64,000 bases of DNA. It comes from Cohaesibacter sp. ES.047 (lineage in GTDB: Bacteria; Pseudomonadota; Alphaproteobacteria; Rhizobiales; Cohaesibacteraceae). Of the stretch, positions 1 through 64,000 are shown piece after piece (position 1 is the stretch's first letter; every line of letters starts with the position of its first letter). The translations under genes were made by a program, and so were the position numbers. Under the pieces are notes generated by a model. That model worked only from the letters and a program-made list of their open reading frames with translations. It was not told the DNA's origin and ran no database searches. The stretch spans positions 992,001-1,056,000 of the forward strand of contig NZ_LT907844.1 of assembly GCF_900215505.1 (NCBI RefSeq), read 5' to 3'.

Positions 1-998
1 ACGTCTGCGTCATGTACGCATCGCGACATATGGTGCGGTGCAATCTGGCGCATGGCGGGCGCCTCGCTGAGGCACTGCTCGCTGGCGAAGGCACATCTGG
101 GTGCAAAGCTGCAACTGGGGAGTGACCCTTCAAGGCGGGGCACAGCGCCCTCGATTTCATGCAACATCGAACGGTGGGCCGAGCCGATGCCCGGCAAGGA
201 GGCCAAGAGCCCGGCTGTGTAGCCGTGCGACGGGCGTGAGAACAGATCCTCTATGGGCGCATTCTCGACCACGCGGCCCGCATACATCACCATCATCCGA
301 TCCGCATGGGAGGAAACCACGCCGAGATCGTGGGTGATGAGCAGCACACTCATGCCGAACTCGGACCTTAAGTCAGAGATCAGATCAAGCACCTGAGCCT
401 GAACGGTGACATCAAGAGCCGTTGTCGGTTCGTCAGCAATGAGCAATTCGGGATCGCAAGCCAATGCCATGGCAATCATCACCCTTTGCCTCATGCCGCC
501 TGACAGTTCATGGGGGTAGGAGGAGAGGCGACTGGCGGCATCGGGGATGCGCACGAAATCCAGCATGTCTTTGGCTCGCTGCGTGGATTTGCTCCAATCC
601 CATTGCCAATGCTCGCGCACCGCCTCAGAAATCTGCAGTCCGATTGTGTGCACCGGGTTGAGAGAACTCATCGGATCTTGGAACACCATCCCGATCCGCG
701 CGCCCCGGATCTGGCGCATGGTCTTTTCACTCGCCCCGATCAGCTCTTCGCCCGACAGCTGAACCGATCCAGACAGGATGCGAGCATTGTGGCGCGGCAG
801 CAGTCCCATCACGGTCATCGCGGTGACACTCTTGCCGCAGCCGCTCTCGCCGACGAGGGCCAGAATTTCCCCCTTGCCCACGGACAGTGAGACGTCATCA
901 AGGGCCCTGACGGTGCCGCTGCTCGAGCGAAACTCCAACGACAGATTGTCAACTTCCAACACCGGCCTTTCGAGGTCTTGTTGTTGTGCTTCAAGCAT
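1..998 (-). CDS. Peptide/oligosaccharide ABC transporter ATPase, DppD/OppD type (partial)
   Basis: Cytoplasmic ATPase that powers the importer encoded by the next three genes. Read from the ATG at 998, the protein shows a Walker A (GESGCGKS, near 830-860), the signature LSGGMRQR (near 490-515), and a Walker B ending [10 protein letters not shown] (near 425-450). It also has the oligopeptide-family C-terminal extension with CSFAPRC and RCVHD (within about 1-130). These features identify the DppD/OppD family. The reading frame is still open at base 1, so only the last few residues are missing. The ATG overlaps the stop of the upstream permease gene (TGATG), which indicates translational coupling. 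A second ATPase (DppF type) would be expected outside the window. The substrate is uncertain, because the divergent LacI-type regulator points to a sugar or glycoside rather than a peptide. Confidence 0.9.
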
Positions 999-1876
999 CA
1001 CAGCGCCCCCCTCTTTTGCTTGCGCGGATCAAGGGCGTCGCTCAGCCGGTCGCCAAGGATATTCACCATCAGAACGAGGAAGGATAAGAGGATACCGGGG
1101 TATGCCATCAGTTCCGGACGGATACGGAAATAGCTCCTGGCATCTGCCATCATGCCGCCCCAGCTGGGAATTTCAGGCGATGTGCCGACGCCCAGAAAGC
1201 TCAGGACGGCAGAGGCGATGATCGCCGAGGCGCAGGCGTAGGTTGCCTGAACGAACACCGGCCCCAATGTGTTGGGCAGAATATGGCGCCAGACCAGCGG
1301 AATGCCCGACGTGCCAATGGATATGGCAGCAGAAACATAAGGTTGTTCGCGCACACTCAGTGTCACTGAACGCACCAGTCTGACCATGCGGGGAACCTCG
1401 GGAACGGCGATTGCGACAATGACGGTGGTCACGCCCGCATCCATCAGGGAGGCAAGGGCAATCGCGAGCAGGACCGCCGGGATTGCCATCAGGGCGTCGT
1501 TGAGACGCATGATGATGGCGCCGCCAATGGAAGACACACCGGCGTAAAGACCGATTGCTACGCCAACGATAGTGGTGACGATCGCAACCAAAAAGCCGAC
1601 CGCAAGCGAGACGCGCGCGCCGAAGATTGCACGGGCAAAGACATCCCGGCCCAGATGATCCCGCCCCAGAAAGGCGTCCTCTGATGGTCCCCTTAAACGA
1701 AGCGCGGGATTGATCGCAACGGGATCATCGGCAATGAACGGAGCAAATATCGCCATCAGCATGAACCCGATGAGCACGGCAAGGCAGAAATAGGTCAATG
1801 GGTCAGCCTGATACCACGCGTGGCCTTTCGTGGTCACAGTGACATCGCCCGGGGCAGCGGACTTTGCTTTGAGCAT
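998..1876 (-). CDS. ABC transporter permease, DppC type
   Basis: Inner-membrane permease of 292 residues, normal for DppC/OppC. The N-terminus has one membrane segment (about residues 28-50). It is followed by the periplasmic motif FLGRDHLGRDVFARA, which is typical of DppC-class subunits. Five further hydrophobic segments follow, with the cytoplasmic ATPase-coupling region (about 200-230). It pairs with the DppB-type permease two bases upstream and overlaps the ATPase gene downstream, so the three are one operon. The cargo cannot be read from the sequence. Confidence 0.92.
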   Translation of the reverse strand: MLKAKSAAPGDVTVTTKGHAWYQADPLTYFCLAVLIGFMLMAIFAPFIADDPVAINPALRLRGPSEDAFLGRDHLGRDVFARAIFGARVSLAVGFLVAIVTTIVGVAIGLYAGVSSIGGAIIMRLNDALMAIPAVLLAIALASLMDAGVTTVIVAIAVPEVPRMVRLVRSVTLSVREQPYVSAAISIGTSGIPLVWRHILPNTLGPVFVQATYACASAIIASAVLSFLGVGTSPEIPSWGGMMADARSYFRIRPELMAYPGILLSFLVLMVNILGDRLSDALDPRKQKRGAL

Positions 1877-1878
1877 GA

Positions 1879-2847
1879 TTACCCCCTCACACGCGGATCA
1901 AACAGCGCGTAACTTAGATCGACGATCAGGTTGATGAAAATGAGCAGCGCAGAGAAGAACAGAATGACGCCCTGCACGAGCGGATAGTCCCGCCGTGTGA
2001 TCGCATCCACTGTCAGTCGGCCAACGCCGGGAATGTTGAACACGGACTCGGTCACGACCATGCCGCCAACCAGAGCGGCAAAACCGATCCCGACCACGGT
2101 TACAACGGGCACGCCTGCGCTTTTCAGCGCATGGACCACCAGAATGCGAAAAACACCCAAGCCCTTGGCGCGGGCTGTGCGGGTGAAATTCTCGCTCAAT
2201 GCCTCCAGCATGGCCGCGCGGGTGACGCGGGCAATGAGGGCCGCAAAAACCAGCGCCAGTGCGAAAGACGGGAGCGCAAGGGAATGCAGCGTCGTCAAAA
2301 TGCCTTCCGAAAGCGGCTTATACCCTTGCACAGGAAACCAGCGCAGTTTTACGGCGAACACATAGACCAGCATGTAGGCGATGGCGAAGACGGGCACGGA
2401 AAATCCGAGGACGGCAAATCCCATGATGGCGCGATCAAGAAAGCCGTTGGCGCGCCAGGCCGCGACGACCCCGAGGGGAATGGCGATGAGAACCGTGAGC
2501 ATCAAGGTCACGATTGCGAGCATCATCGAGGGTTCGATCCGCTGTGCAATCAGGCGGGTCACGGGCTGTCCCGAATAGATCGAATTTCCCAGATCCAGTT
2601 GCAACGCATCGCCAGCCCAGATACCAAACTGGACAATGAGCGGCTGGTCGAGATGCAGTCTTTCCCGAATGGCGTCAACCTGTTCGGTGCTGGCGTTGTC
2701 GCCAGCAAGCAACAAGGCAGGATCACCGGGGGTGAGATGAACAAGCGAGAAAATAAAGATTGCGACAAGGCAGATGATTGGAATGGCCGCAAGGATTCGG
2801 CCCGCGATATAGCGAAACACCACTGATCTCCTGTTGGGACGCTTCAC
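1879..2847 (-). CDS. ABC transporter permease, DppB type
   Basis: Inner-membrane permease of 322 residues. It has the DppB hallmarks: an N-terminal membrane segment (about 13-35), the periplasmic motif HLTPGDPA, a large loop with LHLDQPL, several membrane helices, and the coupling motif with RTARAKGL (about 220-230). The last helices end in a short tail (ALFDPRVRG) typical of the family. The gene sits 39 bases after the binding-protein gene and 2 bases before the DppC-type gene, so it belongs to the same transcript. Confidence 0.93.
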   Translation of the reverse strand: MKRPNRRSVVFRYIAGRILAAIPIICLVAIFIFSLVHLTPGDPALLLAGDNASTEQVDAIRERLHLDQPLIVQFGIWAGDALQLDLGNSIYSGQPVTRLIAQRIEPSMMLAIVTLMLTVLIAIPLGVVAAWRANGFLDRAIMGFAVLGFSVPVFAIAYMLVYVFAVKLRWFPVQGYKPLSEGILTTLHSLALPSFALALVFAALIARVTRAAMLEALSENFTRTARAKGLGVFRILVVHALKSAGVPVVTVVGIGFAALVGGMVVTESVFNIPGVGRLTVDAITRRDYPLVQGVILFFSALLIFINLIVDLSYALFDPRVRG

Positions 2848-2886
2848 CCCGCAAAAGAGGGGGGGAAGCGATCGTTTGTACGCGGA

Positions 2887-4458
2887 CTATTTGCGTTTCA
2901 AGTTCCAGAAGAAGGGCACGGGGCTTTCAATATATCCCTCAAGATTGGTGGCAATGCCTTGAGAGGGGAAGCTCTGACCAAGAGGCACGTAGCTGACCAG
3001 ATCATGGGTGACGATCTGCATCCGTTCGGCGAGCTTCTTGCGTTCTTCCTGTGTCTGGGCATCTGCAAACTTGCGGCGTAGTTCCTGCAATTCCTCGGAG
3101 CAAGCCCAGCCGAACCAGCCGTCTTCGCAAGCACCTGCAACATAGACGTTCGTCATCGGGTTGGACTGGTCAACAAATCCCCAGCCAGTGAAGAAGACGT
3201 TCCAGCCGCCCTTGTCGACAGGCTCTTTACTTGCACGGCGAGAGCCTACGGTCGCCCAATCGGCCATTTGCTCCTTGACCACGAACCCAACCTCTTCAAG
3301 CATCGGTTTGAGAACCGAATAGGAGGCATCCTGAGCGGGAATGTCGGTCACATGCATGATGAAGACGGGCGTTCCATCATATCCGGCTTCCTTGAGCATT
3401 GCCTTGGCTTTTGCCACGTCGCGCTTCAGGATGCGATCCGTGTTGGCATCGGACTCGTAAGGCGTGTCACAGAAGAATACCGCTGCACATTCCAGATACA
3501 GATCCGGGTTGGAGCCATACTGCGCCAACAGGAACGGCATTTGCTCGAGCGACAATTGCAGCGCCTGCCGGATTTTCACATTGTCAAACGGAGGGTTCAG
3601 GTGGTTGACAACGAGTTGGAGAGAGTTGCCTGACTGACGCGCAGCAATGGTCTTGGCACTGTCAACGCCCTCGAACAGAGCCAATAAATCGGACGGCACT
3701 TCTTCCATCCAGTCGATCTCGCCCGTGATGAGCGCGTCCACGGCGGTCATGGTGTCGGGAATATAGACCAGTTCGACACGGTCGAAATGGGCGACTTTTC
3801 CGCCCGCTGCCATATCGGCAGGTTCGGAGCGCGGCACATAGTCTTCAAATTTCTTGAAAACGGCGATGCTGCCCGGTACCCATTCATCGGGAACCAGCAT
3901 ATAGGGACCGGATCCCATTGGAATGGCGATCGGATCGGACGGCGCTTGTGCGGCCATCTCTGCCGGCATGATGACCGGGATGTTGGACGAGATCTTTGCC
4001 AGCGCCGGGATGACCTGACCCCAGGGGCTGCTCATTTTCAAAACAACGGTCTTGTCATCGGAGGCCGTGAAGCTGTCCACTTTTGTAAACAGCGTTTTGC
4101 CGAGGCTATCAGCCTTGCCCCAGCGATTGATCGAGGCCACCACATCTTCGGCTGTCACATCGGTGCCGTCATGGAATTTCAGGTCATCGCGCAACGTGAT
4201 GGTATAGGTGAGCTCATCGTCTGACAGGGTATACCCTTCTGCCATTTGCGGCTGAGGCTCATAATTGGAGTCCAGCGCAAACAGGGTGTCATACATCAGA
4301 TAGGCGGCATTGCGGATTGTGAAATTGGTCGTCGCGATCGGATCAAGGGTGTTGATGTCACCATTCATCCTCAAGCGAAGCGTTTCTTGCGCGCTCACCG
4401 GGGCTGCGCTAATGAGGGCCGCCAATGCGGCACCGCATAGAGTTTTCCAAAGCTTCAT
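2887..4458 (-). CDS. ABC transporter periplasmic substrate-binding protein (SBP family 5)
   Basis: Extracytoplasmic binding protein of 523 residues. I chose the ATG at 4458 because an AGGGAGGAAAG ribosome site lies just upstream and the protein then begins with a clean Sec signal peptide (MKLWKTLCGAAL...APVSA, cleavage before QETL). A longer frame starting at 4563 would hide the signal behind 35 residues. Family 5 motifs are visible: LDPIATTNFT near the N-terminus, TYTITLRDDLKFHDGT and the long central domain. Members bind peptides, nickel, glycosides or opines. The adjacent LacI-type regulator suggests a carbohydrate-like ligand, but that is inference. It is the first gene of a four-gene operon running left. 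Confidence 0.92.
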   Translation of the reverse strand: MKLWKTLCGAALAALISAAPVSAQETLRLRMNGDINTLDPIATTNFTIRNAAYLMYDTLFALDSNYEPQPQMAEGYTLSDDELTYTITLRDDLKFHDGTDVTAEDVVASINRWGKADSLGKTLFTKVDSFTASDDKTVVLKMSSPWGQVIPALAKISSNIPVIMPAEMAAQAPSDPIAIPMGSGPYMLVPDEWVPGSIAVFKKFEDYVPRSEPADMAAGGKVAHFDRVELVYIPDTMTAVDALITGEIDWMEEVPSDLLALFEGVDSAKTIAARQSGNSLQLVVNHLNPPFDNVKIRQALQLSLEQMPFLLAQYGSNPDLYLECAAVFFCDTPYESDANTDRILKRDVAKAKAMLKEAGYDGTPVFIMHVTDIPAQDASYSVLKPMLEEVGFVVKEQMADWATVGSRRASKEPVDKGGWNVFFTGWGFVDQSNPMTNVYVAGACEDGWFGWACSEELQELRRKFADAQTQEERKKLAERMQIVTHDLVSYVPLGQSFPSQGIATNLEGYIESPVPFFWNLKRK

Positions 4459-4561
4459 TCTTTCCTCCCTGAAAGCCAAGCTCATTTGATATGTTCGCAA
4501 ATCGTTTCGTGCTAAATGCAAATTCACCTCAAAAATTTGCATAAAACATCGGATATTGAAC

Positions 4562-4575
4562 ACGTAACGTTACGT
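4562..4575. promoter_or_regulatory. Perfect 14-bp palindrome, candidate LacI-family operator
   Basis: ACGTAACGTTACGT is its own reverse complement and carries a central CG, as LacI-family operators do. It lies in the 271-base divergent spacer, 104 bases before the binding-protein start and 155 bases before the regulator start. It could control both directions. Confidence 0.6.
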
Positions 4576-4729
4576 TTATAGCGCGAATTCAGGAATCGAT
4601 CAATAGCTTTTGGTTCAGAGAAACCAGAATCGGCGCTATAAACGTGCTGTAAACGTGCGGTCTTTTGACCTATCTAGCGTGCGCGGAACGTTTCGTGTAA
4701 ATTGCGTTTCGAGAATCTGGAGGACCAAA

Positions 4730-5749
4730 GTGGCCACGATCAAGGATGTAGCACGCATTGCTGGAGTTTCCGTGACAACCGTTTCGGCAACCATCAACGG
4801 AACCGCGCCGGTTAGCGAGAAGATGAAAGCCAAGGTCTGGGCTGCCATCGAACAGGCAGGCTATCAGCCTGATCCGATCGCCCGGAACCTGCGCATGGGC
4901 AAGTCAAAGACCATCGGTCTGATCGTACCGGACATTTCGACCCCATGGGCTGCCCATCTTGCCAAGGCGATGCAACGCGCCCTGTCGGACGTTGGCTACA
5001 ACATGCTGTTCTCGAGCAGTGATGATGATCCTGACAGGGAGTTCCGCGAAATTGGATTGTTCATGGCCCACCGGGTGGCCGGGTTGGTGATTGCCCCGAC
5101 CAGTCATGGCGAGAATTATGCCGAGCGCCTGTCAGCGGCAGTGAAGGCACCCGCGATTCTCGTTGACCGTAAAGTGCCCGATGCCGATCTGGATGCGGTG
5201 ACGGACGACAATGTGAGAGGCGCAGAACTGTTGGCGCGCTATCTCTTGAAGCTTGGCCACAGGGATATTGCGTTTCTGGTCGGTCGACCGGGTATTTCCG
5301 CCTCGTATGAGCGTTTTGACGGCTTTGCCCTTGCGATGCAAAAGTCTGGATTCACGCTGCGCGAAGATCTTGTAAAGCGGTCCATATACAAGACCGAACA
5401 GGCCCATGCTGCTGTTCAGCAATTGATGCTTTCAACCAGTCCGCCAACGGCAATCGCCTGTATTTCTCTTGCGCAGCTCATGGGCACGATGGCCGGTCTC
5501 GAAAAGCTTGGCCTCAGGGTTCCTGAAGATGTGTCTGTGGTCTCGTTCGACGGATTTCATCCAGCCGAAGGGTGGCACCCATCGATGACGTCGCTCACTC
5601 AGGATATCGAAGCGATCAGCACCAAGGCCGCGCAAATGCTCTTGCAACGGATCGATGGCGACTATACCGGAGCGCGGCGCATTGTCCGCGTCGCCCCCAG
5701 CCTGACCATCAGAACTTCATGTTCGCCCGTTTTGCAAAAGGCGGAATGA
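4730..5749 (+). CDS. LacI-family transcriptional regulator
   Basis: DNA-binding repressor of 339 residues, the usual length. I chose the GTG at 4730, preceded by GGAGGACC; this places the helix-turn-helix ATIKDVARIAGVSVTTVSA at the extreme N-terminus as in all LacI proteins, whereas the longer frame from 4610 adds 40 unsupported residues. The hinge region (about residues 45-60, RNLRMGKSKTIGLIV) and a periplasmic-binding-protein-like sensor domain (60-330) follow. It is divergent from the ABC importer and most likely represses it, releasing on binding a sugar-like inducer. The inducer is unknown. Confidence 0.9.
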   Translation: MATIKDVARIAGVSVTTVSATINGTAPVSEKMKAKVWAAIEQAGYQPDPIARNLRMGKSKTIGLIVPDISTPWAAHLAKAMQRALSDVGYNMLFSSSDDDPDREFREIGLFMAHRVAGLVIAPTSHGENYAERLSAAVKAPAILVDRKVPDADLDAVTDDNVRGAELLARYLLKLGHRDIAFLVGRPGISASYERFDGFALAMQKSGFTLREDLVKRSIYKTEQAHAAVQQLMLSTSPPTAIACISLAQLMGTMAGLEKLGLRVPEDVSVVSFDGFHPAEGWHPSMTSLTQDIEAISTKAAQMLLQRIDGDYTGARRIVRVAPSLTIRTSCSPVLQKAE

Positions 5750-5950
5750 CGCGAGGCGCATTCACCTTGCTCCATGCAATGTGATTTGGTGATGCGCGCC
5801 AAAGGGGTTGCCTTAAATGCAGAGCGTCCGCATTCAGTGCCATGGTATCTTGATCGCTAGAGAGGCATATGACACGACGAACGGCATGGAAAGACTAGCA
5901 GCCTGATGTGAAAACCCGATCCACCTTATTGGGGCCGCAAACTGGTCTAG

Positions 5951-6166
5951 AAAATAGGACCGCCTCTATGGACGGCTTCGCTTCTGGCTGCGAGCCTTCA
6001 AGTGAAGGGCAGCTTGTTCAATCCTGACGGTCAGAAAGTGGCGGCGGAAACCTTCTACCGCCGGATTACCGGTGATCAGGTCAATGGTTGCGGAGCCTAT
6101 GTCGATCCGGCGCCAAGAGTGGCCAGAGCCAAGGCTGCCGGCGTGCCCATGGTCTATGAAGACTGA
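5951..6166 (+). pseudogene. Possible remnant of an unrecognised gene (C-terminal fragment)
   Basis: An open frame of 71 codons lies in the 404-base spacer between the LacI regulator and the DMT permease. It has coding-like composition (SLFNPDGQKVAAETFYRRI, later GVPMVYED before TGA) but no plausible start. An upstream frame (NPIHLIGAANWSRK) ends at a stop just where this one opens, which would fit a frameshifted gene. I do not recognise the family. The rest of the spacer (5750-5900) shows nothing. Confidence 0.3.
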
Positions 6167-7083
6167 GGGTCATCTTGAAGCTCCGCGCTTGCGGGGCTTT
6201 CCTGCTCTTCCTTCAGTGCCAATTTTCGCTCCCGCAGAACAATCAGGATGCCGCTGAGCACGATGATGCTTGCGCCGATATAGGTCACCCCGTCCGGGAT
6301 TTCATCCCAAAGCAGCCAGCCCAGAAGCGTTGCCCAGATGAGTGCTGTATAGTCAAAGGGCGCAACGACTGCCGCTGGTGCAAAACGGAAAGCCTGAGTG
6401 ATCAGCGTGACACCGAGGGTGCCAAGCAGTGCAATTCCCAGAAACAGCCAGATATCCTCAGTCTGGATCGGTTGCCAGACAAAGGGCTGAAGCAAGGCGC
6501 TGAGCAGAGCGCCAAAGCCGGACAGATAGAGCATCAATGTCCAGACGCTCTCGCGGGGATCAACCCAGCGAGAACTGATCATCAAAAGGGCATAGAGGAA
6601 GGCGGTTGCCAGCGGAAAGAGAGAGGCCATCTGGAAGGTTGCGGTTCCTGGCCTGACAACAATCAACACGCCCAGAAATCCCAACAGAACAAATGACCAG
6701 CGAGCCAGCCCGACCTTTTCCTTGAGGACGAGTGCCGTGAGGGCTGTGACGAAAACTGGTGCGGCAAAGATCAGCGTCGTTGCCTCGGCAAGCCCTAGAT
6801 AGCTCAGGCCGGTGAAAAACAGGGTCGCAGCACTGAGCCAGAGAATGCCGCGCAACAGATGGGCCATCGGGCGATAGGAGCGCAAGGCTTGTGGCCCGCC
6901 GAGCTTGAGCACGAGTGCTATGACAAAAGGCAGTGCGATGGCGTTGCGCATGAAAAGGATCTGAAGCGGCGAATAGCCATCGGTGAGGGTCTTGGCGATG
7001 GCATCATTGATGCACAGGCACACGACGCCTACACACATGATCAGGATGCCTTCTGTCGCCTTCGTTCTTTTCTCGACCTTCAA
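6154..7083 (-). CDS. DMT-superfamily permease (EamA domains)
   Basis: Inner-membrane transporter of 309 residues with about ten hydrophobic segments arranged as two EamA repeats (about residues 12-145 and 155-290). Motifs such as FMRNAIALPF and the helix with FFTGLSYLGLAEATTL resemble drug/metabolite exporters of the RhaT/SAM-transporter branch. The start is a TTG at 7083, supported by TTGGAGGAA eight bases upstream. The gene stands alone and is divergent from the MarR operon. The charged C-terminal tail (RERKLALKEEQES) is probably cytoplasmic. The substrate is unknown. Confidence 0.85.
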   Translation of the reverse strand: MKVEKRTKATEGILIMCVGVVCLCINDAIAKTLTDGYSPLQILFMRNAIALPFVIALVLKLGGPQALRSYRPMAHLLRGILWLSAATLFFTGLSYLGLAEATTLIFAAPVFVTALTALVLKEKVGLARWSFVLLGFLGVLIVVRPGTATFQMASLFPLATAFLYALLMISSRWVDPRESVWTLMLYLSGFGALLSALLQPFVWQPIQTEDIWLFLGIALLGTLGVTLITQAFRFAPAAVVAPFDYTALIWATLLGWLLWDEIPDGVTYIGASIIVLSGILIVLRERKLALKEEQESPASAELQDDPQSS

Positions 7084-7273
7084 GCCGGTTCCTCCAATCG
7101 TTTTTCTTGTGTTTTGATCACATTAGGTTGGGTCCGAAGCCCTGTATAGACCTGCGATTTTTCTTTAAAGCTTCTTGGTTGCGCCCTCCGCTTGCCTCTC
7201 AAGGTGCCGCAAACATTCTGTTAACTCTACCGTAACAGTACCGATTGACAGCCGGGTTGAATATGTTATGTGA

Positions 7274-7301
7274 GCTTATTATATGTGTACTTATAATAAG
7301 C
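7274..7301. promoter_or_regulatory. Perfect inverted repeat upstream of marR, candidate MarR operator
   Basis: GCTTATTATA (7274-7283) and TATAATAAGC (7292-7301) are exact complements around an 8-base spacer and end 27 bases before the MarR start. MarR proteins usually bind such AT-rich dyads over their own promoter, so this is a likely autoregulatory site for the efflux operon. Confidence 0.6.
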
Positions 7302-7328
7302 GTACTTAGTTAGACGTGAAAGCCCCCG

Positions 7329-7805
7329 ATGACCGAAAAACCCAGTGAAATCCAAATTGGCTATCTGATTTTCGAAGTTTCCAAGTTGATCCGCCGGCAG
7401 TTCGAGGAAGAGGCCAAGAGCCTTGGCCTGACGCTGCAGCAGTCGCGGGTCATGGGGTTTCTTCAACGGCACCCGGCCGGTCAGTCCCAATCCAGCATTG
7501 CCCGCGAGATCGACAGTGATCCGATGACGCTGAGCGGTATTCTCGACAGGCTGGAAAAGCGTGATCTGGTCGAGCGCAGTCCTGATCCTCAGGACAGCCG
7601 CGCCAAACTGGTAACACTGACAAGTGAGGGCGTTTCCCTCTTTGTCAAAGCTCGGGCATTGGCGGATGGCATCGGCAAGCGACTGCATGATCGAGCCCTT
7701 TGCCGACTGGATGAGGACCAACTGGATGCTTTGCTTCTTGGTCTGACCAGTATTCGCGATGAACTGAGCACAACGTCCCCCGATCAAAGAGACCAAGTAA
7801 AATGA
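7329..7805 (+). CDS. MarR-family transcriptional regulator
   Basis: Winged-helix repressor of 158 residues. The core is visible: recognition helix region QSQSSIAREIDSDPMTLSGI (within about 55-80) followed by the wing with LEKRDLVERSPDPQDSRAKLV (80-100). Its stop overlaps the start of the next gene (ATGA), making it the first gene of a MarR-EmrA-EmrB operon. By family knowledge it represses the efflux pump and is released by small lipophilic compounds. A strong inverted repeat lies just upstream. Confidence 0.92.
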   Translation: MTEKPSEIQIGYLIFEVSKLIRRQFEEEAKSLGLTLQQSRVMGFLQRHPAGQSQSSIAREIDSDPMTLSGILDRLEKRDLVERSPDPQDSRAKLVTLTSEGVSLFVKARALADGIGKRLHDRALCRLDEDQLDALLLGLTSIRDELSTTSPDQRDQVK

Positions 7806-8959
7806 GTGTTAGAAACGTGAAATATGCGAACAAATCCCTCATCAAGAAAGATGAGGAGGTTTCTGACGAAGCGCAGCATTATGAAAATCCGCCCAAGGCC
7901 GCCAATGATGAAGAGACGGCAGAGGCATCCTCTTCATCATCAAAGCGGACGGGGCGGTTGGCCCTGATGCTGATTGTGCCGTTGGCGCTTGTCGTGGGTG
8001 GTGGCTGGTTCTGGCTGACGGGCGGTCGCTTCGAGGAAACCGACAATGCCTATGCGCAGCAAGCCCAGGTTGCCATCTCGTCTGACGTTTCGGGCCGCAT
8101 TCTCAGCGTCGATGTCGAGGAAAGCCAGAGGGTGAGCGCAGGGGATGTGCTGTTCAAGCTGGATTCCGAGCCGTTTCAGATCGCGGTGGATCAGGCCGAG
8201 GCATCCCTTGGCAAGATCCGTCTTGATGTGGAACAGCTCAAGGTCAATTACCAGACGGCGACTGCGATGCGGGATGCCTCGCGCGAAACGCTCAAGGTTC
8301 AGCAAGAGCTTTATGATCGTCGTGCGATCCTCGCCAAGAAGGGGGTCACCTCCAACAACAGTCTTGATGAACTGAAACTTTCTTTGCTGCAGGCCAAGAG
8401 CGCGGTGACCTCTGCCGAAAAAACGGTCGACAAGGCGCGGGCGGCTCTCGCCGGTAACCCCAAGATTGCGACCGACGACCATCCGTTGGTTCGGCAGGCC
8501 AATGCGGCGTTGAAACTTGCCAAGCGCAATCTTGCCAAGGCAACGGTCAAGGCTCCCCATGACGGCATCGTCAATCACATCGACGAGCTCAACACCGGAC
8601 AGTATATCGATGCGGGTACAGCGGTTGCGAGCCTGTTTGAAGTCAACAAGACATGGGTGGACGCGAACTTCAAGGAAACCCAGTTGGAGAACATCCGTAT
8701 CGGCATGCCCGTTGACGTGACGTTCGACGCCTATCCGGGGACGCACTTCAAGGGCCGGGTTGCCAGCATCAGTTCGGGAACCGGCGCCGAGTTTTCGCTC
8801 ATTCCGGCGCAGAATGCCACGGGCAACTGGGTCAAGGTGGTCCAGCGGGTGCCGGTGCGCATCGAACCTGAGAATGACAGTTTCTCCGACCGGTTGCGGT
8901 CGGGCATGAGCGCCGTTGTCAGCATCGATACCGGCAAGACAACTCTCAACAGACTTTGA
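7802..8959 (+). CDS. emrA: EmrA/HlyD-family membrane fusion protein
   Basis: Periplasmic adaptor of 385 residues that links an inner-membrane MFS pump to an outer-membrane channel. After a charged cytoplasmic tail it has one membrane anchor (about residues 50-72, LALMLIVPLALVVGGG). A lipoyl half-motif (about 90-125), a coiled-coil hairpin rich in K/Q/A (125-235), the second lipoyl half (240-275, VKAPHDGIVNHI) and a beta-barrel domain follow. The gene overlaps marR by four bases and is followed by the DHA2 pump, the normal EmrAB arrangement. Confidence 0.92.
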   Translation: MSVRNVKYANKSLIKKDEEVSDEAQHYENPPKAANDEETAEASSSSSKRTGRLALMLIVPLALVVGGGWFWLTGGRFEETDNAYAQQAQVAISSDVSGRILSVDVEESQRVSAGDVLFKLDSEPFQIAVDQAEASLGKIRLDVEQLKVNYQTATAMRDASRETLKVQQELYDRRAILAKKGVTSNNSLDELKLSLLQAKSAVTSAEKTVDKARAALAGNPKIATDDHPLVRQANAALKLAKRNLAKATVKAPHDGIVNHIDELNTGQYIDAGTAVASLFEVNKTWVDANFKETQLENIRIGMPVDVTFDAYPGTHFKGRVASISSGTGAEFSLIPAQNATGNWVKVVQRVPVRIEPENDSFSDRLRSGMSAVVSIDTGKTTLNRL

Positions 8960-9000
8960 GACAAAGGCGGATGAGATCAGCAGCAGGCGGGGAGGCGCTT

Positions 9001-9024
9001 GTGGCTGACCGTCCCGACAAGTGA
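9001..9024 (+). CDS. Short upstream ORF coupling translation to emrB
   Basis: A strong Shine-Dalgarno (GGGGAGG, 8989-8995) is followed after five bases by GTG, seven codons (MADRPDK) and TGA at 9022-9024. That stop overlaps the GTG start of the pump gene at 9021. No other ribosome site precedes the pump, so re-initiation is the simplest reading. It is too short to be confirmed by sequence alone. Confidence 0.35.
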   Translation: MADRPDK

Positions 9025-10547
9025 ACGATATGGCACAGATTCCAGACGATTCCGCTCCGGCCGTTGTGGTCAAGCACAAGGCACTCTTGACCATTGCGAT
9101 CATGCTGGCGACGGTGATGCAGGTGCTCGACACCACGATTGCCAACGTTGCGCTGCCGCACATGTCCGCAGCGCTCGGAGCGGCGCAGCATGAAATCACG
9201 TGGGTGCTCACGTCCTACATCGTTGCGGCGGCCATCGCGACGCCGGTGACGGGATGGATGAGCGATCGCATCGGCCAGAAGCTGCTGTTTCTGCTGGCTG
9301 TTGGCGGGTTTACTCTGGCGTCGGCTCTATGCGGGATTGCGACCAGTCTTCCCGAAATGGTCGCTTTCAGGATCCTGCAGGGCCTGTGTGGCGCGATGAT
9401 CGCGCCATTGGCTCAGACCGTGATCCTCAATATCAACCCCAAAGAGCGCGTCTCTCAGGCCATGGCAATCTATGGCATGGGCGTGATGGTTGCCCCGATC
9501 GTCGGGCCGACCCTTGGGGGCTGGCTGACCGAGAGTGTCAACTGGCGCTGGGTCTTTCTGGTCAATGTGCCGGTCGGCATTCTGTGCATTGCGCTTCTGC
9601 TGGTCTATATGCCGAATAGCGATAAGCGAAACCGGCGGTTTGACTTCTTCGGCTTTGCGATGCTGGCTTTGGGGATCGGTGCCTTGCAGTTGATGCTTGA
9701 CCGCGGTTCGGACAACAACTGGTTCGAATCCACCGAGACCTGGATCGAGCTGGGGCTGGTAATTTCCGGGCTTTGGGTCTATCTGGTCCATTCCATGACG
9801 GCCGAGTCTCCCTTTGTCGATCTGCGAATTTTCCGGGATCGCAACTTTGCGCTCGCTGCAGTGTTCATGTTCCTGATCGGCATGACGATGTTTTCGGCCT
9901 TGGCGCTGTTGCCACCCCTTATGCAGAGTTATCTGGGCTATCCGGTTATGGCATCGGGGACCTTGATGGCGCCGCGCGGTATTGCTTCGATGGTGTCGAT
10001 GCTGATTGTCTCGCGCATCAGCCATCGGGTGGATGGCCGTGCCATGATGCTGTTCGGGGCGGTGGTCATGAGTTGGTCGCTCTATATGATGACCGGGTTC
10101 AATCTTCAGATGGATTCCAATCTGATTGTTGTCACCGGCGTCTTGCAAGGGTTCGGTATGGGCTTCATTTTCGTGCCCCTGTCGGCCATGGCCTTTTCGA
10201 CCCTGTCGACGCAGTTGCGTGGTGACGGAACGTCGATGTATGCGCTGATGCGCAACATGGGGCAGGGGATCGGTGTTTCGATGGTATCCGCCGTTCTTGT
10301 CCATATGACACAGGCCAACCATGCCGAGCTGGCCGAGCGCCTGACCTCGACCTCGGGGGCGGTGCACGCCTATCTGCCGGGGTTGCTATCAGGATCCAGC
10401 AGCGCTGTCCAGACGGCCAATTCGTTGGTGACACAGCAGGCCGCGATGCTTGGTTACATCGATGACTTCCTGCTCATGTCCGTATTGAGCGCCTTGTCCA
10501 TTCCGTTGATCCTGTTGCTGCGCAAGCCCAAGAAGTCGGCGGCATAA
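9021..10547 (+). CDS. emrB: MFS multidrug efflux pump, DHA2 family (EmrB type)
   Basis: Inner-membrane proton-driven exporter of 508 residues with 14 predicted membrane segments, as in DHA2. Motif C and motif A regions are visible (QVLDTTIANVALPHM in the first helix; GWMSDRIGQK in loop 2-3). The start is either GTG 9021 or ATG 9030; neither has its own ribosome site. Instead a GGGGAGG at 8989-8995 serves a 7-codon leader (GTG 9001) whose TGA overlaps the GTG at 9021, so translation probably re-initiates there. It works with the EmrA-type adaptor encoded 61 bases upstream. Confidence 0.92.
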   Translation: MNDMAQIPDDSAPAVVVKHKALLTIAIMLATVMQVLDTTIANVALPHMSAALGAAQHEITWVLTSYIVAAAIATPVTGWMSDRIGQKLLFLLAVGGFTLASALCGIATSLPEMVAFRILQGLCGAMIAPLAQTVILNINPKERVSQAMAIYGMGVMVAPIVGPTLGGWLTESVNWRWVFLVNVPVGILCIALLLVYMPNSDKRNRRFDFFGFAMLALGIGALQLMLDRGSDNNWFESTETWIELGLVISGLWVYLVHSMTAESPFVDLRIFRDRNFALAAVFMFLIGMTMFSALALLPPLMQSYLGYPVMASGTLMAPRGIASMVSMLIVSRISHRVDGRAMMLFGAVVMSWSLYMMTGFNLQMDSNLIVVTGVLQGFGMGFIFVPLSAMAFSTLSTQLRGDGTSMYALMRNMGQGIGVSMVSAVLVHMTQANHAELAERLTSTSGAVHAYLPGLLSGSSSAVQTANSLVTQQAAMLGYIDDFLLMSVLSALSIPLILLLRKPKKSAA

Positions 10548-10586
10548 GACCCGGCGACGCTCCGAGCGCCGAGCCTGATAGTCAAA

Positions 10587-10625
10587 AGCCCTCCCGGCGA
10601 TGGTGCCGGGAGGGCTTTCTTTTTT
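10587..10625. terminator. Rho-independent terminator between convergent genes
   Basis: A 12-bp GC-rich stem (AGCCCTCCCGGC, 10587-10598, pairing with 10605-10616) with loop GATGGT is followed by a run of T. It ends the emrB transcript and may also act on the convergent BCCT gene. Confidence 0.85.
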
Positions 10626-10652
10626 GAAAATTGGGCGGTGCCTTGAATCGCT

Positions 10653-12293
10653 TTAGCGCGGTTCGGACCGCAACCCTTGCAGGATCGCCCAGCACATCAG
10701 CAAGAGAACCAATGTGAAGGGTAGCCCGGTGGAGATCACCATGGCTTGCAGGGCTGTCAGCCCACCTCCAATCAGAAGCACGATGGCGACGGCCCCTTCG
10801 AAGGTTGCCCAGAAAACGCGCTGTGGAACCGGTGCATCGATCTTACCGCCGGCGGTGATGGTATCGATCACCAGGGAACCGGAGTCCGACGAGGTGACGA
10901 AGAAGACAATCACCAGCACGATGGCAATGACTGACGTGATGGAGGACAGCGGCAGGCCTTCGAGCATGGCGAACAGCGACAACGGCGGATTGTAGCTGTC
11001 GATCACCTGAGCCTTGACGGCGGAGTTTGCCGGATCGGTCAGAACCTGATCAATCGCCACACCACCGAAGACGGCCATCCAGAGGACGCAGACGAGGGAC
11101 GGGATCAGCAGAACGCAGATCATGAACTCGCGCACGGTGCGGCCACGGGAGACGCGGGCAATGAACATGCCGACAAACGGTGACCAGCTGATCCACCAGG
11201 CCCAGTAGAAGGCCGTCCAGCCCTGACGATAGGCATCGTCGGTCCGGCCGATTGGATTGGACAGCGGCACGAGATCCTTGACATACGCAACCAGCCCTTC
11301 GCCAAAATCGGTGAATATGAGCATGGTCGGACCGGCCAGCAGAACGAACAGCAGCAACAGCGTTGCGATGCCCATGTTGATTTCGGAGAGGACTTTGACA
11401 CCGCCGTCAAGACCACGAAGAACCGAGACAAGGGCGATACCGGTGATGCAGGTGATCAGGATGACCTGTGTCGGGATGCCGACAGGTATGCCAAAGACGT
11501 GATTGAGACCGGCGTTCGCCTGTTGGGCACCAAAGCCGAGCGAGGTGGCCAGACCGAACAGGGTTGCGAACACTGCAAGGATGTCGATGAAGTGGCCAGT
11601 CCAGCCCCAGATGCGGTCGCCGAAAATCGGGTGAAACGCAGAGCGGATGGTCAGTGGCAGGCCCTTGTTGTAGGAGAAAAGGGCCAAGGCCAGAGCCACG
11701 ACGGCGTAAATCGCCCAAGGGTGCAGACCCCAGTGGTAGATAGTGCCGGCGAGCCCCATTTCCTTGGCCAATTCTACATTGGCTGGAATCAGGTTGCCAT
11801 CAGCATCGAACGGTGAGGGGGTTCCGAGCGGACTGGAGATGGCCATGTGATAGACCGGCTCAAGCACACCAAAGAACATCAGGCCGATGCCCATGCCTGC
11901 AGCAAACAGCATGGCGAACCAGCCCGAATAGGAAAAGTCGGGAGTGGCTTCCCTGCCACCAAGCCGGATCTTGCCCCATGGGCTGACGATCAGGAAGAGG
12001 CAGAAGAGAACAAAGACATTCGCCGCGCTAATGAAGAACCAGTCGAATGTTGAAGTAAGCCAAGGCCTCAGCCAGCCAAAGATGGAGGCAGCCTGTTCCG
12101 GCAGAGCAAGGGCATAAAAAACAAACGCCACAATGCAAAGGCCAGAAACCATGAAAACCGGGTTGTGAACATCAAAGCCAAAGGGGCCAACCTGACCTTC
12201 AACATTGTCCTGACCGATTTCATAATCGGTATCGATGATTTCCGTTATCCCTTCAGGGGCTGGGATGCCCGTTGCTTCGTCTTCTGTCGACAT
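10653..12293 (-). CDS. BCCT-family betaine/carnitine/choline transporter
   Basis: Secondary transporter of 546 residues with about 12 membrane segments. I chose the ATG at 12293 (MSTEDEATG), preceded by TTGGAGAAC; a longer frame from 12368 is unlikely. The BCCT signature region is clear: GMGIGLMFFGVLEPVYH (about 135-155) and, in helix 8, a tryptophan-rich stretch with FYWAWWISWSPFVGMFIARVS (about 360-380). The tail is short, without the long osmosensory extension of BetP. It probably imports a quaternary ammonium compound for osmoprotection or catabolism. A truncated universal-stress-protein fragment lies just upstream on the same strand. Confidence 0.92.
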   Translation of the reverse strand: MSTEDEATGIPAPEGITEIIDTDYEIGQDNVEGQVGPFGFDVHNPVFMVSGLCIVAFVFYALALPEQAASIFGWLRPWLTSTFDWFFISAANVFVLFCLFLIVSPWGKIRLGGREATPDFSYSGWFAMLFAAGMGIGLMFFGVLEPVYHMAISSPLGTPSPFDADGNLIPANVELAKEMGLAGTIYHWGLHPWAIYAVVALALALFSYNKGLPLTIRSAFHPIFGDRIWGWTGHFIDILAVFATLFGLATSLGFGAQQANAGLNHVFGIPVGIPTQVILITCITGIALVSVLRGLDGGVKVLSEINMGIATLLLLFVLLAGPTMLIFTDFGEGLVAYVKDLVPLSNPIGRTDDAYRQGWTAFYWAWWISWSPFVGMFIARVSRGRTVREFMICVLLIPSLVCVLWMAVFGGVAIDQVLTDPANSAVKAQVIDSYNPPLSLFAMLEGLPLSSITSVIAIVLVIVFFVTSSDSGSLVIDTITAGGKIDAPVPQRVFWATFEGAVAIVLLIGGGLTALQAMVISTGLPFTLVLLLMCWAILQGLRSEPR

Positions 12294-12398
12294 ATTGCGA
12301 TGTTCTCCAATTTTGTTCTTGTAAGTCCCTGATACCGGTACAGGATTACCGGTGTGCAGGAAAACCAACAGCGTTAAAAAGGCGGACAGGTCCGCGAT

Positions 12399-12656
12399 TC
12401 AGTCATCAAATGGGTTTTGCTGTCTTGAATTTAGCTGTCTTGTATGGAGCGTGATTGCAGGCAATGCATTCAAAATGCGCCCGGCGCGCGATGACCGGTC
12501 CCAAATCAGACACAGGGCACCGCCACCAGTCGATTGGTGCGGGCCGCGGATTTTTTTTATGTCGTTGGCCCTGGCCAGGGTGGCCGCGATGGTCAACGCC
12601 TTCTGGTCAATTGATGACCGACGCAAATCCACCGGAACCATGATCGTATTGAGCAT
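12399..12656 (-). pseudogene. Truncated universal stress protein (UspA family) remnant
   Basis: From the ATG at 12656, with GAGGA upstream, the first ~35 residues read MLNTIMVPVDLRRSSIDQKA then LTIAATLARAND. This is a good match to the N-terminal strand and helix of UspA proteins. The remaining ~50 residues (to 12399) do not look like the family, and the ATP-binding G-2X-G-9X-G(S/T) motif is absent. Intact Usp proteins are about 140-160 residues. UspA genes often accompany osmolyte transporters (for example TeaD with TeaABC), so this may be a decayed partner of the adjacent BCCT gene. Confidence 0.5.
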
Positions 12657-12833
12657 TGTCGCTATCCTCACGTTTCCGTGGCAGCAACATTATAGAATTG
12701 GTGAACAACTGTCCAACCGGAGGGCGAATATTTTGTGCAAGTCTGCAAAAAGCTGGATTTTCTTGCTGTCGTGACATGGGAAAACACGCTGCATGACAAG
12801 CAAAAACCGATTCGCGAAAGGCCCAAAGATGCG

Positions 12834-12864
12834 AAAAAAGGCCCGCACCAGTGTCAGTGCGGGC
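12834..12864 (-). terminator. Rho-independent terminator after gabD
   Basis: Read on the minus strand, a stem GCCCGCAC/GTGCGGGC (12841-12848 with 12857-12864, eight-base loop) is followed by TTTTTT (12834-12839). It lies about 35 bases past the gabD stop. Confidence 0.85.
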
Positions 12865-12897
12865 CCCTTCTGTTTTGATTGGCAAGTACGCTGCGCC

Positions 12898-14340
12898 TCA
12901 GATGCCACCCAGGCAGATATACTTGATCTCGAGATAGTCCTCGATGCCATATTTCGAGCCTTCACGCCCAAGTCCGGACTGCTTGATACCGCCAAATGGG
13001 GCCACTTCGGTCGAGATAAGGCCGGTGTTGACGCCTACCATGCCCGTTTCCATGGCTTCCGCCACGCGCCAGACACGTGCGAGATTGTTGGAGTAGAAGT
13101 AGCCCGCGAGGCCAAATTCGGTGTCGTTGGCCATGGTGATCGCGTCTTCCTCAGCATCGAACCTGATCAGCGGGGCCACCGGACCAAAGGTCTCCTCAGA
13201 GGAGAGCAGGGCTGAACGGGGCACATTGGCAATCACGGTTGGCTCAAAGAAGGTGCCTTCCATGCGCGAGCCGCCCAGAATGATTTCCGCGCCTTTTTCG
13301 ACCGCGTCCTTGAGGTGGGCTTCGACCTTTTCAACCGCGGCTTCGTTGATCAGCGGGCCTGTGGTCACGCCTTCGTCAAAGCCATTGCCAGGCTTGAGCT
13401 TGCTGGCGGCCTCCGTGAGCTTCTTGGCAAATTCGTCATAGACGCCGCTTTGCACATAGATCCGGTTGGCACAGACACAGGTCTGGCCGTTGTTGCGGTA
13501 TTTGGCGATCATCGCGCCATCAACGGCGGCATCAAGATCGGCGTCATCGAAGACGATGAAGGGGGCATTGCCACCCAACTCGAGGCTCATCTTCTTGATG
13601 CCATCTGCGCATTGGCGCATCAGGATCGAGCCTACCTTGGTCGAGCCGGTGAACGTGATCTTGGCAATCTTGGGGTTGGTGCAGAGTTCTTCACCGGTCA
13701 TGGACGAATGGCTGTTGGGAATGACGTTGAATACCCCTTTGGGAATGCCAGCACGCTCTGCCAGCACCGCCATCGCCAATGCCGACAACGGCGTCAATTC
13801 GGCGGGTCGCGCAACGAAGGAACAGCCAGCCGCGAGCGCCGGGGCAACCTTGCGGGCGATCATGGCGTTGGGAAAATTCCATGGAGTAATGGAGCCGACA
13901 ACGCCCACCGGCTGTTTGATGACGATGATCCGCTTGTCGGGCTGGTGTCCGGGGATGGTGTCGCCATAGACGCGCTTGGCTTCTTCGGCGAACCATTCAA
14001 TGAAGGAGGCCCCATAGAGAATCTCGCCGCGTGCTTCCTCAAAGGGTTTTCCCATTTCAGCGCAGAGTATGGCGCCAAGGTCGTCGGCATTTTCGACGAT
14101 CAGATCAAACCATTTGCGCATGAGACCGGCGCGTTCCTTGCCGGTTTTGGCGGCCCATTCCTTCTGCGCAACATAAGCTGAGTCGATCGCTTCCTTAACG
14201 TCCGCTTGAGCGCAGTCAGAAACCTTGGTGATCAGGTCGCCCGTGGCCGGGTTGGTCACATCAAAGGAGTCTGGCAGGCTCAGCCATTCGCCATTGATAT
14301 AGGCCCTGTTTTCCAAAAGACTGTTGTCCTTGAGTTGCAT
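12898..14340 (-). CDS. gabD: NAD(P)-dependent succinate-semialdehyde dehydrogenase
   Basis: Cytoplasmic aldehyde dehydrogenase of 480 residues, near E. coli GabD length. It oxidises succinate semialdehyde to succinate in 4-aminobutyrate or polyamine breakdown. The ALDH landmarks are present: substrate/NAD site TPWNFPNAMIARK (about 150-165), FTGSTKVG (about 230), general base Glu in SLELGGNAPFIVF (about 252-262), and nucleophile Cys in NNGQTCVC (about 285-292). Related semialdehydes cannot be excluded. A strong terminator follows. The next gene on the right is 865 bases away on the other strand. Confidence 0.9.
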   Translation of the reverse strand: MQLKDNSLLENRAYINGEWLSLPDSFDVTNPATGDLITKVSDCAQADVKEAIDSAYVAQKEWAAKTGKERAGLMRKWFDLIVENADDLGAILCAEMGKPFEEARGEILYGASFIEWFAEEAKRVYGDTIPGHQPDKRIIVIKQPVGVVGSITPWNFPNAMIARKVAPALAAGCSFVARPAELTPLSALAMAVLAERAGIPKGVFNVIPNSHSSMTGEELCTNPKIAKITFTGSTKVGSILMRQCADGIKKMSLELGGNAPFIVFDDADLDAAVDGAMIAKYRNNGQTCVCANRIYVQSGVYDEFAKKLTEAASKLKPGNGFDEGVTTGPLINEAAVEKVEAHLKDAVEKGAEIILGGSRMEGTFFEPTVIANVPRSALLSSEETFGPVAPLIRFDAEEDAITMANDTEFGLAGYFYSNNLARVWRVAEAMETGMVGVNTGLISTEVAPFGGIKQSGLGREGSKYGIEDYLEIKYICLGGI

Positions 14341-15257
14341 TTTGGCCCTCCTTAGCGGCGCAAATTCGGTCTTTCAAATGTATATTGTTCTGTTGTTCCG
14401 GTGCTGCGGATCAGGGAAGAATTGACATCCTCTCCCTTTGACCGGTGGGGACACGGGAACCCTATGATATTGCCATAGCCCTCACAAGGGAACTGCGACA
14501 GGTTGCGCACGTGCGCTTGTTGTCGTCGTCATCTTGTCGTCGTCATCCAATGGTGCTGGTTCACCAGAGCGGCGCGTCGACATAAGCTGATCATGGGTCG
14601 CCCGCGCTTGACCATGGCGTGTGGTTTTCATCTTCAGGCACAACTGCATATGCCTCATCATGGTTCCATCGCTTCATGAAAAAAGTGCGCGAAAAATGCT
14701 CCGAAACCGGCATTGTAAACTCTGAGGTGGGCTCCGCAGGATTTGCTTTTTTCGCCCGCTCTTTAGCACCGCTATCAACGCCTGCAAGCGCGCGCCGGTT
14801 TATTCCATGCCGCAAAGGCGATGCTGCACGAGAAATGGGCTCCATGCCAATCATCTATTAGCATTCGCTGGGGCGGTTTTTGATCCTGCGGCAAGAGAAA
14901 AGCAATATCGTCCATATTTTTAACTGTTTGCCGTCTTCCTTCCGGCGCAATTTGTAGCACAATGATAGTCGGAGGATTTAAGGGAGAATTGGAGCTTGAG
15001 GTCGGTTGGCCGCGGCTCCAGCTGGAGGATTTCGCCAAATTGTGATCTGGTTTCAGGCCGCGCTCAAAGCTCATTGGGCGCGTTTGGCTAAGCTGCATTC
15101 ACGGTTTGCAGCGCACTTTTGTGCACCCTTCTGCCACGAAAGCACAACTATTGTTCATCTTTCCTGACGTCCTTGCAGATTTACTTTCCCAGCTTCGTGC
15201 GGGATAGTGGGAGGTCTTGACGACAGTCAAGGCATGTTTCTAAGGGAGGATCTCAAA
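14341..15257. other. Long intergenic region upstream of chvE
   Basis: About 917 bases with no convincing gene. Short open frames (for example 14591-14854 minus) show no family resemblance. The supportable elements are an AraC-like binding site at 14900-14937 and the chvE ribosome site AAGGGAGGA (15242-15250). The distance from the AraC site to the chvE start (about 320 bases) implies a long 5' leader or a second promoter. Confidence 0.6.
14900..14937 (+). promoter_or_regulatory. Candidate AraC I1-I2 type site upstream of chvE
   Basis: The first half-site reads AAGC-N7-TCCATA (14900-14916), against the E. coli AraC consensus TAGC-N7-TCCATA. After four bases a second A-box-like TAAC begins at 14921, giving the 21-base direct-repeat spacing of E. 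coli I1-I2. The same architecture occurs before araD and, less perfectly, before araB. Confidence 0.6.
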
Positions 15258-16343
15258 ATGAGATTTGGAAATTTCTTTAAAATGCTAAGCGTTGGCGCAC
15301 TGGCAGTGGCTGCGGGTTTGTCCATGTCAGTTGCTCCGTCCAGCGCCGCCGACAAGGGCTTTGTTGGCATCGCAATGCCGACCCAGTCGTCTGCTCGCTG
15401 GATCACTGACGGCCAGAGCATGGTCAAGCAGTTCGAAGAAGCCGGCTACACCACTGACCTGCAATATGCGGAAGACGACATCGCAAACCAGCTGCGCCAG
15501 ATCGAAACCATGATCCTGAAGGGCGTCAATGTTCTGGTGATCGCCTCCATCGATGGCACGACCCTGTCGAGCGCTCTGGAACTGGCTGCCGACAATGATA
15601 TCAAAGTCATTGCCTATGACCGCCTGATCCGTGATTCCGGTAACGTCAACTACTATGCTACCTTCGATAACTTCCAGGTTGGCGTGCTGCAGGCAACCAA
15701 CCTCGTCAACGGTCTGAAAGAACGTTATGGCGATGCTGATACCTGGAACGTGGAATTGTTTGGCGGATCGCCAGACGATAACAACGCCTACTTCTTCTAC
15801 AATGGTGCCATGTCCGTTCTGCAGCCGCTGATCGACGAAGGCAAAATCGTTGTTCAGTCTGGTCAGTTCGGCATGGACAAAGTCGGTACCCTGCGTTGGG
15901 ACGGCGCGGTTGCTCAGGCCCGTATGGATAACCTGCTCTCTGCTTTCTATACCGACAAAACAATCCACGGCGTTTTGGCTCCGTACGACGGTCTGTCCAT
16001 CGGTATCCTGTCTTCGCTCAAAGGCGTTGGCTATGGCTCTGGCGACATGCCGATGCCAATCGTGACCGGTCAGGACGCTGAAGTTCAGTCCATCAAGTCC
16101 ATTCTTGCTGGCGAACAATATTCCACCATCTTCAAGGACACCCGTGAGCTTGCTCGTGTGACCGTTGGTATGGTGAATGCGCTTCTGGAAGGCGGCGAAC
16201 CGGAAATCAACGACACCACAACATACGACAATGGTGTGAAAGTTGTGCCGTCCTACCTGCTGAAACCGCTTCCTGTCACGAAAGCGAACTGGGAAGAACG
16301 CGTCATCGACAGCGGTTACTACACGATGGATCAGGTCAAGTAA
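15258..16343 (+). CDS. chvE: ChvE-like multiple-sugar periplasmic binding protein
   Basis: Periplasmic binding protein of 361 residues for aldoses such as arabinose, galactose or glucose. I chose the ATG at 15258, eight bases after AAGGGAGGA. The protein then starts with a Sec signal peptide ([17 protein letters not shown]...APSSA, cleavage before ADKGF), while the longer frame from 15207 hides it. The sequence shows the family start [16 protein letters not shown], the hinge sequence [22 protein letters not shown], and C-terminal TVFKD-like [11 protein letters not shown]. In Agrobacterium ChvE also serves virulence sensing with VirA, not expected here. It heads the transporter operon with GguA and GguB and lies next to arabinose catabolic genes, so L-arabinose is a probable ligand. 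Confidence 0.93.
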
Positions 16344-16355
16344 GATCCTCCCGAA

Positions 16356-16384
16356 AGAGGGCGGCGGCTTTGTTGTCGCCCTCT
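16356..16384 (+). terminator. Intercistronic stem-loop between chvE and gguA
   Basis: AGAGGGCG (16356-16363) pairs with CGCCCTCT (16377-16384). There is no strong T run. Such stems after a binding-protein gene usually stabilise its mRNA or cause partial termination, so that ChvE exceeds its membrane partners. Confidence 0.55.
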
Positions 16385-16427
16385 GCTCCTTTCAGCTCGA
16401 CAAACAGATTGGTTCCTTGAGGCTGAT

Positions 16428-17954
16428 ATGAACACCATCCTAGAAATGCGAGGAATCACGAAGACCTTTCCAGGAGTAAAGGCCTTGAGTGATGTGAACC
16501 TGACCGTCTCCGAAGGGGAAATCCATGCCCTTGTTGGTGAGAATGGGGCAGGCAAATCAACCCTGATGAAGGTCCTCAGCGGGGTTTACCCGCACGGCTC
16601 CTATGAAGGAGACATCATCTACAAAGGTGATACCCAGTCTTTTGGCGGCATTTCCGACAGTGAAGACAAGGGCATCATCATCATCCACCAGGAGCTTGCG
16701 CTGGTCCCACTTTTGTCGATCGCCGAGAATATCTTTCTGGGCAACGAGCGGGCCAAGAGCGGGGTCATCAACTGGTCACAGGCCCATTCAGAGGCAGAAC
16801 AGCTGCTCAAGGTGGTCGGTCTGACCGAGACGACTGGCACACTGGTGACCAACCTGGGTGTCGGCCAGCAACAGCTTGTCGAGATTGCCAAGGCGCTTTC
16901 CAAGGAAGTTCAGCTTCTGATCCTGGATGAGCCGACGTCTTCGCTCAACGAACAAGACAGTGAGGCGCTGCTTGAGCTTTTGCTTGAGTTCAAGCGCAAC
17001 GGCATCTCGTCCATCCTGATCTCCCACAAGCTCAATGAGGTGGTGAAGGTCGCGGACAAGATCACGGTTCTGCGCGATGGCGAGACGGTCAGTACGCTTG
17101 ATTGCGACAAGTCCGAGGAGATGGAAAACAGGATCATCAAGGACATGGTTGGCCGTGAGCTGACCAATCGCTTCCCGCCGCGCGAGCCGAAGATCGGCGA
17201 GACGTTGATGGAAGTGAAGAACTGGAATGCCTTCCATCCTGTGCATTCGGATCGTCAGATCATCAAGGATGTGAACCTTGAGGTGCGGGCCGGCGAGATT
17301 GTCGGGATCGCGGGTCTGATGGGTGCGGGGCGGACGGAACTTGCGATGAGCATCTTCGGTCGGTCTTACGGCAAGCGCATCACGGGGGATGTCCTGCTCA
17401 AAGGGCAACCGATTGATGTCTCGACGATCAACCGTGCGGTTGATCGGGGTCTTGCCTATGTCACCGAGGACCGGAAGGAATTCGGTCTTGTTCTTGACAA
17501 TACGATCAAGGTCAACACGACGCTGTCCAATCTTGATGGTGTGTCGAAGGGCTTGGTTCTGGACGACAACGAGGAGACCCGTGTCGCGCTTGAATACAAG
17601 GACAAGCTGAACACGCGCTGTTCTGGGATCCTTCAGAAAGTGGTCAACCTGTCTGGTGGCAACCAGCAGAAGGTTGTTCTTTCCAAGTGGCTGTTTGCCA
17701 ACCCCGAGGTTCTGATCCTTGACGAGCCAACCCGCGGCATTGACGTCAATGCCAAATTCGAAATCTACACGATCATCAACCAGCTGGCAGAAGAAGGCAA
17801 AGGCGTCATCTTCATCTCTTCCGAGATGCCTGAACTGCTGGGTATGACGGATCGCATCTATGTCATGAACGAGGGCCGTGTTGTTGGCGAACTGCCAACC
17901 GCTGAGGCGTCTCAGGAAAAGATCATGCGGATGATCATCAAGAACAATGGGTGA
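16428..17954 (+). CDS. gguA: Sugar ABC transporter ATPase (GguA/MmsA/XylG type)
   Basis: Cytoplasmic tandem ATPase of 508 residues energising ChvE-dependent sugar uptake. The first half has a Walker A ([14 protein letters not shown], about 36-48) and [12 protein letters not shown]. The second half has a degenerate Walker A ([10 protein letters not shown], about 300-308), as usual for this family, a signature [14 protein letters not shown] (about 410-422) and [10 protein letters not shown]. Its last codons overlap the start of gguB by eight bases. Confidence 0.94.
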
Positions 17955-19152
17955 TGTGACTATGGAAAAGACGGAAAAATCCGCTCAAGGTGGCAGCATC
18001 GGCAGCTACTTCAAGGCCAACCTGCGTGAATACGGCCTGCTACTGGCCCTGATCTTCGTCATGGTCTCGTTCCAGATCATGACCGGCGGCATTCTGATGA
18101 AGCCGCTCAATCTGACCAACCTTGTGCTTCAGAACTCCTATGTGGTGATCATGGCCATCGGCATGTTGCTGGTGATCGTGGCCGGACATATCGACCTGTC
18201 GGTCGGCTCTGTGGTTGGCTTCATCGGGGCGCTTGCGGCCGTGATGATCGTGAACTACGACATTCACTATGTCCCGACTGTCATTGTCTGCCTGATGGTG
18301 GGGACTGTGATCGGGGCCATGCAGGGCTTCTGGGTTGCCTACTACAAGATCCCGGCCTTCATCGTGACCCTTGCGGGGATGCTGGTGTTCCGCGGTCTGA
18401 CGCTTGCGCTGCTTCAGGGCCAGTCGATCGGTCCGTTCCCCAGTGCCTTCCAGAAAATGAGCTCGGGCTTCATTCCCGATCTGATCGGCTCGGGCCGGCC
18501 GCATATCCTGACCATCGCGCTCGGGGCTGCGATCAGCATCTATCTGCTCTACTCCAGCTTCAAGCGTCGTCAGGAACAGGCCAGGGTGGCCTCGGTTGAC
18601 GAGCCATTCGCCTTCTTCCTTGGCAAGCTGGTTCTGATCGTCTTTGCGATCAACTATCTGACCTATATCATGGCTGGCTACAAGGGCTATCCGAACGTGC
18701 TGATCGTGATGGCGGTTCTGATGAGTGTCTACAGCTTCATCACCACCCGCACGACCATCGGTCGCCGCATCTATGCTCTTGGTGGCAACGAGAAGGCGGC
18801 CAAGCTGTCCGGTGTCAACACCGCACGGCTGACCTTCCTGACCTTTGCCAACATGGGCCTTCTGGCGGCCTTTGCCGGTCTGGTGTTTGCTGCGCGCCTC
18901 AACACGGCAACGCCGAAAGCGGGCTTTACCTTCGAGCTTGACGTCATCGCGGCGGTGTTCATCGGTGGGGCGTCCATGTCGGGCGGTGTCGGCACGGTCA
19001 TCGGGGCCATCGTCGGTGCCTTCCTGATGGGTGTGATGAACAACGGCATGTCGATCCTGTCCATCGGTATCGACTATCAGCAGGTCATCAAGGGCCTCGT
19101 CCTCCTCGCTGCCGTCATCTTCGACGTATACAACAAAAACAAAGCGCAATAG
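17947..19152 (+). CDS. gguB: Sugar ABC transporter permease (GguB/XylH type)
   Basis: Inner-membrane permease of 401 residues with about ten to twelve hydrophobic segments. Family motifs include [17 protein letters not shown] (about 74-91) and the coupling-region helix with [19 protein letters not shown] (about 265-284). Length matches GguB/XylH, which are longer than RbsC. The ATG at 17947 overlaps gguA; ATG 17962 is an alternative. A terminator follows, so chvE-gguA-gguB is a complete three-gene transporter unit. Confidence 0.94.
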
Positions 19153-19201
19153 TCCCAAGAAACATGGACAAATCACCAAGTGGTGCGCGCAATACAGTAA
19201 G

Positions 19202-19232
19202 GGGCAGACATCAGTCTGCCCTTTGTCTTTTA
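19202..19232 (+). terminator. Rho-independent terminator after gguB
   Basis: GGGCAGAC (19202-19209) and GTCTGCCC (19214-19221) form an eight-bp stem with loop ATCA, followed by TTTGTCTTTT. Confidence 0.85.
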
Positions 19233-19321
19233 GGTGGGAATGCCAGAAAGCTCGCGTTTCGGTGCGTTCTTGCCTCTGAGATAGTGTCCGTGTGAGGCAA
19301 TGATATCGTGTATGTTTAAGT

Positions 19322-19359
19322 CAGCATCATTATCCATATAATTAACCTGATATCCTCTG
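19322..19359 (+). promoter_or_regulatory. Candidate AraC I1-I2 type site upstream of araD
   Basis: CAGC-N7-TCCATA (19322-19338) matches the E. coli AraC half-site TAGC-N7-TCCATA at all but one defined base. Four bases later TAAC (19343-19346) begins a weaker second half-site, reproducing the I1-I2 layout. The distance to the araD start (about 95-115 bases) suits an activator site next to the -35 region. Confidence 0.65.
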
Positions 19360-19452
19360 GCATATTCTGGCCTAAATGATCAAACTTTCTATGAGGAAAC
19401 ATCCCGTGTGTCCGGCAACGTCCGAGCGGGGTGCAATAAGGGAGGAAAAGCC

Positions 19453-20139
19453 TTGCTAGCAGAACTGCGAGAAGACGTTTTCCGCGCCAATCTTGAATTG
19501 AATGAGCGCGGTGTCGTGGTCTACACATGGGGCAATGTAAGCGGTATTGATCGGGAACAGGGTCTGGTGGTGATCAAGCCATCGGGGGTTCCCTATGAGG
19601 ATATGACCGCTGATGACATGGTCGTTGTGGATCTCGAGAACAATGTTGTCTGGGGCGACAAGAAGCCCTCGTCGGACACCAAAACGCATACGACCCTCTA
19701 TAAAGCCTTTCCCGCCCTTGGTGGCGTCACCCACACACATTCACGTCATGCTGTCGCCTGGGCTCAGGCCCGCAGGGACATTCCTTGTCTTGGGACGACG
19801 CAGGCCGATTATTGTTCTGGCCCCGTGCCCTGCACTGCGCCGCTGACGGAAGAAGAAGTCAATCGGGATTACGAGACCACGACCGCCGAAGCTATCATTC
19901 GCCGGTTCGATGGGATTGATCCGGTTGCCGTACCCATGGTGCTTGTCGCCGGTCACGGGCCGTTTGCTTGGGGCAAGGATGCGGCGGAATCCGTGCGCAA
20001 TGCAGTGATCCTTGAAGAGATTGCGAATATGGCAACGCTGACAGCGACCATATCCAACCCTCTCAAGCCGCTGGAGCAATATGTGCTCGATTATCACTAT
20101 GAGCGCAAACACGGCAAAAACGCCTGGTACGGCCAGTAG
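19453..20139 (+). CDS. araD: L-ribulose-5-phosphate 4-epimerase
   Basis: Cytoplasmic zinc enzyme of 228 residues converting L-ribulose 5-phosphate to D-xylulose 5-phosphate, the last arabinose-specific step. The start is TTG 19453, set by GGAGG (19441-19445), and gives [10 protein letters not shown] as in the family; a frame from 19408 adds 15 unsupported residues. Zinc ligands appear as [13 protein letters not shown] (about 93-105) and GHGPFAWG (about 168-175). The catalytic segment [15 protein letters not shown] is present. It is followed by araA after 122 bases. Confidence 0.95.
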
Positions 20140-20261
20140 GCCGGACGCACTCTTCTTCTGACGCAACCGAACGCCTGCCAAATCTCTCCGTGCCACGGAG
20201 CATGGCAGTATGGGAGCCGCGCCATCGTAGCGGCGAACATTTTATTCGAAAGGGCAATATC

Positions 20262-21770
20262 ATGTACGGATTGAAACCGCTCAAATTCTGGTTCATCTGC
20301 GGCTCGCAGCATCTTTATGGACCGGAGACGCTCGAGCAGGTCAGCGCCAATGCGCGTGAGGTCGTGGCTGGTTTGAATGACAGTGGGCGTCTCGTCCTGC
20401 CGGTCGAATTTGCGGGCATGGTCACCAGGCCCAATGAAATCACCGATGTCTGCCAGCGGGCTTCCAACGATCCCGAATGTGGCGGTGTCATCGTTTGGAT
20501 GCACACCTTCTCCCCGGCAAAAATGTGGATTCGTGGTCTTAACCTGCTGACCAAACCGATCCTTCATCTGCACACCCAGTATCGGGCTGACCTGCCTTGG
20601 GACAGCCTCGATATGGATTACATGAACCTGCATCAGGCAGCACATGGCGACCGCGAAGGCGGGCATATTCATACTCGCATGCGGCTTGCTCGCAAGGTGG
20701 TCGTCGGTCACTGGAAGGAAGCGGACGTTCAGGACCGCATTGATGCCTGGATGCGTGCTGCACGCGCTTGGAATGACTGGCAGGGTGGCCGGATCTGCCG
20801 CTTTGGCGACAACATGCGCGATGTCGCCGTGACCGAAGGGGACAAGGTCGGGGCAGAAATGGCGCTGGGCATGGGCGTTGACGGTTGGGCGGTTGGCGAT
20901 CTGGTTGCCCGTATGGCGCAATTCTCAGATGCCGAGGTTGAAGCCCGCGCGGCTGAGTATGACGAAGCCTACACTCTGATGCCGGAACTGGCTCCGAGCG
21001 GTGCGCGCCGCGACAGTCTTCTTGATGCTGCGCGTCAGGAACTGGGCATCGAAGCCTTCCTTAAGGAAGGGGGCTATACGGCCTTTACCCATACTTTCCA
21101 GGATCTGCATGGGCTCAATCAGCTTCCCGGTCTTGCGCCTCAGCGCCTGATGGCGCAGGGCTTTGGCTTCTCGGGTGAGGGTGACTGGAAAACCCCGGCC
21201 ATCATCCGCGCCTTGAAAGTCATGGGCCATGGCCTCACCGGTGCCTGCTCCTTCATGGAAGACTACACCTACAACATGGTTGACGGTCAGGAATGCGTGC
21301 TTGGCTCGCATATGCTCGAAGTTTGCCCGACGATTGCCGAAGGCAAGCCGACGATGGAAATCCATCCTCTGGGTATTGGTGGCAAGGCTGATCCGGTCCG
21401 TCTGGTGTTCAACTCCCGTAAAGGACGTGCGGTTAATGCCAGCCTTATCGACATGGGCAACCGTTTCCGCCTGATCGCCAACGTGGTTGAATCCATCGAT
21501 CATCCGGATCTGCCCAAATTGCCGGTTGCGCGCGCTGTATGGGAAACCAAGCCCGATCTGAAAACCGCTTGTGCGGCCTGGATCTATGCGGGCGGCGCGC
21601 ATCACACCGCCTACAGCTATGATGTGACGACGGAAATGCTCGAAGATTTTGCTGAAATCGCAGGGATCGAGCTTTGCGTGATCGACGAAGATACCGAAAT
21701 CGGTGCCTTCAAGCAGACCTTGCGCAACAACGAGATCTATTGGCACTTCGCCAAAGGGATCCGCGCCTGA
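20262..21770 (+). CDS. araA: L-arabinose isomerase
   Basis: Cytoplasmic manganese-dependent isomerase of 502 residues (E. coli AraA 500) converting L-arabinose to L-ribulose. I chose the ATG at 20262 ([20 protein letters not shown]), because the N-terminal strand then begins as in AraA; a frame from 20190 is unlikely. Family landmarks include [16 protein letters not shown] (about 80-95), FLHTQ-like [23 protein letters not shown] (about 330), and the metal-ligand histidine in [16 protein letters not shown]. Together with araB and araD it completes the isomerase route. Confidence 0.96.
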
Positions 21771-21866
21771 TTGCCAGTGATCTGGTAAGTGATCTGGTAA
21801 GTGAGTTGGCGACTGCTGTCTGTTCCTAGCTGCCCGGCCTAAAGATCAGATGGTTGCCAACAAGCA

Positions 21867-21903
21867 TCCCCGGAAGGGTCACCTTCCGGGGATTGTTTGT
21901 TTA
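21867..21903. terminator. Terminator between araA and araC (convergent)
   Basis: CCCCGGAAGG (21868-21877) pairs with CCTTCCGGGG (21882-21891), loop GTCA, followed by ATTGTTTGTTT. Both converging genes could use it. Confidence 0.8.
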
Positions 21904-21916
21904 AAGGGCAAGTGTT

Positions 21917-22948
21917 CTATGTTGGTAGCTTGGAAAGACTTTCCGGCCCCATGGCTTGATCCGAACCAATGACGCTGTTCACTTCGTCGGTCTGGCCACC
22001 ACCATTTTGTGGCAGACTGCGTTCGCGGAAGGTGCGTGGGCTCATGCCGGTGTGGCGGCGGAAAACGCGCGAGAAATAGAGCGGATCATCATATCCGACC
22101 ATTTGCGAGAGGGATTTGATGGGGACGTTGGTGACCCGAAGGATCTGCATGGCATATTGCACGCGCTGGCCATCTCGCCACTGCACGACGCCGGTGCCGA
22201 TGTTTTTCTGAAACAGATGCGACAGGCGTGAGGGCGACAGGCAGACGTGGCTGGCGATTTCCTTGACGGTCAGAGATTTGTCCAGATTTTCGGAAATCAT
22301 CGAGCAGGCGGCGAGGACACGTTCGTCCAGCACGCGGCTGGTGGTTTTGGGGGTGCGTGTGGTGCGCGCGCATTGCAGCAGGATGTGTTCGAGACGATTG
22401 AAGGCAAGGTCTACCGAGAGGCTGCCGGGTGAATCAGCCCATTTTTCCACCTCGACGAAGAGGCGGAACAGTTCGCTGGTCTTGCTCTCTTCATTCTTGC
22501 GCATCAGATAGACGCCGTCGATGTTGGTTTCCCAATGCAGCCACGGTTTCCAGAAGGCGCGGGGCTGGAAATAGATCCAGCGGTGCCACCATTTGTCAGC
22601 GTCGAAGTCGCGCCCGTAAAAATGCTTTGATCCGGGAGGGAAAAGCAGCAAATCTCCCGGATGGACGGTGAAGGAATTCTTGCCATCAAAGACACGTCCG
22701 ACCCCGTCGACGGTCAGGTTGATGATCCAGCCGCGCATGCCGTCGGGCCGGTCAATGTAGAAGTCGAGCGGGCCGTCCTTTTCAATCGGCGTGATGCTGG
22801 CCACAAGGCGCACGTCGAACTCGAAGCCGGGAAAGAGAGGAGCGACTTGCGTGTCGTCATCCGACCGGTTGGAGCGATAGGCGAGCTTGCGAAAAATGCG
22901 CTGAACGGCAGCATCTTCACTTGGATTGAAATAAGAATGATCGTCCAT
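21917..22948 (-). CDS. araC: Arabinose operon regulator AraC
   Basis: DNA-binding regulator of 343 residues. Unlike most AraC-family proteins it resembles the true AraC over the sensor domain as well: TPIEKDGPLDFYIDRPDGM, the cupin strand with PGDLLLFPPGSKHFYGRD (about 110-130) and WIYFQPRAFW. The C-terminal double helix-turn-helix carries VCLSPSRLSHLFQK (about 245-258) and DPLYFSRVFRRHTGMSP (about 290-308). It lies divergently from araB with a 167-base spacer holding an AraC-like site. It probably senses L-arabinose and controls chvE-gguAB, araDA, araB and itself. No clear ribosome site precedes the ATG. Confidence 0.93.
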   Translation of the reverse strand: MDDHSYFNPSEDAAVQRIFRKLAYRSNRSDDDTQVAPLFPGFEFDVRLVASITPIEKDGPLDFYIDRPDGMRGWIINLTVDGVGRVFDGKNSFTVHPGDLLLFPPGSKHFYGRDFDADKWWHRWIYFQPRAFWKPWLHWETNIDGVYLMRKNEESKTSELFRLFVEVEKWADSPGSLSVDLAFNRLEHILLQCARTTRTPKTTSRVLDERVLAACSMISENLDKSLTVKEIASHVCLSPSRLSHLFQKNIGTGVVQWRDGQRVQYAMQILRVTNVPIKSLSQMVGYDDPLYFSRVFRRHTGMSPRTFRERSLPQNGGGQTDEVNSVIGSDQAMGPESLSKLPT

Positions 22949-22976
22949 GTGTCTAGCGGTTTGCTACCTTGTGAAG

Positions 22977-23014
22977 CATCAGGATCATCCATATTGTAAA
23001 CTTTATGGGAGTCT
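22977..23014 (+). promoter_or_regulatory. Candidate AraC site in the araC-araB spacer
   Basis: TCCATATTGTAAAC (22988-23001) matches the B-box TCCATA and the following A-box-like AAAC found before chvE and araD. The upstream A-box (TAGC) is not well conserved here (CATC). It lies 115-128 bases before araB and about 40 bases before araC. Confidence 0.5.
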
Positions 23015-23115
23015 TTGAAAAGGGGGACTGTATTGGGCGATCAAGTAGAATTGTCCATGCGGTTTTGACCATTTCAAATCAATGAAAAGCACGCCATTCA
23101 GGGAGGAGTGAGGCC

Positions 23116-24747
23116 ATGGCCACCGATCAGCAGACCTGCACTTTGGGTTTGGATTTTGGATCCGACAGCGTAAGAGCCGTCATTGTCAGTGTCGAAAATG
23201 GGGATGAACTGGCCTCTGCCGTCGCGACCTATCCGCGCTGGGCGGAAGGAAAATTCTGCGATCCGACCCGTCAACAATTTCGCCAGCATCCGGCAGATCA
23301 TCTCGAAGCCATGACCAGCGCCGTCAAGGGCGCGTTGGCCGAGATGGGAGATCAGAAGCCCGACATCATCGGGATTGGCGTTGATACCACCGGGTCGTCC
23401 CCGATGCCGCTGACCGCCGATGGTACGGCTCTGGCGCTCAAGGACGGTTTCGCGACCGACCCGGACGCCATGTGCATCCTGTGGAAGGACCATACCTCCG
23501 TCAAGGAAGCCGAAGACATCAACACGCTGTGTCATTCCGGCAAGTTTCCCGACTACACCAAATATGTTGGCGGAATCTATTCGTCTGAATGGTTCTGGGC
23601 CAAGATCCTCAATGTGGGCCGCAACAACCCGGAAGTCTTTCAGGCCGCGGCCACGTGGGTCGAATTCTGCGACTGGATCCCCTCGGTTCTGACGGGTGTC
23701 GACGATGCCAACAATGTTGTTCGCGGTGTTTGCGCGGCAGGCCACAAAGCCCTGTGGAACCCGGAATTCGATGGGCTGCCGAGCCTTGAATGGATGACGG
23801 CGCTTGATCCATGCCTTGGCAATCTGGGCTATCCGATGTTCACCGAAACCCGCACCTCCGATCAGTCCGCCGGTGGATTGAGCGAGGAATGGGCAGGACG
23901 CTTTGGTCTGAAGGCCGGTATTCCTGTTGCTGTCGGTGCGTTCGACTGCCATATGGGCGCAGTCGGTGCTGGTATCGAGGACTATTCGCTGGTGCGCGTA
24001 ATGGGCACCTCGACCTGCGATATTCTGGTTGCGCCACCCGAAGAGGTTGGCGACACGCTTGTGCGCGGGATCTGTGGTCAGGTTCCGGGCAGTGCGATGC
24101 CCGACTCGATCGGATTTGAAGCCGGTCAGTCGTCATTCGGTGATGTGTTTGCATGGTTTGAGCGGATTCTGACATGGAACCGCAAGAGCAGCGCCAAGTC
24201 CGGCTCTTTGTTGCCTGAACTGGAAGCAGAAGCTGCCCTTCTGCCGCCGGGAGGCTATGGCGAGCGTGCGCTCGACTGGCTGAACGGTCGCCGGACACCG
24301 GACGCCGATCAGACCGTGAAGGCGATCATTGCTGGTCTACATCTGGGTTCGACAGCGCCGTCGATCTATCGTGCCCTCATCGAAGCCACCGCCTTTGGCT
24401 CGCGGGCGATCGTCGAGCGCTTCGAAGAACAGGGCATTCCGGTCAAGAAGATCGTCGGGATTGGCGGGATTGCGCGCAAGTCCGACCTGATCTCGCAGGT
24501 CTGTGCCGATGTGATGAACCGCAGCATCTATGTGATCGAATCCGATCAGTGCTGTGCCCGTGGCGCGGCGATCTTTGCGGCCACGGCTGCTGGTGCCTAT
24601 GACGATATCCACGCCGCCAAGGATGCCATGCACAGTCCGGTGGAAAAGGTCTTTGAGCCCAATCCCGAAGCCCACAAGATCTATGATGAACTCTACAAGG
24701 ACTATCAGCGGATCGGCGCCTTTGCTGGCGAGCTTTCCAAGTCTTAA
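23116..24747 (+). CDS. araB: L-ribulokinase
   Basis: Cytoplasmic FGGY-family kinase of 543 residues (E. coli AraB 566) that phosphorylates L-ribulose at C5. The N-terminus has the phosphate-binding loop GLDFGSDSVRAVIV. Further landmarks are GIGVDTTGSSPMPL (about 77-90), DHTSVKEA, GAFDCHMGAVGAG (about 276-288) and MGTSTCDILV. In the C-terminal half GIGGIARKSDLISQV (about 452-466) forms the adenosine site. GGGAGGAG precedes the ATG. The class is AraB rather than xylulokinase by these motifs and by context. A terminator follows. Confidence 0.95.
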   Translation: MATDQQTCTLGLDFGSDSVRAVIVSVENGDELASAVATYPRWAEGKFCDPTRQQFRQHPADHLEAMTSAVKGALAEMGDQKPDIIGIGVDTTGSSPMPLTADGTALALKDGFATDPDAMCILWKDHTSVKEAEDINTLCHSGKFPDYTKYVGGIYSSEWFWAKILNVGRNNPEVFQAAATWVEFCDWIPSVLTGVDDANNVVRGVCAAGHKALWNPEFDGLPSLEWMTALDPCLGNLGYPMFTETRTSDQSAGGLSEEWAGRFGLKAGIPVAVGAFDCHMGAVGAGIEDYSLVRVMGTSTCDILVAPPEEVGDTLVRGICGQVPGSAMPDSIGFEAGQSSFGDVFAWFERILTWNRKSSAKSGSLLPELEAEAALLPPGGYGERALDWLNGRRTPDADQTVKAIIAGLHLGSTAPSIYRALIEATAFGSRAIVERFEEQGIPVKKIVGIGGIARKSDLISQVCADVMNRSIYVIESDQCCARGAAIFAATAAGAYDDIHAAKDAMHSPVEKVFEPNPEAHKIYDELYKDYQRIGAFAGELSKS

Positions 24748-24802
24748 GGCCGGTTGACCGGTTCACATCGCTACGGTTTCTTTCCGTATGCCTGACTGAC
24801 AG

Positions 24803-24838
24803 ACCTCCGGCAGGGTGCTTCCCTGTCGGAGGTTTTTG
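24803..24838 (+). terminator. Rho-independent terminator after araB
   Basis: ACCTCCGGCAGGG (24803-24815) pairs with CCCTGTCGGAGGT (24821-24833, one G-U pair), loop TGCTT, followed by TTTTG. Confidence 0.85.
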
Positions 24839-25116
24839 TTTGTGAGGCTGTTGGCGGCACCGTCATTGCCGTTTGGAGAATGACAGCGTTTGGTGCATAA
24901 GTGGATCATCGCTTTCGTCACGACCGCGTGCCTGATAGGGAAGTCGCAAACCGGTTTTGTTTTGTGATTTGCCGGTCCTGGTCGCTCGTACGGGATGCTT
25001 CAATTCTCCCGCGGCGGGGCGAGCCAAATGAAGAGTGACTTTGTTTCATGGGCTTCTTGCGTCTGCCATTTGGGGGGGGCGCGCTGCAGAACCCATCAGT
25101 CTGAAATGGATGCTCG

Positions 25117-26073
25117 ATGTCTGCCAAAGTGAACATAGCCACTGTGACGCTCAATCCCGCGATTGATCAGACGATCCGGATCGACAATTTTGTCGCCGGA
25201 GGGGTCAACAGGGTGCTCGGCGAGCAGTCCGATGCGGGGGGGAAGGGGGTCAATGTGGCGTCCTTTCTGTCGCACTTCGGCCACAAGGTTGCAGTGACTG
25301 GATTGCTCGGGGCGCGGAACCCGGCGATTTTCGAGCGCCTGTTTCACGATTGCGGCATCGTCAACCGCTTTGTCATGGCGCATGGATCGACGCGGATCAA
25401 TGTCAAGATTGTCGATACGATTCAGAACCGTGTGACGGATGTGAACTTTCCCGGCCTATCAGTGAGCTCCTATGACGTGGATGGCGTTTTTGCTGCCATC
25501 GATGACTTGTGTGCCGAAGGGGTAGGGAGTTTCCTCTTCGCGGGAAGTCTGCCTGCTGGAACGTCGACGGGTCTTTATGCGGAGATCGTCGCTCATCTCA
25601 AGGCCATGGGCAAACGGGTGGTGTTGGATACCAGCGGGCCCGCGCTGAAGGAAGCGGTGCTCAAAGGGCCTGATATCATCAAGCCCAACCTGCATGAATT
25701 CAACGAGCTCACTGGGAATGCCCTTACCAAGCCCAAAGACATCGTTCGTGTCGCGCGTGAATTGTCTGACAGCTCCAATGTGCCGCTCGTGGTGGTTTCG
25801 CTCGGGGAGCGCGGTGCCCTGTTCGTGACCAGCGAAGAGGCGCTTTGGGCCCGCCCGCCCAAGGTCGATGTCAGCACGACCGTCGGGGCCGGGGATGCGA
25901 TGGTTGCCGGTCTCATGCATTGTCTGCAGCTTGACCTGTCGCTGTCAGACATGGCGCGCCAGTCAACGGCCTGCTCTGTCGGGGCTTTGACCGAGGTGGG
26001 GCCCCTGTTGCCCGATGTTTCGGTGATTGACGCGCTTGCGCAGAAGGTAAAAATCGAACCGGTCGAGCTCTAG
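25117..26073 (+). CDS. PfkB-family hexose/ketose-phosphate kinase (FruK/LacC branch)
   Basis: Cytoplasmic kinase of 318 residues. The FruK/LacC branch is indicated by TVTLNPAIDQTIRI at the N-terminus, DAGGKGVNVASFL (about 40-52), and the PfkB signature 2 with VGAGDAMVAG (about 258-268), where Asp is the catalytic base. Candidates are 1-phosphofructokinase or tagatose-6-phosphate kinase. No PTS fructose gene (fruA/fruB) is nearby, which weakens the FruK assignment. It starts 370 bases after araB. The spacer holds the araB terminator and nothing else I can identify. Confidence 0.85.
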   Translation: MSAKVNIATVTLNPAIDQTIRIDNFVAGGVNRVLGEQSDAGGKGVNVASFLSHFGHKVAVTGLLGARNPAIFERLFHDCGIVNRFVMAHGSTRINVKIVDTIQNRVTDVNFPGLSVSSYDVDGVFAAIDDLCAEGVGSFLFAGSLPAGTSTGLYAEIVAHLKAMGKRVVLDTSGPALKEAVLKGPDIIKPNLHEFNELTGNALTKPKDIVRVARELSDSSNVPLVVVSLGERGALFVTSEEALWARPPKVDVSTTVGAGDAMVAGLMHCLQLDLSLSDMARQSTACSVGALTEVGPLLPDVSVIDALAQKVKIEPVEL

Positions 26074-26368
26074 GCGTCTGGTGCGTTGGCAGAAAGCGCT
26101 GCCGTTTCGCCTTCCTCGCCCGGCGCTCGTGTATTCTCATTAAGGGCAATTGCTTAGCCTTGTTGGAAATGGCTTGCACTGTGTGATGGATCATTGACAA
26201 GCGGTTGTGGCTGGCGCAGATACGATCGAGATCGACGTGCCAATCGGCTCGCCCGAAGGATGTCCCCGCGCACCTTCAAGGCGTCGCTGCTGTCGGTCCG
26301 GCCGCATGCCATAACCCATGCAATCCCGCCAAACAGCCTGTGGCCATCCAATCCTAAAGGGAATGAAT

Positions 26369-26842
26369 ATGCTATCTGCCAATCTGAACAACCTGTCCAT
26401 CATCCCCTATCTGCAGCCCGAGCTGGCCGAGATCATCGGCAAGGTCAAGGCGCTGGTCGAGAGCAAACCGGCTCTGGGGCGGCACGAGATCGACGGAGAC
26501 AAGTTTTTCGTCAATTTTGTCGAGGATCACACCGAGCCTTTCGCAGACCGGAGACCAGAGTTTCACCGGAATTATCTTGATATTCAGGTTCTTGCGGAAG
26601 GGGCCGAGATCATCGGATGGAGCCACTCGCCTGCGACCCGCATCACCGAAGACCTATTGAAGGAAAAAGACGTGGCCTTCACCAAGGGTTCCGAGAATGA
26701 AAAGCTTCTGACGCTTGCGCCGATGGATTTTGCGATTTTTTATCCAGGGGAGGTGCACCGGCCGCTGGTGGCGACAGAAGAGGGGCCGATGAAGATCTTC
26801 AAATTTGTCGCCAAGATCCATCGCAGCCTTCTGGAGAAATGA
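26369..26842 (+). CDS. YhcH/YjgK/YiaL family protein
   Basis: Small cytoplasmic protein of 157 residues of the YhcH family (cupin-like fold). Members accompany sialic acid, uronate or other sugar operons and may be sugar anomerases. I prefer the ATG at 26369 because AAAGG (26356-26360) is eight bases upstream; ATG 26363 would be too close. Landmarks are RHEIDGDKFFVNFVEDHTEPF (about 40-60), EFHRNYLDIQVLAEG (about 66-80), and FYPGEVHRPLVA (about 127-138), whose histidines and acids line the metal site. The 295-base upstream spacer shows no clear element. Confidence 0.88.
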   Translation: MLSANLNNLSIIPYLQPELAEIIGKVKALVESKPALGRHEIDGDKFFVNFVEDHTEPFADRRPEFHRNYLDIQVLAEGAEIIGWSHSPATRITEDLLKEKDVAFTKGSENEKLLTLAPMDFAIFYPGEVHRPLVATEEGPMKIFKFVAKIHRSLLEK

Positions 26843-26962
26843 CCTGAGAGCATGGCCTGAACTATGCTGTTTGAAGCGAATGCATGCTCTGGATGCGGCT
26901 TCCCGGTGGGGTGATCGGTGGATGGTGTTTGAAAAATGCGCTTGATTGGTCGACAAAAAGAG

Positions 26963-26980
26963 AAATTGGTTGACCAAATT
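26963..26980. promoter_or_regulatory. Candidate UxuR/ExuR-like (GntR family) operator
   Basis: AAATTGGTTGACCAAATT closely matches the hexuronate-regulator consensus AAATTGGTATACCAATTT known from gamma-proteobacteria. It lies 240 bases before the UxuB-like gene. A weaker partial copy (TTGGTCGACAA) begins at 26947. Confidence 0.5.
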
Positions 26981-27219
26981 CACGAAGCGACTATGGTCAA
27001 TGGTAAAGATGTCTGCTCGCAATCGGCACGCCGCTGCAGTTTCGGCTCCTTTGATGGCCGTATGGATCAGCTGAGCCGGTCTGGACAGGCAAATGGCACT
27101 TTGGGGCCGATAAGCAAATGGGGCCAAAGGGCAATTCTGATTTTTTCAAGTGACGGGCATTCATGGCTGACGATGCCGGGCAGATGTCCGATCAATCCTA
27201 AAAGACTGGACTAGCGACT

Positions 27220-28695
27220 ATGACTGACTTTGTGACGCTCAACCTTGATGCCTTGCCTGAGGCGGTGGAGCTGCCGTCCTACGACCGCTCCGCTCTCAAG
27301 CCTCGCATCGCCCATATCGGCTTTGGCGCCTTTGCCCGAGCGCATATCGCGATGCATCTGCATGAAACGCTTGCCGAGACCGGTAGTGACTGGGGCATGC
27401 GTGCTGTCGAACTGTTTGGCAGCCCCGAGCGATTTGATATGCTCGATGCCAATGATCGTCTCTACACGCTTGTCGAGACCAGCGATGAAGGCAAGAGCAC
27501 ACGGCTGCTCGGTGCCCTTTGCGACACACAGCACGTGGCCCGGGATGGAATTGCCGCAATCATCGATGGTTTGGCAGAAGAAGATCTGAAGATCATCTCC
27601 ATGACCATCACCGAGAAGGGCTATTGCGTCAAGAACGAGCATCTGGACACGGACAATGAACTGATCCAGCACGATCTTGCCAATCTGGACGCTCCGAAAT
27701 CCGCCATCGGTGTCATTGTTGCCGCGCTTGCCAAGCGCCGCGAACTTGATCGCGGTCCCTTCACGGTCATGTCCTGTGACAACCTGCCGCACAATGGCAA
27801 ACTGACGCGGATTTCCATTCTGGAATTTGCAAAGACTCTGGACGCTGAACTGGGCGCCTGGATCGAGGCAAATGTCTCCTTCCCCTCTACCATGGTTGAT
27901 CGTATCGTGCCTGCCCTGACGGACGAGTCCATCGAACTTGTCAGCGAAGTGCTTGGCGGTCAGACCGATCCCAACTGCATCGTTTGCGAGCCGTTCCGCC
28001 AGTGGGTGATTGAAGACAATTTCATGGCTGGCCGTCCAGAATGGGAAACCGCTGGTGCCCAGCTCGTGGCTGACGTCGAGCCGTTCGAGGAAATGAAACT
28101 GCGGACCCTCAACGGTTGCCATTCCTTCCTCGCCTATCTCGGTTTTCTGGCAGGCAAGGAAACCATCTCCGACTGCATGGCCGATCCGGTGTTCCATGCC
28201 GAAGCGCGCAAGCTGATGGTAGATGAGCAACGCCCGACGCTGGATGTGCCCGGTGATGTAGACCTTCTGGAATATGCGGACATGCTGCTCAAGCGCTTCA
28301 GCAATTCTCAGCTCAAACACCGAACTTGGCAGATCGCGTCTGATGGCACCCAGAAGATGCCGCAGCGCTGGCTCAATTCGGTGCGTTGGCACATTGAAAA
28401 CGGGTCAAGCTACCGTCATCTCGTGTTGGGGATCGGCGGCTGGATGAACTACATCAAGGGTAAGCGCGGTGGTGAGTCCTATGAGGTGCTCGATCCGATG
28501 GCCGGCAAACTGGCCGACATCGTGTCGCGCTTCAGTGATGATGCAACCCATTATGTCGACGCGCTGCTGGCGCTAGATGAGGTCTTCCCGAAGGATCTGG
28601 TTGGCAATGACGATTTCCGCACGGCTGTTCATCTGGCCTACGTCAAGGTTGCTGCAGAAGGGGCGCAGCGAGCGGTCGAAGCATTGGCCGACTGA
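27220..28695 (+). CDS. uxuB: Mannitol-dehydrogenase-family oxidoreductase, UxuB-like (D-mannonate/fructuronate)
   Basis: Cytoplasmic NAD-dependent long-chain polyol dehydrogenase of 491 residues. The N-terminal Rossmann segment IAHIGFGAFARAHIA (about 31-45), ISMTITEKGYC (about 127-137), the catalytic lysine region with SAIGVIVAALAKRRE, TVMSCDNLPHNG (about 185-197), CEPFRQWVIEDNF (about 257-269) and KLRTLNGCHSFLAYLG (about 295-310) follow UxuB closely. UxuB interconverts D-fructuronate and D-mannonate in glucuronate breakdown; mannitol 2-dehydrogenase is the main alternative. The UxuR/ExuR-like palindrome upstream favours the uronate role. No mannonate dehydratase (uxuA) or uronate isomerase is in the window. 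Confidence 0.8.
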   Translation: MTDFVTLNLDALPEAVELPSYDRSALKPRIAHIGFGAFARAHIAMHLHETLAETGSDWGMRAVELFGSPERFDMLDANDRLYTLVETSDEGKSTRLLGALCDTQHVARDGIAAIIDGLAEEDLKIISMTITEKGYCVKNEHLDTDNELIQHDLANLDAPKSAIGVIVAALAKRRELDRGPFTVMSCDNLPHNGKLTRISILEFAKTLDAELGAWIEANVSFPSTMVDRIVPALTDESIELVSEVLGGQTDPNCIVCEPFRQWVIEDNFMAGRPEWETAGAQLVADVEPFEEMKLRTLNGCHSFLAYLGFLAGKETISDCMADPVFHAEARKLMVDEQRPTLDVPGDVDLLEYADMLLKRFSNSQLKHRTWQIASDGTQKMPQRWLNSVRWHIENGSSYRHLVLGIGGWMNYIKGKRGGESYEVLDPMAGKLADIVSRFSDDATHYVDALLALDEVFPKDLVGNDDFRTAVHLAYVKVAAEGAQRAVEALAD

Positions 28696-28755
28696 TCCGG
28701 CTGGACAAGATCTGATATGCCAGATCTGACATCCAAGGTTTGCTATGATTGCAGC

Positions 28756-28778
28756 AAGGGGCGCATTTTGCGCCCTTT
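28756..28778 (+). terminator. Probable terminator after the UxuB-like gene
   Basis: A ten-bp stem with one G-U pair (28756-28765 with 28769-28778, loop TTT) lies 60 bases after the stop. The T run is short, so termination may be partial. Confidence 0.55.
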
Positions 28779-28868
28779 GTTCGTTGAAGCTCTGTAAACG
28801 GTGGATAGACGCTTTGACCGGTTTTCACTGCACTGCTATGAAGAAGGCAATGCCCACCGGTTTCAATC

Positions 28869-29825
28869 ATGCGAGTCTTCGATATGAGCGACATACTTCA
28901 GTTGACCAGGTACTGGCCTGCGACCATTAACGAACAGCTGCAGGCTTTGGCGCCTGTCCACGAACTGTCCGACTACGGGTCTGTGGACGCAATTCCTCTC
29001 GAGATCAGGGAGCGGATTACCTCGATTGCCTCCGTTGCAACGCTGGCTGTCGACGCGGCGATGATGGACGCCCTGCCCAATCTCAAGCTTATCTCGATCT
29101 ATGGTGTCGGCTATGACAAGGTGGATCTGGAAGCGGCCCGCTCGCGCAATGTGGCCATCGCCACCACCTCGAACAGTCTGACGGATACGGTGGCCGAACT
29201 GACCATCGGTCTGGTGCTTGCGGGCAGTCGGCAGCTGATTGCAGCGGACCGCTTCGTGCGCAGCGGGGACTGGCTCGACGGGCCGATGCCGCTCGGGTTC
29301 GACATTCGCGGCAAGACGGTCGGGATTTTCGGATTTGGCCGGATCGGTCAGAAGATTGCCGAACTGCTTGAAGTGTTTGGTGCCAGAGTTATCTATTGTG
29401 CCCGCAGCGAAAAGCCGGACCTGCCTTACGGCTATCGTCCGACCATCGAAGCGCTGGCCGAGGACAGCCGCGTGATGATCCTCATTGCACCGGGAACGCC
29501 GGAAACCTTTGATATTGTCAACCGGGATGTCCTCAAGCGCCTTGGCCCGGACGGGCTGCTCGTCAATGTCGCGCGGGGGACGCTGGTTGTCGAGGATGAT
29601 CTGATTGCCGCTCTTGAGGCGGGTGAGATCGCCGGGGCCTGTCTTGATGTCTTTGCCGAGGAGCCGAAGGTGCCTCAGGCCCTGATCGACAGCCCCAAAA
29701 CAGTGCTCGCGCCTCATATTGGCAGTGCCACCTATGAGACACGCTTGCATATGGGGATGACGGTGATTGAGAATATCGAGGCCATGATGGCGGGTAAGCC
29801 GCTTTTGACACCGCTTGATTTCTAG
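28869..29825 (+). CDS. D-2-hydroxyacid dehydrogenase (NAD(P)-dependent)
   Basis: Cytoplasmic dehydrogenase of 318 residues of the glyoxylate/hydroxypyruvate reductase type. The nucleotide-binding loop is GIFGFGRIGQKIAELL (about 147-162). Catalytic residues are in NVARGTLVVEDDL (Arg, about 232), DVFAEEPKVP (Glu, about 262) and the His of LAPHIGSATYETR (about 281). ATG 28869 is used; ATG 28884 is an in-frame alternative and neither has a clear ribosome site. It may reduce a keto acid from the neighbouring sugar pathway, but the substrate is unknown. Confidence 0.88.
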   Translation: MRVFDMSDILQLTRYWPATINEQLQALAPVHELSDYGSVDAIPLEIRERITSIASVATLAVDAAMMDALPNLKLISIYGVGYDKVDLEAARSRNVAIATTSNSLTDTVAELTIGLVLAGSRQLIAADRFVRSGDWLDGPMPLGFDIRGKTVGIFGFGRIGQKIAELLEVFGARVIYCARSEKPDLPYGYRPTIEALAEDSRVMILIAPGTPETFDIVNRDVLKRLGPDGLLVNVARGTLVVEDDLIAALEAGEIAGACLDVFAEEPKVPQALIDSPKTVLAPHIGSATYETRLHMGMTVIENIEAMMAGKPLLTPLDF

Positions 29826-30023
29826 GTTGGAGACGCTTGGAGGCCTTGCTCGAACATTTGGTTCGGGGAATGGCCTTTTTGCTACTTTTCCAGACTGTAT
29901 TTGTTGCCTTTTCGCGCTTGATCTTGACAAATGGGCGGGCAGGGGAAACAACGCACCAGACTGGAACCGCGGATCGTCTGGGCCTGAAACAGGCTCGCTC
30001 GCAGGAATTTCAAGGAAAATCCC

Positions 30024-31145
30024 ATGACAAAGAAGGCCCTCATTACCGGTATAACGGGTCAGGATGGCTCTTATCTGGCGGAATTTCTGCTTGAGAAAGG
30101 CTATGAGGTCCATGGCATCAAGCGTCGGGCGTCGAACTTCAACACCCAGCGCATTGATCACATCTATCAGGATCCGCACCATACCGACCCCAAGATGAAG
30201 CTGCATTATGGCGACCTCAGTGATACGTCCAACCTGACGCGCATCATTGGCGAAATCGAGCCGGACGAGGTCTATAACCTTGGGGCGCAGTCCCATGTGG
30301 CGGTGAGCTTTGAAGCGCCGGAATACACCGCCGACGTGGATGCGCTGGGCACCTTGCGCCTGCTTGAGGCGATCCGGTTTCTTGGTCTTGAGAAGAAGGC
30401 CCGCTTCTATCAGGCCTCGACCTCGGAGCTCTATGGTCTGGTGCAGGAGACACCGCAGCGCGAGACGACGCCGTTTCATCCGCGCTCGCCTTATGCGGTT
30501 GCCAAGCTCTATTCCTACTGGATCGCGGTCAATTACCGTGAGGCTTACGGCATGTATGCCTGCAATGGCATCCTCTTCAACCACGAAAGTCCGCGCCGGG
30601 GCGAGACGTTTGTCACGCGTAAGATCACCCGCGGTATGGCCAACATCGCCCAAGGGCTCGAATCCTGCCTCTTCATGGGGAATATTGATGCGCTGCGCGA
30701 CTGGGGGCACGCCAAGGACTATGTCCGCATGCAGTGGATGATGCTGCAGCAGGAGGCGCCCGAGGATTACGTCATCGCAACGGGCAAGCAATATTCCGTG
30801 CGTCAGTTTATTCAGTGGACGGCCAAGGAGCTGGGCATCACAATCCGCTTTGAAGGCAAGGGGCTTGACGAGATCGGCATCGTTGATGCGATCACGGGCA
30901 ATATGGCCCCGGCTCTGAAAGAGGGGGATGTGATCTTGAAGATCGATCCGCGTTATTTCCGGCCTGCCGAAGTGGAGACACTTCTGGGTGATCCGACCAA
31001 GGCCAAGGAGCAGCTTGGTTGGGTGCCGCAGATCACGGCCGAGGAAATGTGCGCCGAGATGGTGGCCGAGGACTTCAAGGCGGCCCGCCGGGTTGCCCTG
31101 CTCAAGGAACATGGGCTCGACCTGCCGGTCAGCCTCGAGAACTGA
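30024..31145 (+). CDS. gmd: GDP-mannose 4,6-dehydratase
   Basis: Cytoplasmic extended short-chain dehydrogenase of 373 residues making GDP-4-keto-6-deoxymannose. It begins with the NADP loop [17 protein letters not shown] and the Gmd-specific [17 protein letters not shown] (about 31-47). The active site shows STSELYG (about 132-138) and the catalytic Tyr/Lys in [12 protein letters not shown] (about 155-166). The C-terminus keeps [13 protein letters not shown]. It is followed by the fucose synthase gene after 110 bases, so together with manC it forms a GDP-L-fucose set. Confidence 0.96.
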
Positions 31146-31255
31146 TCGCACCATCCCGTCAGATTGGTCTGCCAAGCTGTGTGGGACGTGCCATCGCTTC
31201 AGAAGAATTCACGCATTTCTCTTGAGAAGAAATGCTTCAATTGCCGGGAGGCATC

Positions 31256-32212
31256 ATGCGATATTATGTGGCCGGACACCGGGGCATGGTTGGCGGGGCG
31301 ATCCTGCGCCAGCTTGAGGCGCGGGGCGAAGAGGTCATCACGCGCACCCACGCCGAGCTTGATCTCACCGACCAGCAGGCGGTGATGCAGTTCTTTGCTG
31401 ACGAGACCCCGGATGCGGTCATTCTGGCGGCGGCCAAGGTGGGCGGGATTCTTGCCAACAACAGCTATCCGGCGGATTTCATCTACAAGAACCTGATGAT
31501 CGAAGCCAATGTCATCCATCAGGCCTATGAGGCGGGGGTGCAGTCGCTGCTGTTCCTTGGCTCATCCTGCATCTATCCGCGCGCGGTGGCCCAGCCGATG
31601 CGCGAAGATGCGCTGCTGACGGGCATTCTCGAGCCGACCAACGAGCCCTATGCCATTGCGAAGATCGCAGGCATCAAGCTGTGCGAGAGCTATAACCGGC
31701 AATTTGGCACCGACTATCGCTCGGTGATGCCCACCAATCTCTATGGTCCGGGCGATAATTTCCACCCCAAAAACAGCCATGTCCTGCCAGCGCTCCTCAG
31801 GCGCTTCCATGAAGCGGCGCGCGACGGTCTGGAAGAGGTCGTCATCTGGGGGACGGGAACACCGAAGCGCGAGTTCCTGCATGTCGATGACATGGCGGCA
31901 GCGTCGCTGTTTGTCATGGATCTCGATAAGGAGACCTATGAGGCCAACACCGAGCCGATGCTCAGCCATATCAATGTCGGCTCGGGCACGGATGTTTCTA
32001 TTTGCGAGTTGGCAGCGATGATCGCCACGGTCACTGGCTTTGAGGGCCGGATCGGGTTTGATAGCTCCAAGCCTGATGGCACGGCACGCAAGCTGATGGA
32101 TGTGTCGCGCCTCAAAAACATGGGATGGCAGGCATCAATTGATTTGCAGGATGGTGTCCGCACAACCTATGACTGGTTCTTGAATAACAACGACAGTTTG
32201 CGCGAGAAGTAG
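31256..32212 (+). CDS. fcl: GDP-L-fucose synthase
   Basis: Cytoplasmic epimerase-reductase of 318 residues converting GDP-4-keto-6-deoxymannose to GDP-L-fucose. I chose the ATG at 31256, six bases after GGGAGG; this starts the protein with [20 protein letters not shown] as in the family. Landmarks are the SSCIYPR motif (about 107-113), [13 protein letters not shown] with catalytic Tyr and Lys (about 131-143), and [20 protein letters not shown] (about 162-181). GDP-L-fucose is used for fucosylated exopolysaccharide, capsule or O-antigen. Confidence 0.96.
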
Positions 32213-32255
32213 ACCGACACTGGCAGCCAAGGCTCGGGATCGTACAGGAGTGACC

Positions 32256-33689
32256 ATGACCGACAAGCAAATTACACCCGTCCTTCTGTGTGGTGGCTCC
32301 GGCACGCGCTTGTGGCCCCTGTCGCGCAAGAGCTATCCCAAGCAGTTTGCGCCGCTGATTGGCGATCAGACCCTGTTTCAGGCCTCTGCTCTTCGGCTGA
32401 GTGGGTCGTCCTTTGGCAAGCCACTCATCCTGACCAATTCGGATTTCCGCTTCATTGTCACCGAGCAGCTCAGCGAGATCGGTGTTGACCCGTCCGCGAT
32501 CCTGATTGAGCCAGAAGGACGCAACACTGCTCCGGCGATCCTTGCCGCTGCCTTCTGGTTGCATCAGAGCGATCCCGATGCGCTGATGCTGGTGGCTCCA
32601 TCCGACCATGTCATCCCGGATGCGCCCGCCTTCCGCGAGGCGGTCTGTGCTGGCGTCGAGGCCGCTCTCTCTGGCAATCTGGTCACCTTCGGCATCAAGC
32701 CGACCTATCCTGAGACGGGGTATGGCTACCTTGAGGTAGAGGGCACCTCCGCCTGTCAGGGGCAGAGCGCAACACCGCTCAGCCGCTTTGTCGAGAAGCC
32801 CGATCTGGCCAATGCCGAGGCCATGCTGGCTTCTGGCAACTATCTTTGGAATGCAGGGATCTTCCTGTTTTCGGTGCGCCATCTCATCGAGGCGTTCAAG
32901 CGTTCGGCCAACCATCTGCTTGAACCGGTTCAGCAGTCCGTCACCAATGGCAAGCATGATCTTGGCTTCCTGCGGCTTGACCCGTTTGCCTGGAGCCAGG
33001 CCGATGATATTTCCATCGACTATGCGGTGATGGAAAAGGCGGAGAATCTGTCGGTGGTTCCCTTTCTGGCTGGCTGGTCCGATCTGGGTGGCTGGGATGC
33101 GGTCTGGCGTGAGAGCGAGCAGACCGAGAACAAGGTTGCCCTGTCTGGCGATGCCACCGCGATCGATTGCAACAACACGCTGTTGCGCTCCGAGGACAGC
33201 GGTCTGGCACTGGTCGGAGTCGGGCTTGAGAATATCATGGCGATTGCCATGCCGGACGCGGTGCTGGTTGCTGATATGTCGCGTGCGCAGGATGTGCGCA
33301 AGGCGGTTGATGCGCTCAAGATCAAGAATGTGCGTCAGGCCGAGACCTTCCCGGTCGATCATCGCCCGTGGGGCTGGTTCGAGACGCTCATTCTGGCGGA
33401 CCGGTTTCAGGTCAAGCGGATCGTTGTCAATCCGGGCGCGGCGCTCAGTCTTCAGAGCCATTTCCATCGCTCCGAACACTGGATCGTGGTGCAGGGCACG
33501 GCCAAGGTCACCGTTGGCGATGAGGTCAAACTGATGACCGAGAACCAGTCAATCTATATCCCCCTTGGCTCCGTCCATCGGATGGAGAACCCCGGCAAGC
33601 TACCCATGGTGATCATCGAGATCCAGACCGGTGCCTACCTCGGCGAGGATGACATTGTTCGCTATGAAGATGTCTATGCGCGGGGGTAG
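32256..33689 (+). CDS. manC: Mannose-1-phosphate guanylyltransferase / mannose-6-phosphate isomerase
   Basis: Bifunctional cytoplasmic enzyme of 477 residues supplying GDP-mannose to Gmd. I prefer ATG 32256, five bases after AGGAG, over the in-frame GTG at 32250. The N-terminal nucleotidyltransferase has LCGGSGTRLWPLSRKSYPKQF (about 9-29), EPEGRNTAPAI (about 85-95) and FVEKPD. The C-terminal cupin isomerase domain has RPWGWFETL (about 368-376), SLQSHFHRSEHWIVV (about 396-410) and SVHRMENPG. No phosphomannomutase gene is in the window. A terminator follows. Confidence 0.95.
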   Translation: MTDKQITPVLLCGGSGTRLWPLSRKSYPKQFAPLIGDQTLFQASALRLSGSSFGKPLILTNSDFRFIVTEQLSEIGVDPSAILIEPEGRNTAPAILAAAFWLHQSDPDALMLVAPSDHVIPDAPAFREAVCAGVEAALSGNLVTFGIKPTYPETGYGYLEVEGTSACQGQSATPLSRFVEKPDLANAEAMLASGNYLWNAGIFLFSVRHLIEAFKRSANHLLEPVQQSVTNGKHDLGFLRLDPFAWSQADDISIDYAVMEKAENLSVVPFLAGWSDLGGWDAVWRESEQTENKVALSGDATAIDCNNTLLRSEDSGLALVGVGLENIMAIAMPDAVLVADMSRAQDVRKAVDALKIKNVRQAETFPVDHRPWGWFETLILADRFQVKRIVVNPGAALSLQSHFHRSEHWIVVQGTAKVTVGDEVKLMTENQSIYIPLGSVHRMENPGKLPMVIIEIQTGAYLGEDDIVRYEDVYARG

Positions 33690-33722
33690 CCGGTAAGAGA
33701 TCCGGCCCTTGAAGGCATAAAT

Positions 33723-33755
33723 AAACCCCGCTCGGCTCACCGAACGGGGTTTTTG
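33723..33755. terminator. Bidirectional terminator between manC and metK
   Basis: AAACCCCG-TCGG pairs with CCGA-CGGGGTTT across loop CTCA with one mismatch, followed by a T run. It lies between converging genes and has A/T runs on both sides. Confidence 0.8.
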
Positions 33756-33814
33756 CTTGTTTGCACTTTGCTTTGGGCGCTTGTGTGTCAGGTCTGGTGG
33801 TTGCCAGATCCGCT

Positions 33815-34987
33815 CTAGCCGATGGAAGCGCGGATCTTTTCGACAAGATCGAGCTTTTCCCAGGAAAACCCGCCGTCTGCCTCGGGCTCACGACCAAAGT
33901 GGCCATAGGCTGCGGTGCGCTCATAGATCGGTTTGTTAAGGCCCAGATGGGTACGGATGCCACGTGGCGTCAGGGACATGCATTCCCACAGCGCCTTCTC
34001 AATTACGCTTTCATCAACCGTGCTGGTGCCCTGACTGTCAACATAAAGGGACAGTGGCTCGGAAATGCCGATGGCATAGGCCAGCTGGATCGAACAGCGT
34101 TCGGCATAGCCGGCGGCGACAACGTTCTTGGCCAGATAGCGGGCTGCATAGGCCGCCGAGCGGTCCACCTTGGTCGGGTCCTTGCCAGAGAAGGCACCGC
34201 CACCATGCGGGGCTGCGCCACCGTAGGTGTCGACAATGATCTTGCGGCCCGTGAGGCCAGCATCTCCATCAGGGCCGCCGATCACGAACTTGCCCGTCGG
34301 GTTGACGTGCCAGACCGTGTTGTCGGTCAGCCAGCCTTCTGGCAGGGCGGTCTTGATATAAGGCGTGACGATGTCGCGAACGTCGGAGGACGACAGGCTG
34401 CCATCATAATGCTGAGTGGAGAGGACGATCGAAGCCACCTCAACCGGTTTGCCGTTCTCGTAGCGAAGCGTGAGCTGGCTTTTGGCATCCGGACCGAGTT
34501 GGGTTTCGCTGCCATCGTGGCGTGATTCAGAGATCAGACGCAGGATCTTGTGTGCATAAAGGATTGGAGCGGGCATGAGCTCGGGGGTCTCATTGACCGC
34601 ATAGCCGAACATGATGCCCTGATCGCCAGCGCCTTCGTCCTTGCCCTCGGACTCATCAACGCCCTGTGCAATGTCAGCAGACTGCTCATGCACATAAACA
34701 TCAATGTCCGCCTTGTCCCAATGGAAGCCATCCTGAGCGTAACCAATGTCCTTGATCACTCGTCGCGCGGTTTTTTCCATGGTGTGGGCATCAAGCTCGC
34801 TGGGGCCGCGGACTTCACCGGCCAGCACCACCTTGTTGGTGGTTGCCATGGTTTCGACCGCACAGCGGGAATAGGGGTCCAGCTTCAGAAACTCATCAAC
34901 GATGGCGTCGGAAATCCGGTCGCAAATCTTGTCCGGATGACCTTCGGACACGGACTCGCTTGTAAAAAGATAGTCTTCTCTAGACAC
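33815..34987 (-). CDS. metK: S-adenosylmethionine synthetase
   Basis: Cytoplasmic enzyme of 390 residues making S-adenosylmethionine from methionine and ATP. Signatures are [20 protein letters not shown] near the N-terminus, [16 protein letters not shown] (about 122-137) and [19 protein letters not shown] (about 262-280). It stands alone, converging on manC. Upstream lie an AT-rich imperfect repeat and a stem-loop that may mediate methionine/SAM feedback. Confidence 0.97.
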
Positions 34988-35003
34988 AACGGACCTACTC
35001 TCT

Positions 35004-35030
35004 GATATAAAGAAATCTTGATATCTTTGT
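35004..35030 (-). promoter_or_regulatory. AT-rich imperfect repeat in the metK upstream region, candidate operator
   Basis: GATAT (35004-35008) and ATATC (35021-35025) flank AAAGAAATCTT, and ATCTT recurs in ATATCTTTG. The AAAGATATCTTT-like half-sites recall motifs described for SAH/SAM-responsive ArsR-type regulators of methionine genes in proteobacteria. That link is from memory and is inference. The element lies 17-43 bases upstream of the metK start. Confidence 0.35.
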
Positions 35031-35034
35031 ACCT

Positions 35035-35070
35035 AATTCTCTCACGGGCTTCAATTGACCCCAGAGAATT
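35035..35070 (-). ncRNA. Stem-loop in the metK leader, candidate cis-regulatory RNA
   Basis: AATTCTCT (35035-35042) and AGAGAATT (35063-35070) are perfect complements. They enclose an inner GGG/CCC hairpin, and the distal arm adjoins a run of A/T. It does not match SAM-I, SAM-II or SAM/SAH consensus features that I know. It could be a regulatory leader or a weak terminator of something upstream. Confidence 0.35.
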
Positions 35071-35993
35071 TTTTTGTGAAATCCGTTTTATGAACAATTT
35101 GGGTGATTTGATGCCTCGGAAACCGGCGTATTAAACAGGGAAATGCGCCGCATCTTTACTCTATGCAACTGTAGGGATTGTCAGGGGCCTCAGGGCTTTT
35201 TAGGATAACAGTCGAAAGTTGCACGACAATTATGCAATGTTGACAATTTGAATTGGTTGCTTGGCGTTTTGTTAAGCTTAAGCGTCGTGATGTGTGGATC
35301 GGTTCGGAGCGGGCGCTTTTGGACAAAAGTCTCAGAGGGACGCGGGGATGTGGCTGTCTGGCTGCGATCCGAGCGACTCGTTGCTCCTTAGGTGTTGCGG
35401 GCTACCGTCGTGTTTCGCGGTCGGGTTGTGGGGCGCCGGGAATTTGTTGTGGAGGAAAATAGCGCTGCGATACTGCGGAACGGCCGTATGGGGGGAGGCC
35501 GCGTCTTCTTGTTGTCAAAGCTGGGTCGGGGTGGCTTTGTTGCAGAAGCTTGGTTATCTCGTCATTTTTAGATTGAGCGCTGTGAGGCTGCGAGCGGGAC
35601 TTTCGCCCAAGGGGCTGGTTCCGGCCACCGGGTGCCTGTTGCAGGACAGGCCATCTCCATCGATCTGGCCTGACCGAGGGACGGAGCGCCTTGAATAAGA
35701 AAAGGTCGCAGACTGGTCATAAATAGATGATGAGGTGCTGTGATTTGGAGGGTGGTTGGATCATTCTCTTGGTAATGTCTAGAAGGGTGCTTGTTGAGCA
35801 AAAACCGTCCTAAAATGGAATGGGTTGTTGACTATCTGTCATAACTCGCGCAAAGGGCTAGTCGGGATCGCTTTTTCTTTCCATTTCGTTTGGTCCAAAA
35901 AGTGTTACTAGCCAATTGGCACTTTGAGTTTTCGCTCACTTTGTGCGATGTATTGTGTCTTCGGGACCGTGAAAGCAAAAAAGCAAAAACGAT
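35071..35993. other. Intergenic region between metK and the PKS locus
   Basis: About 920 bases without a convincing gene. An open frame at 35294-35698 has unusual Cys/Trp-rich composition and no family features. A TTGACA at 35239-35244 could be a -35 element, but no good -10 follows. The promoter of the 12-kb polyketide locus is probably here. Confidence 0.5.
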
Positions 35994-36071
35994 ATGAATA
36001 GAAAAACCGTCGAAGTCATAGGCCGCGCGTGTCGGCTGCGGCCGCGCGTGTCGGCTGCCAGGAGCCAATAA
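35994..36071 (+). CDS. Displaced N-terminus of the PKS ketosynthase, out of frame because of a 19-bp duplication
   Basis: From ATG 35994 the frame reads MNRKTVEVIGRACRL, the standard first beta-strand and loop of a ketosynthase (compare IAVIGMACRLPGA). At 36039 the second copy of a 19-bp repeat shifts the frame; it continues as RPRVSAARSQ and stops at TAA 36069-36071. The main PKS frame restarts at GTG 36073. With one repeat copy removed, the sequence reads continuously ...ACRLPGANNVAEFWDLL from 35994 to 43713 (2566 residues). As it stands it is a 25-residue peptide whose stop lies one base before the next start. Confidence 0.75.
   Translation: MNRKTVEVIGRACRLRPRVSAARSQ
36021..36058 (+). repeat. 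Perfect 19-bp tandem duplication at the PKS start
   Basis: The unit GGCCGCGCGTGTCGGCTGC occurs at 36021-36039 and again, without a single change, at 36040-36058. Nineteen is not a multiple of three, so the duplication shifts the reading frame of the ketosynthase N-terminus. Two exact adjacent copies are a typical substrate for slipped-strand gain or loss. Confidence 0.97.
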
Positions 36072-36072
36072 T

Positions 36073-39000
36073 GTGGCTGAATTCTGGGATCTGCTGATTT
36101 CCGGAACGTGCAGTGTTGACGAAATCGGACCGGATCGGTTTTCTACATTTCGCTATTTGCATCCGCTGACCGGTCAGGAAGGCAAGTCCTACACCTTCCG
36201 CGCTGGTGTTCTCGATGATGTGTGGGGGTTTGATCCGAGCGTCTTTTCGCTCTCGCCCCGCGAAGCCCTTCAGATGGATCCGCAGCAACGGCTTTTGCTG
36301 ATGCTGGTCTGGGAGGCTCTCGAGGAGGCGGGCGTTCCTGCCTCCAGCCTTGCTGGAAGCAACGTCGGTGTCTTCGTCGGCAACTCGGGCAGTGACCACG
36401 CCAACCGCTTTTTCTTTGATCCGGCGAGTTCAGACAGTTTCATGATGACCGGCAACACCACGTCGCTGGTCTCGAATCGAATCTCCTATATTTATGATCT
36501 GCATGGGCCGAGCTTCACAGTTGATACCGCTTGTTCCTCTTCGCTCGTGGCGCTGGATCTGGCGCTGAAACGATTGCAGGCGGGCGAGATCGACACGGCT
36601 ATTGTTGCGGGCGTGAATATGCTCTTGTCGCCGTTTCCTTTTGTCGGGTTTTCGGCTGCGTCCATGCTGTCGCCCGAGGGGCTTTGCCGTCCGTTCGACG
36701 AAAATGCCAATGGGTATGTGCGCGCCGAGGGCGGGGTCGTTCTCGTGCTGCAGAACAGCGATGCCTTCAAGAGTGGCGAGCAGAAGAGCTTTGGCCGGAT
36801 CGTCGAGGCGGGCATCAACTCCGATGGTCGGACATCAGGTGTCGCCCTGCCGTCACCGGAGTTTCAGGCTGAATTGCTCGAAAAGGTTTACAAGACAGCG
36901 GCCATAACGCCCGATCAGCTTGCCTTTATCGAAGCGCATGGTACGGGGACCCGGGTCGGGGATCCGGCCGAAACCTTTGCGCTCGGCAAGGTGCTTGGCG
37001 GTGGGCGCACGACGGTCTTGCCGATCGGATCGGTCAAGTCGAATGTTGGCCATCTGGAACCGGCTTCCGGCATGGTGAGTGTACTGAAATCCCTGTTGGC
37101 TCTCGAGCATGACATCCTGCCGCCGAGTCTGCATATCGAGACACCCAATCCGGACATCCCGTTTGACAAGCTCAACCTGTCCCTGACGCGCAAGGCACGT
37201 CCGCTCGAACGGGGTGATGCGATCCGGTTTGCAGGGATCAACAACTTCGGTTTTGGGGGCACCAACGCCCACGTTGTGGTGTCTGACAGTGTTGAAGCCA
37301 TCAGCAAAAGCAAGGCCGTCAGGACGAAAGCCAAATCCGGACAGGCTGCCGTGATCGACGATCAGGCGCGGCTTGTTGTCGTGTCTGCGCGGACGCCCGA
37401 TGCGCTTCGCAGTCTTGCTGGCGGGTATGCGCAACAGGTGCAACACAATGAGACCGCCAGTGTTGCCGACTGGAGCAATGCCATCGCCTGGCAACGCGAA
37501 TTGATGGATGAGCGCCTTGCTGTTGTCGCCAGCTCTCGTGAGGATCTGGCTGACAGACTTTCGCGTTTTGCGGCTGACAAGGGAATCGAAGGCACAGTTT
37601 CGGGGGCTGCTTCAAGAACGGCTCAGGATCCGGTCTTTGTCTACTCCGGCAACGGCTCGCAGTTCGCGGGCATGGGGCAGGAGGCCTATCGGCTCAATCC
37701 GGTGTTCAAGGCGCAGTTTGATGCCGTCGACGCCCTGTTCGAGCCGATTGCGGGCTGGTCTTTGAAAGACAAGCTGTTCAGCGACGATCTGAAGGAAGAT
37801 CTCAAGAGCACTTCGATTGCCCAACCGCTTCTGTTTGCCTTGCAGGTTTCCATTACTGACGCTCTGCGCAAAATGGGCGTTCGTGCCAGCGGTGTGGTCG
37901 GTCATTCGGTCGGTGAGGTTGCCGCAGCATGGGCGTGTGGTGCGTTGACGCTCAAACAGTCAGTCAAGGTCATCTATGTCCGCTCGCATCATCAGGAAGC
38001 GGTGCGTGGCGTCGGCAAGATGGCTGTGATCAAGCTGTCAAAGGAAGAAGCCCTTGCACAGATCGAGGAATCCGGGCTTGACGATGTCGAAATTTCCGCG
38101 ATCAACACAGCGAACTCCCTGACCCTGTCCGGTCCGACGGAGACGCTGCAGGCCTTCATGAAGACGGCCAAGAAAAAACGCCTGCCGGGCAAACTGCTCG
38201 ACATCGAATATCCGTTCCATTCCAGACAGATCGATCCCATCGAAGAGGGGGTCGTCAAGGATCTGTCTGACGTTAAGCCGACAGACTCGAGCATTCCCTT
38301 CTTCTCGTCGGTTTCCGGCGCAGAAATGGCGGGCACCAAGCTTGATGGCGGCTATTGGTGGAACAATGTGCGCAAGCCGGTGCATTTCTTCCATGCCATT
38401 CAGTCCGCTTTCAAAGACGGACGAAGCCAGTTCATTGAAATTGGTCCGCGCCCGATCCTCAAGGGCTATGTCTCCGAAATTGCGAGGGACGAAGGCCATT
38501 CGGCCAGTGTTGTCGAGAGCCTTCAGCAGAAGACAGACGGCGTTACCGATCCATTGCTTCTGGCTGTGGGGCGCGCGATCGTCAATGGTGCCGATTTCGA
38601 GCGCGAAACCGTGTTCGGAGCCAAGGCGCATCCAGATGTGTCGCTGCTGCCCTATCCATGGCAGATCAAACCGTTCAAGATCGATTCGAGCAGCGAAGCC
38701 TTCGAGATCTTCAACAGCACAGTTGCTCCCCATGCTCTTCTTGGCCAGCAACTGCGGCCCGATGACCATGTTTGGGATACCGAACTCGATACCGCGCTCA
38801 TTCCTTATTTCTCCGATCACCGGGTCGATGGCAAGGTCATCCTGCCGGGCGCGGCCTTTGCTGAAATGTGCCTGAGTGCTGCACGGATTGTCTGCAAGTC
38901 TGATCAGGTCGAGTTGAGGGACATGGATCTGTTACAGGCCCTTCAGCTGTCCGATGAAAAACCTATCTCGGTCCGCACGCGCCTTGATGAAGAGACCGGC

Positions 39001-42000
39001 GTGGTGGAGATTTTCAGTCGCAAGCGGTTAGTGGACGACGAATGGCAACTCCACACCAAGTGCCGGGTTGCTAGGATTCCGGGCAATGTCGGTCTTGAAA
39101 ATGCCGATCACGCCCTTGTCGCCCCCGTTCTTGATCGCCCCATGGATCAGTCTGAGATCGACGCGCTTTATCAGACGTCCCGGGATTTCGGTCTTGATTT
39201 CGGACCGGCGTTCCAGCGCATGGTCTATTGCGAGCGTTATGGTGATGACTACGTCGAAATCGTGCTTGATGAGCGTGGCCCCACCGATATCAAGGGTGAG
39301 CTGGTGGCGTCGCCCTATGCGCTGCATCCGCTCGATTTTGATGCCAGCTTCCACGGTCTGAACTGTCTGTACGAAGATCTTGACACCGGTCCGGACAAGA
39401 TGGCTTTCATCCCGGTTCGCTTCGGATCTTTGCGGGTCTATCAGGCGGCCACACCGGTGCGCTCGGCGCGTATTCATGTCATCCGGCATAACAATCGCGG
39501 TATTCAGGCGGACATCAATCTGTTTGCGGAAGACGGGACCTTGGTTGCTGCTCTGCGTGATGGTCGGTTCCGTTCCTCGGCTCTGGTTCAGCGCCAGGGG
39601 CTTGATCGCCTGACATACAGTTATGATTCCATCCGCGTGCCAGCTCCTGCCGGTCAGGTGGCTGTGCCTTCCCTCGATATCGAGGCGATCAGGGCTGCGA
39701 TGGCCGAACTGTCTCAACCTGATCGTCAACGGGCCGAAGACGGGCAGTTGCTGCTGCAGGCTGCGGCGCGGCGGGGGGCTTATGATGTGCTCCTCAGTTT
39801 GGCCGATGACGACAAGGTCCTGCGTCCGGATGCCCTTTCTGCACTTGGCCTTCTTGACGGACTGGATGCGGACGCTGCGACTGAAGATCTGCGTGCTCGC
39901 AATGAGCATCGCCTGAAACTGGTGCATTCCCTGATAGCGATTTGCGAGCAATCCGGTCTCGCCACGGCGCTTGACGAGGGCTGGCAGCTCAGCGACGAAA
40001 GTGACATGCCGGACGTGGATATGGTGCTGCAGCTGCTGCTCACCGAAGACCCGAAATGGTCTGCCGAATGTGTGATGCTCAATCATGCGCTCAACACCCT
40101 GCCGGATGCTCTGTTGGCTATGGACCGCCCGTTCGGCACGGCCCCACTGCCGCAGAATCTCTATTCGCAGGATCAATATGACCAGCATTACAGCTCCTCG
40201 CCGTTGGCGGAGGCGCATGTTCAGCAGGTATCCCGTGCGGTTGGTGCCGTGCTTGATGCCTGGCCCGAGGGACGTCCCTTGCGTGTTTTGGAGTTCGGTA
40301 TAGGTGGTGCGAGCCTGACCAAGGTGCTTCTGCCGATGGTTGAGCGCCTCGACGGGCAGCTTGTCTCGGTTGATACCAACAAGCTGATCGTGGATCGACT
40401 GCAGATCCTGTTTGCGCAGTCCATTCATTTCAAAACCCTTGCGATCAAGGATGCCCTGTCCGAGCTTGCGGCTCTTGAGCCGTTTGATCTGGTCGTGTCG
40501 GCCAATGGTCTGCAGGCGATGGATGGCGGTGCCGATCTGATATCGCAGCTCAGAACATTGGTGGGCCGGGACGGTCTGCTGCTTGCCAGCCTGTCGGACA
40601 GCAACGTGTTTCAGGACATTACCTTTGGCATGGCTGATCGATGGTTCGTCGATGGTCTCGATCCGACCCAGCCGGTATCTGCGCATGCTGATGCCGAGGA
40701 CTGGAAAGGGTGGATTGAGGACGCCGGATTTAAAGGTGTCTCGCTCGATCCTTTCGCCAACAACGATGGCGATGCCGATCTCACCGGGGCCTATGTGCTG
40801 GTGGGCTGCAATGCTGCCGAGTCTGAAGCCGTCGCGCCTGAAGCAAATGGGGCAGAGAACGGCGAGCGCCAGTGCATCATTCTGGTGAACAAGGGCAACG
40901 CGGCGGAGAAAAACTTTGCCAAGGCACTGATCACAGGTCTTGGGGATCTGGATGGCCGCCAAATCGCTCTTTCCGCCAAGGAGAGTGACGCGGATCGCGA
41001 AGCGCGCGTGACAGCAATCGCCGAAGCCGCCAAGGGTGGTGCGCTCGATTTGATCTGTCTTGCTGGGGCCTTTGACAGCTCTCAAGATCCGATGGCTGTC
41101 CTGTCGCCACGTCTTAAATGCCTTGCCGGTCTATTGCGGGATGTGGCCGAGTTGAAGCTGCGCTTGTGGATCCCCGCTCCGGGCGGTTTTCCGCATGTCA
41201 ACGGTCATGCCATCGATCCGGCACAAAGCGGTGTCTGGGCCTTTGGCCGAACCGCGAGCAACGAATATGGCAATCAGGACATCCGTCTTGTGGATTTCGC
41301 CAGTGCCTTGTCCGGCGATCAGCAAGCGGTGCGACTGGCTCAGACCATTCTGGAGCCGGGCGAAGAACGCGAAATGCTGCTCGAGACGAGCGGGCTGCGT
41401 GCCATGCGGGCCGTGCGCGGCGCGGCCAAGCCTGCGGCCAAGCCACAGGAGCGCTCTGAAGAGGCTGCTTGCCGTCTGCACCATCCGCGCACCGGGTCTT
41501 TTGATCGTCTGAGCTGGATCCCGGTTCAGCGCCGTCTGCCCGGTCCGGGTGAAGTGGAAATCGAGGTTGTCGGCACGGGTTTGAACTTCCGTGATGTCAT
41601 GTGGGCGCAGGGTCTCTTGCCCGAGGAAGCGCTTGAAGATGGGTTCGCAGGGCCGACGCTCGGTTTTGAATGTTCCGGCCGCATCGTCAGGATTGGCGAG
41701 GGAATTGATCGTTTCAAGATCGGTGATCCGGTGATGGCGCTGGCTCCGGCCTGTTTCGCGTCGCACGTGACCGTTGTTGAGACTGGAGTGTCTCGACTTC
41801 CTGACAGCATGGACCTGACGGCTGCCGCAACCATGCCGGTTGCCTTCCTGACCAGTTACTATGCTCTTCACTATCTGGCGCAGCTTGAAGAGGACGAATG
41901 GGTGCTGATCCATGGTGCCGCCGGTGCTGTCGGGCTGGCCGCCCTTCAGATCGCCAAATGGCGCGGCGCACGTGTGATCGCGACCGCGGGTAACCCTGAA

Positions 42001-43713
42001 AAACGCGAGTTTCTCAAGCTCTTGGGTGCGGACTATGTGTTTGACACAAGGTCGCTCAATTTCGTCGATGAGGTCCGCGCCATCACCCGTGCCGCCGACG
42101 GTCCGGGGAAAGAGGGCGTGGATGTGGTGCTGAACTCGCTGTTTGGCGAGGCCATGGAGCGCAGCCTTGAGCTGGTTCGGCCCTTTGGCCGGTTCCTTGA
42201 GCTGGGCAAACGCGATTTCTATGGCAACACCAAGATCGGCCTCAGACCGTTCCGGCGTAACATCAGCTATTTCGGCATTGATGCCGACCAGTTGCTCAAC
42301 CATCAGCCCAAGCGGGCGCGGCGTCTGTTCTCGGAGCTGTCGGACCTGTTCGAGCAGAAGCAGTTCTCGCTCCTGTCCTATCGCCTGTTCGAAAGCGAAG
42401 ACATTGTTGATGCTTTCCGCTTGATGCAGCGCTCCGGTCATATCGGCAAGATCGTCGTCAAGGCACCGCAGCCGACCATTCTGCCCGCCAAGGACGCAGG
42501 CCTTATGATTGATCCTAACGGGCATCATGTCATCATTGGTGGCCTCGGGGGCTTTGGTCTTGAAACCGCTTCATGGCTCGCCGATCAGGGTGCCAAGTCT
42601 GTGGTGCTGACCAGCCGTTCAGGAAAGATGACGGACGCGGCGAAAGCCCTTGAAGCTCGGCTTGCGGCCAAGGGGTGCAAACTGTCCGTCAAGGCCTGCG
42701 ATGTCACGGACATGACGGCTCTTGAAACACTGCTCGATGCGTTGCGCAAAGAGGCTCCGATCAAGGGGATCATGCATTCGGCTGTAGTTCTGGATGATAT
42801 TCTCATCGCCAACATGAGCGACAATCAGATCGATGCGGTCCTGAAGCCCAAAGTGGTCGGTGGTGAAAATCTCGATCAGGCAACCCGCGATGATGCGCTG
42901 GATTATTTCTGGCTGTTCTCGTCAGTCTCGGTTTTGATGGGCAACCCCGGTCAGGCCAACTATGTGGCCGCAAATGCCTATCTCGATGGCATTGCGCGCC
43001 GCCGCCGCAAGGAGGGCTTGCCTGCCCTTTCGATCGGCTGGGGGCCGATCACCGATGTGGGTATTCTGGCGCGGGATACGCAGACTGCGGAAATCCTTGC
43101 CAAGACCACCGGCGGGGCCGAATTCAAGGCCCGTCAGGCGCTTGATCGTCTGGTCGAATTCATTGCCGATCAGCCAGCCGACGCACAGCCTGCGACGATT
43201 ACCATCGCGCCGATGAACTGGGGCTTTGCCCGTGACAACCTCGCGGTTCTCAAGACCCCGGCCTATGAATTGCTCGCCCGCGAGGCGGCACAATCTTCCA
43301 ACCGGGATCAGCAGGCGGTGGATGTTGCCAGTCTGATTGACGGGCTGGATGATGTGACGGCCCGGACGGAGATTGCCAAGATTCTGGCTCAGGAAGTTGC
43401 AGCCATTTTCCGCATGCCGGTCGAGGAAGTTCAGCTCAATCGGTCACTGTCCGATATTGGCATGGATAGCCTGATGGGCATGGAGTTGCGTTCGGCAGCC
43501 CAGCAAAAGCTGGATATCGAAATTCCGATGGGTGCAATTGCCGATGGCACGACCATTGAGGATATCGCAGGAAGTGTGGTTCAGCGCATTCGCAAGGGAG
43601 CGGACAAAGGTCTCAGCTTTACCGAAGAAACGCTCATCCATCAGCATGTTGGCGGAGATGATGACGTGGAAGGCATGAAGAGCAAATTGTCTGATTTGCG
43701 TCAGGCCGTATAA
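36073..43713 (+). CDS. rkpA: Type I polyketide synthase, KS-AT-DH-MT-ER-KR-ACP (RkpA-like)
   Basis: Single-module highly reducing megasynthase, 2546 residues from GTG 36073. Domains in order: KS (1-410) with Cys154 in DTACSSSLVA, His289 in EAHGTGT and His327 in NVGH; AT (about 510-840) with Ser612 in GHSVGE and PFHS, which suggests malonyl-CoA; DH (about 890-1180) with His916 in HRVDGKVILPG and Asp1090. A methyltransferase-like region (about 1395-1560) has a weakened SAM loop (EFGIGGASLTK). ER (about 1815-2135) has HGAAGAVGLAALQ; KR (about 2150-2340) has Tyr2297; ACP carries Ser2466 in GMDSLMGMEL. There is no thioesterase domain. The architecture and the following oxoamine synthase match rhizobial RkpA, which makes a fatty-acyl precursor for capsular polysaccharide. 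The KS lacks its first strand because of the 19-bp duplication upstream; AGGAG at 36060-36064 could still start translation at GTG 36073. Confidence 0.9.
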   Translation: MAEFWDLLISGTCSVDEIGPDRFSTFRYLHPLTGQEGKSYTFRAGVLDDVWGFDPSVFSLSPREALQMDPQQRLLLMLVWEALEEAGVPASSLAGSNVGVFVGNSGSDHANRFFFDPASSDSFMMTGNTTSLVSNRISYIYDLHGPSFTVDTACSSSLVALDLALKRLQAGEIDTAIVAGVNMLLSPFPFVGFSAASMLSPEGLCRPFDENANGYVRAEGGVVLVLQNSDAFKSGEQKSFGRIVEAGINSDGRTSGVALPSPEFQAELLEKVYKTAAITPDQLAFIEAHGTGTRVGDPAETFALGKVLGGGRTTVLPIGSVKSNVGHLEPASGMVSVLKSLLALEHDILPPSLHIETPNPDIPFDKLNLSLTRKARPLERGDAIRFAGINNFGFGGTNAHVVVSDSVEAISKSKAVRTKAKSGQAAVIDDQARLVVVSARTPDALRSLAGGYAQQVQHNETASVADWSNAIAWQRELMDERLAVVASSREDLADRLSRFAADKGIEGTVSGAASRTAQDPVFVYSGNGSQFAGMGQEAYRLNPVFKAQFDAVDALFEPIAGWSLKDKLFSDDLKEDLKSTSIAQPLLFALQVSITDALRKMGVRASGVVGHSVGEVAAAWACGALTLKQSVKVIYVRSHHQEAVRGVGKMAVIKLSKEEALAQIEESGLDDVEISAINTANSLTLSGPTETLQAFMKTAKKKRLPGKLLDIEYPFHSRQIDPIEEGVVKDLSDVKPTDSSIPFFSSVSGAEMAGTKLDGGYWWNNVRKPVHFFHAIQSAFKDGRSQFIEIGPRPILKGYVSEIARDEGHSASVVESLQQKTDGVTDPLLLAVGRAIVNGADFERETVFGAKAHPDVSLLPYPWQIKPFKIDSSSEAFEIFNSTVAPHALLGQQLRPDDHVWDTELDTALIPYFSDHRVDGKVILPGAAFAEMCLSAARIVCKSDQVELRDMDLLQALQLSDEKPISVRTRLDEETGVVEIFSRKRLVDDEWQLHTKCRVARIPGNVGLENADHALVAPVLDRPMDQSEIDALYQTSRDFGLDFGPAFQRMVYCERYGDDYVEIVLDERGPTDIKGELVASPYALHPLDFDASFHGLNCLYEDLDTGPDKMAFIPVRFGSLRVYQAATPVRSARIHVIRHNNRGIQADINLFAEDGTLVAALRDGRFRSSALVQRQGLDRLTYSYDSIRVPAPAGQVAVPSLDIEAIRAAMAELSQPDRQRAEDGQLLLQAAARRGAYDVLLSLADDDKVLRPDALSALGLLDGLDADAATEDLRARNEHRLKLVHSLIAICEQSGLATALDEGWQLSDESDMPDVDMVLQLLLTEDPKWSAECVMLNHALNTLPDALLAMDRPFGTAPLPQNLYSQDQYDQHYSSSPLAEAHVQQVSRAVGAVLDAWPEGRPLRVLEFGIGGASLTKVLLPMVERLDGQLVSVDTNKLIVDRLQILFAQSIHFKTLAIKDALSELAALEPFDLVVSANGLQAMDGGADLISQLRTLVGRDGLLLASLSDSNVFQDITFGMADRWFVDGLDPTQPVSAHADAEDWKGWIEDAGFKGVSLDPFANNDGDADLTGAYVLVGCNAAESEAVAPEANGAENGERQCIILVNKGNAAEKNFAKALITGLGDLDGRQIALSAKESDADREARVTAIAEAAKGGALDLICLAGAFDSSQDPMAVLSPRLKCLAGLLRDVAELKLRLWIPAPGGFPHVNGHAIDPAQSGVWAFGRTASNEYGNQDIRLVDFASALSGDQQAVRLAQTILEPGEEREMLLETSGLRAMRAVRGAAKPAAKPQERSEEAACRLHHPRTGSFDRLSWIPVQRRLPGPGEVEIEVVGTGLNFRDVMWAQGLLPEEALEDGFAGPTLGFECSGRIVRIGEGIDRFKIGDPVMALAPACFASHVTVVETGVSRLPDSMDLTAAATMPVAFLTSYYALHYLAQLEEDEWVLIHGAAGAVGLAALQIAKWRGARVIATAGNPEKREFLKLLGADYVFDTRSLNFVDEVRAITRAADGPGKEGVDVVLNSLFGEAMERSLELVRPFGRFLELGKRDFYGNTKIGLRPFRRNISYFGIDADQLLNHQPKRARRLFSELSDLFEQKQFSLLSYRLFESEDIVDAFRLMQRSGHIGKIVVKAPQPTILPAKDAGLMIDPNGHHVIIGGLGGFGLETASWLADQGAKSVVLTSRSGKMTDAAKALEARLAAKGCKLSVKACDVTDMTALETLLDALRKEAPIKGIMHSAVVLDDILIANMSDNQIDAVLKPKVVGGENLDQATRDDALDYFWLFSSVSVLMGNPGQANYVAANAYLDGIARRRRKEGLPALSIGWGPITDVGILARDTQTAEILAKTTGGAEFKARQALDRLVEFIADQPADAQPATITIAPMNWGFARDNLAVLKTPAYELLAREAAQSSNRDQQAVDVASLIDGLDDVTARTEIAKILAQEVAAIFRMPVEEVQLNRSLSDIGMDSLMGMELRSAAQQKLDIEIPMGAIADGTTIEDIAGSVVQRIRKGADKGLSFTEETLIHQHVGGDDDVEGMKSKLSDLRQAV

Positions 43714-43801
43714 CGCGTCTGAAGATCGGATGTCTGGTGATCCTTTGATCACTTCGCGCTCTTGGGGTCTTGACTGTTCGTGGCTTTAACGGTAACTGGC
43801 G

Positions 43802-45241
43802 ATGTCCGTTGCAGACTGCAGACTTATGTCTAACAGTGTGTCCACGCTATTTGGTGCTGAACTGGAGCCCTTCATGAAAAAGTCGCCCGTTGATCGCGAT
43901 GCCATTCTCAACATGTCACGATCCATGGCCAAGAAGTCTCCCGCCAAGGCAGCATCCAAACGGAGCGTGCGTTCCAAGGTCGATCCCGCCAAAACCGATT
44001 TCAAGACCCTTGAGCTTTATCAGCAGATCAAGGTGCAGCGTGATATGGCGGAATTGCTGCAGACCCGGGATCCCTATTTCCTTGTTCATGAAGGGCGTGC
44101 TGGCGCGACGACACTTGTCGATGGTCGCGAGATGATCAACTTTGCCTCCTATGACTATCTCGGCCTCAACGGGCTTGATGAAGTGCATGCGGCAGCCAAA
44201 GAGGCGATTGACACCTTCGGGACATCCGTGTCCGGCTCTCGCCCCACGTCGGGTGAACGCCCGTTTCATGGGATGTTGGAACAGCAGTTGTCCGAGCTTT
44301 ACGAAAGCGAAGCGGCTCTGGTGTTCGTGTCTGGTCACGCAACGAATGTCTCAACGATCGGTGACTTGCTTGGAGCGTCGGATCTGGTTCTGTTTGATGC
44401 CTTCAGCCACAATTCGGTGACCACGGGCTGCAAACTGTCCGGTGCGACCCGCCGCTCGTTCAAGCATAATGATTTTGACGATCTCGAGCGGATCATTTCC
44501 GAAACCCGCGACAAGCATGACCGGGTGATGATCGTTGTCGAGGGGCTCTATTCCATGGATGGCGATACGCCCGATCTGGCGCGACTCGTTGACATCAAGG
44601 AACGCTTCGGTGCGTGGTTGATGGTTGATGAGGCTCACTCGCTGGGCATCCTCGGGGCGACGGGTTGGGGGCTGTTCGAAGAGCAGAATGTCGATCCCAA
44701 GAAGATCGACATCTGGATGGGCACCATGAGCAAAACCATGAGCGGCTGCGGCGGTTATATCTGTGGCAATCAGGCGCTCATCGATGTGCTGAAGTTCTTT
44801 GCGTCCGGGTTCATGTACAGCGTCGGACTTTCCGCTCCGCTTTGTGTCGCCGGCTCCAAGTCAATCGAAATCATGCAGCGGGAGCCGTGGCGGGTTGAAA
44901 AGCTACAGTCCAATGGCCAATATTTCCTCAAGGCAGCAAAGGCTGCTGGCTTGAACACCGGCCTCAGCCAGGGCTTTTGTGTGGTGCCCGTGATTGTCGG
45001 CGACAGCCTTCGGGCGGTGAAGCTGAGCAACAATCTGCTGGAGCGCGGCATCTATGCCTTCCCGATTACCTATCCGGCAGTGCCAATGAATGAGGCGCGG
45101 TTGCGCTTCTTTATCACAGCTGAGCATAGTGAAGAGCAATTGCAGGCGGCGGTGGACATCACGACCGAAGAGCTCAAGAAGCTGGAAGACGCCAATTTTA
45201 GTCTGTCGACTTCGATCAGCTCTCTGCATGAAAGCAAGTGA
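43802..45241 (+). CDS. rkpG: Alpha-oxoamine synthase (AONS/serine palmitoyltransferase family, RkpG-like)
   Basis: Cytoplasmic PLP enzyme of 479 residues from ATG 43802. An in-frame ATG at 43874 has a better ribosome site (GGAG six bases before) and would give 455 residues. It condenses an acyl thioester with an amino acid, with decarboxylation. Landmarks are NFASYDYLGL (about 109-118), GSRPTSGERPFH (about 145-156), FDAFSHNSV (about 198-206), VDEAHSLGILGATGWG (about 276-291) and the PLP lysine Lys311 in GTMSKTMSGCGG. A basic 60-residue N-terminal extension precedes the core. Lying 88 bases after a PKS without thioesterase, it may release the polyketide chain as an alpha-aminoketone, like RkpG, Fum8 or serine palmitoyltransferase. 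The amino acid used is unknown. Confidence 0.9.
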   Translation: MSVADCRLMSNSVSTLFGAELEPFMKKSPVDRDAILNMSRSMAKKSPAKAASKRSVRSKVDPAKTDFKTLELYQQIKVQRDMAELLQTRDPYFLVHEGRAGATTLVDGREMINFASYDYLGLNGLDEVHAAAKEAIDTFGTSVSGSRPTSGERPFHGMLEQQLSELYESEAALVFVSGHATNVSTIGDLLGASDLVLFDAFSHNSVTTGCKLSGATRRSFKHNDFDDLERIISETRDKHDRVMIVVEGLYSMDGDTPDLARLVDIKERFGAWLMVDEAHSLGILGATGWGLFEEQNVDPKKIDIWMGTMSKTMSGCGGYICGNQALIDVLKFFASGFMYSVGLSAPLCVAGSKSIEIMQREPWRVEKLQSNGQYFLKAAKAAGLNTGLSQGFCVVPVIVGDSLRAVKLSNNLLERGIYAFPITYPAVPMNEARLRFFITAEHSEEQLQAAVDITTEELKKLEDANFSLSTSISSLHESK

Positions 45242-45701
45242 TGCATGATTGAAAAGGGCTTCTTTGCCCGCTTTAGCCGGCGTTTTTATGACGTACGGCC
45301 TCACACACGTGGATATAGCGCCTTTGGGAGGTGTCATTGTCTGGGAAGTGTGTAGACTGAGCCGCGTGAAAGCGGTCAGAAGCGTGTCACATTGGATGCG
45401 CGTCTCTTGCGGAGCCAGTCTGGTTCCTGATCTCTGGCGTTGCCTTTCATTGAGGTGTTGACCCGTTTTAACGTATTCTTGTCTCAGTGCTTTTTTGTTC
45501 TTGGGTGGGCTGGGGATCAATGCACCGTCTGTCACAGTCGTGTGACGATTACATGGTTTGAATCTGAGGTGTGTCGCGCCGGGCCGTTATCGGTTGGCGG
45601 TGACGGATGCCTGTTCAAACCAATGAGTTTGAGCGTTTTGGTTGATCCGGTCTTCCTTCAAAGCGTTCAGGGAGAATAACCTTGTTTTTTGAGAGCGTGA
45701 C
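45242..45701. other. Spacer between the oxoamine synthase and the membrane-thioesterase gene
   Basis: About 460 bases with no gene I can support. A weak stem (GGGC/GCCC near 45256-45271) follows the upstream stop. The length suggests a separate promoter for the last two genes of the locus. Confidence 0.4.
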
Positions 45702-47549
45702 ATGACGTCCATTCTTTTCTGGTCGGGATCAAGTGCGATTGCGTGGCTGTGGGGGCTGGGGATGTTCTTCTCGCTTCACTTCACGGCCAGCTATGGCGTG
45801 GCAGGCCTTTTGGCCTTTGCCATTCCCAATGCTTGCGGCCTTGCGGCCTTTGGCTTCATCCTGTCTCGCCGCAAGGACAAGACAAAACTTCGCGCTCTGG
45901 CCGAACGTGTGACGAGCCGCTATTTCGGCCCCTTCATGCTGTATCAGTTTCTTGCCGTCTCGCTCACTCTGTTTGCATTGGCGCGCTATCTTTTCGTGCC
46001 GCTTGATGTTCCGGCGCCCATGTTGCTGATGGTCTGCGTGCTGCTCGCTGCTATGACGCTGGCTGACAGGATGTCACTGGCCGGTCTTGTCCGGCTGCAT
46101 GCGGGTTATCTTCTCGTAATGGTCCTCGCTTATATCCTCTTGCAGAGCTTTATGCCGTGGTCGGGCGAAATGACGTCCGGTCTTGCGGTCAAGGATGGGG
46201 TCTTCTGGGCCTATTTGCCTCCTGTTGCGCTGGGGCTGCTGTTCGGCCCCTGGCTTGATTTGCAACAATGGCAGCGGGCTGCGGCCATGGAGGAGCGCGG
46301 TCTGTCGCTTTCCAAGGGCTATGGGCTTGCTGGGTTGGTCTTTTTCATTCTGCTGCTCGCCAATGGCGCGCTGGTGCTGGGCATTCAACCAGAGTTGGCT
46401 CGCGGTCTTGCTCCGGGTGTGATCGGCTCGGACCTCGGGGGACTCGTCGCTCAGAGTGTGCACGGTCTTGGCGATCCGGTGGTCATTGCGGCGCTGATCG
46501 TTTGGTGTCTTGTCGGGCTATTTGCGACCCTCGACAGCAGCCGCCTTGCGCTCAACTGGCTCGTGGAGCGAGTGGCCGCTGAAAAGCTTGGTCCTCTTGC
46601 GGCCTTCCTGCCGATAGGGCTGATCAAGAGTTCAACGCCGCTGTTCGTGCTTGCTGCCGGATTGGCGGCTACCGGGCTGATTGCTGGTGTCGATCTGCAA
46701 TATTACATGCTGTGCTTTGCGTCGCTGTTTCTTGCCTATTCGGTGGTCCTTGTCTCCGAATTGCTTGTTGGGCGGTCGGCTGCGCACGGGTTTCAGGCGG
46801 GATTGTTCGGGATGATGGCCCTGTGTCTTCTGGCTGCCGGATATCTTGGTCAGGCGCCTTTGCTGGTTGCCTTGTCCCCCTTCGTGGCCCTCTTGGCGCT
46901 TTTGCCGCGTGGTCCGGAGGTGGTTGAACAGATCTCTGATGACGGAGCGGACGCATTGGCGCCCCTGATGGTTGATTCGAAGCTTTCTCAACCGCTTGGG
47001 GGGCCTTCAAGCGCCGCTGCCGTGGTGCTTGCCGATCAACTTTCGCACCAGAATGTTACAGAAACGGGGCCACAAAGCGCCGATCCGACCAAGCTCAGCT
47101 GGACCGAAGGCTGGTTTGACGAGCGCTGGTTCAACATCAAGCTGATCTCGACCTACTCCGATACGAATTCTGTCGGAAATGTCTATTTCGCTAGTTATAT
47201 CAGTTGGGTAGGGAAGGTTCGCGAGTTGTTTTTCCGGCGCTGCATGCCCGGGTTCGACCTCAAGGAAACGCCGTTTTATATCCTCACTCGCAGCATTTCA
47301 CACAAGTTTATTCGGGAAACCAGAGAGTTCGAAGAGCTGCTTGTGAAGGTGCGTGTTGATGCACTGAATAGAAAATTTGTCACACTGAAGCATGAGATTC
47401 GTGATAGTAAGGATAATCTTATAGGAAAGGGTGAACAAACTCTGATGTTTGTGAACGCCAAGTCCTACGGCCTTGTTGATGTGCCGGCAGCAGTGATTTC
47501 GAGTTTCACAGCAACCATGCCGGAAACGCATCTTCGTGGTTTAAAGTAA
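45702..47549 (+). CDS. Fusion of a transporter-like membrane domain and a hotdog thioesterase
   Basis: 615-residue protein in two parts. Residues 1-410 contain about 11-12 hydrophobic segments, and a helix with LFATLDSSRLALNW (about 270-285) recalls sodium/solute symporters. A linker (410-465) leads to a hotdog-fold domain (about 467-600). That domain begins GWFDERWFN and carries TYSDTNSVGNVYFASYI then WVGKVRELFF, very like the acyl-CoA/ACP thioesterases that unload enediyne-type PKSs (TNLVGNVYF...RELF). I infer a membrane-anchored thioesterase that takes the acyl chain from the PKS and hands it to the membrane. It may correspond in position to the membrane protein RkpI, but I cannot show homology. 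The fusion is unusual. Confidence 0.75.
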   Translation: MTSILFWSGSSAIAWLWGLGMFFSLHFTASYGVAGLLAFAIPNACGLAAFGFILSRRKDKTKLRALAERVTSRYFGPFMLYQFLAVSLTLFALARYLFVPLDVPAPMLLMVCVLLAAMTLADRMSLAGLVRLHAGYLLVMVLAYILLQSFMPWSGEMTSGLAVKDGVFWAYLPPVALGLLFGPWLDLQQWQRAAAMEERGLSLSKGYGLAGLVFFILLLANGALVLGIQPELARGLAPGVIGSDLGGLVAQSVHGLGDPVVIAALIVWCLVGLFATLDSSRLALNWLVERVAAEKLGPLAAFLPIGLIKSSTPLFVLAAGLAATGLIAGVDLQYYMLCFASLFLAYSVVLVSELLVGRSAAHGFQAGLFGMMALCLLAAGYLGQAPLLVALSPFVALLALLPRGPEVVEQISDDGADALAPLMVDSKLSQPLGGPSSAAAVVLADQLSHQNVTETGPQSADPTKLSWTEGWFDERWFNIKLISTYSDTNSVGNVYFASYISWVGKVRELFFRRCMPGFDLKETPFYILTRSISHKFIRETREFEELLVKVRVDALNRKFVTLKHEIRDSKDNLIGKGEQTLMFVNAKSYGLVDVPAAVISSFTATMPETHLRGLK

Positions 47550-47563
47550 CGGGTTGAACAGCG

Positions 47564-48409
47564 ATGAGTTGGCAAGGACACGTCTTGAAATACAGCTCTC
47601 TTCTTGACAAGCGATACAATCTTTCCGTGATCTCGAACCTCATGCCGGAGGCCATCGAAGAGTCCGTTGTCGACGCTGGCAACGTGCCTGATCCGGTTGG
47701 CAAGGCTCTGGTGGTTGGTGTCAGCTCGCGTCGTTCGATCGGCTTCGGCATCGCTGAGCATCTCGCTGACAATGGCTGGGAAACCGTGGTGACAACCCGG
47801 CGCAAGGACAAGTTCGAGCAAGTGTCCCAACGCCATGATGTGCGTGAGCTTGATTATACCAAGTCCTATGCCGATATTGATAACCTCAATGACGTCACCG
47901 GACTGGTTTTCTGCATCGCGAAATCAAGCGTTTTGTCCCCCAAGGGGCTGCTTGAGACGAGCCGCGAAGAGTTCTCCAAGACGATGCTCGACAGCTGTTA
48001 TTCCTATATCTCTGTCGTTAACGAGGCGGTCAAACGCAATCCCAATCTCAAATCCATCGTGGGTCTTTCGTTCCTTGGTGGTGAGAAGGTCGTGCCTGGC
48101 TATGACGCCATTGGTGTTGCCAAGGCAGCGCTTGAACATGCCAACCGCATTGTTGCGGCTGAGCTTGGAGAGCGGGGCATCCGCGCCAATATCGTCTCGT
48201 CCGGGTCTGTCCGGACACCTGCATCCCGCGTGTTGCCCGATTTCAGCCGGGTTCACGAGATGCTGAGCCGACGGTCTTTCCTCAAGCGCGCCGTGACGAC
48301 CGAAGAAGTTGCCGGTGCGGTGGAGTTTTTGCTCAGTGACGCGTCCGGCGGCATGACCGGTGAAGTGCTGCAGGTCAATGGCGGCATAAGCCACTCCCTC
48401 GCTCTTTGA
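47564..48409 (+). CDS. Short-chain dehydrogenase, FabI-like (RkpH position)
   Basis: 281-residue Rossmann oxidoreductase, 14 bases after the membrane-thioesterase gene. After a 45-residue N-terminal extension the core starts GKALVVGVSSRRSIGFGIAE, matching enoyl-ACP reductase FabI (GVANDRSIAWGIAK), not a classic SDR GxxxGxG loop. The active site LGGEKVVPGYDAIGVAKAAL has the FabI spacing Tyr-X6-Lys, and the C-terminus has SGGMTGEVLQVNGG. It may reduce an enoyl thioester for the PKS or a ketone made by the oxoamine synthase. It occupies the place of the short-chain dehydrogenase RkpH in rhizobial loci. It ends the locus, 70 bases from a convergent gene. Confidence 0.85.
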   Translation: MSWQGHVLKYSSLLDKRYNLSVISNLMPEAIEESVVDAGNVPDPVGKALVVGVSSRRSIGFGIAEHLADNGWETVVTTRRKDKFEQVSQRHDVRELDYTKSYADIDNLNDVTGLVFCIAKSSVLSPKGLLETSREEFSKTMLDSCYSYISVVNEAVKRNPNLKSIVGLSFLGGEKVVPGYDAIGVAKAALEHANRIVAAELGERGIRANIVSSGSVRTPASRVLPDFSRVHEMLSRRSFLKRAVTTEEVAGAVEFLLSDASGGMTGEVLQVNGGISHSLAL

Positions 48410-48478
48410 GCCCATTTCCCGACTTTTTGACTATCCAAGACCATCCAAGCTAGGGTCTGCCTGTTTGCCCGGGCAGTG

Positions 48479-50734
48479 TCAGTCGCTGACAATTTCTGGC
48501 GGGTGGCTGACCGAGAGCGGAGGTAGAGCCTTCGTCCAAGGTTCGACGAAGACGAGCGTCGTGTGGCCGATGTTGCCTTGCGCCAGTCCTGACGTGCCCT
48601 GATCGAGCGTTACCGCGTTGGGGTTGCCCGACAGATCGATCCATTCCCCGTCAATCACCGCCGGGTCAAACCATGCTCCGGTGGGCAGAGCGATGCAGTC
48701 CTGCCTCAGGGCCGCATCGAAACGGACCCCTGCGAGGGTTGCGCCGCGGTTGTTGTGGATGCGGACGATTGATCCCTCTGAGATGCCGCGCTTGACGGCT
48801 GTTTTCGGATGCAACTGGCAGCATTCGCGCCCTTCGATCTTGTCGCTGAGCGCTTCGCTGCCCCGGTCGTTCTGGCTGTGCAGACGCGTATCGGGCTGAG
48901 CGGAAATGAGGTGCAGTGCGCCTTTGGGGGCCGAGATGAGGCTCTCGACGGGTTCCATCCAGCTTGGCAGACCCGGGCAATCGATCAGATCCATCTTGGC
49001 GATGGTTTCGTTGAACAGGGTGAACTTGCCGCTCTCGGTTGCGAGCGGATTGGCTTTGGGATCCTTGATGAAGGCCTCAAAGGCGATCTGTTCCTGTTCA
49101 GCATCGGGGATGTCGAAGCGACCCTCGGCAACGAAGGTTTCAAAGGATGGAAGCTCGAGGCCATCGGCAGCGCCGATCTTCTGCGCTTCCGACCAGAGCC
49201 AGCGCAGCCAGTCCTCCTTGCTGCGGCCTTCGGTGAAAACATCCTCAAGACCCAGTTTGCTGGCGACGAGACGCCAGACGTCATGGTCATCCTTGGCTTC
49301 GCCCATGGTGGCGAACAGCGGGCTCATGTAGATCAGGGCCGGTTCGGACTTGTTCATCATGATATCGGCGCGCTCAAGCGGGGTCGTTGCAGGCAATATG
49401 ATGTCCCCGCGCCGCGCCGTCGCCGTCCAGCTGTGGTCGCAGACAATGACGGTTTCGGGCCGTTTCCACGCGTTCGACAGCCGCTTGAGGTCCTGATGGT
49501 GGTGGTAGGGATTGCCGCCGGACCAGATGACAAGGCGAATGTCGGGATAGATGCGCTTCTCGCCATTGTAATCATACTCGCCACCGGGATTGAGCAGCAT
49601 GTCTGCTATGCGGGCGACAGGTATGAAATCCTTGATGGCATTCTGGCCCTGCGGCACGCCGGGCCATGCAAAGCGCTTGGTGGGGCGGGCGAAATTGCCC
49701 ACGCAGCCATAGCCAAAGCCGAAGCCCGTTCCGGGGCGTCCGATCTGTCCCAACAAAGTAGACAGGGCCAGTCCGGCCCAGACCGCCTGCTCGCCATGAT
49801 CGCCGCGCTGCAGTGACCATGTGACGTTGATCAGGGTTTCGCTTTTTGCCATGTCGGCGGCAAGGCTTGTGATTTCCACCGCGTCGATGTCGCAGATGGT
49901 GGCAGCCCAACCGGCGGATTTGACGATGCCATCCTGAATGCCCATCAGATAGTCACGCAGGACCGGCCAGCCGCTGGTGTAAGTCTCAAGGAAGGCCTCG
50001 TTGTGCCAATTGTTGACCAGCAAGGTGTGGCACAGAGCGAGCATCAGGGCGACATCGGTGCCCGGACGGATAGACAGCCAGTCAGCATCGGACATGTCGC
50101 TGTTGCGCGGCGAGACATTCACCTTGCGGGCATTCATGCTGGCGAGCCAACTTTCCGTTTCATGCTTGAGGGTTCCCGAGGAGGATGTCTGGCTGTTGCG
50201 CCCCGACAGGCCACCAAAGGACACGAGCAGGGTGCAGTGTCTGGCCAGCAGTGACCAACTGGTCGATGTCTGCTGTAAAGCCCCCTGAGAAAGGCCCGTG
50301 ATGTGCGGCATGATCACTTCACCAGCCGCATGGGAATAGGTGTTGCGAGCGGTGACGAAGCCGCCAGTGAGATTGAGCAAGCGTTTCATCTGGCTCTGGG
50401 CATGGTGGAGGCGTCCGGCACTGGCCCATCCATAGGAGCCGGCATAGATTGCTCCATTGCCATGGGACTGGCTTACGCGCGCTATTTCTTCGGCCACGAG
50501 GTTGGCGGCCTTGTCCCAAGAGACTTCGACAAATTTGTCATCACAGCGGCGCGCACCCTCATCGCCATCCAGCCAGCCGCGGCGCACGGCGGGCTTGAGG
50601 ATACGGCTTTGACGATCGCGGCTTGCCGACACCCAGCCTTTGCCGATGCGTGAAGGGGCTGGATCGTCAGAGAGGGGTTTGATGTCCTCGCCGTGGATTT
50701 CATAGCTGCCCCAGTGCGCCGCGGTGTATTTCAT
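48479..50734 (-). CDS. bisC: Molybdopterin oxidoreductase, BisC/TorA/DorA family
   Basis: Molybdoenzyme of 751 residues from ATG 50734 (TGAGGATA upstream; ATG 50746 is an alternative). It starts TAAHWGSYEI and lacks both a Tat signal and an N-terminal Fe-S cysteine motif. This is like cytoplasmic biotin sulfoxide reductase BisC rather than periplasmic TorA. The molybdenum ligand is the Ser of NTYSHAAGEVIMPH (about 134-147). Other landmarks are GSYGWASAGRLHHAQ, PGTDVALMLALCHTLL, LLGQIGRPGTGFG, and in the C-terminal domain SAQPDTRLHSQNDRG. Likely substrates are S- or N-oxides such as biotin or methionine sulfoxide. The electron donor is not encoded nearby. Confidence 0.9.
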   Translation of the reverse strand: MKYTAAHWGSYEIHGEDIKPLSDDPAPSRIGKGWVSASRDRQSRILKPAVRRGWLDGDEGARRCDDKFVEVSWDKAANLVAEEIARVSQSHGNGAIYAGSYGWASAGRLHHAQSQMKRLLNLTGGFVTARNTYSHAAGEVIMPHITGLSQGALQQTSTSWSLLARHCTLLVSFGGLSGRNSQTSSSGTLKHETESWLASMNARKVNVSPRNSDMSDADWLSIRPGTDVALMLALCHTLLVNNWHNEAFLETYTSGWPVLRDYLMGIQDGIVKSAGWAATICDIDAVEITSLAADMAKSETLINVTWSLQRGDHGEQAVWAGLALSTLLGQIGRPGTGFGFGYGCVGNFARPTKRFAWPGVPQGQNAIKDFIPVARIADMLLNPGGEYDYNGEKRIYPDIRLVIWSGGNPYHHHQDLKRLSNAWKRPETVIVCDHSWTATARRGDIILPATTPLERADIMMNKSEPALIYMSPLFATMGEAKDDHDVWRLVASKLGLEDVFTEGRSKEDWLRWLWSEAQKIGAADGLELPSFETFVAEGRFDIPDAEQEQIAFEAFIKDPKANPLATESGKFTLFNETIAKMDLIDCPGLPSWMEPVESLISAPKGALHLISAQPDTRLHSQNDRGSEALSDKIEGRECCQLHPKTAVKRGISEGSIVRIHNNRGATLAGVRFDAALRQDCIALPTGAWFDPAVIDGEWIDLSGNPNAVTLDQGTSGLAQGNIGHTTLVFVEPWTKALPPLSVSHPPEIVSD

Positions 50735-50768
50735 GCCTATCCTCATTCTCAGCCGGTGTTGATCGGGC

Positions 50769-51113
50769 CTATTCGCTGACTTTCCTGACGAATTCCGATT
50801 TCAGGCCCATCGAGCCGATGCCCGGGATCCGGCAGTCAATGTCGTGGTCCCCATCGACGATACGGATATTCTTCACTTTTGTCCCGACTTTGACAACATC
50901 GCTGGTGCCCTTGATCTTGAGATCCTTGATCACGGTGACGGTGTCGCCATCAGCGAGAGGCGTGCCGTTGGCGTCGCGAACCACCGAGGCTTCGGCTTCT
51001 TCTGCGGCGCTTGTGGCGGACCATTCGTGGGCACATTCAGGGCAGATCAAAAGGGCGCCGTCTTCATAGGTGTAGGCGCTGTTGCATTGGGGGCAGGGGG
51101 GCAGCTCGCTCAT
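50769..51113 (-). CDS. yjdM: Zinc-ribbon protein YjdM (PhnA family)
   Basis: Small protein of 114 residues. The N-terminus is a zinc ribbon with two CXXC pairs (PPCPQCNS and [10 protein letters not shown]). A conserved PhnA domain follows ([15 protein letters not shown] and [15 protein letters not shown]). The family was once named alkylphosphonate protein PhnA but is not a phosphonate hydrolase; its role is unclear. It lies 22-34 bases upstream of the molybdoenzyme gene on the same strand, so the two are probably cotranscribed. Confidence 0.92.
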
Positions 51114-51230
51114 GAATTGAGCCTTTCTGACAGGTTGAGGCGGCGTTTCAAGGCTGGTTTAGCCTGACAGGTTCGCGGCCGGTTGGCTGGAAACTCTTCC
51201 CTTGCATGTTTGGCTGTTGGTGGCAACGAG

Positions 51231-51258
51231 AAAACCCGCCCAAGGACGGGTTCTTGTT
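51231..51258. terminator. Second stem-loop downstream of the chemoreceptor gene
   Basis: AACCCG (51233-51238) pairs with CGGGTT (51247-51252), extended by CC/GG across a bulged A. On the minus strand it is followed by TTTTCTCGTT. It is weaker than the neighbouring terminator. Confidence 0.5.
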
Positions 51259-51362
51259 GTTGACGTGTTGTCACATTAATCCTTGCGGAATGCGCATTCT
51301 GGTCGATCTCGATCCATGACAACCGGAGAGCCTCGTTTTGACGCTATCATGCCTTGGGATAC

Positions 51363-51391
51363 AAAAAAGCCGCTCCAAAGAGCGGCTTTTT
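51363..51391. terminator. Terminator after the chemoreceptor gene
   Basis: AGCCGCT (51368-51374) pairs with AGCGGCT (51381-51387), loop CCAAAG, flanked by A6 on the left and T5 on the right, so it can act in both directions. It lies 35 bases past the chemoreceptor stop on the minus strand. Confidence 0.85.
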
Positions 51392-51425
51392 CACTGATTG
51401 CACGTCTACAGGCCGTTTTGAAGGA

Positions 51426-53546
51426 TCAAGCGGCGCTGACGGTATTCCGGATGTCCGCGAGAAACTTCTGAACGTCATGGCTGAGGCTGTCGGCCTCGAC
51501 CTTCAGGTTGGATGCAGACTGATTCACCATGCGGGCTGCCGATCCGGTCTCGTTGGCCGAATTGGAAACCCCGACGATGTTGTTGGAGACTTCCTTGGTG
51601 CCGGTGGAGGCTTCCTGAATGTTCTGCGCGATTTCCTTCGTCGCGAGACCTTGCTGTTGCACCGCTTCGGAAATCGCCGTGGCGATCTGGTTCATCTGTT
51701 CGATGGTATCGGTGATCGCCTTGATCGCGTTCACAGCGCCATTGGTTTCGGACTGGACTGCCTGAATTTGCTGTGAAATCTCGTCGGTCGCCTTGGATGT
51801 CTGGTTGGCCAGTTCCTTGACTTCGGCAGCAACCACAGCAAAGCCCTTGCCGGCTTCTCCGGCGCGGGCTGCCTCGATGGTGGCGTTGAGCGCCAGCAGG
51901 TTGGTCTGTTCCGCGATGTCCGTGATCAGGCTGACGACTTCGCCGATGCGATTGGCTGCGGTCGACAGGCCCTCGATCTTCTCGTTGGTATGAAGGGCCT
52001 GCGTGACCGCGTTCTCGGCGATCTGGTTCGACTGGCCGACCTGACGGTCGATCTCGTTGACCGATGAGAACAATTCTTCCGCTGCAGAGGCAACCGTCTC
52101 GACGTTGGTCGTTGCTTCCTCTGAGGCTGCCGCAACGGCGTTGGAGCGTTTGGAGGTGTCATCGGCACCATTGGTCAAGGTGATCGATGCGCTGGTCAAC
52201 TCATCGACGGAGCGGGCAACGGTTTGTAGCAGGCCGCTGATCTGCTTGTCGAATTCGTGGGCCAACGTGTTGACCTGTTCAGCCCTTTTGATCTGTTCGC
52301 GTTGTTCCTGTTCCTGTTCATGGCTGAGCTGTTCGGCCTTTTGGGAGCTGTCACGGAAGACTTCCAGAGCCTGGTTGATCTGTCCGATTTCATCCTGACG
52401 GTCAAGGTAGCTCAGTTTGACATTGTAATCGCGATTGACCAGTGCACGGATGCTTTCGATCGTCGTTGTCAGTGGCCGACTGATGACGGACCTGCCGACA
52501 ATGAACAAGGCGCCTCCAGTTGCCAGCATCAGAACCAAACCGACCAGCAGGACAGCGTTGAGGATATGTTGGCTATCCGCCGACAGGGTCTTGATGGGGA
52601 CGTTGATGACCAGAGCCATGGCTTGCCCCGTGTCACCGAAGGTGACCGGTTCGATGATCCGGACAACGTCTTCGCCCAGCGTGTTCGAATGGCCCTCGTA
52701 GCTGTAAGGGGATGCGGACTTGACCGCATTGAGCACCGCGCTCTTATGTTCCAGATCGGCAGAGGCGCGTTGTTCGGCCCAGTCCTTGCCCAACAGGGAT
52801 TGATCGTGATGGGCAACCCATTTGCCGCTTTTTGAAAGGAGATGAACCGAACCGGTGCCAAGTGGCTTTTCACTGGCGAGCATTTCGGAAAGATCTGTGA
52901 GGATGAGGTCTGTGCCGGCCACACCAATCGTGTCTCCGGAGCCGTCCTTGATGGGAATGCCGATCGAGACCCCCACCACAGTGCGTCCGCCCATATCCCA
53001 GCTGTAGGGATCGGTCATGTAGGGCTTGCCGCTGTTATAGGCGCCATAGAACCAAGCCAGCTCTCCTTCCGATTTTGTGTCCATGTCCGAGATCGTGCGA
53101 AAACCGATGGACCCGTTTGGATTGCGGAAGAAGTACGGGCGCCAGATGCCACTGGCATCATGATGCTCGGTGTTTATAAATTTCCCGTCCTTGCCGTCGA
53201 GTTTGTCGCCGATGACTGCACCCCATGTTCCGGACAGCTTATTGTTGTTCTGAAGGGTTTTTTGCAGAATGGCTGTCCATACCTCGCGGGATACATCTTT
53301 TTGTTCCTTGAGGGCCGCGAGAGCATGGGTCATGTTTGAGGCGGAAACCAACCCGTATTCCAGAGTGTTCTTGACTTCGGCAGCTTCTCTTTTGGCAATC
53401 GATCTTGCTTGCTCAAGAGACAGGTTCTGGGTGATCGATGAACTCTGCCAGGCAATGACGGCAATGCCAATGGCCAGAACTATCGTCAGGGTTGCAATGC
53501 TGGCGACCAGCATTTTTGTTGTAATCATCATACGAGAGAATGTCAT
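51426..53546 (-). CDS. Methyl-accepting chemotaxis protein with dCache sensor
   Basis: Membrane chemoreceptor of 706 residues. Order: first membrane segment (about 12-34), periplasmic double-Cache domain (about 35-320), second membrane segment (about 325-350), HAMP (about 352-405), and a signalling hairpin. The sensor has RPYFFRNPNGSIGFRT, WFYGAYNSGKPYMTDPYSW, and VGVSIGIPIKDGSGDTIGVAGTD. The hairpin tip has EEQTNLLALNATIEAARAGEAGKGFAVVAAEVK-type sequence (starts IAEQTNLLALNATIEA, about 555). dCache domains of this kind often bind amino acids or other small carboxylates. There is no C-terminal CheR-docking pentapeptide. No chemotaxis genes are adjacent. Confidence 0.94.
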   Translation of the reverse strand: MTFSRMMITTKMLVASIATLTIVLAIGIAVIAWQSSSITQNLSLEQARSIAKREAAEVKNTLEYGLVSASNMTHALAALKEQKDVSREVWTAILQKTLQNNNKLSGTWGAVIGDKLDGKDGKFINTEHHDASGIWRPYFFRNPNGSIGFRTISDMDTKSEGELAWFYGAYNSGKPYMTDPYSWDMGGRTVVGVSIGIPIKDGSGDTIGVAGTDLILTDLSEMLASEKPLGTGSVHLLSKSGKWVAHHDQSLLGKDWAEQRASADLEHKSAVLNAVKSASPYSYEGHSNTLGEDVVRIIEPVTFGDTGQAMALVINVPIKTLSADSQHILNAVLLVGLVLMLATGGALFIVGRSVISRPLTTTIESIRALVNRDYNVKLSYLDRQDEIGQINQALEVFRDSSQKAEQLSHEQEQEQREQIKRAEQVNTLAHEFDKQISGLLQTVARSVDELTSASITLTNGADDTSKRSNAVAAASEEATTNVETVASAAEELFSSVNEIDRQVGQSNQIAENAVTQALHTNEKIEGLSTAANRIGEVVSLITDIAEQTNLLALNATIEAARAGEAGKGFAVVAAEVKELANQTSKATDEISQQIQAVQSETNGAVNAIKAITDTIEQMNQIATAISEAVQQQGLATKEIAQNIQEASTGTKEVSNNIVGVSNSANETGSAARMVNQSASNLKVEADSLSHDVQKFLADIRNTVSAA

Positions 53547-54331
53547 GGTCTTTTGTCCATCATCACGGGCTGTGCGGAGAAAGATATATTCATTTTTAAT
53601 GGCTAGTTGTTAAATTTGTATTGCAAGTTTGCGTTTAGGATTTTTATTTCATGGTATGAAGTAAATTCGAGATATTAATTTTCTCTCTCGTATTCGTAAT
53701 TGGACGATGCTGGGAAGTACTGAATTTGACGTGATTTTTTTTATGATAGTTAGATGTCATCTTGATTTTCGGTTCGTGATTTTTCTGAATTTCACAATTG
53801 TTCAAAATGAAACTCAAGAATTCAGTTTGATCTGGTATTGATATTTGAGCAACATAGATTAAAAATCTGTGCTGAAGGCTTGTCTTGATACAAATCTGCT
53901 GAATGTGAGATGCGTTTTTCGCAACTTGACGGTTGTCTGGATACCCGCCGGTTCATGCGACAGATGTTCTATTTCAATGGGGTCGTCTCAGGACTAAAGA
54001 CACTGCAGCGAGCGGAAACCGTTGAATTTTCTGGTCAGCGCGGACTTTCCTTGCAGTCCTTGCTTGAATGTCCATGGTCGATTTCGCATAGTGCGCTCGC
54101 AACAGCTGCTCTTTGCTTCGATTTTGGGGGCCGAGCGGCTTGATCTCTGAAAGCGGATCGTTTGATTGATCTGCAGGTTTTCAGGGCACAGATACACTTA
54201 CACACACCCGCGTCTGATCGCCTCTTCAGGTGATTGTTGATACGGGGCTTGGCAGCATCGCTGCAAAGACGCCCGCATCCAGTTGGTTGGACGCCGGGTA
54301 TTCGGAATTCGGGAACCGGAAAGGTAAACAC
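53547..54331. other. Long intergenic region, AT-rich in part
   Basis: About 785 bases between the divergent chemoreceptor and icd genes. Bases 53580-53890 are clearly richer in A/T than the surroundings. No family-like frame occurs; an open frame at 53910-54143 has no recognisable features. The region must carry both promoters. Confidence 0.5.
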
Positions 54332-56554
54332 ATGGCCGATCAATCTACCCCTGACATCATCTACACGATCGTGGATGAAGCACCCGAGCTTGCGAGCGCG
54401 TCGCTTCTTCCGATCGTCCGCTCCTTTGCAGCGGCCGCCGATATCGAGGTCGGAACCAAGGATATCTCTCTTGCTGGCCGTATCATCGCCACGTTCCCCG
54501 AGAAGCTGACCGCAGAACAACGCCAGAGCGATGATCTGGCCGAATTGGGGGAGTTGGTAAAGACGCCGGACGCCAATGTCATCAAGCTGCCAAACGTGTC
54601 AGCTTCTGTTCCGCAGCTTGTTGCCGCCATCTCCGAGTTGCAGGCACAAGGCTATGATCTGCCTGCCTACCCCGAAGAGCCGAAAACGAACGAGGAAAAA
54701 GAAATCCGCGCCCGTTACGATACCATCAAGGGCTCTGCCGTGAACCCGGTTCTGCGCGAGGGCAACTCTGATCGTCGCGCGGCCAAGGCGGTGAAGAATT
54801 TCGCGCAGAAGAATCCGCATTCCATGGGCAAATGGGCCAAGGACAGCAAGACGCATGTTTCGTCCATGCCGGGCGACGATTTTTATGCCAATGAGAAATC
54901 CGCCACCATCACGGCGGCTCAGGCTGGCGCTGCCAAGATCGAGTTCGTGGCCAAGGACGGCTCTGTGACCGTTCTCAAGGACGGCTGGAAGCTGGGTGAA
55001 GGCACCGTGACCGACGCGACCTACATGTCCGCTAAGGCGCTCTCTGCTTTCCTCTCAGACGAAATCGAGAAGACCAAACAGGACGGCATCATGTTCTCCC
55101 TTCACATGAAGGCGACGATGATGAAGGTGTCCGATCCGATCATCTTTGGCCATGCGGTCAAGGCGTGGATGGCTCCGATCTTCGAGAAATATGGTGACGC
55201 TCTGGCTGCTGCCGGTGTCAGTGCCAATTCCGGCATGGGCGATGTGCTCGCACGTATCGAATCCTTGCCAAACGCAGCCGATATCAAGGCTGATATCGCA
55301 GCGATTGAAGCAGAGCGCCCGGCGATCTATATGGTGGATAGCGACAAGGGCATCACCAACCTGCATGTACCGTCCGATGTGATCATCGATGCCTCCATGC
55401 CTGCGCTCATTCGTGCTGGCGGTAAGGGCTGGGATGCGAACGGTGCCAAGGGCGACGTCAACTGCGTTATTCCAGACAATTGCTATGCAACGATCTATGA
55501 CGAATCCATCAACTTCTTCAAGGAAAACGGGGCGCTCAATCCGGCGACTGCCGGGGCCGTTGCCAACGTTGGCCTGATGGCCCAGAAGGCCGAAGAATAT
55601 GGCTCCCACCCGACCACGTTCGAAGCGCCTGCCGATGGTTCGATCCGCATCGTTCTGGCCAATGGCGAGATCTTGCATGAACAAGCTGTAGAGGGTGGCG
55701 ATATCTGGCGTGCCTGCACCGTGAACAAGGCTCCGATTGAAAACTGGATCCAGCTGGCGATTGTCCGTCAGCGCCTGACCGGGACCGAAGCGATCTTCTG
55801 GCTCGATGCCAACCGCGCCCATGATGCGGAACTGATCAAGTATGTCACCCCGGCGCTTGATGCAGCCGGTGTTGCAGACAAATTCCAGATCATGGCACCG
55901 CGCGAGGCGACCCGCCAGTCGCTTGAAACCATCACGGCAGGCAAAGACAGCATCGCCATCACCGGCAATGTGTTGCGTGACTATCTCACCGACCTGTTCC
56001 CGATCCTTGAGCTGGGCACCTCTGCCAAGATGCTCTCCATCGTCCAGCTGATGAATGGCGGTGGCCTGTTCGAGACCGGGGCTGGTGGCTCTGCTCCCAA
56101 ACATGTGCAGCAGCTGGTGGCGGAAAACCACTTGCGGTGGGATTCCATGGGTGAATTCTGTGCCCTTGGCGAGAGCCTCAAGTTCCTTGCGGACAGCAAG
56201 GGCAATGAGAAGGCCGGGATTCTGGGTGCTGCTGCCGAAGTGGCAACTCAGGGCATTCTTGATCAGAACAAGTCGCCATCGCGCAAGGTTGGCGAGCCGG
56301 ACAACCGTGACAGCCATTATTGGTTTGCTCGCTATTGGGCCGATGCGCTCGCCAAGCAGACTGATGATGCGGAACTGGCCACCCACTTCGAGCCGATTGC
56401 TGCGGCCCTCGTTGACAACGAAGCCGCGATCCTCTCCGAGCTGGCGGCTGTTCAGGGTGCTCCTGCCGATATCGGTGGCTACTATCATCCCGACAGCGGC
56501 AAAAAAACAGCGGTGATGCGTGCAAGCGAAACGCTGAACGAGATCATCGGCTGA
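54332..56554 (+). CDS. icd: NADP-dependent isocitrate dehydrogenase, monomeric type
   Basis: Cytoplasmic TCA-cycle enzyme of 740 residues, typical of the monomeric IDH family (Azotobacter/Corynebacterium type). I chose ATG 54332 ([20 protein letters not shown]), preceded by GGAAAGG; the longer frame from 54230 adds 34 unsupported residues. Family landmarks are [14 protein letters not shown] (about 88-101), [17 protein letters not shown] (about 140-156), [19 protein letters not shown] (about 253-271), and [19 protein letters not shown] (about 580-598). It is monocistronic and ends in a strong terminator. Confidence 0.96.
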
Positions 56555-56582
56555 TCGGTCGCATCAGTATCAGCGTATAAGG

Positions 56583-56619
56583 GGGCATCCGGTCTTGCCG
56601 GGTGCCCTTTTCTTTGATT
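56583..56619 (+). terminator. Rho-independent terminator after icd
   Basis: GGGCATCCGG (56583-56592) pairs with CCGGGTGCCC (56598-56607, one U-G pair), followed by TTTTCTTT. Confidence 0.85.
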
Positions 56620-56631
56620 TTCTAGAGTGCC

Positions 56632-57600
56632 ATGACCAGAAGACCGACCTTTCCCTTCAGCAATGCCCATGTGAACACGATCCTTGCCAATCACGGACCG
56701 CGTAAGTGGTTGATCCGACACCGCGCCAAGGCAATGAATGCCAGAAGCCATGAGGTTTTGCTTGATTGTTCAAATGGCGTGCGGCTGCACGGTGTCTATA
56801 CACCCGGTCGCGACCCGGGAAAGTCCCTCATCACGCTGATCCACGGCTGGGAGGGCACTGCCTGGTCGATCTATCTGCAGTCGGCTGCGATCCGGCTTGA
56901 AGCTGAGGGGCATTCGATCTTTCGTCTGCATCTGAGAGATCACGGCCCGACCCATCATCTCAATGCCGAACCCTTTCTTGCGATCCGGCTGGACGAGGTG
57001 ATGGAGGCGCTCGAACAGATCAATCTGCGCTTTCCTCATGAACGCACTTATCTTTGCGGCTATTCGCTGGGTGCCAATTTTGTTGTTCGGGCGGCAGCTG
57101 TAAGCGGGTCGTGGTCCATCCCGCTTGATGGGGCCTTGGCCTTTTCGCCTCCGATTGATCCGGAGGCCGCCGCGCGTTCAATCCGTTCCTATTCGGTCTA
57201 CAATCGCTATTTCACGGCCAAGTGGCAAAAGTCGTTTCGCAATAAGATGGCCTGTTTCGAAGATCTGCGCGCCCATGAGGCCCTTTTGCAACATCACGAC
57301 ATCTATGCCATGCACGAGGACTTCATCCCCCGCTTTTCCGAGCATCCTGATGCCGCGAGCTACTTTCGGGCCTATGCCCTGACAGCGGAGAATCTTAGCC
57401 AAATGGATGCTCCCTGTCATGTGGTTATGGTTCGGGATGATCCGATCATTCCGGTTGCCACCAGTGCGCTGCTGCCAGACCTCGACGGGCTGACGCTTGA
57501 GGTGCGCCCCTATGGTGGGCATTGCGGTTTTGTCGAGGGGTTCGGCGTGGATGGTTGGGCAGATGATCTGCTCTTGGATATGGTTGAAAAATGCGCTTGA
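56632..57600 (+). CDS. Alpha/beta hydrolase, YheT-like
   Basis: Hydrolase of 322 residues resembling the YheT/UPF0017 family. It has the family opening FPFSNAHVNTILANHGPRK, the oxyanion segment LIHGWEGTAWSIYLQ (about 68-82), nucleophile Ser in CGYSLGANFVVR (about 144-155), Asp in VRDDPIIPV (about 268-276) and His in YGGHCGFVEGF (about 294-304). There is no signal peptide. The natural substrate is probably an ester or lipid. It starts 78 bases after icd, past the terminator. Confidence 0.88.
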   Translation: MTRRPTFPFSNAHVNTILANHGPRKWLIRHRAKAMNARSHEVLLDCSNGVRLHGVYTPGRDPGKSLITLIHGWEGTAWSIYLQSAAIRLEAEGHSIFRLHLRDHGPTHHLNAEPFLAIRLDEVMEALEQINLRFPHERTYLCGYSLGANFVVRAAAVSGSWSIPLDGALAFSPPIDPEAAARSIRSYSVYNRYFTAKWQKSFRNKMACFEDLRAHEALLQHHDIYAMHEDFIPRFSEHPDAASYFRAYALTAENLSQMDAPCHVVMVRDDPIIPVATSALLPDLDGLTLEVRPYGGHCGFVEGFGVDGWADDLLLDMVEKCA

Positions 57601-57842
57601 ATAGCGCCTTTTTCACATCGGGTGTGACATCTTGTCCACCTGTCTGATTGGAATTTAAGTGCGACGAATTTGACTGACAGCGGCGTTTGGTGCAAATGAG
57701 GTGAGACTAAAGGTGAAGTCCTGTCGGTCTGTGGGCCGTTTATGAGGATAGGTGCCGGGTCGTGGTGGATATGCAATGATTGGCTGCATGGATGGCAGCG
57801 ACGCTATCGCACCATTTGTACGTACGCATTGGAGAAAATAAT

Positions 57843-58841
57843 ATGATCCGTATCGGTCTACTGGGAGCCGGCCGCATTGGCCAAATGCACGCAAGAGCAG
57901 TGAGTGATCTTGACAAGGTGGAGATTGTCGCTGTTCATGATCCGCGCGACGAGGCTGCCGCATGGGTACAGGCAATGACCGGGGCTGCCCGCGCCACAAC
58001 CATGGAAATTGTCGACGATCCGGATATCGATGCCGTGATTATCGCCTCTTCGACCGATCATCATGCCGAGCAGATTTTGGAAGCCGCCAATGGTGGCAAG
58101 CACATCTTCTGTGAAAAGCCGATCGACATGAACCTGAGCAAGGTGCGTGAGTGCGTAGAGGCAATCGAAAAGGCCGGTGTCATTGCGATGATGGGCTTTA
58201 ACCGCCGGTTCGACACCAACTTCGATGCGGTCAAGCGCAACATCCTGAATGGTGAAGTGGGTGAAGTTGAGCTGGTGCAGATCACCTCTCGCGACCCTTC
58301 CGCTCCCTCGATCGACTATCTCAAGACATCGGGCGGTATTTTCGTCGACATGATGATCCTCGACTTCGACATGGCGCGCTATGTGCTGGATGATGAAATC
58401 GACGAAGTCTATGCCACCGGTTCGGTGCTGACGGATCCGGAAATCGGCAAAATCGGTGATCTGGATACCGTCGCGGTGACCCTCAAGTCCAAGTCGGGCA
58501 AGATTGCCGTGATCACCAACAGCCGCCGGTCGAGCTATGGCTATGACCAGCGCGTCGAGGTGCATGGATCGAAAGGCATGGTGCGCGCCAACAACTTGCG
58601 CGGCACGGCTGTGACGATTGCCAACCACGAAGGATACCGCAGTGACCCGCTGCTCGATTTCTTCATGGAGCGTTATGCACTGGCCTACAAGAAAGAGCTG
58701 CAGACCTTCTGTCGGCTTGTGGCCGGGCAGGAGCAAGAGCACTATCCGGACCATATCGATGGTCTCAGGGCTCAGGAACTCGCCATGGCAGCATGGGAGT
58801 CCTACAAGAAAGGCAAAGCCATCAAGATTGGCAAAAAGTGA
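57843..58841 (+). CDS. iolG: Inositol 2-dehydrogenase-like GFO/IDH/MocA oxidoreductase
   Basis: Cytoplasmic NAD-dependent dehydrogenase of 332 residues. I chose ATG 57843, eight bases after GGAG (57831-57834), so that the Rossmann loop IGLLGAGRIGQMHAR starts at residue 4. The catalytic region has FCEKPIDMNLSKV (Lys, about 94-106), MMGFNRRFDTNF (about 118-129) and GGIFVDMMILDFDMARY (Asp, about 168-184; YxxxxD-type replaced by DMMILD). These match IolG. No other inositol genes are in the window, so the substrate could be another cyclitol or sugar. Confidence 0.87.
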   Translation: MIRIGLLGAGRIGQMHARAVSDLDKVEIVAVHDPRDEAAAWVQAMTGAARATTMEIVDDPDIDAVIIASSTDHHAEQILEAANGGKHIFCEKPIDMNLSKVRECVEAIEKAGVIAMMGFNRRFDTNFDAVKRNILNGEVGEVELVQITSRDPSAPSIDYLKTSGGIFVDMMILDFDMARYVLDDEIDEVYATGSVLTDPEIGKIGDLDTVAVTLKSKSGKIAVITNSRRSSYGYDQRVEVHGSKGMVRANNLRGTAVTIANHEGYRSDPLLDFFMERYALAYKKELQTFCRLVAGQEQEHYPDHIDGLRAQELAMAAWESYKKGKAIKIGKK

Positions 58842-58937
58842 GATCGCCGGGCATCGGCGCGGTGCCTGAAACCGTCTCACGTTTATGAAGATCATGGCAT
58901 GGTCAGCACCCTTGGTTGCTGGCCATTCTTTTTGGGA

Positions 58938-61739
58938 TCAGCCGACGTTGATCGCGGCGGGTGTATGCTGCTGATCGAACAAGTGGACGGTGAAGTCATC
59001 GTTGGTCATCGGTTTGCCAAAGAAAAAGCCCTGGCCGATCTGGCAGCCAGCGATCTTGACCGCCTCGGCCTGCGCTTCGGTTTCCATGCCCTCGGCGACC
59101 ACTGTGATGTCGAACCCGCGTGCCAGCGCGACTATCGCATTGATGATGGCGAGGGAATCAAGGGACCGGGGCAGGTCCTTGACGAAGGCCCGGTCGATCT
59201 TGATCTTGTCGAGCGGGAACTGGTGGATGTAGCTCAGCGACGAATAGCCGGTGCCGAAATCATCCAGCGCAATTTTGATGCCTTCTTCCCGGATGGCATT
59301 GAGCTGGGTAATGACGGCATCGGGGGCGGCGATGAAAAGGGATTCTGTGATTTCGATATGAAGACGATCCTTCGCAAGACCGGATTGTGCAAGGGCTGTT
59401 CGGATGTCGTCAAGGATATTGGACCGGGTGAACTGGACCGCCGAGACGTTGACCGCCACGGTGACGTCCTCGGGCCATGTCATGGCATCACGACAGGCGC
59501 TTTCGAGGATCCAGCGCCCGAGTTCAACGATCATGCCATTCTCCTCGACAATCGGAATGAAGATATCAGGACGAATTGACCCAAGGTCGGCATGGTTCCA
59601 GCGGATCAGGGCCTCGCAGCCGATCGTGACCCCGGTTCTGAGGTTGACTTGCGGCTGGTAGTACAGCTCGAATTCGCTGCGATCGAGGGCACCTATGATC
59701 TCGCCTTCGAGCTCGCGCCGATGCAGCACGTCAGCGGCGAGATCGGATGTGTAGAGCAGGTGGCCGGCTCCCGTTTCCTTTGAGCGCAGCAGAGCCACTG
59801 TTGCGGCCCTGACCAGGTCTTCCGTGTTGATGCCGCTCTGATGCAGGTCAGCGACACCAATGTGGCAACCGATCGTGACGTCGTGGCCACGCACTGAATA
59901 ACGTGCCTCGACACTGCTGGCGCGAATGGCTGTTGCCAACCGGGCGGCCTGATCGCTCGTGGCACCAAAGGCGCAGAGCAGGAATGTCTTCTGATCGGCG
60001 CAGCCAACGACCTCAAAGCCTTCCAATCGGGCGAGATTGGCACCGACCTTGCGCATCAGTTCGTCCAGATATCCGGGCCCGAGCGATTGCGTGATCTTTT
60101 GCATGCGGCTGCCCTGACAGGCGAAGACAAGCACTTTGTTGTCCCGTGCATCGCCCTGTCGCCGGGTTCGTAACCGCTCGTCGACCGCGGTGCAGAAGCC
60201 GGATTGGTTGAGCAGGTCCGTCACGGGATCATGGTCCGCGAGATATTCCAGCCGCAGCTGCTCCTTGTGTGCATTGGTGATATCGTTGAACATCATCGTG
60301 ATCACATGCCGGTCGCGCGTATGTTCGTCCTGATTGGTCGTCACGACGGATGGGGTGATGGAATATTCCAAATATCGACAGTCGTCACCTTCGCCGATCT
60401 CAAGGGTTTTGAGGGCTTCATCCCGTTCGTTCAGATCCAAATATATCGGTGCCTTATTCAGCACATCGATCATTTCGAGCGGCATGCAGTCATCGATGAA
60501 GAGGCCGTCTTCTGGCTCATAGCCAAGCCGGTGGAGGATGGCCTTGGCCTGCTCGCTGATTTCCAGAATGCGTCCCTGTTCCGTGATGATGACAATCCCG
60601 GAAAAGCTGTCCTTGATGATCGTTTGCAAGAAAGCCGAGATGCTTGCGTTTCTGCGTTGGGACAGGCTGAGAAGCAGGTCCTTGAAGCGGATTTCAAACA
60701 GGGTCAGAACAATGGCCGAGCCGATGATCTGCGCCTGCATCATGGCCGTTGGCAGGAGAACCGGCTCAATGAGATAGATGACGAAGCTGACCACCTCTAG
60801 GCATAAGGAGAGGCCGATGAGCCCTGCGTACTTCCAATAGGAATTGACGCGCCGGCTGAGCGTGAGAAAGAGGATGGGTATGAGGGCAAACGCCGACATG
60901 AGCGACGTCCAGAAGGACGGAGCCATGCTCATAGCGCGACCATTGATCAGATTTTCTGCGGCCAGAATCTGCATTTTCGGCCCCGAGATCATGCCCAGAG
61001 CCGGAACCGTCATCATATCGCGTAGCTCGACAGCGCCTGCGCCGACCAGAACCTTGCGCTGATCAAGAGCGCCCTGAGGCAATTGACCTTTCAAAAGGTC
61101 AATGACCGAAAAGGTCGGAATGGTGTCGGGGTCCATGCCATAATCGACGATGAAGGTGCCCGGAACGATGGAATTGACCCCGCCCAAAAGACTGGAGAGC
61201 GACGGGTAAGCCGCGCCGTCCACTTCCTGAGCAAACGGGAAGTTGCGGACGACCCCATCCGCGTCGGCAAGGATGTTGACTGTTGCGAGCCAGGCGTTTT
61301 CCTCAAGGGCTGCGATGGGACGATTGGTTTTAACCTCTGCGGAGCTCATGTCAGCGGTGTTGTGCTGCTGAAACATTGCGAGCGTCACAGGACCTTCGGC
61401 GTTGATCAATGCTTGCCCGAAGGCCTTGTCTTCTTCGGGCGAGGAGGAGGCGCTGAAATCGATGTCGAAAGCCAGCTCTTCTGCCCCCGCGGCGAAGGTC
61501 TTTTCGATGATTTCGCCATAGACGGAGCGCTTCCAGGGCCATGTGCCGATTTCAGTGAGGCTTTTGTTGTCGATTTCAAGCAGGGCGATGCGCCCGGATG
61601 CCGGTTTTTTATCCAGCAGCATGCGCTTCTCGGCCAGAAAGTGATCGAGATAGTAGAAAAGCCCATTGTCACTTGCGATGGCGCAACTGAGGAAAACTGC
61701 CAATATGGCCAAGAATCGGTATGGAGCGAAGGATTTCAT
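58938..61739 (-). CDS. CHASE2-PAS-degenerate GGDEF-EAL cyclic-di-GMP phosphodiesterase
   Basis: Membrane signalling protein of 933 residues. An N-terminal membrane segment (about 8-28) is followed by a periplasmic CHASE2 domain (about 35-275) and three membrane segments (about 285-355). A PAS-like domain comes next (about 370-490, SFSGIVIITEQGRILEISE). The GGDEF domain (about 505-655) is degenerate: GCADQ stands where GGDEF should be, so it should not make c-di-GMP. The EAL domain (about 670-920) keeps CEALIRWNH, the Asn in AVNVSAVQF, DDFGTGYSSLSYI and Lys in KIDRAFVKDL, consistent with active hydrolysis. It probably lowers c-di-GMP in response to an extracytoplasmic signal. Confidence 0.92.
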   Translation of the reverse strand: MKSFAPYRFLAILAVFLSCAIASDNGLFYYLDHFLAEKRMLLDKKPASGRIALLEIDNKSLTEIGTWPWKRSVYGEIIEKTFAAGAEELAFDIDFSASSSPEEDKAFGQALINAEGPVTLAMFQQHNTADMSSAEVKTNRPIAALEENAWLATVNILADADGVVRNFPFAQEVDGAAYPSLSSLLGGVNSIVPGTFIVDYGMDPDTIPTFSVIDLLKGQLPQGALDQRKVLVGAGAVELRDMMTVPALGMISGPKMQILAAENLINGRAMSMAPSFWTSLMSAFALIPILFLTLSRRVNSYWKYAGLIGLSLCLEVVSFVIYLIEPVLLPTAMMQAQIIGSAIVLTLFEIRFKDLLLSLSQRRNASISAFLQTIIKDSFSGIVIITEQGRILEISEQAKAILHRLGYEPEDGLFIDDCMPLEMIDVLNKAPIYLDLNERDEALKTLEIGEGDDCRYLEYSITPSVVTTNQDEHTRDRHVITMMFNDITNAHKEQLRLEYLADHDPVTDLLNQSGFCTAVDERLRTRRQGDARDNKVLVFACQGSRMQKITQSLGPGYLDELMRKVGANLARLEGFEVVGCADQKTFLLCAFGATSDQAARLATAIRASSVEARYSVRGHDVTIGCHIGVADLHQSGINTEDLVRAATVALLRSKETGAGHLLYTSDLAADVLHRRELEGEIIGALDRSEFELYYQPQVNLRTGVTIGCEALIRWNHADLGSIRPDIFIPIVEENGMIVELGRWILESACRDAMTWPEDVTVAVNVSAVQFTRSNILDDIRTALAQSGLAKDRLHIEITESLFIAAPDAVITQLNAIREEGIKIALDDFGTGYSSLSYIHQFPLDKIKIDRAFVKDLPRSLDSLAIINAIVALARGFDITVVAEGMETEAQAEAVKIAGCQIGQGFFFGKPMTNDDFTVHLFDQQHTPAAINVG

Positions 61740-61872
61740 GCCGGTCCGGTGCTGCGCTTCGGTTGGTTTGCAGGCACCATTCTAGGGCGGAAAACTTTGC
61801 CAAATCCTAGGCTTTGGACAGGGGCGTCCTCTTTCTGACCTCAGGGTTAGCAAAACCTTGCCGGAAACCTTT

Positions 61873-62667
61873 TCAGGCCTTCATCGCGGCGATCAGCTGC
61901 GCGATCCGCTCCGCATTAGCGTGCGCAATGCGGCCATCTGAATGGTGAAGGTTGTTCTCAAACCCGATCCGCACCTTTCCGCCGCGCCGCATCGCGTCAA
62001 GAAGGCAATCGGTCTCGCCCTGACCAAAGGCGCAACAGGCCCAATCCGCTCTGACATCAAGATGGTTTTCGAGGCGTTCGAGCGCTGCCATGAAGGGATC
62101 AAGATCTTCCGGGGAGGATTGCTGGCCGGCGGTGTAGCGTCCCAGTACGAACAGGAACTGCAGCCTGGACCTTGGCACAATATTGCGGCTGCACAGATCG
62201 GCCAGCCAGTCGATATCAGTCTCGGAGTAGAGGATGTGCTGAATGGCGACATCATGATCCCGCTGTTCGTGATAAAAGCGCGCTATGTCTGGGAGTTCTC
62301 CCTCGCTCAGCATTTCGCGGATCGCGATGGAGACGGCACGCGGCTGAACGTCTCGCACCAGTTTGCGTTGTTGCTCCGGGCTATACAGGCCAACGGCCTC
62401 TGTGGTGATCTGGGCCTGCATGTCTGGGACGGCGCGGGCCAGCTCGGCAAGCAGCTCGCGGTAGAGACCAGCATCAAGGCAGTGCCTTTGCTCAGCATCC
62501 CGCACATGGGCATGGATGCCGTCGGCCCCGGCCTGCCAGCAGGCGCGCGCGTCCTCGACGGTTTCGGCGATGGTGACAGGCAGAGCCGGATGGTCGGCCT
62601 TGGTGCGCCGCGCCCCGTTGGGCGCGACCATGATTTTGGGCAGGGCGCTGTAATCTTGGTTGCTCAA
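61873..62667 (-). CDS. BKACE (DUF849) beta-keto acid cleavage enzyme
   Basis: Zinc-dependent enzyme of 264 residues of the BKACE family, whose known member Kce cleaves 3-keto-5-aminohexanoate with acetyl-CoA. The start MVAPNGARRTKADHPALP is typical. Zinc ligands are His in DGIHAHVRDAEQRH (about 50-63), and a conserved Glu is in RIGFENNLHHSDG (about 230-242). The C-terminus is shorter than in Kce (about 275). Its ATG overlaps the aminotransferase stop by four bases, so both are made together. The actual beta-keto acid is unknown. Confidence 0.88.
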   Translation of the reverse strand: MSNQDYSALPKIMVAPNGARRTKADHPALPVTIAETVEDARACWQAGADGIHAHVRDAEQRHCLDAGLYRELLAELARAVPDMQAQITTEAVGLYSPEQQRKLVRDVQPRAVSIAIREMLSEGELPDIARFYHEQRDHDVAIQHILYSETDIDWLADLCSRNIVPRSRLQFLFVLGRYTAGQQSSPEDLDPFMAALERLENHLDVRADWACCAFGQGETDCLLDAMRRGGKVRIGFENNLHHSDGRIAHANAERIAQLIAAMKA

Positions 62668-63986
62668 GGCAGCACCTGATCGAACGCGGTTTTGAGTTTG
62701 GCGACGATTTCTGCGATGTGCTCATCTTCGATGATGAAAGCCGGAGCGAGCAGGATGTGATCGCCGTTGCCGCCATCAATGGTGCCGCTCATGGGATAGC
62801 AGATAAGCCCCGCTTCGAAGGTCGCCTTCTTGAGGGCTTTGGCAATGGCGCGGGAGGGATCGAAGGGCTTTTTGGTTTCCCGGTCCTCGACGATCTCGAT
62901 GCCGATGAACAGGCCGCGTCCGCGGATGTCGCCCACATGGGAATGCTGGCCAAAGGCTTCGTTGAGCGCGGCGCGCAATTTGATGCCCATTGCGTGGCTG
63001 CGTTCGGCAAGGCAGCCATCGGTGAGCTTAGTCAGCACAGCAAGGGCTGCGGCGCTTGCCGTGGGGTGGCCGATATAGGTGTGGCCATGATGGAAGAAGC
63101 CGCTTCCGTCCTCGATTGCCTTGTAGATGGCACCTGTGCAGAGCATCGCCCCAATGGGCTGATAGCCAGCGCCAAGTCCCTTGGCGATGGTCAGGATGTC
63201 CGGCGAAATGCCATCCTGCTCGCAGGCGAACAATGTTCCGGTGCGGCCCATACCGCACATGACTTCATCGAGAATGAGCAGAATGCCGTATTTGTCGCAA
63301 ATCTCGCGAATGCGTTTGAAGTAGCCCTCGACAGGGGCCAGCGCACCAGAGGTTGCGCCTACCACCGGCTCTGCAATAAAGGCCATGACTTCATCAGCGC
63401 CGATGCGGTTTATTTCCGCTTCGAGTTCATTGGCAACCCGTTGGCCATAGTCAAACGCACTCTCGCCGGGCTGGCGATCACGATATTCGTAGCAGGGACT
63501 GATATGGCTGGTCTCGATCATCAAGGGGGCAAAGGGTTTGCGCCGCCACATGTTGCCGCCTGCAGACAGGGCACCAAGCGTGTTGCCATGATAGCTCTGG
63601 CGGCGGGCGATGATGCGGTGCCGCTGCGGCTCGCCGATCTCGATGAAATATTGTCGTGCAAGCTTGATGCCTGCTTCCACCGCCTCGGACCCACCCGATA
63701 CGAGATAGACGCGATCAAGCCCCTCCGGCGCGTGGGCGATCAGCTTGTCAGCGAGGGCTTCGGCGGGCTTGGAGGTGAAAAATCCTGTATGAGCAAAGGG
63801 GATGACTTCGATCTGTTCGTGGATTGCCTTGAGGACATCAGGGTCGCTGTGACCAAGGCACGAGACCGCTGCGCCACCCGATCCATCGAGGTATTTTTTG
63901 CCATTGACATCAAATAAATAGACGCCTTCTCCATGGTCAATGGTCGGGGGGAGGGCTTTGGTATGACGTGGAAACAAATGTGACAT
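62664..63986 (-). CDS. Class III PLP aminotransferase
   Basis: Cytoplasmic aminotransferase of 440 residues, complete in the window. It has YLDGSGGAAVSCLGHSDP (about 32-49), the PLP phosphate site SGGSEAVEAGIKLARQY (about 97-113), YHGNTLGALSAGG (about 130-142), DEVMCGMGRTG with the PLP Asp (about 240-250) and Lys in TIAKGLGAGYQPIGA (about 268). It follows the omega-amino acid/acetylornithine type. Coupled translation to the BKACE gene suggests that it makes or uses the beta-keto acid, for example by transaminating a beta-amino acid. Confidence 0.92.
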   Translation of the reverse strand: MSHLFPRHTKALPPTIDHGEGVYLFDVNGKKYLDGSGGAAVSCLGHSDPDVLKAIHEQIEVIPFAHTGFFTSKPAEALADKLIAHAPEGLDRVYLVSGGSEAVEAGIKLARQYFIEIGEPQRHRIIARRQSYHGNTLGALSAGGNMWRRKPFAPLMIETSHISPCYEYRDRQPGESAFDYGQRVANELEAEINRIGADEVMAFIAEPVVGATSGALAPVEGYFKRIREICDKYGILLILDEVMCGMGRTGTLFACEQDGISPDILTIAKGLGAGYQPIGAMLCTGAIYKAIEDGSGFFHHGHTYIGHPTASAAALAVLTKLTDGCLAERSHAMGIKLRAALNEAFGQHSHVGDIRGRGLFIGIEIVEDRETKKPFDPSRAIAKALKKATFEAGLICYPMSGTIDGGNGDHILLAPAFIIEDEHIAEIVAKLKTAFDQVLP

Positions 63987-64000
63987 GAAATTGCCTATAG

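Follow-up and report, generated by a model that had tools for sequence, protein, structure and literature searches.

A polyketide synthase (PKS) gene of Cohaesibacter sp. ES.047 carries at its start a 19-bp tandem duplication that shifts its reading frame, and this duplication is probably a natural, recent loss-of-function mutation in a capsule locus that is being lost. The repeat, GGCCGCGCGTGTCGGCTGC, consists of two exact head-to-tail copies at positions 36021–36058 of the 64,000-nucleotide stretch of DNA analysed here (the window), and a search of the plus strand found no third copy of the unit elsewhere in these 64 kb. The locus would represent a capsule-type locus caught part-way through loss, with its assembly and export genes gone and its lipid synthase freshly frameshifted and otherwise intact. 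Such a lesion is easily overlooked, because the open reading frame (ORF) of 2546 codons that remains resembles a whole gene. A search of the literature on capsule tandem duplication, rkp genes and Cohaesibacter, by title and abstract, found no published description of this locus.

All the features of the start lie on the plus strand. The original start, ATG 35994, is matched by an ATG at the equivalent position of the nearest relative (G016) and, as judged from the alignment, of most relatives; here, it opens an ORF of 25 codons ending at TAA 36069–36071 (35994–36071). The first copy of the unit occupies 36021–36039 and the second 36040–36058, and the extra 19 bp, not being a multiple of three, move the downstream codons into a different frame. 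The ketosynthase frame is closed on its 5' side by TAG 36019–36021; it opens at 36022, yet the stretch 36022–36072 contains no ATG, GTG or TTG, such that the first possible start codon of this frame is GTG 36073. The sequence AGGAG, similar to a Shine-Dalgarno motif, lies at 36060–36064, eight bases 5' of this GTG, and the TAA lies one base 5' of it. The repeat, the stop, the point of entry into the ketosynthase frame and the AGGAG had all been described in an earlier, sequence-only reading of this DNA, and are confirmed by our analysis. An additional ATG at 36071–36073, absent from that reading, overlaps the TAA 2 nt 5' of GTG 36073 and opens an ORF of eight codons in another frame (36071–36097), making it a rival to the GTG; it is six bases from the AGGAG, versus eight for the GTG. 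Ribosomal frameshifting found no support, inspection by eye of both frames and of the stop context revealing no known slippery site. Folding predictions for the DNA of the repeat showed nothing unusual (z-score −0.15), and a promoter scan yielded one site for 1.2 expected. A short motif, GTGAAAG, 18–25 bases 5' of the PKS start, is common to most members of the genus in the alignment (window 35944–36000).

The PKS is present in 12 of the 17 other genomes of the genus, and the DNA around its start finds a match in 13 of the 18 genomes when that of ES.047 is included, the five without a match being G005 (64% complete), G008, G010, G015 and G017. All 12 PKS-bearing relatives have a single copy of the 19-bp unit and a complete ketosynthase N-terminus, opening with V/A-E-V-I-G-R-(A/S)-C-R-L-P-G-A; the duplication is, thus, derived. 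This is the pattern expected of a recently inactivated gene, namely a derived lesion affecting a gene that is otherwise conserved among relatives, and it supports the recent inactivating mutation that the sequence-only reading had listed among its explanations. The same reading had considered that homologous PKSs might naturally start at the equivalent of 36073; this idea is ruled out by the full N-terminus in these 12 genomes and in seven of 11 loci from outside the genus (the start was read in these seven, the remaining four, on the minus strand, being left out). The patterns used for the N-terminus found no match in G018 (L044). In G012 (L042), the ATG is absent from its usual place, and the first canonical in-frame start is a TTG 36 bases 5' of the VEVIGR motif. 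The PKS of G016 (L033, 3829–11538) contains two indels in homopolymer runs that place about 320 codons in another frame. These indels are likely to be draft errors, given that a nearby molybdopterin oxidoreductase gene of the same genome (L068, 6448–8695) is similarly split; a parallel inactivation of the PKS in this nearest relative was, therefore, set aside and given no weight.

The ORF entered at GTG 36073 (36073–43713) encodes 2546 residues, in which Pfam and alignment identify ketosynthase (KS), acyltransferase (AT), dehydratase (DH), methyltransferase-like, enoylreductase (ER), ketoreductase (KR) and acyl carrier protein (ACP) domains. The catalytic motifs of the KS, AT and ACP are intact; the motif patterns for DH and KR found no match in the PKS, yet Pfam detects both domains. 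The same PKS is encoded, at 64% identity, by the corresponding locus of C. marisflavi (NZ_FOVR01000009), and the first 20 columns of the alignment with that protein are missing from the window PKS. Consistent with this, the match to PF00109 begins at profile position 21 of 252 here, versus position 2 in G016 and 4 in C. marisflavi. All 12 relatives conserve the 20 residues that are missing here, which correspond in alignment to the N-terminal strand region of solved ketosynthases; this strand is central to the ketosynthase fold. From these lost residues and the poor start, we infer that the PKS protein does not work. An AlphaFold model of the C. marisflavi ketosynthase had a mean pLDDT of 29.3 and was given no weight.

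In all 12 relatives, the PKS gene is followed, in the same order, by genes for an oxoamine synthase, a short-chain dehydrogenase, a KpsC-like protein, a polysaccharide-export protein and a KpsS-like protein (families were assigned in G016, and by synteny in the other relatives). This layout is that of rkp/wcb clusters, in which a single-module iterative PKS precedes oxoamine synthase, short-chain dehydrogenase and KpsC/KpsS-like genes. The PKS of the window may be a counterpart of rkpA, the name used in the sequence-only reading. The rkp/wcb group of single-module PKSs (RkpA/WcbR) is named in PMC3908369. Unlike these clusters, the window retains the PKS and oxoamine synthase alone. The alpha-oxoamine synthase-like gene (BioF/serine palmitoyltransferase family; 43802–45241, plus strand) is intact, and the last four genes of the operon are absent: their place is taken by 288 bp (45242–45529) unmatched in the loci of relatives, and similarity to G016, in which the interval is about 5 kb long, picks up again at 45530.

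No Capsule_synth gene was found elsewhere in the genome. The KpsC-like query found no match in the ES.047 genome and matches in 12 of the 18 genomes of the genus, and the polysaccharide-export query, which detects the loci of the relatives, also found none in the ES.047 genome. The capsule synthesis family PF05159 (Capsule_synth), to which both the KpsC-like and the KpsS-like proteins belong, has no match in the 5.1-Mb genome of ES.047, whereas each of the 12 relatives has five to nine matching stretches, of which two may come from a single gene; G017 has one weak match, and G005, G008, G010 and G015 have none. The dehydrogenase query found 26 general relatives in the ES.047 genome, the best eight being 27–34% identical, and proteins 50–64% identical in the 11 non-self loci of relatives. 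Of the 17 other genomes, the same 12 encode all three of the PKS, the oxoamine synthase and the KpsC-like protein, so that ES.047 alone has a PKS but lacks capsule genes. The presence of the four genes in the nearest relative and in all the others makes a deletion here the simplest account. One result runs partly counter to this absence: a KpsS-like C-terminal fragment at window positions 5984–6151, of about 56–58 residues, with about 40–41% identity to the G016 protein and about 32–41% to the KpsS proteins of the main operon as a whole. Only the tail end is present, no complete gene being found around 5984–6151, and the fragment is probably, judging from its sequence, a remnant of another capsule gene. 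A further KpsC-like gene, 31–34% identical to the downstream one, lies directly 5' of the PKS in 11 of the 12 relatives (L032, L034–L043), whereas G000 and G016 have an S-adenosylmethionine synthetase gene there instead, on the other strand.

The body of the PKS shows no sign of relaxed selection. Relative to G016, dN/dS was 0.033 for codons 1–209, 0.089 for codons 213–533 and 0.086 for codons 537–2545, with a value of 0.088 for the oxoamine synthase. Changes confined to one lineage in codons 537–2545, counted with G011 as the outgroup, were 175 synonymous and 27 non-synonymous in ES.047 versus 190 and 21 in G016 (Fisher p = 0.29). Both tests are blunt, because dS relative to G016 (0.9 to 1.8) is near saturation; as far as codon comparison can tell, they show the PKS body to be still under purifying selection. 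Long neglect is not visible, so the PKS, if dead, died recently. Given the intact KS, AT and ACP motifs, the gene may have functioned until very recently or be functional even now; the selection result is also compatible with continued use.

The preferred reading, a recent natural inactivation, can be described as follows. A single replication slip in this lineage would have duplicated the 19 bp, ending the original frame after 25 codons; ribosomes could then reach the remaining 2546 codons, if at all, only through a weak GTG, and the resulting ketosynthase would lack its first 20 residues. The PKS would no longer be protected because its capsule pathway is being lost, with the four assembly and export genes deleted. 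That the loss is recent is suggested by the identity of the two copies, the 2546 codons without a stop and dN/dS values of 0.03–0.09. Either the deletion or the duplication may have been the earlier event.

An error in the assembly or consensus, with a single copy in the true chromosome, is an unlikely alternative. Some assemblers are known to handle exact 19-bp tandems poorly, and the apparent conservation of the PKS body would fit such an error. However, the genome is a single contig of 5,110,232 bases, 99.98% complete with 0.31% contamination, and the surrounding sequence appears clean: each of the 36 G016 ORFs matching the window at more than 68% identity does so in a single piece. Exact two-copy tandems with a period of at least 12 are also not significantly denser here (eight in 464 kb, made up of the window and 20 sampled 20-kb stretches of the genome) than in relatives (two in 324 kb; Fisher p = 0.21). 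It would also be a coincidence for an error to have struck the very locus from which four neighbouring genes have independently disappeared.

Alternatively, coupled re-initiation at GTG 36073 could still yield a PKS that functions despite lacking its first strand, as part of a pathway no longer serving a capsule. The closeness of the AGGAG and the TAA to this GTG, which had led the sequence-only reading to conceive of re-initiation, stands, as do the open frame with its catalytic motifs under purifying selection and the intact oxoamine synthase gene, but several observations make this reading very unlikely. ATG 36071, in a dead-end frame, is the better start by the usual rules, and the AGGAG falls within a predicted RNA stem (z-score −2.31; three of 200 shuffles fold equally well). 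The AGGAG is also accounted for by Pro-Gly-Ala codons common to the relatives, and the residues lost, conserved throughout these relatives, are aligned with the N-terminal strand of solved ketosynthases. The coupled re-initiation proposed earlier is, thus, possible in its layout and weakened by the neighbouring ATG and the stem. It is most improbable that a short re-initiated PKS and the oxoamine synthase supply a lipid for a purpose other than the capsule, with slippage in copy number possibly acting as a tuner; if this were so, the 19-bp duplication would mark the turn of a capsule lipid pathway to a new use.

The sequence-only reading had also proposed a reversible ON/OFF switch for a surface-lipid pathway. 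In such a switch, a 19-bp copy would be gained or lost by slippage, and production of the PKS and of a surface polymer would alternate accordingly, as described for pneumococcal capsule genes. An exact two-copy tandem is reversible in principle, and reversible sequence duplications have been reported in pneumococcal capsule genes (PMC4243769). Spontaneous tandem duplications in pneumococcal cap3A, cap8E/wchA and tts were described by Waite et al. (2001, 2003), as cited in PMC4243769 and PMC4022640, and for a 9-bp duplication the expected reversion is no more than about 1e-5 (PMC4022640). The present case resembles these in that a short exact duplication inside the frame of a capsule-pathway gene abolishes that gene and is reversible in principle; in the pneumococcal cases, according to the same sources, the capsule locus is otherwise intact and revertants have been described, whereas here the downstream capsule genes are gone. 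The gene of the window also differs in making a lipid part, in a marine alphaproteobacterium. Since the genes that would use the PKS product are missing, loss of the extra copy would not turn a capsule on, and reversal could not restore the capsule of the relatives. The locus resembles slipped-strand contingency loci (simple-sequence phase variation) in that a change in repeat number near the start causes a frameshift, but such loci have a repeat tract varying in copy number among relatives and an otherwise intact pathway; here, a 19-bp unit is present twice in a single genome, the repeat is found at this site in none of the 12 relatives, and four capsule genes are missing, with PF05159 unmatched. 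A single additional copy does not amount to a tract maintained for switching. The repeat-free relatives and the loss of the downstream pathway rule out a switch as the most likely reading and leave it a very slender chance; were the two-copy state nevertheless mixed in the population, this would add a further example of a short duplication switching the gene of a large enzyme.

Tandem duplication is an ordinary type of event in this genome, as indicated by the eight exact tandems in the 464 kb sampled. None of 10 second-order Markov shuffles of the window contained an exact tandem with a period of at least 12. The periods of the eight are 12, 13, 14, 14, 15, 18, 19 and 22, three being at least 18. 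The PKS tandem is the only one of the eight that clearly breaks a conserved gene, the coding context of at least two others being ambiguous. One 14-bp tandem lies within a mechanically predicted ORF of 81 residues, and the remaining tandems are either at the border of an ORF of at least 80 residues or clear of any such ORF. The 18-bp tandem (L047, 11215–11256) lies within an ORF of 775 residues and keeps its frame, and the 22-bp tandem (L048, 1449–1494) is located 15 bases past an ORF of 240 residues, within short mechanically predicted ORFs.
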